From Massilia litorea (GTDB lineage Bacteria > Pseudomonadota > Gammaproteobacteria > Burkholderiales > Burkholderiaceae_D): a stretch of DNA of 64,000 nt. The stretch lies in assembly GCF_015101885.1 (NCBI RefSeq), contig NZ_CP062941.1, positions 124,001 to 188,000 of the forward strand, written 5' to 3'. The translations under genes and the position numbers were made by a program. This document shows positions 1 to 64,000 of the stretch, one piece after another (the stretch's first letter is position 1; every line of letters starts with the position of its first letter). The notes beneath the pieces are model-generated. The model searched no databases. It was given only the letters and a program-made list of their open reading frames with translations, and had not been told where the DNA came from.

Positions 1-1790
1 ATGCGGACCTCGCGCAGCGCCTTGGGATCGAGCGGTTCGTAGCGCTTGTGCAGCTGGTCGACGATGTCGAGATAGCTCACCAGGGTGCGCAGCTTGGCGG
101 TCGAGCCGAGGTCGAGCTTGGCCTGCTCGTTGATGTCGAGCGGCTGGTCGTAGTTGTCGGTCTGGACGCGCAGGTAGTTGACGTTGTCGCCGCGCTCCAT
201 CAGCGTGAAGCTGTAGACCACCTGCGAGGGGTCGCCGTTGCCGAGCATACCCTTGCCGGTCAGGCCGGCCTCCGCCGCCGCTTCCGGCGTGGTCAGGCGG
301 CGCAGCGCAGCGGTGACGGCCTGCTGGGCCTCCGAGTCGAGCGTCGAGACGACCGACATGTCGAGGCGGTCCAGGTTGTACAGGCGCGGTTCGCCCAGCA
401 GGTAGCCGAGGTGGTTGCGCACCGCGTTCGAGGCCTTGCGCGAGACGAAGGCATTGGCCGCGGGGGCTTCGACGCCGGAGCCGAGCGCCGGTTTCAGTTT
501 CACGGCCAGCGCGGCGTCGCGCAGTTGCGGCGTGATCACGCCGGCCTGCGCCAGCACGCGCAGGTGGCTGTTGGTCAGCGTTTCGAGGTCGGCTTCGCCG
601 GCGCCCAGGTAATAGGCCGGGCGGCGCTGCGCGATCATCAGCGACAGCGCTTCCTTGTAGACGAGGACAGCCTCCGGCGTGTCCATGCGGCCCTTGAGGG
701 TCTCGCCGACTTTCTTGAAGTCGCGCCCGTACCAGACCCACATGCCGTCGCCGAGGCCGTTGACTTCGCCGTAGCCGAGCTTGGCCGACAGCGGCACCGT
801 GTTCAGGTAGTCGAGCACGATCTGGCGGCGCGCGGAAGTCGTATCCTCGCCGTCCTGGTAGGCGCGCAGCGTGGCCGAGGCCATCTGGACGAATTTATCG
901 TGCAGCGAGGCGGTACGCCCTTCCGGCGAGTGGCGGTATTTTTCGATCTGGGTCGCCAGCGTCGAGCCGCCGGCCACGCGGCCGCCGCCGCTGATGCCGA
1001 TGGCGGAGAGCGACTTGTCGAACACGGCTTTCGAGAAGCGGTCCCATTCGACGGCCGGGTTACGTTTCGGGTAGGCCGGGTCGAGCAGTTCGCGGTTCTC
1101 GATGAACAGCAGGCTTTGCACCAGCAGCTGCGGCGTGTCGTCGAAGCGCTCGTAGAAACGCTCGGGGAAGCGGGAAGCGAACAGCGGCTGGCTGCGGCAG
1201 TCGAGGATCTCGAGGCCGGTGCGGGTCTTTTCGCGGTAGGTGGCGAAGATGCCGCGGTCGGCCAGTTCCACCATCTTGGGCGACATGCGCGCCTGGGCGT
1301 CGATCACGTAGTCGCGCGTCTGCAGCTTGGCGAGGAAGCCCGGCAGGTGCGAATAGCCGAGGCGCGCATCGTAGGGGCTCTCGGCCGGGAAGCGGATCGC
1401 GTTGCTGGGACCCTTTTCCATCCGGTAGTGCACGTCCTTCATCATGCCGGCGAAGACTTTCGCCTGCAGCGTCGAGGTACGCGTTTCGTAGACCGCATAG
1501 GCCGAGCCGGCCGCCACGACCACGAGCAGGACGCCGAACAGGACCAGCTTGCCCCGGCCGCGGCCCTTCGGCGGCTCGCCTTCGCGTTCGGGTTCAGGGC
1601 TGTTGCCGTCTCCAGGGGAGGTGTCCGCGGGCGCGCCGGTCTCGGTCACCAGCGAAAGGTGGGGAACGGTATCGGACAAGGGTTCTTCCTGCGCGGCCGC
1701 ATCGATTGCGGGCGCGGCATTGCCGGCCGCTTGACCGCGCAGTGCGCGAAATACGTTACGAGGCCGTTTGAAACGGCGGGTGCTTTCCAT
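1..1790 (-). CDS. Bifunctional penicillin-binding protein (GT51 transglycosylase plus transpeptidase), 3' end outside window
   Basis: Class A-type PBP that polymerises and cross-links peptidoglycan at the periplasmic face. Translation from the ATG at 1790 gives about 80 cytoplasmic residues, a single membrane helix at about 81-101, and a GT51 domain with the catalytic-type Glu231 in an IENRE motif and the family motif GGSTLATQ. The transpeptidase part begins before the window edge: the SxxK serine is visible as Ser563 in GSTAK, with Lys566. The KTG region lies beyond base 1. The Thr/Pro/Glu-rich cytoplasmic tail before the helix is longer than in E. coli PBP1a. The frame on the opposite strand is a GC-driven mirror. 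Class is secure; the exact subfamily is not. Confidence 0.88.
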   Translation of the reverse strand, partial: MESTRRFKRPRNVFRALRGQAAGNAAPAIDAAAQEEPLSDTVPHLSLVTETGAPADTSPGDGNSPEPEREGEPPKGRGRGKLVLFGVLLVVVAAGSAYAVYETRTSTLQAKVFAGMMKDVHYRMEKGPSNAIRFPAESPYDARLGYSHLPGFLAKLQTRDYVIDAQARMSPKMVELADRGIFATYREKTRTGLEILDCRSQPLFASRFPERFYERFDDTPQLLVQSLLFIENRELLDPAYPKRNPAVEWDRFSKAVFDKSLSAIGISGGGRVAGGSTLATQIEKYRHSPEGRTASLHDKFVQMASATLRAYQDGEDTTSARRQIVLDYLNTVPLSAKLGYGEVNGLGDGMWVWYGRDFKKVGETLKGRMDTPEAVLVYKEALSLMIAQRRPAYYLGAGEADLETLTNSHLRVLAQAGVITPQLRDAALAVKLKPALGSGVEAPAANAFVSRKASNAVRNHLGYLLGEPRLYNLDRLDMSVVSTLDSEAQQAVTAALRRLTTPEAAAEAGLTGKGMLGNGDPSQVVYSFTLMERGDNVNYLRVQTDNYDQPLDINEQAKLDLGSTAKLRTLVSYLDIVDQLHKRYEPLDPKALREVR

Positions 1791-2133
1791 GATGGCTCAA
1801 CCGGTTTTGAATCGACATTCCTGCAATCCCGTCAACCTGCTCGCCATCCCTGCTGCCGGTTTGTTCGAGTGATCGCGGTGGTCATTGGTTCACGTTTGTG
1901 GTTCTTTTTTCAAGCGCCGTTCCAATGTCAATTGTGTCGACGCCCAAGACATCATTCCACCACATCAACAGGTTTTGCACGTAGCCCTCTTCAAGAAATT
2001 TGACCTGCCCTGATCTTTTTCGCAAAAAAACAACGGCAGAGTTATCTGGATAGCATTGATGCCTACAAGCATTCTTCTCGCTATCCTACATGGCGTCAAT
2101 GTCGGGCAGATGACATGCCATTTTCGGGTCTGC
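1791..2133. other. Intergenic region, no gene seen
   Basis: About 340 bases between two minus-strand genes, with clearly lower GC than its surroundings. It contains an inverted pair (GGATAGC at about 2050 and GCTATCC about 30 bases on) that could form a hairpin downstream of the EI24 gene, and an A-tract near 2023-2032. It presumably carries the promoter of the penicillin-binding protein gene, but no convincing -35/-10 pair was found. Confidence 0.5.
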
Positions 2134-2946
2134 TCAGGCGGTGACCGGGGCGCTTGCACGCAAGTCTTCCAGCGCCTGCAGGCAGTAGTACTGGAACCAT
2201 AGTCCAGTGAACAAAAAGATCAGGATATACAGCCAGGCCGACAGGATCGCCAGGACCGGGAACAGGGCCACCGCCAGCACCGCGCCACCCATCCAGGCAA
2301 TCCCCGGCAGCGCGCCGAGCACGCCCGAGACCATGCCGATCGCCAGCAGCGGCCAGCGCCGCGCCTGCATCAGGGTCTTGCGCTCGGCGGCGCTGGCGTG
2401 GGCGGCGAGCGCGTCGTAGCTCATCACGCGCGCGGAGACCCAGCCCCACAGCGCCGCCTGCACCACCACCGCCAGCGGCGGGATCGCATACAGCGGCACC
2501 GTGCACAGCCAGAGCAGCGCAAAGACGATGACGCTCGTCAGGTTCATCCAGATGCTGCCGGCAAAGCTGCCGCCCTCCTTCCGCTCGAGCTTGGGGAAGG
2601 TCCGGCGGCCGACATGGCGTTCAATGGCCGGCATCGCGAACACCCCCATGAACAGCAGGGCAGAGGCGATCATCAGCGGAAGCAGCAGCAGGATCGCCAT
2701 CAAGGGCACCACGACCACCTTCAGCATGCCCAGGCCGAGCGTGGACAGCAGGCTGCCGCTTGCCTGGAACCAGCCGTACTCGGCGAACAAGCCCTGCAGC
2801 CAGTCGAAGAACGCCGGCCCGAAGGCCCACAGCAGGCCGCCCCAGAGCAGCAGCGACAGCAACAGCGGCGCCAGCGACAGCATCATCATGCGCGGCGAGA
2901 AGCCCGCGCGCAGGGCGCGGGCCCAGGCGGTGGCGATGCCGTTCAT
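2134..2946 (-). CDS. EI24/CysZ-like multi-pass membrane protein
   Basis: A 270-residue integral membrane protein of the EI24 (etoposide-induced 2.4 / CysZ-like) family. Hydrophobic segments are visible at about 20-47, 67-105, 125-165 and 195-250. Bacterial relatives include the sulfate permease CysZ, but many EI24 proteins have no assigned substrate and no sulfur genes lie nearby, so sulfate transport is not claimed. It stands alone on the minus strand and is divergent from the FKBP gene. The ATG at 2946 begins a typical N-terminus with Arg/Lys residues before the first helix. Family moderately sure; function unknown. Confidence 0.75.
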   Translation of the reverse strand: MNGIATAWARALRAGFSPRMMMLSLAPLLLSLLLWGGLLWAFGPAFFDWLQGLFAEYGWFQASGSLLSTLGLGMLKVVVVPLMAILLLLPLMIASALLFMGVFAMPAIERHVGRRTFPKLERKEGGSFAGSIWMNLTSVIVFALLWLCTVPLYAIPPLAVVVQAALWGWVSARVMSYDALAAHASAAERKTLMQARRWPLLAIGMVSGVLGALPGIAWMGGAVLAVALFPVLAILSAWLYILIFLFTGLWFQYYCLQALEDLRASAPVTA

Positions 2947-3116
2947 GTGCGGCTCCAGGGTGTGGTCAGGAAAGATACGGGCATGGTCGCGCGGCTCCCG
3001 ATGTCAAAAGGTCATTGTAGACGCGATGGGACAATATGGGACGGAACGGGCAACGGATGGCAGTTTCGCAGGGCATGCACTACAATCGCCGTTCACCAGA
3101 TTATCGAGGGAACAAC

Positions 3117-3473
3117 ATGTCCACTACCACCACTGCATCGGGCCTGCAATACGAAGACACCGTCGTCGGCGAAGGCGCAGAAGCCAAAGCCGGTGCCTAC
3201 GTCACCGTCCACTACACCGGCTGGCTGCGCAACGACGACGGCACCGCCGGCGCCAAGTTCGATTCGAGCAAAGACCGTAACGATCCGTTCCAGTTCCCGC
3301 TGGGCGCCGGCCACGTTATCAAAGGCTGGGACGAAGGCGTGCAGGGCATGAAAGTCGGCGGCCAGCGCCGCCTGACCATCCCCGCCAGCATCGGCTACGG
3401 CGCACGCGGCGCCGGCGGCGTGATTCCGCCGAACGCCACGCTGATCTTCGACGTCGAGCTGCTGGGCGTCTAA
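3117..3473 (+). CDS. FKBP-type peptidyl-prolyl cis-trans isomerase
   Basis: Small 118-residue cytoplasmic FKBP that catalyses cis-trans isomerisation of prolyl bonds. The single FKBP_C domain fills the protein: VHYTGWL, FDSS, a central GHVIKGWDEG segment, GYGARG and a C-terminal LIFDVELL strand. No signal peptide is present. The ATG at 3117 is chosen because it follows GAGGGAACAAC and gives the standard length; an upstream in-frame start would add unrelated residues. A TACAAT at 3081-3086 is a possible -10 box. It is monocistronic, with a strong GC hairpin after the stop. Confidence 0.95.
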   Translation: MSTTTTASGLQYEDTVVGEGAEAKAGAYVTVHYTGWLRNDDGTAGAKFDSSKDRNDPFQFPLGAGHVIKGWDEGVQGMKVGGQRRLTIPASIGYGARGAGGVIPPNATLIFDVELLGV

Positions 3474-3485
3474 AGTAATACCCCG

Positions 3486-3507
3486 CCCTGCCGCTCCCGC
3501 GGCAGGG
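3486..3507 (+). terminator. GC-rich hairpin after FKBP gene
   Basis: Perfect 9-bp stem CCCTGCCGC / GCGGCAGGG around a 4-base loop, starting 12 bases after the FKBP stop. It lacks a U-tract, so it is more likely a 3'-end stabilising or Rho-assisted structure than a classical intrinsic terminator. Confidence 0.4.
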
Positions 3508-3638
3508 CCTGCATCGAGCATCCCCTCTAAAATACCGTCCAAAAGCACGGTTTCTCCCGCCCCCTGCGCTAAGATGGCGCGCCGCATTGCCTTCGAAGCA
3601 ATGCCCCCATTCAGCAACCAGACCACAGGAGTATTTCC

Positions 3639-3893
3639 ATGAGCTTGCAGGACCAGTTCACCCAGGCCCAGGCCGATTCGAAGAACCTGCCGGAACGCCC
3701 GGACAACATGACCTTGCTGAAGATCTACGCGCTGTTCAAGCAGGCGTCGAGCGGCGACGCGACCGGCGAGCGTCCAGGCTTCACCGATATGGTCGGCCGC
3801 GCCAAGTTCGACGCGTGGGACGGCCTGAAAGGCACCTCGAAAGAGGAAGCGATGCAGCAGTACGTCGATCTGATCGAAGAGCTGAAGGGCTGA
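3639..3893 (+). CDS. Acyl-CoA-binding protein (ACBP)
   Basis: 84-residue soluble four-helix protein that binds and buffers long-chain acyl-CoA esters. Recognisable ACBP elements are YALFKQAS in helix 2, the GRAKFDAWDGLKG segment with the ligand-contacting Lys/Trp residues, and the C-terminal YVDLIEELK helix. Its length matches the eukaryotic-type ACBP family, which is patchy in bacteria but common in betaproteobacteria. The start is set by CAGGAG upstream of the ATG. It sits beside a PHA-granule-associated family gene, consistent with acyl-CoA/PHA metabolism. Confidence 0.95.
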   Translation: MSLQDQFTQAQADSKNLPERPDNMTLLKIYALFKQASSGDATGERPGFTDMVGRAKFDAWDGLKGTSKEEAMQQYVDLIEELKG

Positions 3894-3944
3894 TCGGCCC
3901 GGCTTGTCGTCGGGGGCCGCGTGCCCCCGGTCATCGCGACGGCA

Positions 3945-4226
3945 TCACGCCGCCGCAAAAATCCTGCGCATCTTGTCCGTCACCTTCGCCTCGATCGCCG
4001 GGCGAAACGCACTCATCAGCATTCCCAGCCTGATTTGCAGCGCCGCGCGCTGCGCGCCCAGGGTCAGCGCCCCTTCGACGCCGCTGCGTTCGAAACGCAA
4101 CACATCACCTTCCCAGCGCCACTGCATGCCGAATTCGGCGGCCACCTTGTCGGCCACTTGCTGCGCCGCGGCGCGTGCCCGCTCCGGGCTCAGGTTGTGT
4201 TCCTGGACGATCTGGATGTCGGCCAT
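3945..4226 (-). CDS. Polyhydroxyalkanoic acid system family protein
   Basis: 93-residue small protein matching the PHA-system (PHA granule region) family: starts MADIQIVQEHNL, has conserved ARAAAQQVADKVAAEFG and FERSGVEGALTL stretches, and ends in a basic-hydrophobic tail. The family is encoded near PHA synthesis or granule genes in proteobacteria; its biochemical role is not established. The ATG at 4226 is preceded by AGGAAG; the in-frame start at 4307 would run through an unconserved leader. Convergent with the ACBP gene. An intracellular PHA depolymerase is encoded about 4 kb away. Confidence 0.82.
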   Translation of the reverse strand: MADIQIVQEHNLSPERARAAAQQVADKVAAEFGMQWRWEGDVLRFERSGVEGALTLGAQRAALQIRLGMLMSAFRPAIEAKVTDKMRRIFAAA

Positions 4227-4389
4227 GTGCTTCCTTTCTCTACAAAATGCGTAAAACAATCCGCCATCATGCCAGTTGCATCGGCGTGATGCCAGTCCAC
4301 AGTGCAATTGATGGGGGTCAAAACCTGATCCGCCGGGGGCGCGAGTATCTGCTGAGCCAAGTCAATCACGACCACGCGAGGATTGCGCC

Positions 4390-5904
4390 ATGGAACAAAG
4401 AGCCCTGCTACCCGACGACATCGCCAGCTTCGAACTCCCCACCCCGAGCGCGCCCTACCGCCAGCACCGCAAGGCGTCCCAGCTGCTCGACCAGCCTGGC
4501 GCCCCGCGCGCTGCCGGCGCGCCACCTGAGTCAAGCGTACCGCTGCCCTATGCCTTCGGCGCGCGCGTGCTGATGTGGAAACAGGATCCGTCGGTACTCG
4601 AGATGGGCACGAGGAAAGCCTATCTGCCGGGCGTGGTGCTGGCCGGCCCGAGAGATGCCCGGATTGCCTCCGGCGACCCCGGCATCAGCCCGGTCGAACC
4701 GAATGCCTTCGGCGACTTCGTCACCATGCCCGACACGCCCCAGTTCGATGCCGTCCACACCTTTGCCGTGGTGCGCCAGACCCTGACCATGTACCAGCGC
4801 TCCCTGTCCTCCGCCGGCGCCGAGATGCCGCTGCCCTGGCAATGGAACAGCAGCATCGACACGGCGCCGCTGCAAATCTTCCCCTACGGCTTGCCGAACG
4901 TGATGAACGCCTTCTACAGCCGAACCCAGAACTGCCTGAAGTTCGGCGATTTCGTGCCCCCGGGGGAAAAGGAGCGCGTGTTCACCTGCCGTTCCTTCGA
5001 CATCGTCGCCCACGAAACCGGCCACGCCGTGCTCGATGGCCTCAAGCCGCATTGGCTCGAGGCCGATAATCCGCCCCAGACCGGGGGACTGCACGAATCC
5101 TTCGGCGACCTCACCGCGATCTTCCTGGCCCTGTCCCAGCTCGACCAGTGCGAGGCCGTGGTGGCCCAGACCAAGGCCCGCTTGCACGACAAGACTTTTC
5201 TGGCCGACATCGCCGAGCAGTTCGGCCTGGCGCTCGGCGGCACCACGGGCCTGAGGAATGCCGACAACGACCTGACCCTGTCCCAGGCCGGGACGCAAGT
5301 GCACGCGATCTCCCAGGTCTTTACGGGCGCCGTCTACGACATCCTGGCCGACCTGTTCGCCCTCGAGCGCAACCCGGCCTTCGAGGACGACGCCGCCGTG
5401 CTGCACCGGGTCGCCGCCTGGCTGCGCGGACTCGTATTGCGCGCCCTGGTGGCCGCACCCGACATCGCGGCCACCTATGCCGATGTCGTCAACGAAATGT
5501 TGCGCCTGGCCATAGAGGACGGCAAGCCGGCCGCCTATGCCGATGCGATCCGCCACCAGTTCACGCTCCGCGAAGTGGTCGGGGAGCCGGAAGTCACGCA
5601 AGACATGCCTGTTCCCACCGAACCCGCCAGCGCGACAACGTCCGCCACCTGCACCTTCCAACGCCTGAGCGCCGTCGTCTGCGACGCTCCCGGCGCCCAG
5701 CAGGACCGGCGCGCCTGCTGCGGCACCATGAACCTGGCCGAGTACTACAACATCGAACGCGTGCTGGACGCCGAGTCCGAGGCGCTGGCGCGCTGGTGCG
5801 CCGAGCACGGCCGCAACGGCCCGGCCGGCGAAGCGCTGCCGGTCGAGCCGCTGCCGGAACCCGGCGACCAGACCCGGGCCGCCCCGGTCCCGGTTGCGCC
5901 ATGA
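4390..5904 (+). CDS. Gluzincin-type zinc metalloprotease, M4-like, cytoplasmic
   Basis: 504-residue predicted zinc protease without signal peptide or lipobox. The zinc site is visible as H208-E-T-G-H212 (HExxH) followed by a third ligand candidate Glu236 in GGLHESFGD, the gluzincin arrangement of the M4/M36 group. The N-terminal 200 residues do not show the classical thermolysin/protealysin propeptide, and residues after about 400 are Ala/Pro-rich with two Cys clusters, so this is a divergent relative. Its stop overlaps the start of an emfourin-like gene (ATGA), implying translational coupling with its probable inhibitor. Protease class is well supported; substrate unknown. Confidence 0.75.
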   Translation: MEQRALLPDDIASFELPTPSAPYRQHRKASQLLDQPGAPRAAGAPPESSVPLPYAFGARVLMWKQDPSVLEMGTRKAYLPGVVLAGPRDARIASGDPGISPVEPNAFGDFVTMPDTPQFDAVHTFAVVRQTLTMYQRSLSSAGAEMPLPWQWNSSIDTAPLQIFPYGLPNVMNAFYSRTQNCLKFGDFVPPGEKERVFTCRSFDIVAHETGHAVLDGLKPHWLEADNPPQTGGLHESFGDLTAIFLALSQLDQCEAVVAQTKARLHDKTFLADIAEQFGLALGGTTGLRNADNDLTLSQAGTQVHAISQVFTGAVYDILADLFALERNPAFEDDAAVLHRVAAWLRGLVLRALVAAPDIAATYADVVNEMLRLAIEDGKPAAYADAIRHQFTLREVVGEPEVTQDMPVPTEPASATTSATCTFQRLSAVVCDAPGAQQDRRACCGTMNLAEYYNIERVLDAESEALARWCAEHGRNGPAGEALPVEPLPEPGDQTRAAPVPVAP

Positions 5905-6182
5905 AGATCCGCGCGAAACTGGCGGGCGGCTTCGCCGGCCTCGAGCGCTGCGTCGAGCTCGACACGGCCTGCCGGCCGGACGGGCCCGTGCTCGAAACCC
6001 TGGTGCACGGCGCCGACTTCTTCGGCGCCACCCCGCCCCAGCCGGTCGGGGCCGACCTGCCGCGCTGGGAAATCACGGTCGAGGATGGCGAGCGCTGCCG
6101 CTCGGTGCTGCTGATCGACGAGGGTTCTGCCGATGCGGCCGGGTGGCCGGCCTTGCTGGCGCATTTGCGCAGGCTCGGTTAA
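5901..6182 (+). CDS. Emfourin-like protealysin inhibitor
   Basis: 93-residue small protein resembling emfourin, the proteinaceous inhibitor of protealysin-like M4 proteases described in Serratia. Features supporting this are an N-terminal GGF turn (residues 9-11), a central LVxxADFF segment, a WEITVEDGER strand and a C-terminal LLAHLRRL helix. It begins at the ATG overlapping the stop codon of the upstream metalloprotease by 4 bases. Emfourin genes are typically adjacent to their target protease, so context and sequence agree. Inhibition here is inferred, not shown. Confidence 0.72.
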   Translation: MKIRAKLAGGFAGLERCVELDTACRPDGPVLETLVHGADFFGATPPQPVGADLPRWEITVEDGERCRSVLLIDEGSADAAGWPALLAHLRRLG

Positions 6183-6285
6183 GCAGGCAGGATGCGGGCG
6201 TTACCCCGGGCGGTGCCCGGGCTCCCCGGGTCAAATCGCGCGTCACCCGATGCATTTGCATATGTATATTGTGTCTAAGCCTGAT

Positions 6286-6314
6286 TTGTGGGAAAACTCG
6301 AATTGCCCTAAAAT
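6286..6314 (+). promoter_or_regulatory. Candidate promoter of fdxA
   Basis: TTGTGG at 6286-6291, 17-base spacer, TAAAAT at 6309-6314, in a locally AT-rich stretch 74 bases before the fdxA start. The -35 is weak. Confidence 0.35.
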
Positions 6315-6387
6315 ACAGTGCTTTGCCATGTTGGCGGCCCCAATTTGCGCCCTGACGCCGCGGCACCCCACCATAGATAGGACTGTT

Positions 6388-6711
6388 ATGACCCACGTTG
6401 TCACCGAATCGTGCATCCGCTGTCGCTATACCGACTGCGTCGATGTATGCCCGGTCGATTGTTTCCGGGAAGGCCCGAATTTCCTCGCGATTGACCCTGA
6501 CGAGTGCATCGACTGCGCAGTATGCGTGGCCGAGTGCCCGGTGAATGCGATCTATGCCGAGGAAGACGTGCCGGGCGACCAGCAGCAATTCATCAAGATC
6601 AACGCCGACCTGTCGCGCGCCTGGCCTTCGATCACGAAGACCAAACCGGCCCTGGCCGACGCCGACGAGTGGAAAGACGTCAAGGACAAGCTGGACCAGC
6701 TGGCCCGCTAA
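6388..6711 (+). CDS. fdxA: Seven-iron ferredoxin FdxA
   Basis: 107-residue ferredoxin expected to hold one [3Fe-4S] and one [4Fe-4S] cluster. Cys9, Cys12 (CIRC), Cys17, Cys21 and Cys25 form the FdxA pattern; Cys40, Cys43, Cys46 and Cys50 form the second cluster motif [12 protein letters not shown] roughly 50-residue acidic/basic tail follows, typical of the Azotobacter FdI/FdxA family. The ATG at 6388 follows an AT-rich promoter-like region. It lies directly upstream of a ferredoxin-NADP reductase gene on the same strand, its likely redox partner. Confidence 0.95.
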
Positions 6712-6863
6712 GCGCGCCTGATTGTCCGCCTGCCGACGCCGGTTTTACCCGGCGCCTGCAGGCAAGTTCCATCCATGGCACACTAGCGGCCATCGCAGCA
6801 TCGGGCACGCATCGACGGCATGCCATTAGCGCCCCTCTTTTCAAAAATCAACAGGATTTGCAC

Positions 6864-7961
6864 ATGACCATCAGTGCCACCCACGATGCGGGCAGCATCG
6901 CCCCTAACACTTCGTTCGCCGGCGCCATCGATGCCGACGCGGTCATCATCGGTGCGGGCCCGGTCGGCCTGTTCCAGGTCTTCGAACTCGGCCTGCTCGA
7001 GATCAAGGCCCACGTCATCGATTCGCTCGCTGCCGTCGGCGGCCAGTGCGTCGAGCTGTATCCGGACAAGCCGATCTACGACATCCCTGCCGTGCCTGTG
7101 TGCACCGGCCAGGAACTGACCGACAACCTGCTCAAGCAGATCGAGCCGTTCGAGCCGACTTTCCACCTGGGCCAGGAAGTGACGACCGTGCAGCGCCGCG
7201 AAGACGGCCGCTTCAATGTCGAAACCTCGGCCGGTACCCGCTTCATCACCAAGACCATCTTCATCGCGGCCGGCGTCGGTTCGTTCCAGGCGCGCACGAT
7301 CAAGGTCGACGGCATCGACAAGTTCGAAGGCAGCCAGCTGCACTACCGCGTCAAGGATCCTTCCCAGTTCGAAGGCAAGAACCTGGTCATCTGCGGCGGC
7401 GGCGATTCCGCGCTGGACTGGGCGCTGAACTTCGTCGGCAAGGCCGAGTCGGTCGTGCTGCTGCACCGCCGTGAAGACTTCCGCGCGGCCCCGGCATCGG
7501 TGGCCAAGATGAAGGCGCTGTGCGACGAATACGAGATGCAGCTGATCATCGGCCAGGTCACCGGCTTCGACGAAACCGACGGCAAGCTGACCGAAGTAAA
7601 GGTCACCGGCGCCGACGGCGTCACCCGCCGCGTGCCGCTGGACATGCTGCTGGTCTTCTTCGGCCTGTCGCCGAAGCTGGGCCCGATCGCCGAATGGGGC
7701 CTCGACATCGAGCGCCGCCAGCTGAAAGTGGTCGACACCGAAAAGTTCGAAACCAATGTGCCGGGCATCTTCGCCGTGGGCGACATCAACACCTATCCGG
7801 GCAAGAAGAAGCTGATCCTGTCGGGCTTCCACGAAGCGGCCCTGGCTGCCTTCGGCGCGGCGCCGTATATCTTCCCGGACAAGAAGATCCACATGCAGTA
7901 CACGACGACCTCGCCGAAGCTGCACAAGATCCTCGGCGTCGAAACGCCTGTGTTCGATTGA
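6864..7961 (+). CDS. Thioredoxin-reductase-like ferredoxin-NADP(+) reductase
   Basis: 365-residue FAD/NAD(P)-binding flavoprotein of the thioredoxin-reductase-like FNR (YumC-type) class. The FAD Rossmann motif [11 protein letters not shown] lies near residues 31-41, the conserved [15 protein letters not shown] follows, and the NAD(P) motif [12 protein letters not shown] is central. The redox CxxC of thioredoxin reductase is absent. The C-terminal motif [14 protein letters not shown] is characteristic of this FNR group. Start at 6864 follows ACAGGA; longer in-frame versions run into the fdxA gene. With fdxA it forms an electron-transfer pair. Confidence 0.93.
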
Positions 7962-8002
7962 TCTTCGTACAAACGCACGATCGTTCAGTTACATGAAAAC
8001 CA

Positions 8003-8035
8003 CAATGCCCCGGTCCTCCGGGGCATTTGTTTTTA
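8003..8035 (+). terminator. Intrinsic terminator after ferredoxin reductase gene
   Basis: 10-bp stem AATGCCCCGG / CCGGGGCATT with a 4-base loop, followed by a T-rich run. It closes the fdxA-reductase unit. Confidence 0.85.
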
Positions 8036-8148
8036 TGTGTGCCGTATCACCGACGGCCTATCAAAATCGGGTGTATAACCCCCTTAAGCGTGCCCCACAT
8101 GCAGCCTGCAAGGGAAATGGTTATTTCCACGCGTCAATCAACTTATCC

Positions 8149-8154
8149 TATAAT
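8149..8154 (+). promoter_or_regulatory. Candidate -10 box for PHA depolymerase gene
   Basis: Perfect TATAAT in an AT-rich patch 110 bases upstream of the depolymerase start; no clear -35 hexamer at 16-18 bases. The rest of the roughly 300-base gap between the reductase and depolymerase genes holds only the upstream terminator and no ORF worth calling. Confidence 0.4.
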
Positions 8155-8264
8155 TGGCTGATGAATTTTCGCGCAAGGGACGGCCAGCCCATACGGCAGC
8201 CATGCCAGGCGCAAGGGCCTGGGCAACGCGCCCCGGCGACACGCACCACATGAAGGAATTATTT

Positions 8265-9500
8265 ATGCTTTATCAACTGCACGAGATGCAACGCTCCTTC
8301 CTGACCCCGCTGATGCAATGGGCGGATGCGTCCTCGAAGCTGTTCTCCAATCCTGTTTCCCCCTTTGCCCACACTCCGTTCTCCCAGCGTATCGCCGCCG
8401 GCTACGAACTGATGTACCGTTTGGGCAAGGATTACGAAAAGCCGGCCTTCGGCATCGACACCGTCACCATCAAGGGTGAAACGGTGAACATCGTCGAGGA
8501 AGCGGCTGTCACCAAGCCGTTCTGCAAGCTGCTGCATTTCAAGAAAGACTTGCCGGACGCGGCCTATGCCGCGCTGGCGCAGCCGACCGTGCTGCTGGTC
8601 GCACCGCTGTCGGGCCACCACTCGACGCTGCTGCGCGACACCGTGCGCGCCCTGCTGCCGGATCACGACGTCTTCATCACCGACTGGATCGACGCGCGCA
8701 TGGTGCCGTTATCAAGCGGTCCCTTCCACCTGGACGACTACATTTATTACGTGCAGGACTTCATCCGCGCCCTCGGCCCGGACGTGCACGTGATTTCCGT
8801 CTGCCAGCCGACCGTGCCGGTGCTGGCCGCGATCTCGCTGATGGCCTCGGCCAACGATCCGAAGCTGCCGAAGACGATGACGATGATGGGCGGCCCGATC
8901 GACCCGCGCAAGTCGCCGACCGCCGTCAACGACCTCGCCACCGAGAAGCCGTTCTCGTGGTTCGAGAACACCGTGATCTACGCGGTGCCGGGCAATTACC
9001 CGGGCTATGGCCGCAAGGTGTACCCGGGCTTCCTGCAGCACGCCGGCTTCATCGCCATGAACCCGGGCCGCCATGCACAGTCGCACCGCGAGTTCTACCA
9101 GCACCTGGTGCGCGGTGACGACGAGTCGGCCGAGAGCCACCGCCAGTTCTACGACGAGTACAACGCCGTGCTCGACATGCCGGCCGAATACTACCTCGAC
9201 ACGATCAAGACCGTGTTCCAGGAATTCCGCCTGCCGAAGGGCACCTGGGAAGTCGGCGGCAAGCTGGTGCGTCCGCAGGACATCAAGACGGTCGCCCTGT
9301 TCACCATCGAAGGCGAACTCGACGACATCTCGGGCGCCGGCCAGACCCAGGCCGCGCACGAACTGTGCAGCAACCTGCCGGAGACCATGAAGCGCGACTT
9401 CGTGGCGCCGAAAGCCGGCCACTACGGCATCTTCTCGGGCCGCCGCTGGCGCGAGACGATCTGTCCGAAGATCGGCGAATTCATCCGCGAATTCGGCTGA
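8265..9500 (+). CDS. phaZ: Intracellular polyhydroxyalkanoate depolymerase
   Basis: 411-residue alpha/beta-hydrolase that mobilises native intracellular PHA granules. It has no signal peptide. The nucleophile position is a cysteine (Cys180 in SVCQPTVPV) rather than serine, as known for the Ralstonia PhaZ1 class. Other family marks are LVAPLSGHHSTLLRDTV, the ITDWIDARMVP segment and a C-terminal AGHYGIFSGRRWRE with the catalytic-type histidine. Start at 8265 follows AAGGAATTATTT; an ATG 15 bases upstream is the alternative. Monocistronic, closed by a strong terminator. Confidence 0.95.
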   Translation: MLYQLHEMQRSFLTPLMQWADASSKLFSNPVSPFAHTPFSQRIAAGYELMYRLGKDYEKPAFGIDTVTIKGETVNIVEEAAVTKPFCKLLHFKKDLPDAAYAALAQPTVLLVAPLSGHHSTLLRDTVRALLPDHDVFITDWIDARMVPLSSGPFHLDDYIYYVQDFIRALGPDVHVISVCQPTVPVLAAISLMASANDPKLPKTMTMMGGPIDPRKSPTAVNDLATEKPFSWFENTVIYAVPGNYPGYGRKVYPGFLQHAGFIAMNPGRHAQSHREFYQHLVRGDDESAESHRQFYDEYNAVLDMPAEYYLDTIKTVFQEFRLPKGTWEVGGKLVRPQDIKTVALFTIEGELDDISGAGQTQAAHELCSNLPETMKRDFVAPKAGHYGIFSGRRWRETICPKIGEFIREFG

Positions 9501-9519
9501 TCCGCTGACACCGCCCATG

Positions 9520-9552
9520 AAAAATGCCACGACTTTGTCGTGGCATTTTTTT
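9520..9552 (+). terminator. Intrinsic terminator of phaZ
   Basis: 14-bp stem (AAAAATGCCACGAC with its perfect complement) and a TTT loop, continuing into a T-run. The A/T flanks make it bidirectional, so it may also stop the small minus-strand ORF downstream. Confidence 0.92.
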
Positions 9553-9579
9553 TACTGCCGCCGCTACCGGCCGCCGTCT

Positions 9580-9786
9580 TCAGACCAGGTCGCCACGCCG
9601 GTCGTCGCCACGCGCGAAATCGGGATCGGCTTCGTCGTCGTGCCCGTCGCGGCGGTCGCCATGGCGGCGATCGTCGACCACACCCTCATGCGGGGGCTGG
9701 CCTGCTTCCTCCGGCGACGTGCCCCGGTGCGCGATCATGCCGGTCGGGTCGGGTTCAAGCAAGGGGGCGATAATCCATTCGTTCAT
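9580..9786 (-). CDS. Small hypothetical protein, charged
   Basis: A possible 68-residue protein of strongly charged composition (Asp/Arg/His-rich C-terminal half, DDRRHGDRRDGHDDE). The ATG at 9786 has a good ribosome binding site (CAGGAGAACAC). No family is recognised and the low-complexity tail could be chance in GC-rich DNA. It lies convergent to phaZ and downstream of the RcnB-like gene on the same strand. Confidence 0.4.
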   Translation of the reverse strand: MNEWIIAPLLEPDPTGMIAHRGTSPEEAGQPPHEGVVDDRRHGDRRDGHDDEADPDFARGDDRRGDLV

Positions 9787-9895
9787 GTGTTCTCCTGTTG
9801 GCATTGCCGCGTCATGCGGCCCATGGCCCATTAAGCCATTGCGTGAGGATCACATCTGTTCGATATGCCACTTACCGGCCCCCTTTTCGCACAGC

Positions 9896-10336
9896 TCAGT
9901 TGCCGAGCAGGACACTGGCGATGATGCCGGTCGCCACGGCGGCCAGCACGTAGTCGCCGCCCACCTGCACCCAGTGGTAGCCGCGCGGCGGCGCGCTCAG
10001 GCGATGCGAACGCCAGTTGTCGACCACGTACTGGCGGTTGTGATAGTGCGAGGGCAGGCGCCCGCCGCGGTAGAGGTCGTGGCGCGGACCGGCGCCGCGC
10101 GCTTCACGGCGTGCCTCGCGGCGGTCGTCCCGGTAGTCGCGGCGCGCCTCGCGCTGGGCATCGCGGTAGTCGCGGCGTTCCTCGCGCCGGTCGTTGCGCA
10201 TCTCATGCCGATCATCGCGGCGCTCCTGGGCGCGGCTATCGTAGCCATCGCGGTAGCCCCGGTCCTGCGCCATCGCCGGCAGGCTGCCGGCCAGCATGAC
10301 GGCGATCATCGCCCGTGCAATCATCTTGTTCTTCAT
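9896..10336 (-). CDS. RcnB-family periplasmic protein
   Basis: 146-residue exported protein. A signal peptide is visible (MKNKMIARAMIAVMLAGSLP, cleavage after AMA near residue 22). The mature N-terminal half is a run of imperfect RRDYRD/RREAR units, extremely Arg/Asp/Glu-rich. The C-terminal half has the RcnB-type pattern YRGGRLPSHY, W-x-x-H-x-L and GYHWVQVGGDYVLAAVATGII. E. coli RcnB modulates Ni/Co homeostasis; most homologues, including this one, have no tested role. Start set by AGGAGA upstream of the ATG at 10336. Divergent from rnfB. Confidence 0.82.
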   Translation of the reverse strand: MKNKMIARAMIAVMLAGSLPAMAQDRGYRDGYDSRAQERRDDRHEMRNDRREERRDYRDAQREARRDYRDDRREARREARGAGPRHDLYRGGRLPSHYHNRQYVVDNWRSHRLSAPPRGYHWVQVGGDYVLAAVATGIIASVLLGN

Positions 10337-10506
10337 GGATTTCTCCTGTTGTGGGAGCCGGGCTGGTGACCGGCGGTGTTCCCAGTAGGCCACAGGGGAT
10401 GCTTCCACTCTGTACGCTTCCCCACGCAAGCGATGAGCTCGCTACCAGGCTTCGCACGCCCCCGCCTTTTGTCGGATAATGACGGCTTTACATTGTCAGC
10501 CGCGCC

Positions 10507-11190
10507 GTGACCAAGACCCTTGCCGACCTGATCGAAGACCAGCTGCCGCAGACGCAATGCACGAAATGCGGCTATCCGGCATGCCGGCCCTATGCCGAAG
10601 CGATTGCCGCGGGCGAAGCCGAGATCAACCAGTGTCCGCCCGGCGGCCTCGAGGGCGTGCGCCGGCTCGCGGCCGTCACCGGGCGCCGGGTCATCCCGAT
10701 CAACCCCGCCAACGGCGTCGAGCGCCCGCGCCCGGTCGCCTTTATCGACGAAGCCTTGTGCATCGGCTGCACGCTGTGCATCCAGGCCTGCCCGGTCGAC
10801 GCGATCCTGGGCGCCGCCAAGCAGATGCACACGATTTTGCCGAGCCTGTGCACCGGCTGCGACCTGTGCGTGGCGCCCTGCCCGGTCGACTGCATCAGCA
10901 TGGTGCCGGTCACGGGTGACGCCACCGGCTGGGCCGCCTGGTCGCAGGAAGCGGCGGACGCCGCGCGGGCGCGCCACGATTTCCGCACCCAGCGCCTGAC
11001 CCGCGAGCGCGAGGAAAACGATGCGCGCCTGGCGGCCAAAGCCGTCGAGAAGATGCGCGAAGTTACCGCCGAGGCAACGAACACGCCTGAAGAACTGGCC
11101 GAGAAGGAGCGCAAACGCGCGATCATCGCCGCGGCCATGGAGCGTGCGCGCCTGCGCGCGGCCGGCAACGCTTCCGAACAAAAAGACTGA
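10507..11190 (+). CDS. rnfB: RnfB/RsxB-like ferredoxin subunit
   Basis: 227-residue iron-sulfur protein. It begins (GTG start) almost directly with the RnfB-type cluster motif [16 protein letters not shown], followed by CPPGG, then two [4Fe-4S] motifs [12 protein letters not shown] and [12 protein letters not shown]. The C-terminal 75 residues are an Arg/Glu-rich helical tail. The N-terminal membrane anchor of canonical RnfB is missing and no other rnf genes are nearby, so it is probably a soluble electron carrier. The nth gene starts 3 bases after its stop, indicating an operon. A GATAAT at 10475-10480 could be the -10 element. Confidence 0.88.
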
Positions 11191-11193
11191 CGC

Positions 11194-11883
11194 ATGAATC
11201 CAGCCAAACGCTTCGAGATTTTTTCGCGCTTTCGCGCCGCCAATCCGCATCCGACCACCGAACTGGAATACACGACGCCGTTCGAACTGCTGATCGCCGT
11301 GCTGCTGTCGGCGCAGTCGACCGACGTCGGCGTGAACAAGGCCACGCGCCGCCTGTGGCCGGTGGCGAACACACCGCAAAAAATCCTCGATCTCGGTCTC
11401 GACGAGCTGAAAACCTATATCTCGACCATCGGCCTGTACAACACCAAGGCCAGGAACGTGATCGCGACCTGCCAGATCCTGGTGGACCAGTACGGCGGCG
11501 AAGTGCCGCGCGCGCGCGAAGCGCTGGAAGCCCTGCCGGGCGTGGGTCGCAAGACGGCGAACGTGGTCCTGAACACGGCTTTCGGCGAGCCGACGATGGC
11601 GGTCGACACCCATATCTTCCGCGTCTCGAACCGCACGAAAATCGCACCGGGCAAGAACGTCGACCAGGTCGAGATGAAACTGCTGAAATTCGTGCCGAAG
11701 GAATTCCTGCAGGACGCGCACCACTGGCTGATCCTGCACGGGCGCTATACCTGTGTCGCGCGCCGGCCGAAGTGCTGGAACTGCATCATCAACGATCTAT
11801 GCGAATTCCGCGACAAGACGCCGGCGCCGGATGGCCTGGTTGCGCCGGATGCTGTGCCGCCAGTTGCGCTGCCCGCTGCCTGA
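11194..11883 (+). CDS. nth: Endonuclease III
   Basis: 229-residue bifunctional DNA glycosylase/AP lyase for oxidised pyrimidines. Visible are the helix-hairpin-helix LPGVGRKTANVV containing the catalytic lysine, the catalytic aspartate in AVDTHIFRV, and the C-terminal [4Fe-4S] motif with spacing C-x6-C-x2-C-x5-C (CVARRPKCWNCIINDLC). A short Pro/Ala-rich tail extends beyond the usual E. coli length of 211. Co-transcribed with rnfB at 3-base spacing, an arrangement seen in other betaproteobacteria. Confidence 0.97.
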   Translation: MNPAKRFEIFSRFRAANPHPTTELEYTTPFELLIAVLLSAQSTDVGVNKATRRLWPVANTPQKILDLGLDELKTYISTIGLYNTKARNVIATCQILVDQYGGEVPRAREALEALPGVGRKTANVVLNTAFGEPTMAVDTHIFRVSNRTKIAPGKNVDQVEMKLLKFVPKEFLQDAHHWLILHGRYTCVARRPKCWNCIINDLCEFRDKTPAPDGLVAPDAVPPVALPAA

Positions 11884-11892
11884 CGCAGGCGC

Positions 11893-11924
11893 AAAAAAAC
11901 CCGCGCAGCTTGCACCGGCGCGGG
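11893..11924 (-). terminator. Intrinsic terminator of chemoreceptor gene
   Basis: Read on the minus strand: CCCGCGC and GCGCGGG stem halves around an 11-base loop, followed by seven T. It lies 22 bases beyond the chemoreceptor stop codon and between two convergent genes. Confidence 0.7.
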
Positions 11925-11946
11925 CTGTCAAGGCAAAAACGCTGGC

Positions 11947-13632
11947 TTAAAACTCTTCCCAGTCACCGCCGCCGGCCGCAGCGCGCTGTGGTGCCGGGCG
12001 CTTGACGCCTGCGGCTGCCAGGGCACGCGGGGCCGGACGGATGGCAGGCGCAGGCTTGACGAACTGTACCGCCGGTGCATCGTTAGCGGCCGCTGCCACG
12101 CTGCTGTCGCCGTCGAGCTTGAACACGCTCACGACTTCATTGAGGGTCATCGTCTGTTCGCGCAGGGCCTGGGCCGCTGCCGCCGCTTCCTCGACCAGGG
12201 CGGCGTTCTGCTGGGTTGCCGTGTCCATCTCGGTCACGGCCATGTTCACCTGCTCGATACCGGCGCCCTGCTCCGACGTGGCCGCGCTGATTTCGCTCAT
12301 CATGTCCATCACGCGCTTGACGCTGGCGACGATGTCGGTCATGGAGGCGCCCGCCTCGCTCACCAGCGCACTTCCGGCTTCGACACGTTCGACCGAGGCC
12401 CCGATCAGGCCCTTGATTTCCCTGGCCGCTACCGCCGAGCGCTGGGCCAGATTGCGCACCTCCGATGCGACCACGGCAAACCCGCGGCCCTGTTCGCCGG
12501 CACGCGCTGCCTCGACGGCCGCATTGAGTGCCAGGATATTGGTCTGAAAGGCGATGCCGTCGATCACGCCGATGATGTCGACGATCTGCTTTGACGATTC
12601 GCTGATCGCCGCCATCGTGCCGACCGCACGCTCGACCACGTCGCCGCCCTTGACGGCGACGTCGCAGGCGCTGATCGCCAGCTGCTTGGCCTGGCGCGCA
12701 TTGTCGGCGTTCTGCTTCACGGTCGAGGCCAGCTCTTCCATCGAGGATGCGGTTTCCTCGAGCGCACCGGCCTGCTGTTCGGTGCGCGAGGACAGGTCGA
12801 GGTTGCCCTGGGCGATTTCATTGGACGCCACCGAGATCGTCTCGGCGCCGCTGCGCACCTGAGTGACGATCTGCTTCAGGCTCTCGTTCATGTGCTTCAG
12901 CGCGGCCAGCAGCTGGCCGGTCTCATCGTTCGAGGTGACCTCGATGCGGGCACGCAGGTCGCCGCCGGCCACCGTTTCGGCCACTTTGACTGCGAAGTCC
13001 AGCGGACGCACGATCGACCGCGACACGACGATGCCGGCGGCGATCGCCGCGGCCGAGCCGAGCACCATCGCAATCAGACTGAGGAAGGTGGCGCGCTTGC
13101 TGCTCGCATCGGCGGCCGCCACGCTTTCCTCGGTATGGGCGACGATCTGTTCGCGTGCCTTGACCAGCAATTCGGAGGGCCCACGGTCCTTGCCCTTGAC
13201 GGCGGCGTCGCCTGCGGCCGCATCGAAACCGGCAGCAGTGAACTGCTCGAAGCCCGCACGGTAGTCGCGGCCCATCTGTTCGTGAGCACGGTTGAACTGT
13301 TCGACCAGATCGCGCTCCTTGCCGGCAGGCAGAGATGCCATCAGCTTCGCCGCCTCTTTCGCGACCTCGCGCTCGCCGTCCTGGAACGCTTTCCAGTACT
13401 TCGTGCGCTGGGCTTCATCCTTGCCGCGCAGGAGCGTGTTCTTCCACTCCTGGATCTGGGTCTTGAAGGTGGACAGCAGCGTTTCGACGCCTTGTGCCTG
13501 GCTGTAGCTGGTGACGGCGCCGCCGTAGGTGGTGATCGAGCGGTTCAGTTCGGACAGACCGAATAAGCCTGCGCAGGCCACCACGAGGGCGACTGCGGCA
13601 AAGCAGAGAGGAAGTTTACGGCTCAGTTTCAT
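11947..13632 (-). CDS. Methyl-accepting chemotaxis protein with CheR-docking tail
   Basis: 561-residue transmembrane chemoreceptor. Helix TM1 at about 7-28, a periplasmic four-helix-bundle domain to about 190, TM2 at about 191-213, HAMP, then a Tsr/Tar-class signalling domain with the hallmark hairpin tip [20 protein letters not shown] near residue 360-380. The protein ends in the pentapeptide DWEEF, matching the C-terminal tether for CheR/CheB seen on high-abundance receptors. The ATG at 13632 is chosen so that the helix starts directly after MKLSRK. No chemotaxis operon is near. Ligand unknown. Confidence 0.93.
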
Positions 13633-13842
13633 CGTGAATCCAGGAGTAAAGGCGCAATGGGCGCCAGTGCAACGCGGCCTATGCCGCATCGTGCACGCGA
13701 GCCAGGCGGCGCGTCAGTCCGGGCCAGTCTACTGGACGAGTATCCTTACGGCAATAAAAATGGAAATTTGACGAACTGCCCGCACAACTTTGTCACTACG
13801 TCACAACATCGTTAGGGGCATGTCATTATTGTTGAAATAATG

Positions 13843-15099
13843 CTACCAGCGGTCGTAATGCGCCACCACGCCGCGCCAGAAGGCATCGGCTTCCTTGCCC
13901 AGGGACGTTTGCCCGGCCTTGGCGGTCGCGTTGGCCGCCGTCTGCACCATCACCAGTTTCAGTTCCGGATCGATGAAGATCATCTGGCCGTACACGCCCA
14001 GCATGGCGAACCGCCTCTTCTCGCCCGGGAAGGTCCAGAACTGGTAACCGTAGCCGTAATACGGCGTCGCTACCTGGGGATGGAAGGCGTCAGGCGCACG
14101 GCGCCAGTCGGTGGCCTCGAGCAGGTAGTCGCGCGGGATGACCTGCCGGTGCTGGGGATCGTCGGGACGGGCGCCGTCGTTGGCCAAAACAATGCCCAGG
14201 CGCCCGTAGTCGCGCAGCGTGGCGTTGAAATTTCCGGCGGCGCGTTCAAGGCCGGTCCGATCGGCGCGCCACAGCGCCGGCGTCTCGGCGCCGATCGCCT
14301 GCCACAGGCGGGTGCCGAGATAGTCGCTCAGATTGCTCCCGGTTGCACCGCGCAGGACGGCCGCCATGATTTCCGTTTCGGCGCTGGCGTAGGAAAAACG
14401 GCTGCCCTGCGGCGCGTCGCGTTCGGTGATCACCCCGGCCGCTTCCTCGACCCCGCCCTGGATGACGGCGCGGGCAAAGCGCTCGAGGTCGTCCTTGCCG
14501 TCGTAGCGCTCCTCGAAGTGTGCGCCCGAGGACATGCGCAGCAGATTGCGGATCGTCGTTTCGCCGTACAGGGTGCCGGCCAGCTTCGGCGCATATTTGT
14601 CGGCGCGGTCGTCGAGCGAGGCGATCTTGCCTTCCTGCCGGGCGATGCCGATTGCCAGCGAGACGAGCGACTTGGCCATCGAATTCGACACAAAGCGCTG
14701 CTGCGGCGTGCGCTCGTACTGGTAGCGCTCGACCTGTACCACGCCGTCCTTGATGATCAGCAGGCCCATGATGCGCTGGCGCGCCAGGTAGTCGTCGACG
14801 CCCAGTTTTTTGCGCCCGTCGAGCGTCCAGCGGATCGGCGGCTCCCCCTCGCGCCGGCGCAAGGGCATCGGCGCGCTGCTCGCCGGCAGGACGTTGGCCT
14901 TGCCGCCAAAAATACCCGGAATCTCGCCTTGCGCCGTAAACGAACCGACGCGCACCGATTCGTCATAGAACCAGTTTTTTGCGGTGCCGACCGGGTAGCC
15001 TTGCGCCTTCCCCAGCTTGTCTTCATCCGGGGCGGCAAGGGCGCAGGCCGCACATGCAGCCCACAGCAGGGAGAATACGAACGGTGTTGCGCGCGACAT
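13843..15099 (-). CDS. Exported serine hydrolase of the beta-lactamase class C/esterase family
   Basis: 418-residue serine hydrolase with a signal peptide (cleavage after about residue 23, ALA). The SxxK catalytic motif is Ser140-M-A-Lys143, and the tyrosine-containing YxS/N-type motif is FSYASAE. The mature protein also has the SSGAHF loop common in this family. Close relatives are annotated as beta-lactamase-like esterases or D-aminopeptidase-like enzymes; no resistance role is implied by sequence alone. It stands alone; a short AT-rich inverted repeat (CATTATT / AATAATG) lies just past the stop at about 13822-13840. Confidence 0.85.
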   Translation of the reverse strand: MSRATPFVFSLLWAACAACALAAPDEDKLGKAQGYPVGTAKNWFYDESVRVGSFTAQGEIPGIFGGKANVLPASSAPMPLRRREGEPPIRWTLDGRKKLGVDDYLARQRIMGLLIIKDGVVQVERYQYERTPQQRFVSNSMAKSLVSLAIGIARQEGKIASLDDRADKYAPKLAGTLYGETTIRNLLRMSSGAHFEERYDGKDDLERFARAVIQGGVEEAAGVITERDAPQGSRFSYASAETEIMAAVLRGATGSNLSDYLGTRLWQAIGAETPALWRADRTGLERAAGNFNATLRDYGRLGIVLANDGARPDDPQHRQVIPRDYLLEATDWRRAPDAFHPQVATPYYGYGYQFWTFPGEKRRFAMLGVYGQMIFIDPELKLVMVQTAANATAKAGQTSLGKEADAFWRGVVAHYDRW

Positions 15100-15364
15100 A
15101 TCGGGATTCCTTCATTCGGGTTGAACAAGGGTGCCGGCGTGCTGCGACGAAGATGGGACCGGCTGTAAAACCGGCCCGTCTTGTCACGTTATTATTGTTG
15201 AGGCAATACGGCCATCGTTCCATTCCGAGCGATGAGTCACTGTGCGTTACTGATTTCCGCTTACCGAAATTCAATGCATATATGTAATTTCAGCAACTTT
15301 CTCAGCTAAAATGGTCCATCTGCCAGCGCGACGCCCGCTCACGCGGCAAGGTCTGAACGGGTAT

Positions 15365-16561
15365 ATGGAGCCATCCGCACGACTGCATTCCTTCGACAAC
15401 CTGCGCGCCATCCTGATGTGGCTGGGGATCGTCCTGCACGTCGCGATCAACCACACTACCGGGCCCTCGGCCCTGCCCTGGCGCGATACCCAGACCACGC
15501 CGCTGGCCGACCTGGTGCTGCTGTTCATCCATGCGTTCCGCATGCCCGCCTTCTTCATCCTGGCCGGGTATTTCGTGGCGCTGCTGGTGGCGCGGCAGGG
15601 CTACCAGGGCATGCTGAGACACAGGCTGCGCCGGCTGGCGCTGCCCTTTGCGGTCTTCTGGCCGATCCTCATCGTCTGCACGACGCTGCTCATGCTGGTC
15701 TACGTCCACCTGATGGCATATGGCACGCCAGGTATCGAGGTAGCGCTGCTCGCGAAGAAGTCGAAGATGGGTTCCCCGTTCAATACGATGCACATGTGGT
15801 TCATCTATTACCTGATCTGGTTCTGCGTGCTGACCGCCGTGCTCGCGCCGGCAGCGGCGCGGCTGCCCCGCGGGCTCAGGGCAAGGATCGACGCCTTGTT
15901 CCGCACCTTGGCCGCCAACTGGTGGGGGCCGCTGCTGCTGGCGATTCCACTGGCGCTGATCGGCTCGTTCTACCGGGCCGGCGTGCTGGCGCCGAACGGG
16001 TCCTTCATTCCGAATCTGAGCGAACTGGTGCATAACGGGCTGTTCTTCGTCTTCGGCCTCTACCTGCATCGCCACCAGGATTTCCTGTTTCCGCTGTTGA
16101 CGGCCAGGGGCTGGCGCAATGCGGCCGCAGGCTGTGTCAGCTTCGTGCTGGTGCTCGGCGCCCTTAAATCTTTCGTCGCCAACCCGCATGGCCTGGCGCA
16201 TATCGAACTGGTCGTCGCCTTCCTCTACAACCTGACGAGCTGGCTCTGGAGCCTGGCCCTGATCGGGCTGTTCCTGCGCTACCTGCCGACCCAGAACCGG
16301 GTATTGCGCTACGTGTCCGACAGCTCGTACTGGGTATTCCTGGTACACATGCTGGGAACGGTCGGCTTCGGCGCGCTGCTGTTCAACCAGCCGTTCGGGC
16401 CGCTGACCAAAATGGCACTGAACATTCTGGCGACGACGGCGGCTTGCCTGGTTACCTATCAGGTGCTGGTGCGGTACACCTTCATCGGCGTGCTGCTGAA
16501 CGGGCGGCGCCAGCCGAAGGCGGTACAAACAGGCGTGCCGGCGGCGGTCGAACCGAAATGA
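15365..16561 (+). CDS. Membrane acyltransferase family 3 (OpgC-like)
   Basis: 398-residue integral membrane acyltransferase with about ten hydrophobic helices. The N-terminus has the family signature: LHSFDNLRAILMWLGIVLHV (His as catalytic-type residue) and FRMPAFFILAGYF. Members transfer acyl or succinyl groups to glucans, polysaccharides or lipids; OpgC/MdoC-like proteins look similar. The ATG at 15365 is preferred because the conserved domain begins within ten residues; an in-frame ATG at 15311 would add an unconserved basic leader. The ribosome binding site is weak in both cases. Substrate unknown. Confidence 0.85.
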   Translation: MEPSARLHSFDNLRAILMWLGIVLHVAINHTTGPSALPWRDTQTTPLADLVLLFIHAFRMPAFFILAGYFVALLVARQGYQGMLRHRLRRLALPFAVFWPILIVCTTLLMLVYVHLMAYGTPGIEVALLAKKSKMGSPFNTMHMWFIYYLIWFCVLTAVLAPAAARLPRGLRARIDALFRTLAANWWGPLLLAIPLALIGSFYRAGVLAPNGSFIPNLSELVHNGLFFVFGLYLHRHQDFLFPLLTARGWRNAAAGCVSFVLVLGALKSFVANPHGLAHIELVVAFLYNLTSWLWSLALIGLFLRYLPTQNRVLRYVSDSSYWVFLVHMLGTVGFGALLFNQPFGPLTKMALNILATTAACLVTYQVLVRYTFIGVLLNGRRQPKAVQTGVPAAVEPK

Positions 16562-16594
16562 AGGGCTGACCTGTGGAGTCGGCCAGCCCGGCGC

Positions 16595-16966
16595 CTACGG
16601 AGAAGTGACCAGCGTCGTTGCGCCCGTGGCAAACGAGGCGCGCTGGATGCGCCCTTCCACGACCTCGTAGATGCACAGCATCTCGACCGTACCCAGCCCT
16701 TCCGGGAAATTGCGGGTGACGAGTTCGAGATCGGTGACGAAGTTGCCGAGCACGGTGCGGCCGAGCAGCCGCGCGTGCAGGTCGGGTTCGGCAAAGCGCG
16801 CGACATAGCGCGGCCGGATGACCTCATGGCCTTGCGCCAGCAGCGGGCCATGCAGCACGAACTGCTGGGCATCGGGCGCATAGGTGCGCATCAGGGCGTC
16901 GACGTCTTTCGCGTTGTAGGCGTCGAGCTGGGCCTGCACCACGGCGGCAGGATCAAGAGTCGTCAT
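16595..16966 (-). CDS. SnoaL/NTF2-like protein
   Basis: 123-residue protein of the NTF2-like alpha+beta barrel superfamily. It begins with the usual helix pair DPAAVVQAQLDAYNAKDVDALMRTYAPDAQ, followed by alternating strands. Members range from steroid isomerase-like enzymes to ligand-binding proteins, so no function can be given. It ends the minus-strand obgE-proB gene series, 8 bases after the proB stop codon, and may be co-transcribed. Confidence 0.85.
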   Translation of the reverse strand: MTTLDPAAVVQAQLDAYNAKDVDALMRTYAPDAQQFVLHGPLLAQGHEVIRPRYVARFAEPDLHARLLGRTVLGNFVTDLELVTRNFPEGLGTVEMLCIYEVVEGRIQRASFATGATTLVTSP

Positions 16967-16974
16967 GTGGGCTT

Positions 16975-18117
16975 TCAGAGGAGGACGAGGTTGTCGCGGT
17001 GGACCAGTTCCGGTCCTTCGATATAGCCGAGGATGGCTTCAATTTCGTTTGAGGAATGGCGCATGATGCGGCGCACTTCGCTGCTGGTGTAGCTCGTGAG
17101 GCCGCGTGCGATCGGGCGTCCGGCCTCGTCGACGCAGGTGATCACCTGCCCGCGCCCGAATTCGCCCTTGACCGCGATGACGCCGATCGGCAGCAGGGAT
17201 TTTCCCTCCTGGGTCAGCTTCTGCACGGCGCCGGCATCGAGCACGACCTCGCCGGCCGTATGCAGGTGGTCGACCATCCACTGGCGCCGCGCGGTCAGGC
17301 GCGTGGTGGCGGCATTGAGTTCTGTGCCGATCGCCTCGCCATGGGCCAGGCGCGTGAGGACATCGGGCTCGCGGCCCCAGGCGATGACCGTGTGGGCGCC
17401 CGAGCGCGCGGCGCGGCGTGCGGCCAGCACCTTGGTCAGCATGCCGCCGCTGCCGATATTGCTGCCGGCACCGCCGGCCATGGCTTCCAGGCTGGCGTCG
17501 CCGGCCTGGGCGCGTTCGATCAGGCAGGCTCCCGGGTCCTTGCGCGGGTCGGCCGAATACAGGCCGCGCTGGTCGGTGAGGATGACGAGCGCATCGGCTT
17601 CGATCAGGTTCGCCACCAGGGCGCCGAGGGTGTCGTTGTCGCCGAACTTGATCTCGTCGGTGACGACGGTATCGTTCTCGTTGATGATCGGGACCACGCC
17701 CAGGCGCAGCAGTGTCGTCAGCGTGGCGCGCGCGTTCAGGTAGCGTTCGCGGTCAGCCAGGTCGGCGTGCGTGAGCAGGACTTGCGCGGTCTTGACGCCG
17801 TGCGCCTTGAAGCTGGTTTCGTAGATTTGGGCCAGGCCCATCTGGCCGACGGCGGCGCAGGCCTGCAGCTCGTGGATGTCGTGCGGGCGGCTGCCAAAAC
17901 CGAGGCGCAGCATGCCTTCGGCAATTGCGCCGGAGCTGACCAGCACGACTTCCTTGCCGAGGGCGCGCAGTGCGGCGATCTGGGTGGCCCAACGGGCGAT
18001 CGCCGTGTGGTCGAGGCCGCGGCCTTCGTTGGTGACGAGCGAGGAGCCGACCTTGACGATGATGCGGCCGGCTTGCTGGATGACGGACTTGTGTGCGGAC
18101 GTAGTTGCAGCGTTCAT
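16975..18117 (-). CDS. proB: Glutamate 5-kinase
   Basis: 380-residue enzyme catalysing the ATP-dependent phosphorylation of glutamate, the first step of proline biosynthesis. An amino-acid-kinase domain ([19 protein letters not shown] near residue 18, [31 protein letters not shown]) is followed by a C-terminal PUA domain at about 285-375. Full length. It lies in the rplU-rpmA-obgE-proB order typical of Burkholderiales, though a small membrane-protein gene intervenes between obgE and proB here. Feedback inhibition by proline is expected from the family. Confidence 0.97.
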
Positions 18118-18127
18118 GGCGAGAGTC

Positions 18128-18544
18128 TCAGGATGTCAATCCGTCCTTCCGCGGGCGCAAGGCCAGCAGGGCCAGGCCCGCCAGCAACTCGATCCCGCTT
18201 ACGACGAACAGGGACCCATTCGGCAGGCCGATCGCGAATGCCGCGACCAGGCGCCCGGCCGGCTGGGCCAGCAGGAATAATGCGACGAGATCGCCGAGGA
18301 TGGGCTGGTCGCCCCGCCTTGCCGCCAGCACAGCCAGCCCCGCGGTGGCGAGGCGGACTCCGACATAGATGGCGTAGAACTGGCTGTAGCCGTTCACGCC
18401 AACGAGAAACAGGCCCATTGCGGTGGCGACCCGGTCCGGGTCGAGCATCGCAACGAGCGCCGCCAGCGAGCTGGCGGTGGCGACCAGCGACAACAGCTGG
18501 CCACGCGCCCAGGCAGGCGACAGCGGAAGACGCTTAGTCTTCAA
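18128..18544 (-). CDS. Small four-helix membrane protein, DUF4345-like
   Basis: 138-residue protein with four hydrophobic segments (about 16-36, 40-70, 85-105, 115-133). The pattern, including [18 protein letters not shown] after the second helix, resembles the DUF4345 family, which has no known function. Its start overlaps the 3' end of obgE by 11 bases and it ends 10 bases before proB, so it is in the same transcript. It is an insertion relative to the usual obgE-proB adjacency. Confidence 0.75.
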
Positions 18545-19649
18545 GGATTTTAAAACGAGGATCGTCCGGATCGATCGAGACGATGCCGCGCGCCTCTTCG
18601 GTCATCTGCATCGTTTCATCGACGCGCACATCCTGGGCGCGCTTCTCTTCCAGGTGCAGGTAGATCGCATTGATCAGTTCCTGGCAGCCTTCGCGGTTCA
18701 GGGCCGAGATCTCGAAGACAGGACCCTTCCAGGCCATCTTCTTGATGAAGTCCTTGACGCGCTTCTTGCGCTCTTCTTCCGGCACCACGTCGAGCTTGTT
18801 GAGCACGAGCCAGCGCGGCTTGTTGAGCAGGTCCTCGTCGTACTTCTCGAGTTCCTTGATCAGCGCTTTCGCTTCCTTCACCGGATCAATGGTGTCCTCG
18901 AAGGGCGCCAGGTCGACGATGTGGAGCAGCAGGCCGGTACGCGCCAGGTGACGCAGGAACTGGTGGCCGAGGCCCGCGCCTTCGGCCGCGCCTTCGATCA
19001 GGCCGGGGATATCGGCGATCACGAAACTCTTCTCGTGCGATACGCGCACCACACCGAGGTTCGGGTGCAGGGTCGTGAACGGGTAGTCGGCGATCTTCGG
19101 CTTGGCGTTCGAGACGGCCGTAATGAAGGTCGACTTGCCGGCGTTCGGCATGCCCAGCAGGCCCACGTCGGCCAGCACCTTCAGTTCCAGGCGCAGTTCG
19201 CGGCGTTCGCCTTCCTTGCCCTCGGTCTTCTGGCGCGGTGCGCGGTTGGTCGAGGTTTTAAAATGGATGTTGCCCCAGCCGCCCTCGCCGCCCTTGGCGA
19301 GCAGTTCGGTCTGGCCGTGTTCGGTCAGGTCGGCGATGATTTCGCCGTTGACGTTATCGATGATCAGGGTACCGACCGGCATGCGCAGGTAGACATCGTC
19401 CGCGCCCTTGCCGTAGCAATCCGAACCGCGTCCCGGCTCGCCGTGGCGGCCATGGTGGGTCTTCGAATAGCGAAAGTCGACCAGCGTGTTGATGTTACGG
19501 TCCGCAACCGCCCAGATCGAGCCGCCCTTGCCGCCGTCGCCGCCGTCGGGACCGCCGAAGGGGCGGAACTTCTCGCGCAGGAACGAGGCGCAACCGTTGC
19601 CGCCGTCGCCCGCAATGACTTCAATTCTTGCTTCGTCGATAAACTTCAT
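18534..19649 (-). CDS. obgE: GTPase ObgE/CgtA
   Basis: 371-residue ribosome-associated GTPase involved in 50S assembly and stress signalling. The glycine-rich OBG fold occupies residues 1-158 ([19 protein letters not shown]). The G domain follows with P-loop GMPNAGKST, switch motif DIPGLIEGA and NKLD. The ATG at 19649 is chosen over an upstream TTG because it gives the universal MKFIDEA start. It follows rpmA and rplU on the minus strand, the conserved arrangement. Confidence 0.98.
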
Positions 19650-19659
19650 TTTGACCGCC

Positions 19660-19696
19660 AAAAAACTAAAAAGGCCCTACCGTGGGCAGAGCCTTT
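19660..19696 (-). terminator. Possible attenuating terminator between rpmA and obgE
   Basis: On the minus strand an imperfect hairpin (AAAGGC...GCCC paired with GGGC...CTTTTT, loop ACGGTA) runs into a T-rich stretch 11 bases before obgE. It may uncouple ribosomal protein and obgE expression. Confidence 0.5.
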
Positions 19697-19753
19697 CGAT
19701 GGAAGGCTTGCGCCTTACAAGGATGCGCCGCTCCGGGCGGCGCTTTACGTCAC

Positions 19754-20035
19754 TTACGCTGCGACTGCTTCAGCAGCTGGTGCAGCAACGACGGTCACGT
19801 ACTGCTTCGAACCGACGCCTTGCTTGACGAACTTCACAGTGCCGTCGACCAGCGCGAACAGGGTGTGATCCTTGCCCAGGCCAACGTTGGTGCCTGGACG
19901 CACTGGGGTGCCGCGTTGACGGATGATGATGCCGCCGGCGTTGATCGCCTGGCCGCCGTACACCTTCACGCCGAGGCGCTTGCTTTCTGAGTCGCGGCCG
20001 TTACGGGTAGTGCCGCCGCCTTTTTTGTGTGCCAT
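19754..20035 (-). CDS. rpmA: 50S ribosomal protein L27
   Basis: 93-residue ribosomal protein L27, N-terminus [19 protein letters not shown], whose basic tail reaches the peptidyl transferase centre. The central [10 protein letters not shown] and C-terminal barrel are conserved; the end carries an Ala-rich extension. It starts with MAHKK, so there is no cleavable leader as in Firmicutes. Located 36 bases after rplU. Confidence 0.98.
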
Positions 20036-20071
20036 TTAAGTACTCCTTGATGACTTTGAAGAGAGGGGCAA

Positions 20072-20383
20072 TTAGCCGTTGATCGAAACCACTTGGATTT
20101 CGGTGAAGTTCTGGCGGTGGCCCTGACGCTTCTGGTAGTGCTTACGACGGCGCATTTTGAAAATGCGGACCTTGTCGTGGCGACCATGGGAAACGACCTT
20201 CACCAGAACCGTAGCACCTTCAACCAGGGGAGCACCAAATTTGATGCTCTCGCCCGCGCCAACGGCGAGGACCTGATCGATCGTGAGTTCGGAACCAATG
20301 TCTGCCGGTATCTGTTCTACTTTAAGTTTTTCGCCAGCGACAACTTTATACTGCTTGCCACCGGTTTTTATGACCGCGTACAT
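20072..20383 (-). CDS. rplU: 50S ribosomal protein L21
   Basis: 103-residue ribosomal protein L21, standard length when started at the ATG at 20383 ([14 protein letters not shown]). The conserved C-terminal [14 protein letters not shown] region is present with slight variation. First gene of the rplU-rpmA-obgE unit, driven by a strong promoter about 90 bases upstream. Confidence 0.98.
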
Positions 20384-20476
20384 GATTGAAAACCTCATCA
20401 ATTGTTTAATAAAAATCCCTGCGGCGGCGACGGGTTATTGGCCGCGCTGCGCTTCTCTGGTGCCGGGGAACAGGGA

Positions 20477-20505
20477 ATTATACACGGTTCGATCTCTGGC
20501 GTCAA
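20477..20505 (-). promoter_or_regulatory. Sigma-70 promoter of rplU-rpmA
   Basis: On the minus strand TTGACG (20505-20500), 17-base spacer, perfect TATAAT (20482-20477). Predicted start near 20470 leaves an 87-nt leader to rplU, long enough for ribosomal-protein feedback. The roughly 300-base gap between rplU and ispB is a divergent promoter region and holds no gene. Confidence 0.85.
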
Positions 20506-20632
20506 AAGCCGAGACAGAGTCAGCAATGCAGTCGGGCTGCCGTGGCATCGCGGCAACGCCTGTGCAGCAACCAGGGAAACGCGGTGCACGCCTCGCGCTG
20601 GTCGAAATGGCACGGCTCATGCTTGCATGTCG

Positions 20633-20638
20633 TATAAT
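20633..20638 (+). promoter_or_regulatory. Candidate -10 box of ispB
   Basis: Perfect TATAAT 52 bases before the likely TTG start of ispB; the -35 region is not consensus. Confidence 0.5.
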
Positions 20639-20689
20639 CGCCGCACTCTCGCACATCAACCGCATTTCAACTGTCACAGCAGGTTCGCC

Positions 20690-21676
20690 TTGTCCGCCGC
20701 TACCCCTCACGCACAGAACAACATCACCCAATCGATCGCCGCCGACATGGATGCGGTCAACACGGTGATCCGCCAGCGCCTGCATTCGGAAGTCAGCCTG
20801 GTCAACCAGATCGCCGAATACATCATCAGCGCCGGCGGCAAGCGCATCCGCCCCGTGCTGGTACTGCTGCTGGCCAATGCCTACGGATACAAGGGTGGCG
20901 CGCACCACGAACTGGCGGCGGTCGTCGAGTTCATCCATACCGCTACCCTGCTGCACGACGACGTCGTCGACGAGTCCTCGATGCGGCGCGGGCGCCAGAC
21001 GGCGAATGCATTATTTGGAAATGCCGCCTCGGTGCTGGTCGGCGACTTCCTGTATTCGCGCTCCTTCCAGATGATGGTCAGCCTGGAAAACATGCGCGTC
21101 ATGCAGATCCTGTCGGACGCGACCAACGTGATCGCGGAAGGCGAAGTGCTGCAGCTGCTGAACATGCACGACCCGGACGTCAGCCACGAGAGCTACCTGA
21201 AGGTGATCCGTTCCAAGACCGCCAAGCTGTTCGAAGCGGCGGCGGAACTGGGCGCCCTGGTGGCCGGCGCCAGCAGCGCGCAAGTGGCCGCGGCCGGCGA
21301 ATACGGGCGCTCGCTGGGCACGGCGTTCCAGCTGATCGACGATGTGCTCGATTACGCCGGCGACGCCGCCGAGATCGGCAAGAACGTCGGCGACGACCTG
21401 CGCGAGGGCAAGCCTACCCTGCCCCTGATCTACCTGATGGAACACGGCAGCCCGGAACAACGCGAACTGGTGCGTACCTGCATCGAGCAAGGCGACGAGC
21501 AGCATTTCGACGCCGTGCTGTCCGCCGTCACCTCCAGCGGCGCCCTCGATTACACGCGCCGCGAAGCCGAAACGGCCGCCCGCCGCGCGGCCGAATCGAT
21601 CGCCGACCTGCCGGAAAGCATCTATAAAGAGAGCCTGCTGCAACTGTGCCGTTTCGCTGTTGACAGGAACCATTGA
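20690..21676 (+). CDS. ispB: Octaprenyl diphosphate synthase
   Basis: 328-residue trans-polyprenyl diphosphate synthase that makes the ubiquinone side chain. First aspartate-rich motif LHDDVVDESSMRRG and second LIDDVLDYAGD are intact; GGKRIRP and the C-terminal IYKESLLQLCRFAVDRN follow the IspB pattern. I place the start at the TTG at 20690 (followed by SAATPHAQNN), preceded by CAGGTTC; longer in-frame starts run into the promoter and are unlikely. Divergent from rplU, as in many Burkholderiales. Confidence 0.95.
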   Translation: MSAATPHAQNNITQSIAADMDAVNTVIRQRLHSEVSLVNQIAEYIISAGGKRIRPVLVLLLANAYGYKGGAHHELAAVVEFIHTATLLHDDVVDESSMRRGRQTANALFGNAASVLVGDFLYSRSFQMMVSLENMRVMQILSDATNVIAEGEVLQLLNMHDPDVSHESYLKVIRSKTAKLFEAAAELGALVAGASSAQVAAAGEYGRSLGTAFQLIDDVLDYAGDAAEIGKNVGDDLREGKPTLPLIYLMEHGSPEQRELVRTCIEQGDEQHFDAVLSAVTSSGALDYTRREAETAARRAAESIADLPESIYKESLLQLCRFAVDRNH

Positions 21677-21689
21677 GGAAATTTATATT
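21660..21689 (+). promoter_or_regulatory. Promoter of tRNA-Pro inside the ispB 3' end
   Basis: Perfect TTGACA at 21660-21665, 18-base spacer, TATATT at 21684-21689. The -35 hexamer lies within the last codons of ispB; predicted start near 21696, about 33 bases before the tRNA. Confidence 0.75.
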
Positions 21690-21728
21690 AATGCTTCCTG
21701 AGGCATGTTTTCAGCGCCTCGAATTAGT

Positions 21729-21805
21729 CGGGGTGTAGCTTAGCCCGGTAGAGCGCTACGTTCGGGACGTAGAGGCCGGAGGTTCGAATCCTCTCACCCC
21801 GACCA
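21729..21805 (+). tRNA. tRNA-Pro (anticodon CGG)
   Basis: 77-nt cloverleaf: acceptor CGGGGTG paired with CACCCCG, D-loop with GCTTAGCCCGG, anticodon stem CTACG/CGTAG with loop TTCGGGA (anticodon CGG, reading CCG), T-arm GGAGG-TTCGAAT-CCTCT, discriminator A and encoded CCA. Confidence 0.97.
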
Positions 21806-21820
21806 GGAATTCTCGTACTA

Positions 21821-21852
21821 AAAAGCCCACGCATCCAGGTCGTGGGCTTTTT
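21821..21852 (+). terminator. Intrinsic terminator after tRNA-Pro
   Basis: 11-bp stem AAAAGCCCACG / CGTGGGCTTTT with a 9-base loop and trailing T-run, 15 bases after the tRNA. Confidence 0.9.
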
Positions 21853-21875
21853 GCATTTTGCCTGCTGCCGCCTGC

Positions 21876-22407
21876 TCAATCCCCGTCGTCGGTCGAGACC
21901 TCCATCCGCACTTCTCCCATGTGGATCAGCTCGCCTTTCGGGCTGCGCTCGCCATCGACACGGACGAACGACACCGAGATCATGCCGAGTTCCCGTTCCA
22001 GGGCTCCCGCCAGGCGCCGCCTGATCGGATAGCGCAACTGAACCTGGGCGCCGCCATGGTGCATGGCCGCGTTGATCTTGAACGATCCGAGTGTCCCGAT
22101 ATGGATGCTCCTGAACCGGCCGGCCTTCCCTTTCGCTGACGGAATGTTCAGGTAGAGCTGGTAGAAATAGCCGCCCAGCCTGGCCGCTTCGCCGAGCTCG
22201 ACATTGTCCAGGACGAGCTCAACCGAGCGGAACTGCTCTGCGCGGCCGGGGAAGGATGCAGCGGCGCCAAGAGCCATTCTTGCCAGCGCGCGCGTGTGTT
22301 CCGAGCCTGCCGGCAACTGCACACTGACCGATCGTTCGTCGAGGCCGACGGCCAATGCGCCGGCGATCGAGAAGGTCCGCCTTCCCGTTTGGCGCGGTCC
22401 GGACAGC
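21876..22407 (-). pseudogene. C-terminal fragment of a tyrosinase-like protein
   Basis: The minus-strand frame ending at 21876 encodes about 175 residues resembling only the C-terminal beta-sandwich (KFDV-like) domain of tyrosinase/polyphenol oxidase: a VELVLDNVEL strand, YFYQLYLNIPSAKGK, FRSIHIGTLGSF and ISVSFVRVDGE. The N-terminal copper domain with its histidines is absent. Upstream the frame continues (TGRRTFSIAGALAVG) to about 22407 and then enters sequence that in another frame encodes a flippase. Hence a truncated remnant joined to an unrelated gene. Family assignment is moderate; truncation is well supported. Confidence 0.55.
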
Positions 22408-22908
22408 CGACAGCATCCATGCCGACTGCAGGGCCACGAGTATTCCCAGGGGGAGCACGAAGATCAGGCCGGGGAGCGCCGCTTGCGCGAGCTGGACCGA
22501 ATGCGCCGGCAAGCCGCTCTTTCCCAGCCCCAGCATGGTGCGCAGGCCCAGCCACGCGAGCAGCGCCAGCCCGCTCCCCAACAGGAGTGCCAGTCCAAAC
22601 AGTTCCGCACGAAAATGCGGCACCTGGTCCTTGTCGTGCTCGCGGAGCCGCACGGCGAGCGGGACGAGCACCGCGGTCAGCACGCTGCACCAGATTCCGA
22701 TGGGCCAGGAAAGCAGGTTATACAGAAACTGGTACGCGTCGACCTCTGCCGACAAGCCATAACGGTAGGCCACCACCATTTCCTTTGCTGCGCTCATGAG
22801 CTTGCCAAGCAAAGTGAACAGGGCGACCGTCAACATGCCCTTGAAAATCGCAAAATGTTGTGGGTCGGCCGCCTTGAACCGCGTACCCAGGGTATTGAGC
22901 AAATTCAC
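22408..22908 (-). pseudogene. 5' fragment of a MurJ/MviN-like lipid flippase
   Basis: The GTG at 22908 (ribosome binding site GAGAGG) opens about 168 residues of a MATE/MurJ-fold protein: a LLGKLMSAAKEMVVAYRYG motif, DAYQFLYNLLSWP, then hydrophobic helices ending at LQSAWMLSA. Full members are 430-520 residues. After MLSA the reading becomes Arg-rich and unrelated, while a tyrosinase-like fragment appears in another frame. The natural role would be export of lipid-linked polysaccharide units, fitting the adjacent epimerase and initiating transferase genes. The junction at about 22400-22410 looks like a deletion end point. Confidence 0.7.
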
Positions 22909-22964
22909 TTGAACCTCTCGCCGGACATCGTTCCCGTCACGTCATCGTCCATACGGTCCGGGAC

Positions 22965-24086
22965 TTACCCAGCAGCGGTTTTTTTTGCGCCAAGGATGCC
23001 GGCGTCGAGGGCGGAATACTTCGTCGAGAGCGTTCTGCTCGCCTCGCCCCTCAGAGGTGTTATCCGGTTTGCCCGTTCGACGTACCAGGGAATGGCCGCC
23101 TCGAGCCCGTCATAGATGCGGTGCTGCGGAGCATAGCCGAGCTCGCGCATGGCCTTGCTCACGTCCGCTTGCGAATGTTTTACGTCGCCCTTGCGAAACG
23201 CGGCGTAGGCCGGATTCCCGGCGACCTTGATGCCGTTCGCATTCAGGATTTCCTTCAGATAGCCGAACAGCTGGTTCAAGGTGGTGGCATCGCTTACCGC
23301 CACGTTATAGATTTCGCTGTTTCCGCTGCCGGGAACGGTCGCGGCCAGCAAATTCGCCTGGACGGCGTTGTCGACATAACAGAAATCCCTGCTCGTGCTG
23401 CCGTCGCCGTTGATGATGACCTGCCCGCCCGTCATCATCGTGGCTATCCACTTCGGAATGACGGCGGCGTAAGCACCGTTCGGATCCTGGCGCTTGCCGA
23501 AGACGTTGAAGTAGCGTAAGCCGATTGCCCTGAACCCGTAGCAGCGCGAAAACACGTCAGCGTACAGTTCGTTGACATATTTGGTAACGGCATAGGGCGA
23601 CAAGGGCCTGCCGATACACTCTTCCACCTTGGGCAGTCCCGGATGATCTCCATAGGTCGAGCTGGACGCCGCGTACACGAAGGACTTTACGTGGGCGTCT
23701 CTTGCCGCCACCAGCACATTCAGGAACCCGTTGATATTCGAATCATTCGTGGTCAGCGGATCCTCGATCGACCGGGGGACCGAACCCAGGGCGGCCTGAT
23801 GAAGGACGCTATCGACACCGATGACTGCTTCCTTGCAGGCGTCCCGGTCGCGTATATCGCCATGGATAAAGCTGAAACGCCGCCACTGTTCTTCGCTGAC
23901 CAGGCCGCGCACGTCATCCAGGTTGCGCTGATGACCGGTGGACAGATTATCCAGTCCGACCACTGTCTGGTTCAGCTTCAGCAGCGTTTCAAGCAAATTG
24001 GAGCCGATGAAGCCGGCACAACCTGTCACCAACCACTTTCCAGGTTTATTGCGAATGGCGGATTGAATCCGTTCAAAATTCGTCAT
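22965..24086 (-). CDS. NAD-dependent UDP-sugar 4-epimerase (WbpP/TviC type)
   Basis: 373-residue short-chain dehydrogenase/reductase of the extended class, most like UDP-N-acetylglucosamine C4-epimerases WbpP/TviC. NAD motif TGCAGFIGS near residue 21, catalytic tyrosine in [11 protein letters not shown], substrate-loop [17 protein letters not shown], and the C-terminal [13 protein letters not shown] typical of the group. Start at 24086 ([11 protein letters not shown]); an in-frame start at 24116 is also possible. Part of a minus-strand polysaccharide gene series with the transferase upstream and the truncated flippase downstream. Confidence 0.9.
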
Positions 24087-24149
24087 GACTCGATTCCTAT
24101 CATCTCTACTGAACAAGCCAACAATATGCTGGTCGAAAATGCGCTTCGG

Positions 24150-25361
24150 TCAGATTGCCCTGCCCTTGGGCTGCGGCCGCAATCCGAGGATCACCGCGAG
24201 GCTCCGGCAATGGCCCCAATGGCCGCGCACCAATCTCATGTAGACCGCCACGTAGATCAGCATTTGAATGATTACCAGTGCCACGGCCGCAGGGATGGTG
24301 TTACCAATCAGCACGGTCGTGAGGGTGGCGATGGAGACCCACGCTGCCACGAAACAGGCGACGCCCGCATTCCTGCTCCATGGATATTTCCTGAACTTGA
24401 ATTTGTGGCAGGCCACCCGCCGATAGAAAAGGGAGTGAAGATGTAGCCGATCCGGGGCGCCCACCACGGTGTCATGCAGTATCTTTCGGCGATACATGCT
24501 GAACAGCACTTCGATGACGGGATAAGCGTAGATCGAGAGGATTTGCCACGCGTTGATTGTGGGATTGCGCACGATCGTCAACACGGCCACTTCCGCAGCC
24601 CAGAATCCCATGAAATAGGCGCCTCCGTCTCCCATGAACAAGCGCCCGGTCGGGTAGTTCAGCATCAGGAAGCCGATCGTCGCGCCGATACCAGCCAAGG
24701 CCAGCTGTGTTACCAGCGTATCGCCCGCCTGCCACGACAGATACCCCGCTCCCGCCAGGACAATCACGACGGTCGCACCGGCGACGCCATGAAAGCCATC
24801 CACGATGTTGATCGAATTCGTGACGCCTACTACGGCAAACGCGGTAATGGCCACGGACAGCGGCAGCCAATTCAGGGCACCGTCCAGCGCCCAGATATCG
24901 AGGCGCGGCAGACGCGCTCCCAGCAGCCATGCCGCCAGGATTGCGCTCGCAAATATCGAACAAAAGCGCGTCCGCACAGAAACTTTTTTGGTCAGGTCCT
25001 CGATTATTCCCGCCAAGAAGGCCGGCGTGGCCGCCAGCAGGAGTTTTAATATGGTCGTCTTGGTTTCGAGCTGGAGCGAGAGTGGGTAGTAATCGAAATG
25101 CCCCAAGATCGGAACAGCCAGGACGCCGGACAACAAGGCAATGCCACCAGTGCGCGAAACCATGTTTTTATGCACTTTTTGGATACCATGCAGGTCCAGG
25201 TCGAAAGAATAACGGCCATGCCAGCGCACAGTCACAATATTGATGGAACACACCACCAAGCTCACAAGCAAAGCTAAAGCGATCGTTTCAATCAGAGCGG
25301 AAGTAAATATTTTAGATAATGCAAGTTCATACCCGCGATAAATCAATTCCTCGACTGCCAT
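24150..25361 (-). CDS. Undecaprenyl-phosphate sugar-1-phosphate transferase (WecA/MraY family)
   Basis: About 403 residues, eleven hydrophobic helices. The polyprenyl-phosphate transferase signatures are visible: DLHGIQKVHKNMVSRTGG near the N-terminus, the Asp-rich GIIEDLTKK, NSINIVDGFHGVAG, and the late FMGDGGAYF and the HLHSLFYRR motif with catalytic-type His. It would start lipid-linked glycan assembly at the cytoplasmic membrane. The ATG at 25361 has GGAG at 8 bases; ATGs at 25373 and 25397 are in frame. Upstream lies an unusually long low-GC gap. Confidence 0.9.
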   Translation of the reverse strand: MAVEELIYRGYELALSKIFTSALIETIALALLVSLVVCSINIVTVRWHGRYSFDLDLHGIQKVHKNMVSRTGGIALLSGVLAVPILGHFDYYPLSLQLETKTTILKLLLAATPAFLAGIIEDLTKKVSVRTRFCSIFASAILAAWLLGARLPRLDIWALDGALNWLPLSVAITAFAVVGVTNSINIVDGFHGVAGATVVIVLAGAGYLSWQAGDTLVTQLALAGIGATIGFLMLNYPTGRLFMGDGGAYFMGFWAAEVAVLTIVRNPTINAWQILSIYAYPVIEVLFSMYRRKILHDTVVGAPDRLHLHSLFYRRVACHKFKFRKYPWSRNAGVACFVAAWVSIATLTTVLIGNTIPAAVALVIIQMLIYVAVYMRLVRGHWGHCRSLAVILGLRPQPKGRAI

Positions 25362-26301
25362 GGCAAGCTCCATTCTGACGTTGCTAATTCTTGGCATTCA
25401 CGCGCACGAAACATCTCTTTTATCCCTGGCCGGTTATCTCCTTGCAGGCCGTGGGAACATTAACTCGGCGCAAATGTTTTCAAACCGTCTAGACAGTTCT
25501 CACTCTAGCAATTTCCGTTGTAATATAAGAATGGAAAAATCGATGTTTATCCATTAAACCCCGTGGCTCACATGTTTTTTTATAATTCGTTTCGCATAGG
25601 AAAAGACTCCATAAACACGCGTTACTGTGCTATTAGGAAATTGATTTTCTCGACACCCTAAATAGGCGAAACAAAACTTCCGATTGGAAATTTCGTTATA
25701 GCCAGGCGCTCATAATTAGTTTTCGAATACAAATTCATCGACATGGTGGCGCTCGTCGCTGCGCAGGCTTCGATGTGTTCACTCCGTGGCGGCGTAAGCG
25801 GCATAGGTGAATCGGCCGTAGCGGGCGTGGCCAGGCGGAGGCGCGGCCTTGATTGACGGCCAGCGACACGGACGGTCGCGGAGCCGCTGTCTCACGGGGG
25901 GCATGCACGCCCTTCGACCGCAGGCCGATGGATGGGCTTTCGGCTGATGGGGAAAGCACGACGTGGAAGGGAATTATCTGCACCAGGCAGGCGCAGTGGG
26001 AGGAGAAGCCTATGTGGAAGCAGCGGCAGTGGCGCTAAAGCAAGCGCCTCCGGAGCGATGTCATCCGGAGGCAGTGCAATCCACGGTCACCTGGAATTGG
26101 CGACGAAGGCACAGTGGGAACAAGGACCAGGCTGCGACGCCATACCAGCCTGCACACGGCCACGATGGATTGCGTCAACGTCGCGCTTGGCGGCCGGCAA
26201 GTGATTACCAGGTTCAGTCAGCAACCGGCAAACGCGGTCGCTCGGCATTCAACCTGGGCTAGCTATTGACTGATCCTGATAGCTGGAAGGACTTCGACTT
26301 G
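25362..26301. other. Roughly 940-base region without a recognisable gene
   Basis: Two parts. From 25362 to about 25740 the DNA is markedly AT-rich for this genome, with T-runs and no ORF of merit; it probably holds the promoter of the downstream transferase gene. From 25740 to 26270 it is GC-rich, with short open frames on both strands, none carrying a family signature or good start site, plus a perfect hairpin at 26047-26071. The GC-rich part could be a decayed insertion or an untranslated RNA; neither is established. Confidence 0.5.
26047..26071. other. Perfect 8-bp stem-loop in an unexplained region
   Basis: CCTCCGGA and TCCGGAGG separated by 9 bases. No T-run on either side, so not an intrinsic terminator. 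Could belong to a structured RNA or be an element end. Confidence 0.45.
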
Positions 26302-27786
26302 TTATTGCTCAGCAGGTTCCTTGTATGTCCTGTCCTTGTCGTCGTAATGCGGAAGGCCCGCACTGATCACCAACCGACGTACGCTCTCGACTTCCGGATG
26401 CCTGCTATTGCGTTCCGCCAGGAAGTTCTTCAGGATCGAGGCACCGACGCCCAGGGCGATCCCCAGCAGGCAGGACGCAGCGATCATGACCGGCAGGCCC
26501 AGCGTAGCCGGTTGCGATGGCGGCTCGGCGCGATCGACCAGACGGACATTGACACTGTTAGAGAGGGTCAATGCTTCCAGTTTGTGACGGGCGTTCAATA
26601 ATTCGATATTGATCTCGCTATTGATCTGCTTATCGCGGTTGAGACTAAGAATTTCTTGCTGCGCGGCAGCGACTGCCTTGCGCTTGGCCTCGACCTTGTT
26701 CAGGTCGCGATGCACATCGTCGAGATGCTTGTTTACATTCAGTACTTCAGGATGCAACTCTGCGAAGCGGCTCGACAATTCAACTTTGCGCTGTTCAATC
26801 TCGGCCAGCTTCGTTTGCAGGGCCACGGATTGCTGTGCAAGCGTCCGCGCCTCGTCGCCCAGGTCGGAAGTCCCATGACGGCGAAGCACCTCGGCCAGCC
26901 TGGCATCGAGCTTCTGCAAGCGCTGCCTGGATTCTTCTACCTGCTTGTCGTAGAACACCAGCTCCTTCTTCGCCGCATCCGATTTCTGCACGACCTGTTG
27001 CTGAATGTATTCCTTACCGATTTCGTTGAGGATCGCGCTGATCAATTCCGGCTTCGACCCGCGCAGTAACACTGCGATCACATTCGATTGCCGTCCCTTT
27101 TCGAGAACGGCCAGGGATTTTTGCAGTTGCTCCACGATCTGGAATTCAGGCCGCCGGCTGACAAAGAACTGGGCGCCAGGCTTTGACTGTATTTCCGCGA
27201 CACGAATTTCTACAGCGCCATATTTAGTCTGGATTTTGGCGAGCTGTCCAAGCTTGCCTTTGAGCTGGATCGCCAACTCCTCGTGGCTGAGCGTGAACTC
27301 GTCGTTGCCCATGGTCGTCAGCATGAAGGGTTTGCCCAGCAGGGCTGGCGGGACGTTGAATACGGATATCGTCACCCGCTCGGCGCCCCATACATAGCCA
27401 CCCTGCCCGAACAATCCGGGCGTCGATATATTCTGGTTTTTTTCCGCTATGAATGCCCCGACCATGGGGAACAGTTTCGGCTCGACGCTGATGTCGAGGT
27501 GCAAGGTATTCACGACACGGGACAGGGTCGCACGCGAACGCAGAATCTCTATTTCGGTGGCTGCCGGGGCATCGGCCTGAGGATCGCCGGAGGAAGGCGC
27601 GATGCGCTTTATCTGCAGCAAGATGTTCGCCTCGTAAGCCGGCGTCATCGTCAAGCCGTACAGAGTCCCGAGCATTGCAACAAGGAGGGCGACACCTGCA
27701 ATTAGCCAAGTATTCTTCAGGACATTGCCATAGTGAAACATAAGGTCCGACGGCCGGTTCACTCTGCTTGGCTTGGTGGGCATCAT
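26302..27786 (-). CDS. Polysaccharide chain-length determinant protein (Wzz/Wzc N-terminal type), no kinase domain
   Basis: 494-residue PCP-type membrane protein. TM1 at about 30-50, a Wzz domain with DAPAATEIEILRSRATLSRV, a long periplasmic coiled coil (about 260-400) including LAEIEQRKVELSSRFAELHP, the Pro-rich DRAEPPSQPATLG motif before TM2, and TM2 at about 430-455. After TM2 there are only about 38 residues (VESVRRLVISAGLPHY...) corresponding to the linker that in Wzc-type proteins leads into the tyrosine kinase; no Walker motif follows. Either a naturally split PCP or a truncated BY-kinase. ATGs at 27786 and 27783 are both possible starts. Confidence 0.88.
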   Translation of the reverse strand: MMPTKPSRVNRPSDLMFHYGNVLKNTWLIAGVALLVAMLGTLYGLTMTPAYEANILLQIKRIAPSSGDPQADAPAATEIEILRSRATLSRVVNTLHLDISVEPKLFPMVGAFIAEKNQNISTPGLFGQGGYVWGAERVTISVFNVPPALLGKPFMLTTMGNDEFTLSHEELAIQLKGKLGQLAKIQTKYGAVEIRVAEIQSKPGAQFFVSRRPEFQIVEQLQKSLAVLEKGRQSNVIAVLLRGSKPELISAILNEIGKEYIQQQVVQKSDAAKKELVFYDKQVEESRQRLQKLDARLAEVLRRHGTSDLGDEARTLAQQSVALQTKLAEIEQRKVELSSRFAELHPEVLNVNKHLDDVHRDLNKVEAKRKAVAAAQQEILSLNRDKQINSEINIELLNARHKLEALTLSNSVNVRLVDRAEPPSQPATLGLPVMIAASCLLGIALGVGASILKNFLAERNSRHPEVESVRRLVISAGLPHYDDKDRTYKEPAEQ

Positions 27787-27911
27787 CTCTTACAACCTAA
27801 ATGTTTGGAAAACTGCTGTCATCGAGGGATGTCGCCGCGTTCGCTTCTGATCGGGCCGCGTGCATCCCGATGAACCTGGTCCATGACCAGAAGCCATCCC
27901 CTAAGAGCCGC

Positions 27912-28901
27912 TCAGAAAAAGCGTTCGCTGCAAGAATGAAGAGCCTCGGCAAATGTCCTGGCAACTGAATCCGCCACCGCAGGCCGGCCGACAATGAGGT
28001 GCAAGCTCGTCTTGTAGCTCGATCCGCTTACGATCGGCAAGATACGGACGTAATTTCCATCAAGCCACTGCTGGACCTGATACTTTGGTAGCCAGGCGTA
28101 ACCGAAACCGTGCCGTAGCACGGCAATAGCCCTGTCGAGACTGCTTACATTCCAAGGGCGCGAATAGCGGGGCAACCTGTAGGTGCCTTCGGAAGCGACA
28201 TAATCGTCCGAACCGGAAACAGCAATCTGGAACTGTGTTTTGAGGTCGTCGACCGTCAGCTCCCTCTTCAATGCGAACAGGGGATTTTCGGGGTGGGCGA
28301 CGGCAACGTGTTCGATCTGCGCCAGTTCCCTGCCCGCGAAACCGAAGGCCACCTGGGTGCTGATGGCCAGCTCGACCGTGTTGTCGTGCAGGGCTTGCTT
28401 GGCTTCGTGTGGCGTCGCTTCCTTGACACTCAATTTGATTTTCTGCGGGAATGAAGAAAGCTTGCGAAGCGCCAGCGTGAGCAGGTGGGGAGGAAAACTG
28501 GGGTCCATCGCCAGCCGGATTTCCGGCCCCCATCCCTGGCGCAGGTTCTCGGCAAGCTCCTCGAGTTCGATCGCATTTCGTACAAGATCACGAGATCTTT
28601 CCAGCAGTATCTTTCCTTCCTCGGTGATCTGCGCCTTGCGCCCCTTCAAGGCAAGAAGCGGCACGCCGAGTTGTTCCTGGAGCTTGGCGACCGCATGGCT
28701 GATCGTCGATTGCGTCACATGCAAGCTGTCGGCAGCGCCAAAAAAACCGTCGAAATCGATTACAGCGTGAAACATTTTCCATTGTTTTAGGCTAATCCGT
28801 AGATTCCGGGCTTTCAGGGAGGCGGATTCCACGCTCACCGATGGGCCTTCGCCGTCCAGTAATTTTCCGGAGGCTAATGAGCCATCCATTGGTTCGGTCA
28901 T
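27912..28901 (-). CDS. LysR-family transcriptional regulator with N-terminal extension
   Basis: About 329 residues. The winged HTH (WKMFHAVIDFDGFFGAADSL, VTQSTISHAVAKLQEQLGVPL) starts only near residue 40, so there is an unusual polar leader of roughly 35 residues rich in Ser/Glu. The effector domain (residues 130-325) is ordinary. Start at the ATG at 28901; GTG 28907 and ATG 28889 are alternatives. It lies 125 bases upstream of the chain-length gene on the same strand and may regulate the polysaccharide genes; this is inference. Confidence 0.9.
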   Translation of the reverse strand: MTEPMDGSLASGKLLDGEGPSVSVESASLKARNLRISLKQWKMFHAVIDFDGFFGAADSLHVTQSTISHAVAKLQEQLGVPLLALKGRKAQITEEGKILLERSRDLVRNAIELEELAENLRQGWGPEIRLAMDPSFPPHLLTLALRKLSSFPQKIKLSVKEATPHEAKQALHDNTVELAISTQVAFGFAGRELAQIEHVAVAHPENPLFALKRELTVDDLKTQFQIAVSGSDDYVASEGTYRLPRYSRPWNVSSLDRAIAVLRHGFGYAWLPKYQVQQWLDGNYVRILPIVSGSSYKTSLHLIVGRPAVADSVARTFAEALHSCSERFF

Positions 28902-29626
28902 CTTCACTTTTCACCCCACCAATAGTAATGAGTTAGCGATATTTCTTTCGTACACAATAAGTGGATATCTGTCCGCATGTGTAGCGGCATTCAGAATAGT
29001 CTTGGAATGAGCCGGCAAATTCTGGCGACAAGCGATTCGCGAAGAACGGTTTTATAAGCCGGTCGCCGCATTGTTCATTGATTTCGCAAGCCGCATCCGA
29101 AACTTATTATCAGCATCGGCGATAAGCGTACACAGCGGCAAGTTCTCTCAATTAATATTAATGGCATTCGAATTGCACACGATGTGACGTAATAGCGCGA
29201 AGAATACGCTTAGGTCCATTCCGTTCGCCTTATATTAAGCAAGACGAATGCTCGGGCACTGTGAACGCTCAAACTTTGGGGGAGAAACCAGGCCGATCCG
29301 CCTTGATTTTTCTGCAGATCTACGCTTTATTGGGAAAAACGCAAATAGACGATGATGCGGCGAATTTGAACACCATGCATTGCCTGGTTTGCCGGGTGGA
29401 TTCAGTCCCGGCCCGGCTTGAGGAAGGACTCGTGGCCAGGCGACGGCGGCCAGCATGTCCTCGATCGCGGCGACCGAAGCGCAAGCCAGCAATTGCTGCA
29501 CGCCGCCTGGCCGGAGGGTGTCGGCCAGGCCCAGCGGCATCGACCCGATTGCGCCGGCATTGCCGTAGACCCCGGCTGATTTATTAAACTACCTTGCACT
29601 GCAGCATTACTACACAGGAGGTTCTT
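28902..29626. other. Gap of about 725 bases with gene remnants
   Basis: Low-GC, no intact gene. 28902-29230 presumably includes the LysR gene promoter, but no convincing hexamer pair is seen. A ROK-like fragment lies at 29410-29575 on the minus strand. A sequence TGCACTGCAGCATTAC at 29595-29610 resembles the conserved block of the duplicated leader element found at 29981 and 40890. Confidence 0.5.
29410..29575 (-). pseudogene. Possible remnant of a ROK-family gene
   Basis: The minus-strand reading VYGNAGAIGSMPLG followed by GGVQQLLACASVAAIEDML resembles the C-terminal half of ROK-family sugar kinases/repressors, where GNAGAIGS-type loops are followed by a leucine-rich helix. Only about 50 residues can be traced, with a stop just upstream and unrelated sequence beyond. 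Too short for certainty. Confidence 0.3.
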
Positions 29627-29934
29627 ATGCGACTCGATATCAGTCTGGTCAGCTACATTGCCGCTTTCTGCAGCAGCGCCGCGTTCACTCCCAAGTCGTT
29701 CTCGTCTGGCGCACGCGCAGCGCCAGTGGCGTGCCGATGGGCATGTACTCCGCTTTCTGCTTTGGCGTCTTCCTGTAGCTGTGCTATGGCATTGCGATCC
29801 AGGATTGGCCCATTGCCATCAACAATGCGATCACGCTGGTACTGGCCTCCAGCGTGCTGGTCATGAAATGGCGCTTCAAACGCAGTGGCGTCAAGGATGA
29901 GCCTGCAAGCTCAGGGAGACATTCCGGCGGCTGA
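29627..29934 (+). pseudogene. Broken SemiSWEET-type sugar transporter gene
   Basis: The ATG at 29627 with a strong CACAGGAGG site opens MRLDISLVSYIAAFCSSAAF, the first helix of a SemiSWEET (MtN3/PQ-loop) protein. At about 29690 a one-base loss shifts the frame; the family sequence resumes in the next frame as VLVWRTRSASGVPMGMYSAF and continues to GIAIQDWPIAINNAI and VLVMKWRFKR, ending at TGA 29932-29934. An in-frame TAG at 29776-29778 replaces the expected Trp codon in FLWLCYG. Two independent lesions make it a pseudogene, of about 100 residues when restored. Confidence 0.85.
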
Positions 29935-29980
29935 TAACGCAGGCTTGGCGTCCTGACAAATATATGGATTACTTATCGTC

Positions 29981-30052
29981 GACATCACGAACTGAAAGTA
30001 TATTTATGGCCCCAAGGCATTTATACTGCACCGCAACATCACAGTATTCATC
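29981..30052 (+). promoter_or_regulatory. Duplicated promoter-leader element, copy 1
   Basis: 72-nt segment aligning without gaps to 40890-40961, with about 55 identical positions. An upstream block (around AAAGTATATTTATG) and a 24-base identical block starting TATACTGCACCGCAACATC flank a freely varying 11-base stretch. That pattern fits a promoter whose spacer is unconstrained: TATACT as -10 (30022-30027) and a conserved initial transcribed region. It ends 12 bases before the start of an 87-residue ORF. Confidence 0.75.
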
Positions 30053-30064
30053 TTGGAGCGACAC

Positions 30065-30328
30065 ATGAACGCAGCAACGATCACCCAGGCGCAGGAACAA
30101 GGGCTGCGCCACCAATCCACCGGCCTGTTCGCGACCATTCGCAGCTTTTCGGAGCAGCTCTTTGTTGCGCACGGCGGCTGGCTGGCCGCCCGCAAGGAAC
30201 GCGCACAACGCGCTTCGTACGCCGTCGCCGAACGTGCAGGCCGCGCCGAACTGTTCGCGATGGCGGCCGATGCCGAAAAGCATTCGCCGAACCTGGCCGC
30301 AGAACTGCGCTGGATGGCAAACCGGTAA
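30065..30328 (+). CDS. Small hypothetical protein (87 aa) behind the duplicated leader
   Basis: 87-residue Ala/Arg-rich protein, probably helical and soluble (LFATIRSFSEQLFVAHGGWLAA, then AERAGRAELFAMAADAEKH). No family recognised. ATG at 30065 follows TTGGAGCGACAC. It is preceded by a copy of the 72-nt promoter-leader element also found before a 35-residue ORF at 40974. Convergent with the nitrate reductase gene. A stretch of imperfect AGCAGTA-like repeats (about 30328-30375) follows the stop. Confidence 0.7.
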   Translation: MNAATITQAQEQGLRHQSTGLFATIRSFSEQLFVAHGGWLAARKERAQRASYAVAERAGRAELFAMAADAEKHSPNLAAELRWMANR

Positions 30329-30481
30329 GCAGCAAGCAGTAAGCAGCAGGTAGTGAGTAGTAATTAGCAGGTAACAGCGCGCGCCCCGGCTTTCGCCGCC
30401 GCAAACGGCAGCCCGGGCGCAAACCTCCCTCCTCCGCCCGGGCCGTCGGCGCCCGCCACGCCCGGGCCGCACTTCTTTCCT

Positions 30482-33196
30482 CTATTGCGCGGCCTCCTCG
30501 CCGCAGCTGGCCAGCGCCAGCAGCTTGCCGATCTCCGGCACGCAGGATCCGCAATTGCCGCCCGCCCTGACGCAAGCCGTCACCTGCGCCGTCGTCTCGA
30601 GACGGTGCGTGCGGATCGCCGCGCAGATCGTATTGCGCCCGACGCCGAAGCAGGAGCACACCGTCGGACCGGCGTCCGGGCCCTGTTGCGGCGCCCGTCC
30701 TGCCAGCAAGGTAGCGCGATCGAGCGCCCCCAGGGATTCACGCGCGAACAGGCCGGCCAGCCAGTCGCGCGCCGGCAGCTGCGGGCGGCGCGCAACAAAC
30801 ACGCAGGCCTGCAGCCTTCCGTCGACCAGATACGCCGCGCGGTAGGCGCCGGCACTGCCGTCTTCGTAGTCGATCCAGTCGGCTTCCCCATCGGCCGCCA
30901 ACAGCGCGCGCGCCCAATCGGCGCCGACCGGTCCCCGTCCCCCCATCTCGTAGCGCACGAAACCGTCCCCCTGGATACGGGTCCAGTTGGCGATGCTGTC
31001 GAGCGACAGCGCTTTCCGGCTCAGCACGAAGGCATGCCACTCGACCACGAAGGGTTCGATGCGCACCGGCGTATGCTTGAATTCCGGTTCGCCCGAGACC
31101 GGATCGACCGCCGGATTGACCAGCGCGCCGACGCGGGCGTCGGACGCCGTCTGGCCGCTCCAGTGGATCGGCACGAACACGCTGCCGCGGGCGATGCCGC
31201 CGCCGTGCGTGACGCGCGCCACCATCGCGCCCCAGCGGCTGGTAACGCGTGCCAGCTCGCCTTCGCGCACGCCGCACAGCAAGGCGTCGTTCGGATGCAG
31301 GTCGATCAACGGTTCCGGCGCGTGGTTCGCCAGGCGCGGCGACTTGCCGGTGCGCGTCATCGTATGCCACTGGTCGCGCATGCGTCCGGTGTTCAGCGCC
31401 AGCGGAAATTCGTCGTCGAGCGCGTGCACCGGGAGCCGCGGGGCGGTGGCGACGAAGCGCGCCTTGCCGCTCGCGTGGGCGAAGCGGCCGTCGGCGAACA
31501 GGCGCGCCGTCGCCTGCAGCGTGCCGTCCGCAGCGCGCAGCACCGGCCACTGGATCGGCTCGAGCGCATCGTAATCCTGGCGGCGCATGCCGCTCATGCC
31601 CGAGATGTCGAACACGCGGCGGCCAGCGCCGCCCTCGCCATTGCGCCAGCCCGACAAGCGCGCGTGCTCGTCGAAAATCGCGTGCGCGTCCTCGTAATCG
31701 AAGCCGCTGAAACCCATGCGCCGCGCGACTTCGCACAGCGCCCACCAGTCGGCACGCGCTTCGCCCGGGGCCGGAAGAAAGGCGCGCTGGCGCGAGATGC
31801 AGCGCTCGGAGTTGGTCACCGTGCCGTCCTTTTCTCCCCAACCCAGGGCCGGCAGCAGCACGTCGGCATGGGTGGTGGTATCGGTGGCGCCCACGATATC
31901 GCTGACCACCACCAGCTCGCATTTTTCCAATGCGCGCCGCACCTGGTCGGCGTCGGGCAGGCTGACCAGCGGATTGGTGGCGATGATCCACACCGCCTTG
32001 ACGCTACCCTCCTCCACCGCGCGGAACAGGTCGACCGCTTTCAGGCCGGGTTTATCGGCGATCCGCGGCGCCTCCCAGAACGCGCGCAGGGCGTCGCGCT
32101 GCAGCGGATTGTCGAGGTCCATGTGGGCGGCCAGCATGTTGGCCAGCCCCCCGACTTCGCGCCCGCCCATCGCGTTCGGCTGACCGGTCAGCGAGAACGG
32201 CCCCATGCCGGGATGGCCGATGCGGCCGGTGAGCAGGTGGCAGTTGATGATTGCATTGACCTTGTCCGTGCCGCTCGAGGACTGATTGACACCCTGCGAA
32301 TAGGCGCTGACGACCTTCCTGGTCGCGGCGAAGCCCTCGTAGAAGGCCAGCAGCTTCGCCGGGTCGACGCGGCAGATGCGCGCGACCTGCGCCGGGTCGC
32401 CGCAATCGGCGTCGGCAGTCGCCAGCGCCATGTCGAGCCCTTCGGTATGCGCCGCCACGAAGGCCGAATCCTTGACCCCATGGCGTGCCAGATAGCTGAG
32501 CAGGCCGTTGAACAGCCAGACGTCCGTTCCCGGTTTGACCGGCAGGTGCAGGTCGGCCAGTTCGCAGGTGGCGGTGCGGCGCGGATCGATCGCCACGACC
32601 TGCAGCGATGGCCGCGCCTCCTTTGCCTTCAGGATGCGCTGGAACAGGGTCGGATGACACCAGGCCGTGTTCGAACCGACCAGCACGATCATGTCCGCCA
32701 GCTCGAAGTCTTCGTAGGCACCCGGCACCAGGTCTTCGCCGAAGGCGCGCTTGTGGCCGGCCACGCTGGAGGACATGCACAGGCGCGAATTGGTGTCGAT
32801 GTTCGCGCTGCCGACATAGCCCTTCATGAATTTATTCGCGACGTAATAATCCTCGGTCAGCAGCTGGCCGGAGACGTAGAGCGCGACCGCATCCGGCCCA
32901 TGCTCGGCGATGATGGAGGCGAAGCCGCCGGCCACGCGTTCGAGCGCTTCGTCCCAGCCGGCCCGGCGCATGGAACCGTTTTCGCGCACCTGTGGGTACA
33001 GCAGGCGCCCGTCCAGGACCAGGGTTTCGCCGAGCGCCGCGCCTTTCACGCACAGGCGCCCCTTGTTGGCGGCATGCGCGGTGTCGCCGGCGATGATCGG
33101 AATGGTGCCGGGTTTGACGGTGGCGCTCACGCCGCAGCCGACGCCGCAATATGGACAGGTGGTGCGCACGGTCTGCACGGGAAGTGACATGTCCAT
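30482..33196 (-). CDS. nasA: Assimilatory nitrate reductase, catalytic subunit
   Basis: 904-residue molybdopterin (bis-MGD) oxidoreductase reducing nitrate to nitrite in the cytoplasm. The N-terminal [4Fe-4S] ligands are Cys14, Cys17, Cys21 and Cys49. Later parts show the molybdopterin fold (NTGRMRDQWHTMTRTG) and the dinucleotide-binding C-terminal domain. The last 60 residues form a BFD-like [2Fe-2S] domain (VCSCFGVGRN ... GGNCGSCVPEI), present in Klebsiella-type NasA. No Tat signal. Start at 33196 follows AAGGAAACACC. Last gene of the nitrate operon, 14 bases after the FAD reductase gene. Confidence 0.95.
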   Translation of the reverse strand: MDMSLPVQTVRTTCPYCGVGCGVSATVKPGTIPIIAGDTAHAANKGRLCVKGAALGETLVLDGRLLYPQVRENGSMRRAGWDEALERVAGGFASIIAEHGPDAVALYVSGQLLTEDYYVANKFMKGYVGSANIDTNSRLCMSSSVAGHKRAFGEDLVPGAYEDFELADMIVLVGSNTAWCHPTLFQRILKAKEARPSLQVVAIDPRRTATCELADLHLPVKPGTDVWLFNGLLSYLARHGVKDSAFVAAHTEGLDMALATADADCGDPAQVARICRVDPAKLLAFYEGFAATRKVVSAYSQGVNQSSSGTDKVNAIINCHLLTGRIGHPGMGPFSLTGQPNAMGGREVGGLANMLAAHMDLDNPLQRDALRAFWEAPRIADKPGLKAVDLFRAVEEGSVKAVWIIATNPLVSLPDADQVRRALEKCELVVVSDIVGATDTTTHADVLLPALGWGEKDGTVTNSERCISRQRAFLPAPGEARADWWALCEVARRMGFSGFDYEDAHAIFDEHARLSGWRNGEGGAGRRVFDISGMSGMRRQDYDALEPIQWPVLRAADGTLQATARLFADGRFAHASGKARFVATAPRLPVHALDDEFPLALNTGRMRDQWHTMTRTGKSPRLANHAPEPLIDLHPNDALLCGVREGELARVTSRWGAMVARVTHGGGIARGSVFVPIHWSGQTASDARVGALVNPAVDPVSGEPEFKHTPVRIEPFVVEWHAFVLSRKALSLDSIANWTRIQGDGFVRYEMGGRGPVGADWARALLAADGEADWIDYEDGSAGAYRAAYLVDGRLQACVFVARRPQLPARDWLAGLFARESLGALDRATLLAGRAPQQGPDAGPTVCSCFGVGRNTICAAIRTHRLETTAQVTACVRAGGNCGSCVPEIGKLLALASCGEEAAQ

Positions 33197-33210
33197 GGTG
33201 TTTCCTTTTT

Positions 33211-34437
33211 CTAGGTGGCGGCGCACAGCGCCTGCCCGAACAACAGGCGGTCGCGGAAGCTCGACACGTCGGCACCGCGCTGGATCAGGTCGAAATACCA
33301 GGGGCCGTCGCCGACGTCGCCCACCAGCACGGCCCCGGTCACGCGCCCGCCTTCGAGCACGAGGCGTTTATAGATGCCCGAGGTACGGTCGCGCAGGATC
33401 AGCTCTTCGCTGCCGGCGCCCCCAAGAATATCTCCGGCCGAGTACAGGTCGATGCCGGTGACCTTCAGCTTGGTCGCGGTGGCGGCCTGCACATAGCGGC
33501 GATGTCCGGCGCCGGCCAGGTGGGCGGCGCAGACCCGCGCCTGCTCCCAGACCGGGGCGACCAGGCCGAAGGTGGCGCGCCGGTGCTGCACGCATTCGCC
33601 GACGGCGTAGATGCGCGGGTCAAAGGTCTGCAGCGTGTCGTCGACGACGATGGCGCGTTCGCAATGCAGGCCCGCCTCGCGTCCCAGCGCCACGTTCGGC
33701 CGCACGCCGGCGGCCATCACGACCAGGTCGGCCGGGAGTACGCTGCCGTCGGCGAAGTGCACCGCCTCGACCTTGCCCTCGCCGGTGATGGCGCTGGTCT
33801 GGGCCGCGAGCACGATGCGCAGGCCGTCGCGTTCCAGCGTTTCCTTGAGCAGGCGGCCCGCTTCGCCGTCGAGCTGCTGGTTCATCAGGCTGGTGGCCAC
33901 ATGGACGACGGTGACGTCCATCCCGCGCCGCATCAAAGCATGCGCCGCTTCCAGCCCGAGCAGGCCGCCGCCGATGACGACCGCGCGTCCTCCCTGGCGG
34001 GCAGCGGCCAGCATGGTATCGACATCGTGCAGGTCGCGAAAGCCGACCACGCCGGGCAGCGTATTGCCGGGAATGGGCAACACGAAAGGCGTCGAGCCGG
34101 TCGCCAGCAGCAGCCGGTCATATGGCGCTTCCAGGCCGGAACGCGCGACCACGACCCGGCGCTTGCGGTCGATGCGCACGACCGGATCGCCCGCATGCAG
34201 GGTGATGCCGTGTTCCGCATACCAGGCGCGCGGATGGAGCATGATCTCGTCGACGTTCTTGTCGCCCGCCAGCAGCGGGGAAAGCAGCACGCGGTTGTAG
34301 TTCCCGTGCGGCTCGGCACCGAAGACGGTGATCTGGTACAGGTCGGGCGCGAGCTTCAGCAGTTCCTCGACCGTGCGCATGCCGGCCATGCCGTTGCCGA
34401 TGAGGACTAAGCGGGCGCTTTTCCGCTCCGTATTCAT
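33211..34437 (-). CDS. FAD-dependent NAD(P)H reductase partner of nitrate reductase (NasC/NirB-N-like)
   Basis: 408-residue flavoprotein equivalent to the N-terminal half of NirB: FAD motif LVLIGNGMAGMRTVEEL near residue 9, EPHGNYNRVLLSPLLAG, second dinucleotide motif AVVIGGGLLGLEAAH, and AVGECVQHR. It lacks BFD and siroheme domains. In Klebsiella a similar stand-alone protein passes electrons to the assimilatory nitrate reductase; its position directly before nasA supports that role. Its ATG overlaps the nirD stop (ATGA), implying translational coupling. Confidence 0.9.
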   Translation of the reverse strand: MNTERKSARLVLIGNGMAGMRTVEELLKLAPDLYQITVFGAEPHGNYNRVLLSPLLAGDKNVDEIMLHPRAWYAEHGITLHAGDPVVRIDRKRRVVVARSGLEAPYDRLLLATGSTPFVLPIPGNTLPGVVGFRDLHDVDTMLAAARQGGRAVVIGGGLLGLEAAHALMRRGMDVTVVHVATSLMNQQLDGEAGRLLKETLERDGLRIVLAAQTSAITGEGKVEAVHFADGSVLPADLVVMAAGVRPNVALGREAGLHCERAIVVDDTLQTFDPRIYAVGECVQHRRATFGLVAPVWEQARVCAAHLAGAGHRRYVQAATATKLKVTGIDLYSAGDILGGAGSEELILRDRTSGIYKRLVLEGGRVTGAVLVGDVGDGPWYFDLIQRGADVSSFRDRLLFGQALCAAT

Positions 34438-34784
34438 GCGGCTACCCACACGGTGCCGTTCTCGACCCGCACCGGAAAGCTGCTCACCGAATGCGCCGGC
34501 GCTTCCAGGCATTCGCCCGTCTGCAAATCGAAATGGTGCTTGTAGATCGGCGAAGCAACGACGATGCGCTCGCCGATGCTGCCCACCAGGCCGCGCGAGA
34601 GCACGGCCGCGTTGGCGTTCGGGTCGTAGTTATCGATCGCGAACAGGCTTTCCTCGCCGACGCGGAAGACGGCGACCTGGCGCCCGTTGAGCAAGGCGCA
34701 AACGCCGGTGTCGGGGACGATCTCGTCGAAGGCGCAGACGGCGTTCCAGTTGTGAAGTTGGCTCAGTTGCATATCCCGGTGCAT
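34434..34784 (-). CDS. nirD: Nitrite reductase small subunit
   Basis: 116-residue Rieske-fold protein partner of NirB. The fold is recognisable (VFRVGEESLFAIDNYDPNA, IYKHHFDLQTGECLE) but the Cys/His cluster ligands of true Rieske proteins are not all present, as is usual for NirD. The ATG at 34784 has an ideal AAGGAG. It starts 10 bases after nirB and overlaps the next gene by 4 bases. Confidence 0.95.
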   Translation of the reverse strand: MHRDMQLSQLHNWNAVCAFDEIVPDTGVCALLNGRQVAVFRVGEESLFAIDNYDPNANAAVLSRGLVGSIGERIVVASPIYKHHFDLQTGECLEAPAHSVSSFPVRVENGTVWVAA

Positions 34785-34794
34785 GGCAGGCTCC

Positions 34795-37320
34795 TTAGTT
34801 GACGACCGCGATCGGAATCGTGCGGCGGCGTTCTTCGATGGTGGCCGGGCGAACCTGGCCGCGTTCCGGCATGAAGACGACGTTCTCGTCCTGCGCCGGG
34901 CTGTTGACGAAATGGCGGAAGCGCTTGCGTACTTCCGGATCCTCGACCGCGTTCTTCCACTCGCAGGCATAGGTGTCGACCACCGCCTGCATGTCGGCCT
35001 CCAGCTCGGCGCCAATGCCCAGCTTGTCCTCGACCACGACCTGCTTCAGGTAATCGAGCCCGCCTTCGAGGTTCTCGCGCCAGGTGCTGGTGCGCTGCAG
35101 GCGGTCGGCGGTGCGCACGTAGAACATCAGGAAGCGGTCCACCAGCTTCACGACCGTCGCCTCGTCCAGGTTCGATGCGATCAGTTCGGCGTGGCGCGGC
35201 TTCATGCCGCCGTTGCCGCACACGTACAGGTTCCAGCCCTTGTCGGTGGCGATCAGGCCGACGTCCTTGCCCTGCGCCTCGGCGCATTCGCGGGTGCAGC
35301 CGGAGACCCCGAATTTCACTTTATGCGGCGTGCGCAAGCCCTTGTAGCGGTTCTCCAGCGCGATCGCGAAGCCCGCGCTGTCGCCCACGCCGTAGCGGCA
35401 CCAGGTCGAGCCGACGCAGGATTTCACGGTTCGTAGCGACTTGCCGTAGGCGTGGCCGGATTCGAAGCCGGCGGCGATCAGCTCTTCCCAGATCGGCGGC
35501 AGCTGGTCCACGCGCGCGCCGAACAGGTCGACTCGCTGGCCGCCCGTGATCTTGGTGTACAGGCCGTATTTTTTGGCGATCATGCCGACCGCGATCAGGC
35601 CGTCGGCCGTGACCTCGCCGCCCGGCATGCGCGGCACCACGGAATAAGTGCCGTCCTTCTGGATATTCCCGAGGAAGTAGTCGTTCGAATCCTGGAGGCT
35701 GGCGTGCTCCGGTTTCAATACGAAATCGTTCCAGGTCGAGGCCAGGATGTTCGCCGCTACCGGCTTGCAGACGTCGCAGCCCAGGCCCTTGCCGTGTTTG
35801 GCGAGCAGCTCGCCGAAGCTCTTGACGCGGCCGACGCGCACCAGGTGGTGCAGTTCCTGGCGCGAGTGGTCGAAGTGTTCGCACAGCGCGCGGCTGACGG
35901 TCACGCCCTGCTTGGCCAGTTCGGCGTTCAGCACCTGGGTCACCAGCGGCACGCAGCCGCCGCAGGCCGTGCCGGCGGTGGTGCACTTCTTCAGCGCACC
36001 GATGCTCGCCGCGCCATCGCGCACAGCCGCGCACAGGCTGCCTTTCGAGACGTCGTTGCAGGAGCAGATCTGGGCCGACTCCGGCAAGGCGTCGACGCCG
36101 AGTCCCTTCTTCGGCGCGCCGCCCGACTGCGGCAAGATCAGGCTCTCCGGCGCTTCCGGCAGTTCGATGCCGTTCAAGGCCATCTGCAACAGCGTGCCGT
36201 ATTCCGCGGCATCGCCGACCAGCACCGCGCCCAGCAAGCGCTTGCCGCATTCGCTCACCACCAGCTTTTTATAGGTCTGGCGCCGCTCATCCAGGTACTG
36301 GACGCTGCGGCTGCCGCTCGTTGCGCCATGGGCGTCGCCGATGCTGGCCACGTCCACGCCCATCAGTTTCAGCTTGGTGCTGAGGTCCGCGCCGGCAAAG
36401 CCGCCGGGGGCGCCGAGCACGTGGCGCGCGGCGGTGCGCGCCATGTCGTAGCCCGGCGCGACCAGGCCGAACAGCTGGCCGCGCCAGGCTGCGCATTCGC
36501 CGACGGCGTAGATGTCCGGATCGGAAGTGAGGCAGTCGTCGTCGACGGCGACGCCGCCGCGCGGGCCCAGCGTCAGCCCGCAGGCGCGGGCCAGCTCGTC
36601 GCGTGGGCGAATACCGGCCGAGAACACGATCATGTCGGTGTCGAGGTGGGAGCCATCGGCGAACTGCATGCGGTGGGTACCTGCTTCGCCATCGACGATC
36701 TCCAGCGTGTTCTTGCCGGTGTGGACGGTGACGCCCAGTTCTTCGATGCGGGTACGCAGTACGCGTGCGCCGTGGTCGTCCACCTGCACCGCCATCAGGC
36801 GCGGCGCGAATTCGACCACGTGCGCTTCCAGGCCGAGGTCGCGCAGCGCCTTCGCGCATTCCAGGCCGAGCAGGCCGCCGCCGACGACGACGCCGGTGCG
36901 CGCGCGTGCGCCGCATTCGCGCATCGCTTCCAGGTCTTCGATCGTGCGGTAGACAAAACAGTCGGCGCGTTCGCGGCCCGGCACCGGCGGCACGAAGGAA
37001 GAGGAACCGGTGGCCAGTACCAGCTTGTCGTAGGCGAGCACTGCGCCATCGGCCAGCGTCACCGTGCGCGCGCCGCGGTCGATGGCGACGACCTTGGCGT
37101 TCAGTTTCAGGTCGAGGTTGGTGCGCTCGAAAAAGCCCGGCGCAACCAGCGACAGGTCTTGCGCCGTTTTCCCGGCGAAGAATTCGGACAGGTGTACGCG
37201 GTCGTAGGCCGGGCGCGGCTCTTCGCCGAGCACCGTGATGTGGATGTGCGGCGCGGCGGCGGCCAGCGACTCGACGAATTTGTGGCCGACCATGCCGTGG
37301 CCGATGACGATGATGTTCAT
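34795..37320 (-). CDS. nirB: Nitrite reductase [NAD(P)H] large subunit
   Basis: 841-residue siroheme nitrite reductase converting nitrite to ammonium. Domains in order: FAD/NAD(P) pyridine nucleotide reductase (VIGHGMVGHKFVESL at residue 4, GGGLLGLECAKALRDLG), BFD-like [2Fe-2S] (CSCNDVSKGSLC ... CGGCVPLV), ferredoxin-like half domain, and siroheme/[4Fe-4S] domain with SCVGSTWCRYG and SGCTRECAEAQG supplying the four cysteines. Full length. It begins 21 bases after the transporter gene. Confidence 0.98.
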   Translation of the reverse strand: MNIIVIGHGMVGHKFVESLAAAAPHIHITVLGEEPRPAYDRVHLSEFFAGKTAQDLSLVAPGFFERTNLDLKLNAKVVAIDRGARTVTLADGAVLAYDKLVLATGSSSFVPPVPGRERADCFVYRTIEDLEAMRECGARARTGVVVGGGLLGLECAKALRDLGLEAHVVEFAPRLMAVQVDDHGARVLRTRIEELGVTVHTGKNTLEIVDGEAGTHRMQFADGSHLDTDMIVFSAGIRPRDELARACGLTLGPRGGVAVDDDCLTSDPDIYAVGECAAWRGQLFGLVAPGYDMARTAARHVLGAPGGFAGADLSTKLKLMGVDVASIGDAHGATSGSRSVQYLDERRQTYKKLVVSECGKRLLGAVLVGDAAEYGTLLQMALNGIELPEAPESLILPQSGGAPKKGLGVDALPESAQICSCNDVSKGSLCAAVRDGAASIGALKKCTTAGTACGGCVPLVTQVLNAELAKQGVTVSRALCEHFDHSRQELHHLVRVGRVKSFGELLAKHGKGLGCDVCKPVAANILASTWNDFVLKPEHASLQDSNDYFLGNIQKDGTYSVVPRMPGGEVTADGLIAVGMIAKKYGLYTKITGGQRVDLFGARVDQLPPIWEELIAAGFESGHAYGKSLRTVKSCVGSTWCRYGVGDSAGFAIALENRYKGLRTPHKVKFGVSGCTRECAEAQGKDVGLIATDKGWNLYVCGNGGMKPRHAELIASNLDEATVVKLVDRFLMFYVRTADRLQRTSTWRENLEGGLDYLKQVVVEDKLGIGAELEADMQAVVDTYACEWKNAVEDPEVRKRFRHFVNSPAQDENVVFMPERGQVRPATIEERRRTIPIAVVN

Positions 37321-37341
37321 GCTGCTCTCCTTGTTTTCCGA

Positions 37342-38634
37342 CTAAGCGCGCACCGCTGCGGCGCTTGTCGCGGTATTGCTGAAACGGGCGCCGAGTGCGC
37401 ACAGGCTGGCGACGACGACCAGGCCACCGAGGATCATCAGGGTCTGGCGCACGTCGCCCGTCCCTTTCATGAGGAAGCCGGCCAGCACCGCGCCGACATT
37501 CCCGCCGGCGCCGACGATGCCCGCCACGCCGCCGAGCGCCGTCGGTGCGACGAAGGGCACGAGCGCATAGGTCGCGCCGCAGGCCATGTGGGTAAACAGG
37601 CCGAAGCAGAGCATGGCGATGAAGGCAAACGCGACGCCGTCCGCATTCGCGAACAGCAGCAGGCCGAGGCCTTCGCCGATCATCAGCACGAACAGCACGG
37701 TGACGCGGCTGTTCAGGTCACCACGCGCCGCGCTGCGGTCCGACAGCCAGCCGCCCAGGGCGCGGGCAAACAGCGCCAGCAGGCCGAAGCTGCCGGCAGC
37801 CAGCCCGGCGGCCTTCAGCGACAGGCCGAAATGGTCGACGTAATAAATGGCGGCGATGTTGTGGATGAAGATCTCGATGCCGAAGCAGGCGCCGTAGGTG
37901 ACGAACAGCAGCCAGGCGCGGTGATTGCGGCAGGCGGCCTTGAAACTGGCCCAGCCGCCCTTGCCGCCGCCTTCGAAGTGGATGCCGGCCGCGCGCAGTT
38001 CGCTGAAGTTACCCGCCGGGCAGTCCTGGGTATGGCGCCAGTAGACGACGGCCATGACCAGCATCGCGACGCCCGGCACGATCAGGGCGATGCGCCAGCC
38101 CATGGTTTCGCTCACGCCGGCCATGACGAGGGCCGCGAGCAGCAGCGGCATCGCCGCCTGCGCCGCCCCGCCGCCGCTGTTGCCCCAGCCGGCGGCGGCC
38201 GCGTTGGCGGTGCCGACCACCTTGGGGGCGAACATCACCGAGGTGTGGTACTGGGTGATCACGAAGCTGGCGCCGACGGCGCCGATCCCGAGGCGGAACA
38301 GCAGGAAGCTTTCGTAGCTCTGGGCGAACGCGACGCCGAGTACGGGAATCGCCCCCAGGGCGAGCAAGCCGGTATAGGTCTTGCGCGGGCCGTAGCGGTC
38401 GCACAGCGGACCGACGAGCAGGCGCACCAGGATCGTAATGGCGACCGCGGCGATGTTGATGTTGGCGATTTGCGCGACCGACAGGCCGAATTCGCCTTTG
38501 ATCACCGGCATCAGCGGCGCGCAGGCGAACCAGGCGAAGAAGCAGATGAAGAACGCCATCCAGGTCAGGTGGAAGGCGCGCATCTGCGGCGTGTGGAAGT
38601 CGGTCAATCTGATGCTGTTCGCTTTGCTGGCCAT
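37342..38634 (-). CDS. narK: Nitrate/nitrite transporter (NarK/NasA type MFS)
   Basis: 430-residue major facilitator with 12 helices, nitrate-nitrite porter family. The nitrate signature regions are present: GNSGGGAAQAAMP in TM5 and GIVGAGGNVGAVLAG in TM11, plus the Arg-containing helices 2 and 8. Start at 38634 (MASKANSIRL) behind GAGGGATGAC. First structural gene of the operon, directly downstream of a roughly 130-nt leader with an ANTAR-type antitermination structure. Direction of transport (nitrate uptake) is inferred from the assimilatory context. Confidence 0.93.
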   Translation of the reverse strand: MASKANSIRLTDFHTPQMRAFHLTWMAFFICFFAWFACAPLMPVIKGEFGLSVAQIANINIAAVAITILVRLLVGPLCDRYGPRKTYTGLLALGAIPVLGVAFAQSYESFLLFRLGIGAVGASFVITQYHTSVMFAPKVVGTANAAAAGWGNSGGGAAQAAMPLLLAALVMAGVSETMGWRIALIVPGVAMLVMAVVYWRHTQDCPAGNFSELRAAGIHFEGGGKGGWASFKAACRNHRAWLLFVTYGACFGIEIFIHNIAAIYYVDHFGLSLKAAGLAAGSFGLLALFARALGGWLSDRSAARGDLNSRVTVLFVLMIGEGLGLLLFANADGVAFAFIAMLCFGLFTHMACGATYALVPFVAPTALGGVAGIVGAGGNVGAVLAGFLMKGTGDVRQTLMILGGLVVVASLCALGARFSNTATSAAAVRA

Positions 38635-38650
38635 GTCATCCCTCTTTTGA

Positions 38651-38699
38651 AAACAAAAAGGCGTCCGCGTCCCAGGGTGGTACCTGGAAGGCGGACGCC
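38651..38699 (-). terminator. Leader terminator of the nitrate assimilation operon
   Basis: Minus-strand stem GGCGTCCGC (38699-38691) with GCGGACGCC (38668-38660), enclosing an inner CCAGG/CCTGG hairpin, followed by TTTTTGTTTT (38659-38650). It ends 16 bases before the transporter start. Its 5' arm overlaps the 3' arm of the second hexaloop hairpin, so the two structures are mutually exclusive. Confidence 0.88.
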
Positions 38700-38733
38700 G
38701 TTGTCCGGAATGCCGGTCCAGCAGTGGACCGGC
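38692..38733 (-). promoter_or_regulatory. Two-hexaloop ANTAR-target RNA (antiterminator)
   Basis: On the minus strand, hairpin 1: GCCGGTCC-ACTGCT-GGACCGGC (38733-38712); then a 4-base linker; hairpin 2: CGGAC-AACGGC-GTCCG (38707-38692). Both loops are six bases with A at position 1 and G at position 4, the signature of ANTAR-protein RNA targets. Formation of hairpin 2 blocks the downstream terminator. NasT, encoded 1.5 kb upstream, is the expected ligand. Nitrate would act through NasS. Confidence 0.88.
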
Positions 38734-38775
38734 TATGTAAATGAAGGGATCGCCGTTGATCCTGCGTTCAGTGTT

Positions 38776-38791
38776 TGCAAGAGGCGTGCCA
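38776..38791 (-). promoter_or_regulatory. Sigma-54 promoter of the nitrate assimilation operon
   Basis: Minus-strand TGGCACGCCTCTTGCA: GG at 38790-38789 and GC at 38778-38777 with the canonical 10-base separation, matching TGGCACG-N4-TTGCA exactly. Predicted start is near 38765, giving a leader of about 131 nt that contains the two hexaloop hairpins and the terminator. Suggests control by general nitrogen status (NtrC). Confidence 0.8.
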
Positions 38792-38934
38792 GCGGAGATG
38801 CGGGGCGGGTGATGCGGTCGGTCGGGAAGGGAGCGCTCTATTGCAGTGCACAATGCGCGCTAATGATGCGGAACGGCGCACTACCGGTGGTCGGTGCATC
38901 ATCGCGCCGCATGAGCATGACCCGCAGACGCGGC

Positions 38935-40119
38935 TCATGCGCTCAAGGGCTGCGGATCGCGCTGGTGGATATCGAACGAGGCCGCGTAGGCAAGCGGATC
39001 GCTCCCGTCCCACACCCGGCCATCCATCAGCGTACTGCTGCGCATGGCGGCCGACGGCAGGTCCACGCCTGCCAGCTGCGCCGCGTCGCGATACAGCTCG
39101 ACCCGGTTCACCCTGGCCGCCACGCCCAGGTAATCGGGATCCTCGCGCAGCAGGCCCCAGCGCCGCTGCTGGGTCAGGAACCACATCCCGTCCGACAGCC
39201 ACGGGAAGGTCGCCTCGCCTTCGCCGAAGAAGCGCAGGCCCGGGAAATCGGAACGGCGCGGCACCAGGCAGGCCCGCAGCAGCTCGACGTCGGCATGCAC
39301 GTAGGCCGGGCTGGCCAGCACCTCGGCGGCGGCTTCGCGGTTGGTGGTCGAAGCGTCGAGCCAGCGCGCCGTGTCGAGCAAGGCGGCGACGAGGGCGCGG
39401 CAGGCGTTCGGATGGCGCGCCACGAAATCGGCGCGCGCGCCGAGCGCCTTGCCGGGGTGGTCCGGCCAGACCTGGCCGCTGGACGCAACCAGCGCGCCGC
39501 TCGCTTCCATCACGGCGCGCCGGCTCCAGGGTTCGCCCGCGCAGAAGCCGTCCATGTGGCCGGCTTCCAGGTTGACCGCCATCTGGCTCGGGGGCACGGT
39601 GACCAGCCGGGTCTGCGCCAGCGGATCGATGCCGGCCGCCGCCAGCCAGTAGCACAGCCACATCGCGTGGTTCCCGGTCGGGAAGGTGTGGCCGAAGGTG
39701 TAGCGGCGCGGCTGCTCGCGCATCAGGGCGGCGAGACCGGCGCCATCCTGGACGCCGGCCGCCGCGATCGCCCGCGAGAGCACGATGGATTGACCGTTCT
39801 GGTTCAGGTTCATCAGCACCGCCATCTCGCGCGCGGCGCTGCCGATCCCCATCTGCAGGCCATACAGCAGGCCGTACAAGGCGTGGGCGGCATCGAGCTC
39901 GCCGTTCGTCAGGCGGTCGCGCATGCCGGACCAGGACTGCTGCCTGTCGAGCGCCAGCTTGATGCCGTACTTTTCGTCGAAGCCGAGGATCGACGCCATC
40001 ACCAGCGGCGCGCAGTCGGCAAGCGGCATGAAGCCGATGCGCAGCACTTCCTTCTCGGGCCGGTCCGACCCGGCCCCGTGGACGTTCAAGGCAGCGCCCT
40101 GGCCTGGCAAGTCAGTCAT
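38935..40119 (-). CDS. nasS: Nitrate sensor NasS (NrtA/CmpA-like, cytoplasmic)
   Basis: 394-residue protein of the nitrate/bicarbonate ABC substrate-binding family (RIGFMPLADCAPLVMASILGF, GHTFPTGNHAMWLCYWL, EAGHMDGFCAGEPW). It has no signal peptide, distinguishing the cytoplasmic sensor NasS from transporter binding proteins. In Paracoccus, Azotobacter and Pseudomonas NasS holds NasT inactive until nitrate or nitrite binds. It starts 19 bases after nasT on the same strand. Confidence 0.92.
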   Translation of the reverse strand: MTDLPGQGAALNVHGAGSDRPEKEVLRIGFMPLADCAPLVMASILGFDEKYGIKLALDRQQSWSGMRDRLTNGELDAAHALYGLLYGLQMGIGSAAREMAVLMNLNQNGQSIVLSRAIAAAGVQDGAGLAALMREQPRRYTFGHTFPTGNHAMWLCYWLAAAGIDPLAQTRLVTVPPSQMAVNLEAGHMDGFCAGEPWSRRAVMEASGALVASSGQVWPDHPGKALGARADFVARHPNACRALVAALLDTARWLDASTTNREAAAEVLASPAYVHADVELLRACLVPRRSDFPGLRFFGEGEATFPWLSDGMWFLTQQRRWGLLREDPDYLGVAARVNRVELYRDAAQLAGVDLPSAAMRSSTLMDGRVWDGSDPLAYAASFDIHQRDPQPLSA

Positions 40120-40138
40120 GCGTTTCCTTTCGCCGGAT

Positions 40139-40774
40139 CTAGCCCAGCAAGTCCTCGACGTCCAGGATACGCTGCGCGATCTCGGCCAGTCTCATGTTCT
40201 TGTTCATCGCCAGGCTGCGCAGGCGGCCGTAGGCTTCGTCTTCAAGCAGGCCGTGGCGCTTCATCAGCACACCCTTGGCGCGGTCGATCACCTTGCGCTC
40301 GGCCAGCTTCTGGCGGGTGTCGGCCAGTTCGCCCAGCAGCTTCTGTTCGCGCCTGAAGCGCGCCAGCGCCACGTCGAGGACCGGGCGCACCCGCTCGGCG
40401 CGCAGGCCGGCCACGATATAGGCCGAGACGCCGGCCGCCACCGCCGCCTCCATCGTGTCGGCGCTGTCGTCCTCGGTGAAGAGCACGATCGGGCGCCGGG
40501 CCTCGCGCGTGGCGATCACGATGTGTTCGAGCACGTCGCGCGCGTCGGACTCGCTGTCGACGATGATCAGGTCCGGCTGCAACTGGGCGATGCGTTCGGG
40601 CAGGAAGATGTCGGGCGGGAGCGAAGCGACGATATCGTAGCCCGACTCCAGCAGGCCGACGCGCAATGCTGCGCTGCGGCAGGCCTGGGCGGCCAGTTCG
40701 GCGTCGCCGGCCGGCACCTCGCCGCCGGTAACGACGACGATGCGCAGGCTGCGTGAGGGATCGGCTGGTTTCAT
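40139..40774 (-). CDS. nasT: ANTAR-domain antitermination regulator NasT
   Basis: 211-residue response-regulator-like protein: receiver-like domain (residues 10-130, LIIVDSESDARDVLEH in place of a classical phosphorylation site region) and a C-terminal ANTAR domain (residues about 150-208, AKGVLMKRHGLLEDEAYGRLR, LAEIAQRILDVEDLL). ANTAR proteins bind paired hexaloop hairpins and prevent termination; exactly such a structure lies before the transporter gene. Start at 40774 (MKPADPSRSL). First gene of the nasTS pair. Confidence 0.94.
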   Translation of the reverse strand: MKPADPSRSLRIVVVTGGEVPAGDAELAAQACRSAALRVGLLESGYDIVASLPPDIFLPERIAQLQPDLIIVDSESDARDVLEHIVIATREARRPIVLFTEDDSADTMEAAVAAGVSAYIVAGLRAERVRPVLDVALARFRREQKLLGELADTRQKLAERKVIDRAKGVLMKRHGLLEDEAYGRLRSLAMNKNMRLAEIAQRILDVEDLLG

Positions 40775-40889
40775 GCGCTTTTCGAATGCAAGAACCGCGC
40801 CATCCACGATCGGACACAAAGCAAAGGTATTCTTGGAGGAAATATCTGCCATGGAGAGCACGCAAAAGACATTCATCAAACGCATCGCC

Positions 40890-40961
40890 GGCATCACAAA
40901 CGAAAAGTTTATTTATGACTGGGTCTCACATATACTGCACCGCAACATCACAGTGTTTATC
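40890..40961 (+). promoter_or_regulatory. Duplicated promoter-leader element, copy 2
   Basis: Counterpart of 29981-30052, gap-free alignment over 72 bases. Upstream block around AAAGTTTATTTATG, variable 11-base block, then the identical 24-base block beginning TATACTGCACCGCAACATC (40931). It lies 12 bases before a 35-codon ORF and in the divergent region shared with nasT. Confidence 0.75.
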
Positions 40962-40973
40962 AGGAGATCCGCC

Positions 40974-41081
40974 ATGACCGTTCTCGAATTCGTCCCCATC
41001 GCTCTCGCCGTCCTCGCCGTTGTCGCCCGCGTCGCCATGTTCCTGCCGCGCGCGCCCAAGTCCGCGGCTCAGGCGCGCTAA
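40974..41081 (+). CDS. Small single-pass membrane protein (35 aa)
   Basis: ATG at 40974 with CAGGAG at 6-7 bases opens a 35-residue protein with one hydrophobic helix (LEFVPIALAVLAVVARVAMFL) and a basic C-terminal tail (PRAPKSAAQAR). It is followed 30 bases later by a strong terminator, so it sits in its own compact transcription unit behind the duplicated promoter-leader element. No family recognised. Could alternatively be the coding part of a regulatory RNA. Confidence 0.65.
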   Translation: MTVLEFVPIALAVLAVVARVAMFLPRAPKSAAQAR

Positions 41082-41110
41082 GCCGCAACGCAGCATGGCC
41101 CCTTCCCGAT

Positions 41111-41146
41111 AAAGCGCGCCTGTACGTACGCAGGCGCGCTTTTTTT
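41111..41146 (+). terminator. Intrinsic terminator of the small membrane protein gene
   Basis: 12-bp stem AAAGCGCGCCTG / CAGGCGCGCTTT with 8-base loop, then a T-run. Confidence 0.93.
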
Positions 41147-41255
41147 ATGCCGGATAAATGTTCCGGAGGCCTCCCCTGTCGCAGAGTGGCTGCGCTAGAA
41201 TGCATTCGCAATTTCTAGCCAGAAAGCTATTTTCCCTACTCACCGAACATCCACG

Positions 41256-43619
41256 ATGCGACTTCCTGCACTGACTTTCCTTGCCGCGCCGTTCTGCGCG
41301 CTCCTTGCGCTTCCGGCAACAGCCGCGCCCACCCCGATTACCCTCGACCAGGCGATGGCCCATCCGGACTGGATCGGCAATCCCGTCGAACAGGCGTGGT
41401 GGGGCTGGAACGGCAAGGACGTGTACTTCAAGCAGAAGCGCACCGGCTCGCAGCTGCGCGACACCTTCGTCGTTGCACAAAACGGCGCCCACAAAGTCGC
41501 CGACACCGAACTGTCCAGGCTCGACAGCCCGGCCGTGGTCTATGACCGTGCACACAGCCGCACCATCATGGTGCGCAATGGCGACCTGTTCGAGCGCGAC
41601 CTCAAAAGCGGTGCACTGGTTCAGATCACGCGCGGCGTGAAGGCCGAAGATCCGCAATTCTCCAGCGACGAGCGCGCGGTGCAGTTCCGTATCGGCCAGG
41701 ACTGGTTCAGCTGGGATCGCGCCAGCCGCCTGCAGGCCCCGGTCGCCCTGCCGCGTGCGGCCAAGGATCCGGCGGCGCAGGACCCCGACGCACTGCGCGA
41801 CATGCAGCTGCGCCTGATCACGACCCTCAAACGCGCGAAGGACGACCGCGACGCCGCGCGCGCCCGCCTCGACGAAGAGCGCCGTCTCGATCCCACCCGC
41901 GCCCCCGGCCAGGTCTACCTGGGCGACAAGGTCACGATCGAAGGCAGCGCATTGTCTCCCGACGGCCGCTGGCTGGTGGTCGTCACCGCCGCCAAGAGCG
42001 CCGATAAAGGCCGGGTCGGCAAGATGCCGCGCTACGTGACCGAATCGGGCTACGAAGAGATGGACGACGAGCGCACCCGCGTCGGACGCACCAATCCGGC
42101 GCCGCATCAACTGAAACTGATCGACCTGGCGTCCAGCCGCGTGCAGGACATCTCCTTCGACACCCTTCCCGGCATCGCGGTCGATCCGCTGGCCCAGCTG
42201 CGTGCAGCCGCCAGGCTCGATCCCCTGAAAGGCAACCGTCCACTGCGCATCGCCGACCGCGCCGACGCCATCCGCTGGAGCGGCGATGGCAGCCAGGCTG
42301 CCGTGATGCTGCGCGCCGTCGACAACAAGGACCGCTGGATCGCCACCATCGACCTGAAGGCGGCGACACTGAAGCCGCGCCACCGCCTGACCGACGAAGC
42401 CTGGGTCAACTTCGACAACAGCGAATTCGGCTGGCTGCCCGACAACCGCACGCTGTGGTACCTGTCGGAAGAAAGCGGCTACCCGCACCTGTACACGCAA
42501 GGGCTTGACGGCCGCGCCCGCGCGCTCACGAGCGGAAAATGGGAAGCCGGCGAGGTGCAGTGGAGCGCTGACGGCGGCACCGCCTACCTGCTCTGCAACC
42601 GCAAGAATCCTGGCACTTACGAAGTCTGCGCGGTGAACGCGAAGGACGGCGGCACGCGCGAAGTCACGAACCTGGAGGGGGTCGAGCGCTTCGCGCTGTC
42701 GCCGGACAGCCGCAAGCTGCTGGTGCACTATTCGATGAGCTACATGCCGGCCCAGCTGGCAACGGTGCCGGTCAGCGGCGGCGCGGCCGTCAGGCTGACC
42801 GACACGCGCACGGCGGACTATAAAGCGCGCGAATGGATCCAGCCCGAATACGTGGCCGTGCCCTCGAGCGACGGCGGCGATCCGGTCTGGTCCAAGCTGT
42901 ATCGTCCCGCCAAAATGGAGCCGGGTAAAAAATACCCGGTCGTGATGTTCGTGCACGGCGCCGGCTACCTGCAGAACACGACCAAACGCTTCCCGGTCTA
43001 CTTCCGCGAGCAGATGTTCCACAACCTGCTCGTCGAGAAGGGCTATGTCGTGCTCGACATGGACTACCGCGCCTCGAAGGGTTATGGCCGCAACTGGCGC
43101 ACCGCCATCTACCGCCAGATGGGCCACCCGGAACTGGTCGACTACCAGGACGGCGTGAAGTACATGGTGGCGAATGTCCAGGGCGACGCGGCCAACGTCG
43201 GCATCTACGGCGGCAGCTACGGCGGCTTCATGACCTTCATGGCCCTGATGCGCGCACCCGAGATGTTCAAGTCGGGCGCAGCCCTGCGTCCGGTCACCGA
43301 CTGGACCACCTACAACCACGAGTACACGGCGAACATCCTGAACACGCCCGACCTCGATCCGCAGGCCTATAAAGTGTCGTCGCCGATCGAGTACGCCGAC
43401 AAGCTGCAGGGCAACCTGCTGATCGGTCACGGAATGGTCGACGACAACGTGTTCTACCAGGACTCGGTGCGCATGGCCCAGCGCCTGATCGAACTGAAAA
43501 AGGATAACTGGGAACTGGCGAGCTACCCGCTCGAGCGCCATGCCTACACCCAGCCGGAGAGCTGGTTCGACCAGTACCGCCGCATTTATAAACTGTTCGA
43601 ACGCACGCTGAAGCAGTAA
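41256..43619 (+). CDS. Exported S9-family prolyl oligopeptidase/dipeptidyl-peptidase-like protease
   Basis: 787-residue serine peptidase with signal peptide (cleavage near residue 23, ATAA). An N-terminal beta-propeller (DPP IV-type, to about residue 530) precedes the alpha/beta-hydrolase domain. Catalytic triad candidates: Ser654 in GGSYGGF, Asp729 in GMVDDNVFYQD, His762 in ERHAYTQPESW. The layout is that of bacterial S9B/S9C peptidases that trim peptides in the periplasm or medium. It stands alone with a terminator after it. Confidence 0.93.
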   Translation: MRLPALTFLAAPFCALLALPATAAPTPITLDQAMAHPDWIGNPVEQAWWGWNGKDVYFKQKRTGSQLRDTFVVAQNGAHKVADTELSRLDSPAVVYDRAHSRTIMVRNGDLFERDLKSGALVQITRGVKAEDPQFSSDERAVQFRIGQDWFSWDRASRLQAPVALPRAAKDPAAQDPDALRDMQLRLITTLKRAKDDRDAARARLDEERRLDPTRAPGQVYLGDKVTIEGSALSPDGRWLVVVTAAKSADKGRVGKMPRYVTESGYEEMDDERTRVGRTNPAPHQLKLIDLASSRVQDISFDTLPGIAVDPLAQLRAAARLDPLKGNRPLRIADRADAIRWSGDGSQAAVMLRAVDNKDRWIATIDLKAATLKPRHRLTDEAWVNFDNSEFGWLPDNRTLWYLSEESGYPHLYTQGLDGRARALTSGKWEAGEVQWSADGGTAYLLCNRKNPGTYEVCAVNAKDGGTREVTNLEGVERFALSPDSRKLLVHYSMSYMPAQLATVPVSGGAAVRLTDTRTADYKAREWIQPEYVAVPSSDGGDPVWSKLYRPAKMEPGKKYPVVMFVHGAGYLQNTTKRFPVYFREQMFHNLLVEKGYVVLDMDYRASKGYGRNWRTAIYRQMGHPELVDYQDGVKYMVANVQGDAANVGIYGGSYGGFMTFMALMRAPEMFKSGAALRPVTDWTTYNHEYTANILNTPDLDPQAYKVSSPIEYADKLQGNLLIGHGMVDDNVFYQDSVRMAQRLIELKKDNWELASYPLERHAYTQPESWFDQYRRIYKLFERTLKQ

Positions 43620-43644
43620 GCGCAAGCCGGCAGCACACAAACGG

Positions 43645-43670
43645 GCGCCCTCCGGGGCGCTTTTTGTTTT
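43645..43670 (+). terminator. Intrinsic terminator after S9 peptidase
   Basis: Stem GCGCCC / GGGCGC with short loop, followed by TTTTTGTTTT. Confidence 0.85.
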
Positions 43671-43709
43671 ACTGTTGGCCTGTTATTCGTTCCTGCTCCG
43701 ATTGCCTTC

Positions 43710-45971
43710 ATGACACCTGCCCTGCTACGCCCGCTCTGCCTTCTTGTCGCGCTCTCCTGCGGCACCCTCCATGCCCAGGATCGCGGAAAGCCGGACGACA
43801 CCGGCTTCGTCGGCCTGCCGACCACCGGCCAGCTCGATGCAAACCGCGTGCTCGAAGCGCGCCACGGCGCGCCGAAGGACGCCGCCGGCAAGGACCTCAA
43901 GGACGACAAGGCCGACAGGGACGACAGGGATGGCAAGGACGGCAAGGTTGGGCCAAGGCCCGCGCGCCCGGCCGCGAAAGGCATTACCGTGCCGACGGGC
44001 GGCATCACGGGCGTCGTCATCGAGAGCACGGCACGCGAAGCCCAGTCGAATGTGCCGGTGACCTTTGGCCAGGTGTTCGCGCCCGGCGACCTGCCTCGCG
44101 GCGCGGGCCTGTCAGGCAAGCTGGCCGACGGCACGCTGCTGCCGCTGCAGCTCGACGTCAAAGCCAGCCATCCGGATGGCTCGGTGCGCCACGCCGTCAT
44201 TTCGCTGGTGCTGCCGCGCCTGGCCGCCGGCAAGGACCTCGGCCTTGCCCTGGTGAGGACCTCGAAAAAGGCTCACGGCCCCGCGCTCAAGCCGGAGAAT
44301 CCGCCGGACACGGTGGTCAGCATCGTCGTCGACGGCGAGCGCTATACCGCCTCCAGCGCCGCCCTGCTGAAGGAACAGAAGGTACAGACCTGGCTGCAAG
44401 GACCGGCCGTGACCGAACTGCAGGTGGCCGCGCCGCTGAAGAACGCGAAGGGCGCCGAGCATCCGCACCTGGCCGCGCGCTTCGCCATCCGCAGCTACGC
44501 CGGCACGCGCAATGCGCGCGTCGACGTGGTGCTCGAGAACGACTGGGCCTACGAGCCCGAGCCGCGCAATTTCAGTTACGACGTCAGGATCACGGCCGGC
44601 GGCGAGACGCTCTACGAAAAGAAGGACTTGCTGCACTACCACCATGCGCGCTGGCGCACCGTGGCCTGGACCGGCGAAGCGCCTGCAATCCACCTGCGCC
44701 ACGACAGCGCCTATCTGATCGCCACCCGCGCGTTGCCGAACTACGACCGCTCGATCCAGGTCCGCGACAGCATGCTGGCCGCGCTGGCCGCGAAATGGGA
44801 AGGCCCGAAGACCGAACCGATGGGCGTGGGCGTGGCCGAGCGCTCGATGGGCAACACCGGCGGGCGCAGCGACATCGGCCTGCTGCCCGGCTGGGGCGCT
44901 GCCTACCTGCTCAGCATGGACCCGCGCGCGAAGAAGGTCACGCTCGGCACCGCCGACCTGGCCGGCAGCTTCCCGATGCACTACCGCGACAAGCGCACCG
45001 GCCTGCCAATCAGCCTGCTCGACTACCCCTACATGACGCTGCTCGGCCATCCCTCGGACACGCGCAACCCCAAGACCGGCAAGCAGGAAGTCTTCCCGCC
45101 CTGCCGCAAGGAGCTGTGTAAAACGCCGAATGCGCCGGACGGTTCGCACCAGCCGGCCTTCGCCTACCTGCCCTACCTCGTCACCGGCGACCACTACTAC
45201 CTCGAAGAGCTGCAGTTCTGGGCCATGTACAACGTGTTTTATTCGAACCCCGGCTACCGCAAGGATGCCCAGGGGCTGCTGGCCTCGGACCAGGTGCGCA
45301 GCCAGGCCTGGAACCTGCGCACCCTGGCCGAGGCGGCCTACATCACCCCCGACGGCCACCCGCTCAAGCGCCCGCTGGAAAAAATCCTCGACAGTAACCT
45401 CGACTGGTACAACGCCACCTATACCAATAACCCGCAGGCGAACCGGCTGGGTGTGCTGGTGATCGGCTATGCGATCGTCTACAAGGACAAGACCGCGATC
45501 GCGCCCTGGCAGGACGACTTCTTCACGGCCGCCGTCGGCCACGTGGCGGAACTCGGCTACAAGGAAGCCGAGCCCCTGCTCAAGTGGAAAGTGCGCTTTC
45601 CGATCAGCCGCATGACCGGGGAAGGCGTATGCTGGCTGGCCGGCGCCAACTACACCTACACGGTACGGCCATCGCCGACGGCGCCGCTGTTCGAGCGCAT
45701 CGGCGACGCCTATGCAGCCACCGTCGGCCCCGACATCGCTTCCCTTCCCTGCGACGGCGACCGCATCGCTGCGGCGCTCAAGCAGAAGCCGGGCGACATG
45801 GGCGGCTATGCCGATGCCACCACCGGCTTCCCCTCCAACATGCAGCCGGCACTGGCCTACGCCGCCAGCGTCGGCGGCGAAGCCGGCCGCAAGGCCTGGG
45901 CCAGGTTCATGGCACGCAGCGTGAAGCCCGATTATGGCGAGGGGCCGCAGTTCGCGATCGTGCCGCGTTAA
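43710..45971 (+). CDS. Secreted protein with RIFT-barrel-like N-terminal domain (PcRGLX/YetA-like), function unknown
   Basis: 753-residue exported protein, signal peptide cleaved near residue 22 (LHAQ). Residues about 55-80 are a highly charged Lys/Asp linker. Then a beta-rich domain with VTFGQVFAPGDLPRG and LPLQLDVKASHPDGSVRHAVISL, which resembles the N-terminal RIFT-barrel domain of exo-rhamnogalacturonan-lyase-like (PcRGLX/YetA) proteins. The C-terminal half is aromatic-rich and helical (HQPAFAYLPYLVTGDHYYLEELQFWAMYN-type), suggesting an (alpha/alpha) toroid as in polysaccharide lyases. Enzymatic activity is a guess; exact family uncertain. Confidence 0.6.
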   Translation: MTPALLRPLCLLVALSCGTLHAQDRGKPDDTGFVGLPTTGQLDANRVLEARHGAPKDAAGKDLKDDKADRDDRDGKDGKVGPRPARPAAKGITVPTGGITGVVIESTAREAQSNVPVTFGQVFAPGDLPRGAGLSGKLADGTLLPLQLDVKASHPDGSVRHAVISLVLPRLAAGKDLGLALVRTSKKAHGPALKPENPPDTVVSIVVDGERYTASSAALLKEQKVQTWLQGPAVTELQVAAPLKNAKGAEHPHLAARFAIRSYAGTRNARVDVVLENDWAYEPEPRNFSYDVRITAGGETLYEKKDLLHYHHARWRTVAWTGEAPAIHLRHDSAYLIATRALPNYDRSIQVRDSMLAALAAKWEGPKTEPMGVGVAERSMGNTGGRSDIGLLPGWGAAYLLSMDPRAKKVTLGTADLAGSFPMHYRDKRTGLPISLLDYPYMTLLGHPSDTRNPKTGKQEVFPPCRKELCKTPNAPDGSHQPAFAYLPYLVTGDHYYLEELQFWAMYNVFYSNPGYRKDAQGLLASDQVRSQAWNLRTLAEAAYITPDGHPLKRPLEKILDSNLDWYNATYTNNPQANRLGVLVIGYAIVYKDKTAIAPWQDDFFTAAVGHVAELGYKEAEPLLKWKVRFPISRMTGEGVCWLAGANYTYTVRPSPTAPLFERIGDAYAATVGPDIASLPCDGDRIAAALKQKPGDMGGYADATTGFPSNMQPALAYAASVGGEAGRKAWARFMARSVKPDYGEGPQFAIVPR

Positions 45972-46079
45972 GCTGCATTGGCGTCGGAAAGCGGTAAAGA
46001 ATTACAACTTGTAACCGCGATTGCATCGTCATCGGCCTTGTAGCATCTTGTGAGAACAATAACTCCACAAGGTCCTGAC

Positions 46080-47765
46080 ATGAGACGCTCGTCCGCCGCG
46101 CTGCCTGCCCTGGCAGCCGCATTGCTCCTCGCCGCCTGCAGCACGCAGAACCAGGCGCCGCAGCCTGTCGTTGCCGGCACTGCTGTCGCGCCGCCTCCGC
46201 CTCCCGCGTCCAACATGCCGCAGCGCGTGGATGTCACCGGCTCGAGCCTCAAACAGGGCCCGGTGTTCACCTATGCGCCCGCATCGCCGCTGATGTTCCC
46301 CATGGCGCCGGTGGTGCGCCTGCCCGGCGTCGACAAATTCCCCGATGTCCAGGCGAACAAGGCAATCCTGGTCGAGGAGCAGCCCGTCTCCACCTTCAGC
46401 ACCGACGTCGATACGGCATCCTATGCCTTCGTGCGGCGCCAGCTGAACACCGGCCGGCTGCCGCCGCTCGCGGCCGTGCGCGTCGAAGAAATGGTGAACT
46501 ACTTCCCCTACAACTACGCCCGTCCGGCGAGCCGCACCCAGCCCTTCGCGCTGACGACCGAGGTCATGCCGAGCCCGTGGAAAGCGGAGAACCAGCTGCT
46601 GCACATCGCCGTGCGCGGCTACGACATCCAGGCGGCGCAGCAGCCGCCGATGAACGTGGTGCTGCTGGTCGACGTCTCCGGCTCGATGGCGCCGCAGGAC
46701 CGGCTGCCGCTGCTGAAACAGGGCTTCCGCCTGTTCGCCGAGCGCCTGCGGCCGCAGGACCGGGTCGCGATCGTCACCTACGCCAGCGGCACGAAAGTGG
46801 CGCTGGAACCGACCACGGGCAAAGACAAGGGCAAGATTCTCGACGCCATCGATGCCCTGGGTGCCGGCGGCGGCACGGCCGGCGCCGACGGCCTGCAGCG
46901 CGCCTATGCGCTGGCCGAGCGCCATATCGACAAGGGCGCCGTGAACCGCATCATCCTCGCGACCGACGGCGATTTCAATGTCGGCATCACCGACCCGCGC
47001 GAACTGGAGAAATTCGTCGCCGACAAGCGCAAGAGCGGCGTCTACCTGTCGATCCTCGGCGTCGGCAGCGGCAACCTGAACGACGCCCTGATGCAGCGCC
47101 TGGCGCAGTCGGGCAACGGCAACGCGGCCTACATCGACTCGCTGCTGGAGGCACGCAAGGCGCTGGGCGAGGAACTCGGCTCGACCATGTTCCCGATCGC
47201 GAACGACGTCAAGATGCAGGTCGAATTCAACCCGGCCCAGGTCGCCGCCTACCGCCTGATCGGCTACGAGACGCGCATGCTGGACCGCCAGGATTTTAAA
47301 GACGACAAGGTCGACGCCGGCGACATGGGCGCGGGCCATACCGTCACCGCGATCTACGAGATCACGCCGGCCTCCGCTGCGGGGAAACTGGTCGATCCGC
47401 TGCGCTACGGCGCGGGCAAGAAGCCGGCTTCGAGCGCGAAGAGCGACGAGCTGTGCTTCGTACGGGTGCGCTACAAGCTGCCGGGTGAGTCCAGCAGCCG
47501 CCTGGTCGAACAGCCGGTGCGCGCCGGATCGGTGCACAAGACACTGGCCTCGGCGCCGGCCGACCAGCGCTTCGCCGTCGCCGTCGCCGCCTTCGGCCAG
47601 CGCCTGCGCGGCGAGCAGCAGGTGGCCGATTACAGCTATGCCGACATCGCCGACCTGGCGAACGGTGCGCGGGGCGAGGATGCGGAAGGCTATCGGGCCG
47701 AGTTCGTGAAGCTGGTGCGGATGACGGAAGCGCTGGGCAAGGCCGGTGGAATCGGCCAGCCGTAG
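46080..47765 (+). CDS. VWA-domain lipoprotein (YfbK-like)
   Basis: 561-residue lipoprotein: signal peptide with lipobox LLLAAC near residue 20. N-terminal YfbK-type region (VSTFSTDVDTASYAFVRRQL), central von Willebrand A domain with intact MIDAS DVSGSMA, and a C-terminal domain found in YfbK proteins (KDDKVDAGDMGAGHTVTAIYEI). It is probably anchored in an outer or inner membrane leaflet and may bind metal and partner proteins; role unknown. The ATG at 46080 sits behind AAGGTC; an in-frame ATG at 46050 would hide the lipoprotein signal. Confidence 0.9.
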   Translation: MRRSSAALPALAAALLLAACSTQNQAPQPVVAGTAVAPPPPPASNMPQRVDVTGSSLKQGPVFTYAPASPLMFPMAPVVRLPGVDKFPDVQANKAILVEEQPVSTFSTDVDTASYAFVRRQLNTGRLPPLAAVRVEEMVNYFPYNYARPASRTQPFALTTEVMPSPWKAENQLLHIAVRGYDIQAAQQPPMNVVLLVDVSGSMAPQDRLPLLKQGFRLFAERLRPQDRVAIVTYASGTKVALEPTTGKDKGKILDAIDALGAGGGTAGADGLQRAYALAERHIDKGAVNRIILATDGDFNVGITDPRELEKFVADKRKSGVYLSILGVGSGNLNDALMQRLAQSGNGNAAYIDSLLEARKALGEELGSTMFPIANDVKMQVEFNPAQVAAYRLIGYETRMLDRQDFKDDKVDAGDMGAGHTVTAIYEITPASAAGKLVDPLRYGAGKKPASSAKSDELCFVRVRYKLPGESSSRLVEQPVRAGSVHKTLASAPADQRFAVAVAAFGQRLRGEQQVADYSYADIADLANGARGEDAEGYRAEFVKLVRMTEALGKAGGIGQP

Positions 47766-47768
47766 GGA

Positions 47769-48998
47769 TTACGCCGACAGTAAATCGAAGAGGGTGAGGG
47801 CGACGACCTTGGTCGCTTTCCTCAGATCCTCCAGCGCCAGCTTCTCGTCCGCCTTCTTCGCATTCGATTCCGGCACCGTCCGCGGCCCGGCGCCGTACAT
47901 CACGGCCGGAATCCCGCGCTCGCCATACAGGCGCGCATCCGCGTACAGCGGCGTACCGACCGCCGGAATGGCTTCGCCGAGCACCGCCCGTGCATTCTCC
48001 TGCAGGCTGCGCACCAGTTGATCCGCCCCTGGCAGCGGCCGCAGCGCCTGCGACAGCAGCAATCTCCGGATCTCGACCCGGATTCCGGGCAGGCCCTGCA
48101 CCGCCTCCTCGATCAGCGCACGCACCCCCGCTTCCACGGCGGCCGGGTCTTCTTCCGGAATCATGCGCCGGTCCATTTTGAGGACCACCTTGCCCGGCAC
48201 GACATTCGTGTTGGTCCCGCCATCGATACGCCCGACCAGCATGGTCGGCGAGTCGATCCCCGGCACGCTCGACTTGATCTTCTTCAGCTCCGGCAGCTGG
48301 CCATAGATCGCGTTCAGGACGCGCGTGGCGGCCTGCAGTGCATCATGCGCCGTCTCGGGCATGGCGCCGTGGCCGGCCTTGCCGTGCACCGTCACTTCCA
48401 GCTGCAGGCAGGCGTTGTGGGCGGTGACGACCTGGTAGCTGAAGCCGGCGGCGATCACCAGGTCCGGGTGCGTCAGCTTCTGTTCGAGCAGCCAGCCCGG
48501 ACCGAGCAGGCCGCCGAACTCCTCGTCGTACGTGAAATGCAGCTCCACGCCGCCCCGCAAAGGCGCCTTCAATGCTTCGAGTGCGCGCACGGCGAAGATA
48601 TAGGTCGCGAAGTCGCTCTTCGACACCGCCGCCGCGCGCCCGTACAGGTAGCCATCCTCGATCTCGGCGCCGTAGGGCGGCCTGGTCCAGCCCTCGCCCG
48701 GCGGCACCACGTCGCCGTGGGCGTTCAGGGCGATCGTCGGACCGCCCGCGCCGTAGGGCCGGCGCACGATCAGGTTCGTGATGCTCTCCATGCCGTAGTC
48801 GCGCACCTCCTGCGCCGGCACCGTGTGGCGCTCGGCCTGCCAGCCGAAGCTTTCCACCATGCCGGCGATCGCTTCCGCATGCGGCGCGTTGTTGCCGGGC
48901 GGGGTATCGGTCGGGATGCGCACCACCGACTGCAGAAAGGCGACCTGCTCGTCGAAGTGGGCGTCGATCCAGTCGAGCAGCTGCTGTTTGGTGTCCAT
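47769..48998 (-). CDS. M20-family metallopeptidase (ArgE/DapE-like)
   Basis: 409-residue zinc-dependent aminoacylase/peptidase family member. Metal-binding regions visible: LNAHGDVVPPGEGW, the catalytic/bridging Glu in TYDEEFGGL, and a dimerisation domain with GKAGHGAMPE. Substrate cannot be told from sequence. Its stop is 3 bases from the convergent VWA gene. Upstream lies puuD on the same strand, 29 bases away, so the two may share a transcript. Confidence 0.88.
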   Translation of the reverse strand: MDTKQQLLDWIDAHFDEQVAFLQSVVRIPTDTPPGNNAPHAEAIAGMVESFGWQAERHTVPAQEVRDYGMESITNLIVRRPYGAGGPTIALNAHGDVVPPGEGWTRPPYGAEIEDGYLYGRAAAVSKSDFATYIFAVRALEALKAPLRGGVELHFTYDEEFGGLLGPGWLLEQKLTHPDLVIAAGFSYQVVTAHNACLQLEVTVHGKAGHGAMPETAHDALQAATRVLNAIYGQLPELKKIKSSVPGIDSPTMLVGRIDGGTNTNVVPGKVVLKMDRRMIPEEDPAAVEAGVRALIEEAVQGLPGIRVEIRRLLLSQALRPLPGADQLVRSLQENARAVLGEAIPAVGTPLYADARLYGERGIPAVMYGAGPRTVPESNAKKADEKLALEDLRKATKVVALTLFDLLSA

Positions 48999-49027
48999 AT
49001 TTTTATTTACCCCGCTTGTTTACCTGC

Positions 49028-50245
49028 TTATTTACTTACCTTTGCGCCGGCTTCGAACCAGGCGCCGACCTGCGCCCGTTCGGCGTCGGTCATGTGGGTG
49101 AGATTCGCCAGCGGCATCGCCTTCAGCTGCACCGTCTGCTGGTAGATGCGCGCCGCGTGCTGGGCGACCAGTTCGGGCGAATCGAGCATGACCCCGGCCG
49201 GCGCGGTGGCGAAGCCGGGTTGCGTTGGATGCGCGGAATGGCAGGCCACGCAGCGCTGGTCGACGATGCTCTTGACCTGCGTGAACTGGCCGGCCGTGTC
49301 CACGCCCGGCTGCTGCGCCGTGGGCGCTTTCGGCGCAATCAGCACCGCCAGCACGGCCAGCAGCGCGACGCCGGCCGCCGGATACTTCCACTCGATGCGG
49401 CCCTTGTGGCGCAGGTTGAAGAAATGGCGGATCAACACGCCCGCCGCCATGATCACCGCCAGCACCGCCCAGGCGTGTTCGTGGCGATAGGTCATCGCAT
49501 AGTGGTTGCTGATCATGAGGAACAGCACCGGCAGCGTGAAGTAATTATTGTGGACCGAGCGCTGCTTGGCGCGGATGCCATGGACGGGATCGGGCTTCCC
49601 GCCGGCCAGCATGGCATCGACCATCTTGCGCTGCCCGGGAATGATCACGTGGGCCACGTTGGCAACCATGATGGTGCCGATCATCGCGCCGATATGGAGG
49701 TAGGCCGCGCGGCCGCTGAGCAAATGCGTCAGCACGTATGCGCTGCCGACCAGGAAGGCGAAGATGACGAGGCCGAACGCCAGGTCGCGTTTGCCGAGCG
49801 GTGATTTGCACAGCAGGTCGTACACCAGCCAGCCGGCCACCAGGCTCCCGAGGCCGATGCCGACCGCCTGCCAGCTGCTCAGATCGGCCACGCTGCGGTC
49901 GACCATCATCGCCTGCGCGTTCAGGTAGTAGACGATGAACAGCAGCGCGAAACCCGACAGCCAGGTCGAATAGGCTTCCCACTTGAACCAGTGCAGTTCC
50001 GTCGGCAGTTCGGCGGGCGCCACCAAGTATTTCTGCGGATTGTAGAAGCCGCCCCCGTGCACGGCCCACAGCTCGCCGGCGACGCCCTTCTTCGCAAGGT
50101 CGGAGCCGGGCGCGGGCGGCTTGATCGTGTTGTCGAGCCAGACGAAATAGAAGGAGGCGCCGATCCAGGCGATGCCCGTGATGATGTGCAGCCAGCGCAC
50201 CAGCAGGTTGAGCCATTCGAGGCCATAGGAGGCGAACACGTCCAT
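49028..50245 (-). CDS. puuD: Membrane urate hydroxylase (urate oxidase) with cytochrome c domain
   Basis: 405-residue PuuD-type enzyme that oxidises urate to 5-hydroxyisourate using the respiratory chain instead of oxygen. The N-terminus (MDVFASYGLEWLNLLVRWLH, with IAWIGASFYFVWLDN) and about eight helices fit the family. The C-terminal domain carries a c-type haem motif C332-V-A-C335-H336. Divergent from a LysR regulator, with a uraD-allC fusion gene beyond it, giving a urate to ureidoglycolate route in which the 5-hydroxyisourate hydrolase and allantoinase are not in this window. Confidence 0.95.
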   Translation of the reverse strand: MDVFASYGLEWLNLLVRWLHIITGIAWIGASFYFVWLDNTIKPPAPGSDLAKKGVAGELWAVHGGGFYNPQKYLVAPAELPTELHWFKWEAYSTWLSGFALLFIVYYLNAQAMMVDRSVADLSSWQAVGIGLGSLVAGWLVYDLLCKSPLGKRDLAFGLVIFAFLVGSAYVLTHLLSGRAAYLHIGAMIGTIMVANVAHVIIPGQRKMVDAMLAGGKPDPVHGIRAKQRSVHNNYFTLPVLFLMISNHYAMTYRHEHAWAVLAVIMAAGVLIRHFFNLRHKGRIEWKYPAAGVALLAVLAVLIAPKAPTAQQPGVDTAGQFTQVKSIVDQRCVACHSAHPTQPGFATAPAGVMLDSPELVAQHAARIYQQTVQLKAMPLANLTHMTDAERAQVGAWFEAGAKVSK

Positions 50246-50314
50246 GCAGGGTCCTTGTAGCGTGATTTCACTGACGATAAACCGATTTCATTTTGTACAA
50301 CATGAAAGTTGACG

Positions 50315-50327
50315 TATATTCGACATA
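50315..50327. promoter_or_regulatory. LysR-type operator candidate between puuD and its regulator
   Basis: TATATTCGACATA, a T-N11-A motif with TAT/ATA dyad, centred in the divergent promoter region. It overlaps a possible puuD promoter on the minus strand (TTGTAT at 50344-50339, 17-base spacer, GAATAT at 50321-50316). Confidence 0.55.
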
Positions 50328-50351
50328 CCCGATTTCATATACAACAAGCCC

Positions 50352-51290
50352 ATGGCCGCCCTGCCCCAGCACCTGGATATCCACCTGATCCGTATCCTCT
50401 ATCTGCTGCTGGTCGAGAAGAACGTCTCGCGGGTGGCCCTGAAACTGAACCAGCCGCAGCCTTCGATCTCGGCCTCGCTGCGCAAACTGCGCGAACTGAC
50501 GGGCGACCCGCTGCTCGTGCGCGGCGCGCGCGGGATGGTGCCGACCCAGCACGGCGAAAGCCTGCTCAAACCCGCCAAGCGCATCCTCGACGAGACCGAG
50601 AGCCTGTTCGTCAAAAAGTCGGCCTTCGTCCCCGAAGAGGCGGCGCGCACTTTTCATATTGCCGCGCCCGACTACCTCGACACCCAGTTCCTGCCGAACG
50701 TGGTCGCCGCCGTGCGCCGCGGCTCGCCCAACAGCCGGGTCGCGATCCACGGCATGGGCGCCGGCGCCGACTACCTGCGCATGCTCTCCGACGGCGAAAT
50801 GGACCTGGTGATCGCCAACTGGGACGAGCCGCCCGCGCACCTGCACATCTCGAAACTGTTCGAGGACCCGATCGTCTGCACCATGCGCGCCGACAGCCCC
50901 TACGCGCGCAGGACGGACGCCGACGCGATGACCATCGAAGACTACCTCAGTTTGCCGCACGTGGCACCCTCGCAGACGCTGCCCGGCTACCACGGCGTGA
51001 TCGATTCCTTCCTCGCGCGCCAGGGGATGCAGAGAAAAATCGCGGTCGAGTCGCCCTACTTCGGGCTGATTCCCTACATGCTGACCCAGACCGACCTGGT
51101 GCTGACCACCGGCCGCCAGTTCATGCGTTTTTATGAGAAGACGCTGCCGCTGAAGACGTTTACGATGCCCCTGAAATTCCCGCCGATGCGCTTCTACCAG
51201 CTGTGGCACCAGCGCGTGCACCAGTCGTCCGAGCACAAATGGCTGCGCGACCAGGTGAGCCAGGCTGCGCGGGCGCTGGTACAAAAATAA
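50352..51290 (+). CDS. LysR-family transcriptional regulator, probable purine catabolism regulator
   Basis: 312-residue LTTR. The HTH is at residues 10-60 (LLLVEKNVSRVALKLNQPQP followed by SISASLRKLRELTGDPLLVR), effector domain from about 90 (FHIAAPDYLDTQFLPNVV) to the end. Encoded between and divergent from puuD and upstream of the uraD-allC fusion on its own strand, so it probably controls urate catabolism; ligand unknown. A T-N11-A palindrome lies 25 bases upstream of its start. Confidence 0.93.
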   Translation: MAALPQHLDIHLIRILYLLLVEKNVSRVALKLNQPQPSISASLRKLRELTGDPLLVRGARGMVPTQHGESLLKPAKRILDETESLFVKKSAFVPEEAARTFHIAAPDYLDTQFLPNVVAAVRRGSPNSRVAIHGMGAGADYLRMLSDGEMDLVIANWDEPPAHLHISKLFEDPIVCTMRADSPYARRTDADAMTIEDYLSLPHVAPSQTLPGYHGVIDSFLARQGMQRKIAVESPYFGLIPYMLTQTDLVLTTGRQFMRFYEKTLPLKTFTMPLKFPPMRFYQLWHQRVHQSSEHKWLRDQVSQAARALVQK

Positions 51291-51363
51291 GGTATATGCG
51301 CAGGCTTATGATTGAACCGCGCGCAGGATTTATCATCGAATGCTTGACCACCCGAGGCCGACC

Positions 51364-53112
51364 ATGACCACGCTTGCAAGCCTGAACACCTTGACTGACT
51401 CCGCCTTTGTCGCGGCTCTGGACGGCATCTACGAGCACTCGCCCTGGATTGCACAGCGCGCGGCAGCACGCCGGCCGTTTGCGACGCTCGCCGCGCTCAA
51501 GCTGGCGCTGCAGGACGTCGTGAATACCTCGAGCGAGGCTGAGCGTCTCGGCCTGCTGCGCGCGCACCCTGAGCTGGCGGGCAAGGCGGCCATCGCGGGC
51601 GAGCTGACGCAGGAGTCGACGAGCGAGCAGGCGGCTTCCGGCCTGAACCTGTGCAGTGCCGGGGAATACGCGCGGCTGCACGCCCTGAACGCCGAATACA
51701 ACGACAAGTTCGGCTTCCCCTTCATCCTGGCCGTGAAGGGCCCGACCGGGCGCGGGCTGACGCGCACCAGCATCATCGAGACCTTCGCCCGGCGCCTGAA
51801 GAACACGCGGCCCGATGAATTCGCCGAGGCCCTGCGCCAGGTGCACCGCATCGCCGAAATCCGCCTCAACGCTTTATTCGACGTGGCGCCGCAACTGGGC
51901 GCGCAGGTGATGGACTGGTGCGAAACGATCGGCGCCTGGAGCGACCCCGACACAGGCCTCACTTGCGCCTATCTCACGCCCGCACACCGGCGCACCGCCG
52001 CACAGATCATGCAGTGGATGGCCGACGCCGGCATGGAAGCCCACATCGACGCGGTCGGCAATGTGGTCGGGCGCTACGCCGCGCATGACCCGGATGCGAA
52101 GACGCTGATGACCGGTTCGCACTACGACACGGTGCGTAACGGCGGCAAGTACGACGGGCGGCTCGGCATCCTGCTGCCGATTGCCATCGTGGCCCACCTG
52201 CACGCGCGCGGCGAGCGCCTGCCCTTCCACCTCGACGTGGTCGGCTTCGCCGAAGAAGAAGGCGTGCGCTTTCGCAGCACCTTCCTCGGCAGCAGCGCGA
52301 TCACCGGCCAGTTCGACCCGGCGCTGCTGGACGCGCTCGACGCCGACGGCATCGCGCTGCGCGACGCGATCCGCGCCGCCGGCCAGGAGCCCGGCGCCAT
52401 CGCATCGATTGCCCGCAAGCCGGAAGACCTGCTCGGTTTCGTCGAAGTCCACATCGAACAGGGACCGGTGCTGCTCGAACGCGGCTTGCCGGTTGGCGTC
52501 GTCACCGCGATCGCCGGCAGCTCGCGCTATCTGGTCGAACTGACGGGCGTGGCGAGTCACGCCGGCACCACCCCGATGGGCATGCGGCGCGATGCCGCCG
52601 CCGCCGCCGCCGAAATCGTGCTGCTGGTCGAGGAACGCTGCAGCGGTGTGCCGTCTCTGGTCGGCACCGTCGGCCAGCTCGAGGTGCCGGGCGGTTCCGT
52701 CAACGTGATCCCGGGCGCCTGCAAGCTCTCGCTCGACATCCGCGCCGCCATCGACGCCGTGCGCCTGGCAGCCGTGGACGACATCCTGGCCGGCATCAGT
52801 GCCATCTGCGCGCGGCGCGGGATCGAGGAAAAGCTGTGGAAGATCGTCGAGGCCGACGCTGCTCCGTGTGCGCCGCGCCTGATGGACGCGCTGGGCGCGG
52901 CGGTCGAGCGCGCGGGCGTGCCACGCTTCGACCTGCTGTCGGGGGCCGGCCACGATGCGATGCAAATGGCGCAGATCACCGAGGTCGCGATGCTGTTCAC
53001 CCGCTGCGGCAACGGCGGCATCAGCCACAACCCGCTGGAGACGATGACGGCGGACGACGCGGAACTGGCCGGACAGGTGCTGCTCGACTTCCTGCGCAGC
53101 TACCCGGCCTGA
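51364..53112 (+). CDS. Fused OHCU decarboxylase (UraD) and allantoate amidohydrolase (AllC)
   Basis: 582-residue bifunctional protein. Residues 1-165 are the OHCU decarboxylase fold (HPELAGKAAIAGELT, SEQAASGL, FGFPFILAVKG), which makes S-allantoin. Residues about 175-582 are an M20-type allantoate amidohydrolase with metal-binding TGSHYDTVRNGGKYDG, FAEEEGVRF and VEVHIEQGPVLLE. Separate genes in most organisms; the fusion is known in some proteobacteria. ATG 51364 is used because MTTLASLNTLTD is the typical domain start. Its 3' end overlaps a convergent gene by 13 bases. Confidence 0.93.
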   Translation: MTTLASLNTLTDSAFVAALDGIYEHSPWIAQRAAARRPFATLAALKLALQDVVNTSSEAERLGLLRAHPELAGKAAIAGELTQESTSEQAASGLNLCSAGEYARLHALNAEYNDKFGFPFILAVKGPTGRGLTRTSIIETFARRLKNTRPDEFAEALRQVHRIAEIRLNALFDVAPQLGAQVMDWCETIGAWSDPDTGLTCAYLTPAHRRTAAQIMQWMADAGMEAHIDAVGNVVGRYAAHDPDAKTLMTGSHYDTVRNGGKYDGRLGILLPIAIVAHLHARGERLPFHLDVVGFAEEEGVRFRSTFLGSSAITGQFDPALLDALDADGIALRDAIRAAGQEPGAIASIARKPEDLLGFVEVHIEQGPVLLERGLPVGVVTAIAGSSRYLVELTGVASHAGTTPMGMRRDAAAAAAEIVLLVEERCSGVPSLVGTVGQLEVPGGSVNVIPGACKLSLDIRAAIDAVRLAAVDDILAGISAICARRGIEEKLWKIVEADAAPCAPRLMDALGAAVERAGVPRFDLLSGAGHDAMQMAQITEVAMLFTRCGNGGISHNPLETMTADDAELAGQVLLDFLRSYPA

Positions 53113-53417
53113 GGGACAGGCTTCGCGGTCCCCGGAAGCATGCCGCGCACGGTGAGGCCGATGGACAGGCCGATCGATGCGAGCAGGAAGGGACCGCCCA
53201 AGGCCTCGCTCAGCCTGTCACCCGCCGCCACGCCGACCAGGAACAGCGCGCCGAACCAGATACCGATCGACCACAGGACGCAGCATGCGATCAGCATGAA
53301 GGGATTGCGCCGGATGCCGGGGGCGGCCGCCACGGCCTGCGATGCGCCGCAGACTGGACAGGCGCCGCTGCCATCATGCACGTCGCCGGCACAGCCCGGG
53401 CAAAAGACCATTTCCAT
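53100..53417 (-). CDS. Small zinc-ribbon membrane protein
   Basis: 105-residue protein with an N-terminal zinc ribbon (two CxxC knuckles: FCPGCAGDV and ACPVCGA) followed by two hydrophobic helices (about 38-62 and 73-93). The ATG at 53417 has GGAGAG upstream. Many bacteria encode such zinc-ribbon/TM proteins with no known role. It converges on, and slightly overlaps, the uraD-allC fusion gene. Confidence 0.75.
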   Translation of the reverse strand: MEMVFCPGCAGDVHDGSGACPVCGASQAVAAAPGIRRNPFMLIACCVLWSIGIWFGALFLVGVAAGDRLSEALGGPFLLASIGLSIGLTVRGMLPGTAKPVPQAG

Positions 53418-53533
53418 GTTCGCTCTCCATCGGTTGCGGGTCGATGCGGCTGCTGCGATTAATGCGCGCAGAAAAGATTACCTGGCGGGCAGCGCGAGGT
53501 CATGCGGGCTGTCATTGTCAATGTAGGGCCATC

Positions 53534-53545
53534 GACATCGATGTC
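53534..53545. promoter_or_regulatory. 12-bp palindrome before an acetyltransferase gene
   Basis: GACATCGATGTC, perfect palindrome ending 11 bases before the ATG of the GNAT gene. Could be an operator; may be chance. Confidence 0.3.
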
Positions 53546-53556
53546 AAGGAAGTCCC

Positions 53557-54027
53557 ATGTTCGTGCTCCGTCCTGCTTACCCTGAAGAAATTCCCCTGCT
53601 ATGGGCGCTGCGCACCCGCGCGGTCGCCCACGCCTGTGCGGCGCACTACAGCGCAGCCGTGCTGGCGGCCTGGCTCAGCTCACCGCCACCGGCTTCCCTA
53701 CATCAATTGGTGGCCCAGGGTGGCGGCATCGTCGCCGAGGACGACGCCCGCCTGCTTGGCTATGGGGTATTGAATGCGGCCAGTGGCGAGGTCGACGCCG
53801 TCTTCGTCGAGCCGGCGCAGCACGGACGCGGGATCGGCGCGCTGCTGCTGAAGGCGGTCAAGGATGCCGCCCGCGCGGCCGGCTGCGGGCGCCTGTTCCT
53901 GCCGGCTTCGCTGAATGCGGTGCCCTTCTACGGGCGCGCGGGTTTTACCGCGGTGCGTGAGGAGATGTATCCGCACAGGTCGGGGATCGGAATACCGTCC
54001 GTGCTGATGGAAAAGCTGCTCGGCTGA
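53557..54027 (+). CDS. GNAT-family N-acetyltransferase
   Basis: 156-residue GNAT fold. Acetyl-CoA binding motif A is clear: VFVEPAQHGRGIGALLLKAVKDAARAAGC; motif B follows with NAVPFYGRAGF. Substrate unknown. Start at 53557 (MFVLRPAYPEEIP) behind AAGGAAG. Converges with the DMT exporter gene, stops 5 bases apart. Confidence 0.92.
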   Translation: MFVLRPAYPEEIPLLWALRTRAVAHACAAHYSAAVLAAWLSSPPPASLHQLVAQGGGIVAEDDARLLGYGVLNAASGEVDAVFVEPAQHGRGIGALLLKAVKDAARAAGCGRLFLPASLNAVPFYGRAGFTAVREEMYPHRSGIGIPSVLMEKLLG

Positions 54028-54032
54028 GGCTG

Positions 54033-54899
54033 CTACCGCTTCCCCCGCCGCGCCAGCACCAGCGCAATCCCGCCCAGGATCGCCACTGAAGCCAGCACCA
54101 GCCGCAGTGTCAGCGGCTCGGAAAGGAACAGCACCGCCCCGAACGCGGTCATCACGGGCACCGACAACTGCACCGTCGCCGCCTGCATCGCCGTCAACCT
54201 GCGCAGGGCCGTGTACCAGAGCGCATACCCGAAGCCGGACGTCACCGCGCCCGACACGATCGCAAGCAGGATGCCTGCGGCGTCGGCATGGGCGACGCCG
54301 GTGAACGGCAGCCACAGCACGAAACCCAGCGGCGCCGCGCGCAGGAAATTGCCGGCCGTGGCGCGCAAAGGATCGGGCGCACCGCGGCCGCGCAGCGAAT
54401 ACACGCCCCAGGCCGCCCCGGCCAGGGCCATCGACACGGCAGCGAGAAGCGGCGGCGCACTCACCCCCGGCAGCACCAGGTAGACCAGGCCCGCCGCCGC
54501 CAGTCCCAGCCCGCACCAGGCCGTCAGCGGGAAGCGCTCGCCGCCCCGCAGCGCCCAGCCGAACATGGTCAGCTGGACGGCGCCGAACAGGACCAGCGCC
54601 CCGGTTCCTGCCGCCAGGCCGACATAGGCAAACGAGAAAAAAGCGACATACGCGAACAGCATCGCCGCCGACATCCAGTCGCCGTGCACGCTCGTTTCGT
54701 GCCCCGCGCGCCAGCGCACGATCAGTGCCAGCGCCAGTGCGCCGGAGGCCAGGCGGATCGCACCGAAGCTGGCCGGATCGATGCCGCCGCGCGCCAGGGC
54801 CAGGCGGCACAGCAGGGAGTTGGCGGCAAAGGCGAGCATCGCCGCCGCCGTCAAGGCCAGCGTTGCGAGCTGCGGCGTGTCGGCGGCGCGGTCACGCAT
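54033..54899 (-). CDS. EamA/DMT-superfamily transporter
   Basis: 288-residue ten-helix membrane protein made of two EamA repeats. The repeat starts are visible at residues 10 and about 150 (LAGAAWGVYSLRGRG). Members export metabolites or amino acids; substrate not predictable. The ATG at 54899 puts a short polar tail before TM1; longer in-frame starts add only low-complexity Arg-rich residues. Confidence 0.9.
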   Translation of the reverse strand: MRDRAADTPQLATLALTAAAMLAFAANSLLCRLALARGGIDPASFGAIRLASGALALALIVRWRAGHETSVHGDWMSAAMLFAYVAFFSFAYVGLAAGTGALVLFGAVQLTMFGWALRGGERFPLTAWCGLGLAAAGLVYLVLPGVSAPPLLAAVSMALAGAAWGVYSLRGRGAPDPLRATAGNFLRAAPLGFVLWLPFTGVAHADAAGILLAIVSGAVTSGFGYALWYTALRRLTAMQAATVQLSVPVMTAFGAVLFLSEPLTLRLVLASVAILGGIALVLARRGKR

Positions 54900-55091
54900 G
54901 GACGGCCCCCGGTGCAGGCGCCCGGTTCCACACGTGCGGGGCCGCGCCCGCTGCGCGCGTGACATGATCCCGCTGCTGGACGGAAGGTTCAAGCCGGCTG
55001 GGGTGCGCCGTCGACATCGGGGAAGTGGTCGCCGAAACTGGGTTGGACACCCTCGGGCCGTGCTGGTTCAGCATCCTGGCACGCATGCGGC

Positions 55092-55109
55092 CGTGCCGGC
55101 GCCGGCACG
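55092..55109. other. 18-bp perfect GC palindrome
   Basis: CGTGCCGGCGCCGGCACG, without flanking T-run, in the gap of about 235 bases between the transporter start and the 109-residue gene. Could be a 3' end hairpin or repeat. Confidence 0.4.
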
Positions 55110-55135
55110 CCCACGACAAAGCGCGCGCGTTTCGC

Positions 55136-55465
55136 CTACTCGAACTCGCGCGGCGGCGCGCGCCTGGCCGTCGCCCGGCTCTTGAGCCAGTCGCGTCCGC
55201 CCGCATTCAGCGCGCGCGTGACGACTGCCGGCGGCAGGCTGTACACGGTGGCCCAGGTGGCGCGCCCATCTGCCCCGTTCGAGGGAAAGCTGCTGGTCTC
55301 GATCGGCCAGTTGTACTTGCGTTTCAGGGTGCGGACGATGGCCGCCAGCGTGACCCGGCCGCGCAGCGGCTCGGCGCCGGTCTGGTCTTCGTCGGACAGC
55401 AGCACCGCCAGCACGGCGCCACGCGCGGTCAGCGGACCGGGAAAGGTAGGGGTTTTGCTCGGCAT
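55136..55465 (-). CDS. Hypothetical protein with possible winged-helix fold
   Basis: 109-residue basic protein. The middle (RGRVTLAAIVRTLKRKYNWPIET) reads like a small helix-turn-helix domain in which a helix is followed by a GWPIET-type turn. No family can be named. The start is uncertain: ATG 55465 has no good ribosome binding site and a TTG at 55492 is in frame. It is the last minus-strand gene after beta-ureidopropionase, about 95 bases from it. Confidence 0.5.
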   Translation of the reverse strand: MPSKTPTFPGPLTARGAVLAVLLSDEDQTGAEPLRGRVTLAAIVRTLKRKYNWPIETSSFPSNGADGRATWATVYSLPPAVVTRALNAGGRDWLKSRATARRAPPREFE

Positions 55466-55561
55466 GCGGGCATTGTAGCGGCGTTTTCGCAAGGCCAGTG
55501 CACGCCGGCACCGTGTGGACGCGGCGACTCTCCGGCTGCGCCGCGCTCGCCCCGGCCCGCA

Positions 55562-56836
55562 TCAGATGCTCGCTGCTTCGCCTGCGACGACTGCGTCCTG
55601 CGCGACGCCGGCCCGTTCCAGCATCGCATGCAGCAGGACATTGCAGCCGGCCTCGAGGTGGGCGGGCTGCGCATCCTCGATCTCGTTGTGGCTGATGCCA
55701 TCCTTGCAGGGCACGAAGATCATGCCCGAGGGCGCGACCCGCGCCGTGTAGATGGCGTCGTGGCCGGCGCCCGAGACCACGTCCATCGTCGAATAGCCGA
55801 GCTTGGCGGTGGCCGCACGGACGGCGTCCACGCAATCGGGATGGAAGGGGCAAGGCGGGTAATAGGAGACGCGCTCGATCTCGATGCCCAGGCCGGTCTC
55901 GCGTTGCGTCTTCGCGACGAACGCCAGCATCTCCTCGTGCATCGTGTTGAGGAGCGCGTCGTTCACGTTGCGCAGGTCGATGCTGAATTTCACCTGGCCG
56001 GGAATCACGTTGCGGCTGTTCGGGAACACCTGCACCATGCCGACCGTGCCGCGTCCGTAGGGCGGGTAGCGGTTCGCAATCGCGACGACCTCCTGCATGA
56101 TGGTGGTGGCGACCTGCAGCGCGTCGCGGCGCAAGCCCATCGGCGTCGGGCCGGCGTGGGCTTCCATACCGGACACCGTGCAGTCGTACCAGGACAGGCC
56201 CATCACGGCCGGCACCACGCCGATCACCTTGTCGGCGTCTTCCAGCACCGGGCCCTGTTCGATGTGCGCTTCAAAGTAGGCGCCGATCGGATGCTGGCCG
56301 GGTTCCTGGTCGCCGAGGTAGCCGATGCGCTCGAGCTCCTCGCGCACGGTCTTGCCGTCGACGTCCTTCGCTGCATAGGCGGTCTCCAGGCTGAAGGCGC
56401 CGCAGAACACGCCGGACCCCATCATCACCGGCACGAAACGCGAGCCCTCCTCGTTGGTCCAGAAGGCGACCTCGATCGGGGCCTCCGTCACGATGTTGCG
56501 GTCGTTCAGGGTGCGCACGACTTCGATGCCGGCCAGCACGCCATAGTTGCCGTCGAATTTGCCGCCGGTCGGCTGGGTGTCGACGTGGCTGCCGGTGACG
56601 ATCGGGGGCAGGCTGTTGTCGCGGCCTGCGCGGCGCATGAAGACGTTGCCGATCTTGTCGACGGTGACGCTCATGCCGGCTGCGCGCGCCCAGCCGACGA
56701 CGAGGTCGCGGCCCTGGCGGTCGAGGTCGGTCAGGGTGAGGCGCTTGACGCCGCCTTTGGGGGTGGCGCCGATCCGGGCGAGCTCCATCAGGGAGTTCCA
56801 CAGGCGTTGGCCGTTGATGCGCAGGGTGTCGGGCAT
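55562..56836 (-). CDS. Beta-ureidopropionase / N-carbamoyl-amino-acid hydrolase (M20)
   Basis: 424-residue zinc-dependent amidohydrolase of the hydantoinase/carbamoylase family. Metal ligands lie in VTGSHVDTQPTGGKFDGNYG and TNEEGSRFVPVMMGS; the dimerisation/substrate part includes GMEAHAGPTPMGLRRD. In this operon its likely job is to cleave N-carbamoyl-beta-alanine to beta-alanine, CO2 and ammonia, the last reductive pyrimidine step. It starts 20 bases after dihydropyrimidinase. Confidence 0.92.
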   Translation of the reverse strand: MPDTLRINGQRLWNSLMELARIGATPKGGVKRLTLTDLDRQGRDLVVGWARAAGMSVTVDKIGNVFMRRAGRDNSLPPIVTGSHVDTQPTGGKFDGNYGVLAGIEVVRTLNDRNIVTEAPIEVAFWTNEEGSRFVPVMMGSGVFCGAFSLETAYAAKDVDGKTVREELERIGYLGDQEPGQHPIGAYFEAHIEQGPVLEDADKVIGVVPAVMGLSWYDCTVSGMEAHAGPTPMGLRRDALQVATTIMQEVVAIANRYPPYGRGTVGMVQVFPNSRNVIPGQVKFSIDLRNVNDALLNTMHEEMLAFVAKTQRETGLGIEIERVSYYPPCPFHPDCVDAVRAATAKLGYSTMDVVSGAGHDAIYTARVAPSGMIFVPCKDGISHNEIEDAQPAHLEAGCNVLLHAMLERAGVAQDAVVAGEAASI

Positions 56837-56856
56837 GATTGTTTTCCGTTGGGAGT

Positions 56857-59764
<2,908 letters not shown>

Positions 59765-59859
59765 ACGGATCTCTCCAAACAGGTTGCTGATGCAACGCAG
59801 TGTAGCGCAAACGTTTTTGCGGGCGCGAGTGGAAAACCGCTTGCGCCCGCCATACCGGT

Positions 59860-61179
59860 TCAGGCCGGCTCGATGACCGCCGTTGTCTGCCCTACCGCGG
59901 CGTCGGCCCGGCTTTCCGCGCGCGGATTGCGGGGATCCTGCGTCCAGTTCATGTAGGGCTTGCCGGTTTCCTGCGGCACCATCGCGATGCAGGCCTCGAC
60001 CGGGCAGGTGATCTCGCACAGGTTGCAGCCGACGCACTCGTCGCGGATCACCTCGTAGCGGCGGGCGCCGTTCTCCATGATCCGCTGCGCGATCGCCTGG
60101 TGCGAGGTGTCTTCGCAGGCGACAAAACACTTGCCGCAGCCGATGCACTTGTCCTGGTCGATGTGGGCGATGGTCTGGAAATTCATGTCCAGGTATTTCC
60201 AGTCGGTCGTGTTCGGCACTGCCTTGCGCGAGAAGGCGGCGATGTCGGCATAGCCCTTCTCGTCCATCCAGCGCGCCAGGCCGTCCTTCATCTCCTCGAC
60301 GATGCGGAAGCCGTGCAGCATGGCAGCCGTGCACACCTGCACCGAGCCGGCACCGAGCGCGATGAATTCGGCCGCGTCCCTCCAGTTGCCGATGCCGCCG
60401 ATGCCGGAGATCGGCAAGCCGGCGGTGACCGGGTCGCGTGCGATCTCGGCCACCATGTTCAGGGCGATCGGTTTCACGGCCGAGCCGCAATAGCCGCCGT
60501 GGGTGCTGGCATTCCCGACTGCCGGGAACGCGACCATGCGATCGAGGTCGAGGTGGGTGATCGAGTTGACAGTGTTGATCAGCGAGACCGCATCGGCGCC
60601 GCCGGCCAGCGCCGCACGCGCTGGGGCGCGTACGTCGGTGATGTTCGGCGTCAGTTTCACGATGACGGGCAGGCGCGTGTGCTTCTTGCACCAGGCGGTG
60701 ACCATCTGCACGTATTCGGGCACCTGGCCGACGGCCGCGCCCATGCCGCGTTCGGGCATGCCATGCGGGCAGCCGAAATTGAGTTCGATGCCGTCGGCGC
60801 CGGTCGCTTCCACCAGCGGCAGGATCGCCGCCCACGGCGCTTCCTCGCAGGGCAGCATCAGCGAGACGATCATCGCGCGGTCGGGCCAGGCCTTTTTCAC
60901 GGCCGTGATCTCGCGCAGGTTGATCTCCAGGCTGCGGTCGGTGATCAGCTCGATGTTATTGAAGCCGATGACCTCGCGGTTCTTGCCGTAGTGGGCCGAA
61001 TAGCGCGAAGAGACGTTGACGGCCGGCGGATCTTCGCCGAGCGTCTTCCAGACCACACCGCCCCAGCCGGCCTCGAAGGCGCGCACGACGTTATAGGCTT
61101 TATCCGTCGGCGGTGCCGAAGCGAGCCAGAACGGATTGGGCGATTTGATACCGCAGAAATCGATGCTCAGGTCGGCCAT
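59860..61179 (-). CDS. preA: NAD-dependent dihydropyrimidine dehydrogenase subunit PreA
   Basis: 439-residue FMN-dependent subunit reducing uracil/thymine. The dihydroorotate-dehydrogenase-like barrel (residues 1-320: FWLASAPPTD, ELNFGCPHGMPERGMG with the catalytic cysteine, GIGGIGNWRDA) is followed by two [4Fe-4S] motifs CIGCGKCFVACE and CVGCNLCEITCP. Its start overlaps the end of preT by 13 bases, so the subunits are translationally coupled. Confidence 0.97.
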   Translation of the reverse strand: MADLSIDFCGIKSPNPFWLASAPPTDKAYNVVRAFEAGWGGVVWKTLGEDPPAVNVSSRYSAHYGKNREVIGFNNIELITDRSLEINLREITAVKKAWPDRAMIVSLMLPCEEAPWAAILPLVEATGADGIELNFGCPHGMPERGMGAAVGQVPEYVQMVTAWCKKHTRLPVIVKLTPNITDVRAPARAALAGGADAVSLINTVNSITHLDLDRMVAFPAVGNASTHGGYCGSAVKPIALNMVAEIARDPVTAGLPISGIGGIGNWRDAAEFIALGAGSVQVCTAAMLHGFRIVEEMKDGLARWMDEKGYADIAAFSRKAVPNTTDWKYLDMNFQTIAHIDQDKCIGCGKCFVACEDTSHQAIAQRIMENGARRYEVIRDECVGCNLCEITCPVEACIAMVPQETGKPYMNWTQDPRNPRAESRADAAVGQTTAVIEPA

Positions 61180-62537
61180 GCTGCCCCCGCCAGGATATCG
61201 TTGTGGATCGCCAGCGCGGCCAGTTTGCCGTGCTGGACCGCTTGCACCGTCAGGTCCTGTCCCAGCGCGACGCAGTCGCCGCCGGCGTAGATGCCGGGGA
61301 CCCTGGTGCGTAGCGCGCCGTCGACGGCGATGCGTTCGCCGTCGCGCCATAGTTCCTGGGCCAGGGCATCGAGTTCCGATGGCGGCGCCATCGCCTGGCC
61401 GATGGCCTTGAACACGGCATCGGCCGCGATCTCGATAAAGGCGCCGGTGCGCGCCAGCCGGCCTTCGTCCATGCGGGTTTCCTCGAAGCGCATGCCGATC
61501 ACGCGCCCCAGGCCGTCGAACAGGACTTCCAGCGGCGAGGCCCAGGTACGGATGCGCACGAAATTGGTCTTGGCGATCTCGATCTCGTGGCCGGTTGCGC
61601 TCATCGCGTCGAAACCCCGGCGGTAGACCAGGGTCACCTCGTCGGCGCCGAGGCGTTTCAGTTGCACCGCCATGTCGATCGCGGTATTGCCCGCGCCGAT
61701 GACGATTGCGCGGCGCGGTACCGGCAAACGAGACAAGTCGTCCGCCTGGCGTAAGGCCGCAATGTAGTCGGTCGCGGCCAGCAGGCCCGGCGCATCTTCT
61801 CCCGTCAGGCCGAGGCGGCGGCTGGCACCCAGGCCCAGGCCGAGGAAGACCGCGTCGAAGCGCGCGTGCAGGTCCTGCAACTGGAGGTTGTCGCCCAGAG
61901 CCTGGCCGTACTGGATGTCGATGCCGCCGATTGAGAGCAGGAAGTCGACTTCCTGCTGCGCGAAGTCGCCGGGCAGCTTGTATTTGGCGATGCCGTATTC
62001 GTTCAGGCCGCCGGCTTTCGGCTTCGCTTCGAACACGACGACGTCGTGCCCGAGCATGGCGAGGCGGTGGGCGCAGGACAGGCCGGCCGGGCCGGCGCCG
62101 ACCACGGCGATCGTCTTCCCGGTCGACGGGGCGCGCGCGAATGGGTGACCCTCGAAGCGCGCATTGTCGACCGCGTGGCGCTGCAGCAGGCCGATTTTGA
62201 CGGGCTCGCGCTCGGCGTAGTGATTGCGCACGCAGGCGTCTTCACAGAGGATTTCGGTCGGGCAGACGCGCGCGCAGCTGCCCCCAAAAATGTTCGCCTT
62301 GAGGATGCCGATGGCGGCGCCGTTGATGTTCCCGTCGTGGATGTTGCGGATGAAGCTGGCGACGTCGATGCCGGTGGGACAGGCACGCATGCAGGGGGCG
62401 TCGTAACAGTAGAGGCAGCGCGCTGCTTCGATGGCCGCCTGGCGGCTTGTCAACGGCGGCGCCAGGTCCGTGAACTGCGCCGCGAGCGCGCCGTGCGAGT
62501 CGGCTGCCGGCGGCAGGTGCTGGAGAGTCTCGATCAT
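61167..62537 (-). CDS. preT: NAD-dependent dihydropyrimidine dehydrogenase subunit PreT
   Basis: 456-residue flavoprotein partner of PreA. N-terminal cysteine-rich [4Fe-4S] region (RCLYCYDAPCMRACPTGID, FGGSCARVCPTEILCEDAC), then FAD motif VVGAGPAGLSCAHRLA and NAD motif VIGAGNTAIDMA. It belongs to the glutamate synthase small-subunit-like family. Start at 62537 (MIETLQHLPP) behind AGGGATGCAC; 62543 is possible. Overlaps preA. Confidence 0.96.
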   Translation of the reverse strand: MIETLQHLPPAADSHGALAAQFTDLAPPLTSRQAAIEAARCLYCYDAPCMRACPTGIDVASFIRNIHDGNINGAAIGILKANIFGGSCARVCPTEILCEDACVRNHYAEREPVKIGLLQRHAVDNARFEGHPFARAPSTGKTIAVVGAGPAGLSCAHRLAMLGHDVVVFEAKPKAGGLNEYGIAKYKLPGDFAQQEVDFLLSIGGIDIQYGQALGDNLQLQDLHARFDAVFLGLGLGASRRLGLTGEDAPGLLAATDYIAALRQADDLSRLPVPRRAIVIGAGNTAIDMAVQLKRLGADEVTLVYRRGFDAMSATGHEIEIAKTNFVRIRTWASPLEVLFDGLGRVIGMRFEETRMDEGRLARTGAFIEIAADAVFKAIGQAMAPPSELDALAQELWRDGERIAVDGALRTRVPGIYAGGDCVALGQDLTVQAVQHGKLAALAIHNDILAGAAWPT

Positions 62538-62612
62538 GTGCATCCCTGGTTTTGTTGGAGTGCTGGTGTTCGACTGCTTCGTACCTGTGGTGCTGACTGC
62601 TGCCTTGCTTTT

Positions 62613-62642
62613 CGTAGGGTGGGCACTTGTGCCCACCCTACG
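62613..62642. repeat. REP-like palindrome
   Basis: 14-bp perfect stem CGTAGGGTGGGCAC / GTGCCCACCCTACG with a 2-base loop, in the intergenic space between mmsA and preT. The GTAGGGTGGGC core is typical of repetitive extragenic palindromes; only this copy was noticed in the window. Confidence 0.65.
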
Positions 62643-62685
62643 CCCTCCGGCGGCGTTCGCAGTGTGCGAACGTCGCCAAGGTTTG

Positions 62686-64000
62686 TCACTTCATCTGCGG
62701 GAACGCGAACTCCACGCCGGAACTCGCCGTATTCGGCCAGCGCTGCATCACCGCCTTGTGGCGCGTATAGAAGCGCACGCCTTCCGGGCCGTAGGCGTGG
62801 TGGTCGCCGAACATGCTGCGCTTCCAGCCGCCGAAGCTGTTGAAGGCCATCGGCACCGGCAACGGGACGTTCACGCCCACCATGCCGACCTGGATCTGGC
62901 GCACGAATTCGCGCGCCACGCCGCCGTCGCGCGTGAAGACGGCGACGCCGTTGCCGTACTCGTTGGCGTTGATCAGCTCGACCGCGCTGCCGACGTCCGG
63001 CAGCCGCACCACGCACAGCACCGGCCCGAAGATCTCTTCCTGATAGATGCTCATCTCGGGTTTCACGTGGTCGAACAGGGTACCGCCGACGAAGAAGCCG
63101 TTTTCATAACCCTCGACCTTGTGGCCGCGACCATCGACGACGAGGGTCGCGCCCTGCTCCACGCCCTCTCCGATCAGACGCTCGATGCGCTGGCGCGCCG
63201 CTTGCGTGACGACCGGGCCCATTTCTGCCCCCTTGCTCATGCCCTCGCCGATTTTCAGGTTCTTCGTACGCTCGGCCAGGGTGGCAACGAGCTTGTCGCC
63301 GGCGTCGCCGATGGCCACCGCCACCGAGATCGCCATGCAGCGCTCGCCCGCCGAGCCGTAGGCGGCGCCGATCAGGGCGTCGACCGCCATGTCCATGTCG
63401 GCGTCGGGCATCACGACCATGTGGTTCTTGGCGCCGCCCAGGGCCTGCACACGCTTGCCGTTGGCACTGCCGCGCGCATAGATGTATTCGGCGATCGGGG
63501 TCGAGCCCACAAAACTGATCGCCTGCACGTCGCGATTATCCAGCAGCGCGTCGACGGCAAGCTTATCGCCCTGCACCACGTTGAAGACGCCGTCCGGCAA
63601 GCCGGCTTCCTTCAGCAGGCGCGCGTGCAGGAGCGATGGCGAGGGATCGCGCTCCGACGGTTTCAGCACGAAGGTGTTACCGCAGGCGATCGCCACCGGG
63701 AACATCCACATCGGCACCATGACCGGGAAATTGAAGGGCGTGATGCCGGCCACGACGCCGAGCGGCTGGCGCATCGACCAGGCGTCGATGCCGCGCGCGA
63801 TCTGGTCGGTGAACTCGCCTTTCAACAATTGCGGGATGCCGCAGGCGAATTCGACGACTTCGATGCCGCGCGCGACTTCGCCCTGCGCGTCGCTGAAGGT
63901 CTTGCCGTGTTCGCGCGTGATCATGGCCGCGAATTCGTCGGTGTGCTGCTGGCACAGCTGCAGGTACTTGAACAGGATGCGCGAGCGCGCCAGCGGCGGC
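62686..64000 (-). CDS. mmsA: CoA-acylating methylmalonate-semialdehyde dehydrogenase, 5' end outside window
   Basis: Minus-strand aldehyde dehydrogenase running off the right edge; the first visible residues read [17 protein letters not shown]. About 438 residues are seen. Signatures: [37 protein letters not shown], and the catalytic cysteine in [11 protein letters not shown] (the MMSDH type). It oxidises malonate or methylmalonate semialdehyde to acetyl- or propionyl-CoA, the fate of beta-alanine and beta-aminoisobutyrate from pyrimidines, so it fits as the first gene of the operon in view. Confidence 0.95.

Follow-up and report, generated by a model that had tools for sequence, protein, structure and literature searches.

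The window (64,000 nucleotides of Massilia litorea, contig NZ_CP062941.1) carries two copies of a promoter element which, judged from sequence comparison, probably represents a TATACT promoter that is activated by a LysR-type transcriptional regulator (LTTR), repressed at a palindrome, and used to drive both micro-protein genes and small RNAs (sRNAs) of the family RF02278.

A repeated promoter element in Oxalobacteraceae

The two copies, located at 29981-30052 (copy 1) and 40890-40961 (copy 2), align without gaps and are identical at 55 of 72 positions. An ATG lies 12 bases past each block, at 30065 and 40974, respectively. Both copies share an identical 24-base block, TATACTGCACCGCAACATCACAGT; TATACT starts at 30022 in copy 1 and at 40931 in copy 2, and most of the mismatches fall in the stretch ahead of it. 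An earlier note on this DNA had reported the repeat and the concentration of its differences in one stretch, and both observations have been confirmed. Its left boundary was drawn too tightly, as conservation already starts at 29962 and 40871, ~20 bases before it. Each 72-base block makes up the downstream portion of a larger predicted promoter of ~80 bp.

Besides the query itself, a BLAST search of the M. litorea genome with copy 2 returns copy 1 alone (77% identity, E 8.1e-9). Allowing up to 3 mismatches, TATACTGCACCGCAACATCACAGT was found at 29 places in 25 of the 294 genomes of the family, with no reversed-control matches among the matches listed. The profile R2, built from 43 rows that include both window copies, was run at E up to 0.5 on both strands of 436 kb (20 relative loci besides the window), and all 24 of its matches were known elements. 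The recurrence of the 24-mer in the family and this control rule out a chance repeat. The outcome of no further copies, which the earlier note had envisaged for a family-wide search with the 24-base block, did not occur, and its proposal of a small undescribed regulon is well supported: further copies exist in the family, and no description of the present regulon was found in a search of openly licensed papers.

The profile R1 (E <= 0.001) detects the element across Oxalobacteraceae, in 210 of the 294 genomes of the family and in 28 of its 44 genera. Over 399 genomes of the order, R2 gave 17 positive genomes, 12 of them in Oxalobacteraceae, and the matches outside the family include weak ones in G330, G568, and G577. 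A pattern of 26 fixed bases run over GTDB contigs returned 81 stretches, of which 80 were analyzed. All genus-named matches belong to Massilia, Telluria, Pseudoduganella, Collimonas, Herbaspirillum, Noviherbaspirillum, Herminiimonas, or Oxalicibacterium, and five metagenome-assembled genomes carry broader labels only. These genera are Oxalobacteraceae, in which Massilia, Telluria, and Pseudoduganella belong to the "Telluria group".

Variants of the element have also been observed. In another family of the order (G467, L290 206-298), the site, a standard-spaced -10 element, and a TTGCAACGCAACA stretch are followed by a 100-aa ORF. In the M. litorea genome, an LTTR-type site without the TATACT/palindrome part precedes a 46-aa ORF (L283 1765; C1:3378264), and L287 is alike.

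Architecture of the promoter

Two alignments define the conserved positions. A1 holds 26 of the 29 places of the 24-mer, with at most a one-base shift; L004 and L027, which have no upstream part, and L010, a near repeat of L009, were left out. A3 holds 43 copies taken widely across genera; it omits L155 and L165, in which the spacer is shifted, along with some closely similar copies. The invariant columns of A1 are AT (6-7), AT (19-20), AT (28-29), AAA (39-41), TATACTGCA (66-74), and GCAACA (77-82). In A3, the three AT pairs are invariant in 43/43 diverged copies, in the register AT-N11-AT / N7 / AT. The -10 element and the palindrome are invariant or conserved to at least 90%, except for the NN center and A80 (35/43), and the diverged copies thus retain a TATACT -10 element as well as a palindrome, TGC-N3-GCA, that spans the -10/start.

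Together, the first and second AT pairs give an inverted repeat like ATTC-N7-GAAT, of the T-N11-A type, centered near -65. The third pair (columns 28-29) opens a second half-site 7 bp on, which together with an A-rich block reaches into the -35 region, where no consensus -35 has been seen. A T-N11-A inverted repeat centered near -65 and a second half-site make up the LysR-type layout, and the upstream half, which the earlier note had missed, identifies the likely regulator class. The register of the half-sites also resembles that of the NodD nod box. A sigma-28 promoter (TAAAGTTT) and an OxyR site, whose half-sites are spaced alike, were weighed and rejected, the former because there is no sigma-28 -10 element and the latter because the half-sites are not ATAG/CTAT.

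All features of both copies lie on the plus strand. The predicted LysR-type regulator site of copy 1 spans 29962-30008 (columns 6-52 of A1/A3, which contain the invariant AT pairs), with the first inverted repeat at 29962-29976 and the second half-site from 29984, and is matched by R2 at 29959-30046 with 57.8 bits. In copy 2, the predicted site spans 40871-40917, with the first inverted repeat at 40871-40885 and the second half-site from 40893 (R2 match at 40867-40954, 67.5 bits). The -10 element, TATACT in every A1 row, is located at 30022-30027 in copy 1 and, by the same alignment, at 40931-40936 in copy 2. From the spacing at RF02278, transcripts are predicted to start near 30033 and 40942. 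The CTGCACCGCAA palindrome over the -10/start, at 30026-30036 in copy 1 and 40935-40945 in copy 2 (A1/A3 alignments), is a possible PhaR/PhbF operator by its likeness to a published motif (PMC3206438).

A candidate LysR-type regulator

The LTTR encoded at C1:1345888-1346841, outside the window, probably controls the element. Its candidacy comes from 38 loci, none longer than 7 kb, around elements in 34 genomes of non-Massilia genera. In 25 of these loci, a full-length orthologous LTTR gene, 69-80% identical to the M. litorea copy, is present and in 25/25 cases is divergent to the element, with its start codon within ~310 bp. The other 13, including all loci in g4, g12, and g40, have no LTTR gene adjoining the element. 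In an independent set of 80 loci that includes Massilia, 21 elements have a divergent LTTR gene no more than 400 bp away, and 19 of these elements precede micro-ORFs of the FKPL type. A divergent LTTR gene is not a feature of the two window copies themselves. Ahead of the M. litorea LTTR gene, a site points away from it, 60 bp ahead of TATAGT, and is followed by a 67-aa micro-ORF of the FRPL type; this micro-ORF, divergent to the LTTR gene, is of the target type.

The LTTR is present in 207 of 210 genomes with the element versus 54 of 84 without an R1 match (Fisher 1.7e-15, not corrected for kinship; in these counts for element, LTTR, and phaR, genomes not among the matches listed were taken as negative). 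The three genomes with the element and without the LTTR (G046, G213, and G284) are drafts of 75-93% completeness. The LysR gene of the window itself (27912-28907) has been rejected as a candidate: it gave a single tblastn match in 60 relative loci (L155), at 35% identity, versus 69-80% over the full length for the LTTR at 1.346 Mb.

The palindrome and PhaR

The motif of PhbF in Herbaspirillum seropedicae is TG[N]TGC[N]3GCAA (PMC3206438), and the CTGC-ANY-GCAA palindrome of the element fits its TGC-N3-GCAA core. The two differ in the leading TG, which reads TA in the window copies because the palindrome overlaps the -10 element. At the LTTR-locus promoters of Massilia, a similar palindrome is found just before the -10 element, e.g., TGTTGCAATGCAG followed by TATAGT, a position in keeping with a protein operator. 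At several sRNA promoters, the palindrome is degenerate.

The phaR gene has been found in the M. litorea genome and in 270 of 294 family genomes, including 205 of the 210 with the element. Among the 24 genomes without phaR, 5 have the element (G071, G087, G091, G131, and G243) and 19 do not (Fisher 1.1e-7, confounded by kinship and genome reduction). With guessed start codons, a clear motif lies upstream of one of the seven M. litorea phasin genes and the TGC-N3-GCA core only at a second; no PhaR motif was seen in the 350 bp before phaR itself, again with a guessed start codon. The sequence CTGCANYGCAA is common in the genome, with 40 matches. On this evidence, PhaR has about an even chance of being the palindrome-binding factor, and a second input from this PHB sensor is plausible.

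Alternative explanations

The upstream part could instead bind an unrelated activator, making this a promoter of another class in which the LTTR gene is merely a frequent neighbor. The distance between the Massilia window copies and the LTTR gene, and the 13 other loci without one nearby, would agree with this explanation. However, the T-N11-A repeat near -65 with its second half-site is the layout of LTTR sites, and the Massilia LTTR gene keeps an adjoining site although the window targets lie elsewhere; we consider a promoter of another class unlikely. The earlier note had left the choice between a shared regulator and RNA-level control, in which the conserved transcribed start would act as an mRNA leader element. 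Conservation does run beyond the -10 element into the predicted transcript, but the conserved stretch is the palindrome, a DNA element whose like precedes the -10 element at the LTTR-locus promoters, and the sequence beyond it is poorly conserved in A3. The window leader together with the 35-aa ORF folds no better than shuffled sequences (z +1.02), and the Rfam matches in this region are all below threshold and at chance level. The shared regulator has thus been retained, and control at an RNA leader is very improbable.

The nitrate-assimilation genes of the window suggest another possible role, that of an element tied to the nas cluster or to the ANTAR regulator NasT. Copies are found at both ends of the minus-strand nas genes in the window (29962-40954), G223, and G251, and an ANTAR gene diverges from copy 2. 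By comparison, 16 of the 20 relative loci have an S9 peptidase gene close to the element, and in five of these (G113, G098, G079, G291, and G070) no match to six nas-cluster genes (NasT excluded) was found in 19 kb. Since the association with the S9 peptidase gene persists in these five loci, the nitrate genes look like bystanders. In other genera, the element adjoins the LTTR gene, and a dedicated nitrate element is hardly credible. The LTTR-activated promoter with a repressing palindrome is the reading followed below.

Micro-ORF targets

The targets are mostly uncharacterized micro-ORFs, as classified from their sequences. Copy 1 precedes the gene of an 87-aa micro-protein (30065-30328, plus strand) with AHGGW and C-terminal AELR motifs, for which no Pfam or NCBIfam match was found, and copy 2 precedes a 35-aa gene (40974-41081, plus strand) for a hydrophobic, single-span-like micro-protein, which is kept in G223, G251, G232, and G239. 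The differences by codon position are 5/3/29 for the 87-aa ORF (against G239) and 53/60/116 for the 35-aa ORF (a sum over 10 non-independent pairs), which suggests that both ORFs are translated. A terminator-like hairpin followed by T7 was read off the sequence after the 35-aa gene, at 41114-41146 on the plus strand.

As the earlier note had stated, the 87-aa and 35-aa proteins of the window do not resemble one another. The motif RSFS.xL..AHGGW of the 87-aa protein, however, recurs in other Massilia in peptides of 35-39 aa beside the S9 peptidase gene. The window 35-aa ORF occupies the spot where other Massilia carry these peptides.

The first ORFs of 30-180 aa after the 80 strict elements, sorted by simple motifs, comprise 30 AHGG peptides, 19 with FKPL and an AELR-like end, 13 with an AELR-like end alone, 7 LRF, 2 FKPL only, 2 FLPR peptides, and 5 others; none was found at 2 elements. 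In a second set of elements, a first ORF of 35-162 aa is present in 47/51 cases. Among the tested target proteins, DUF3563 (L155) and TonB_C (L135) have been recognized, and the rest gave nothing above the cut-off.

Some element loci show additional features. Tandem elements ~0.5-0.85 kb apart occur in L136 (G210, 4247-5329) and L135 (G133), and some of them precede a TonB_C-like secreted protein and not one of the usual micro-ORF classes. A c-di-GMP-I riboswitch (69.4 bits) is located near another element locus (L132 1011-1099, plus strand). In the window, the small gene just upstream of copy 1 (29626-29934, plus strand), which looks like one of the SemiSWEET sugar transporter type, has been disrupted by a frame change and a stop codon in frame; a TTGCACTGCAG palindrome lies ahead of it at 29594-29604.

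RF02278 sRNAs

In the M. litorea genome, the R2 match at C1:5123592 leads into an RNA that scores as RF02278 with 54.8 bits (gathering score 50; fold z -4.3). This sRNA locus is matched in 31/31 Massilia genomes, and 26 of 30 Massilia sRNA loci, retrieved with a query that itself includes the site, have an R2 site. In an unbiased set of 30 RF02278 loci from 10 genomes, the site is found at one register just before the sRNA in 18, including all three M. litorea copies above the Rfam cut-off, and all 21 R2 matches in this set belong to an RF02278 copy. The 12 loci without the site include 3/3 drawn from G026 and 3/3 from G028. In G102 and G006, no match was found to RF02278, phaR, or the element.

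In an Rfam scan of 18 element loci, 7 showed a same-strand RF02278-like RNA further downstream, with scores of 37-47 bits that fall short of the gathering score (50); in 5 of these, it lies 45-108 nt past the micro-ORF stop. Two more of the 18 loci have a convergent RF02278 copy above the gathering score. Between 29900 and 41400 of the window, no RF02278 covariance match was found up to E 1. After the 87-aa ORF, a strong G+C hairpin with a CCUCCCUCCUCC loop and no T-run is present at 30411-30444 on the plus strand (z -2.94); its loop recalls the anti-Shine-Dalgarno loops of RF02278, and it has no Rfam match.

RF02278 sRNAs, a family of double-hairpin (toxic) sRNAs, occur across Betaproteobacteria, and in Burkholderia cenocepacia three of the four copies share an upstream motif (PMC5688073). 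The B. cenocepacia sRNAs of this type are more abundant in glucose medium, and overexpression of ncS27 slowed growth; the cause of the accumulation was unknown to the authors (PMC5688073). Here, an LTTR-type site precedes copies of the family, and the tie to this site and to micro-ORFs is absent from the available text of that paper.

Proposed network and comparison with known systems

In the proposed network, the LTTR would bind its site at about -73 to -27 and, as its position suggests, activate the TATACT promoter. A second factor, for which the PHB-sensing PhaR/PhbF is the leading candidate, would bind the TGC-N3-GCA palindrome around the -10/start and probably repress, its position being such that it would block the -10/start. 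We infer these binding, activation, and repression steps, together with the PHB input and the transcript starts. The outputs would be micro-proteins and anti-Shine-Dalgarno sRNAs of the family RF02278. The purpose may be, speculatively, to restrain uptake and growth under carbon excess, which would fit the glucose-dependent abundance of the B. cenocepacia sRNAs and the slower growth caused by ncS27 (PMC5688073).

A candidate activator and an exact site are thereby offered for RF02278 sRNAs, and uncharacterized micro-protein genes are placed under this one switch, to which PHB may be an input. The most specific form of the proposal is tentative, and we think it somewhat doubtful: a VtlR-like betaproteobacterial two-input network in which the LTTR and PhaR jointly control micro-proteins and RF02278 sRNAs, in part through dual-function mRNAs with a micro-protein ORF followed by the sRNA in the 3' UTR. 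If true, this two-input network would couple carbon storage to translational restraint.

In Alphaproteobacteria, small-protein genes and the AbcR sRNA have one promoter motif in common, through which the LTTR VtlR activates them (PMC7486931). The network proposed here appears to work like VtlR-AbcR, with one LTTR, small proteins, an sRNA, and a shared promoter motif. In contrast, it belongs to another bacterial class and its sRNA family is RF02278 and not AbcR; it has therefore not been filed as a member, the likeness being one of working and not of orthology. Two bacterial classes would then use the same kind of circuit, consisting of one LTTR, micro-proteins, and an anti-Shine-Dalgarno sRNA.

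Among named LTTRs, BsrA (PA2121) of Pseudomonas is the nearest family, and it binds T-N11-A sites (PMC8407307). The BsrA model (NF050187) is the best NCBIfam match of the candidate LTTR at 222 bits, far under the curated cut-off of 480, and BsrA has other targets and many binding sites according to the available text (PMC8407307). The LeuO model (NF007063) is matched with 154 bits, under its curated cut-off of 262. The closest PDB structures are those of the DntR/NtdR-type regulators, 1uth and 5ae4, with E about 2e-48.
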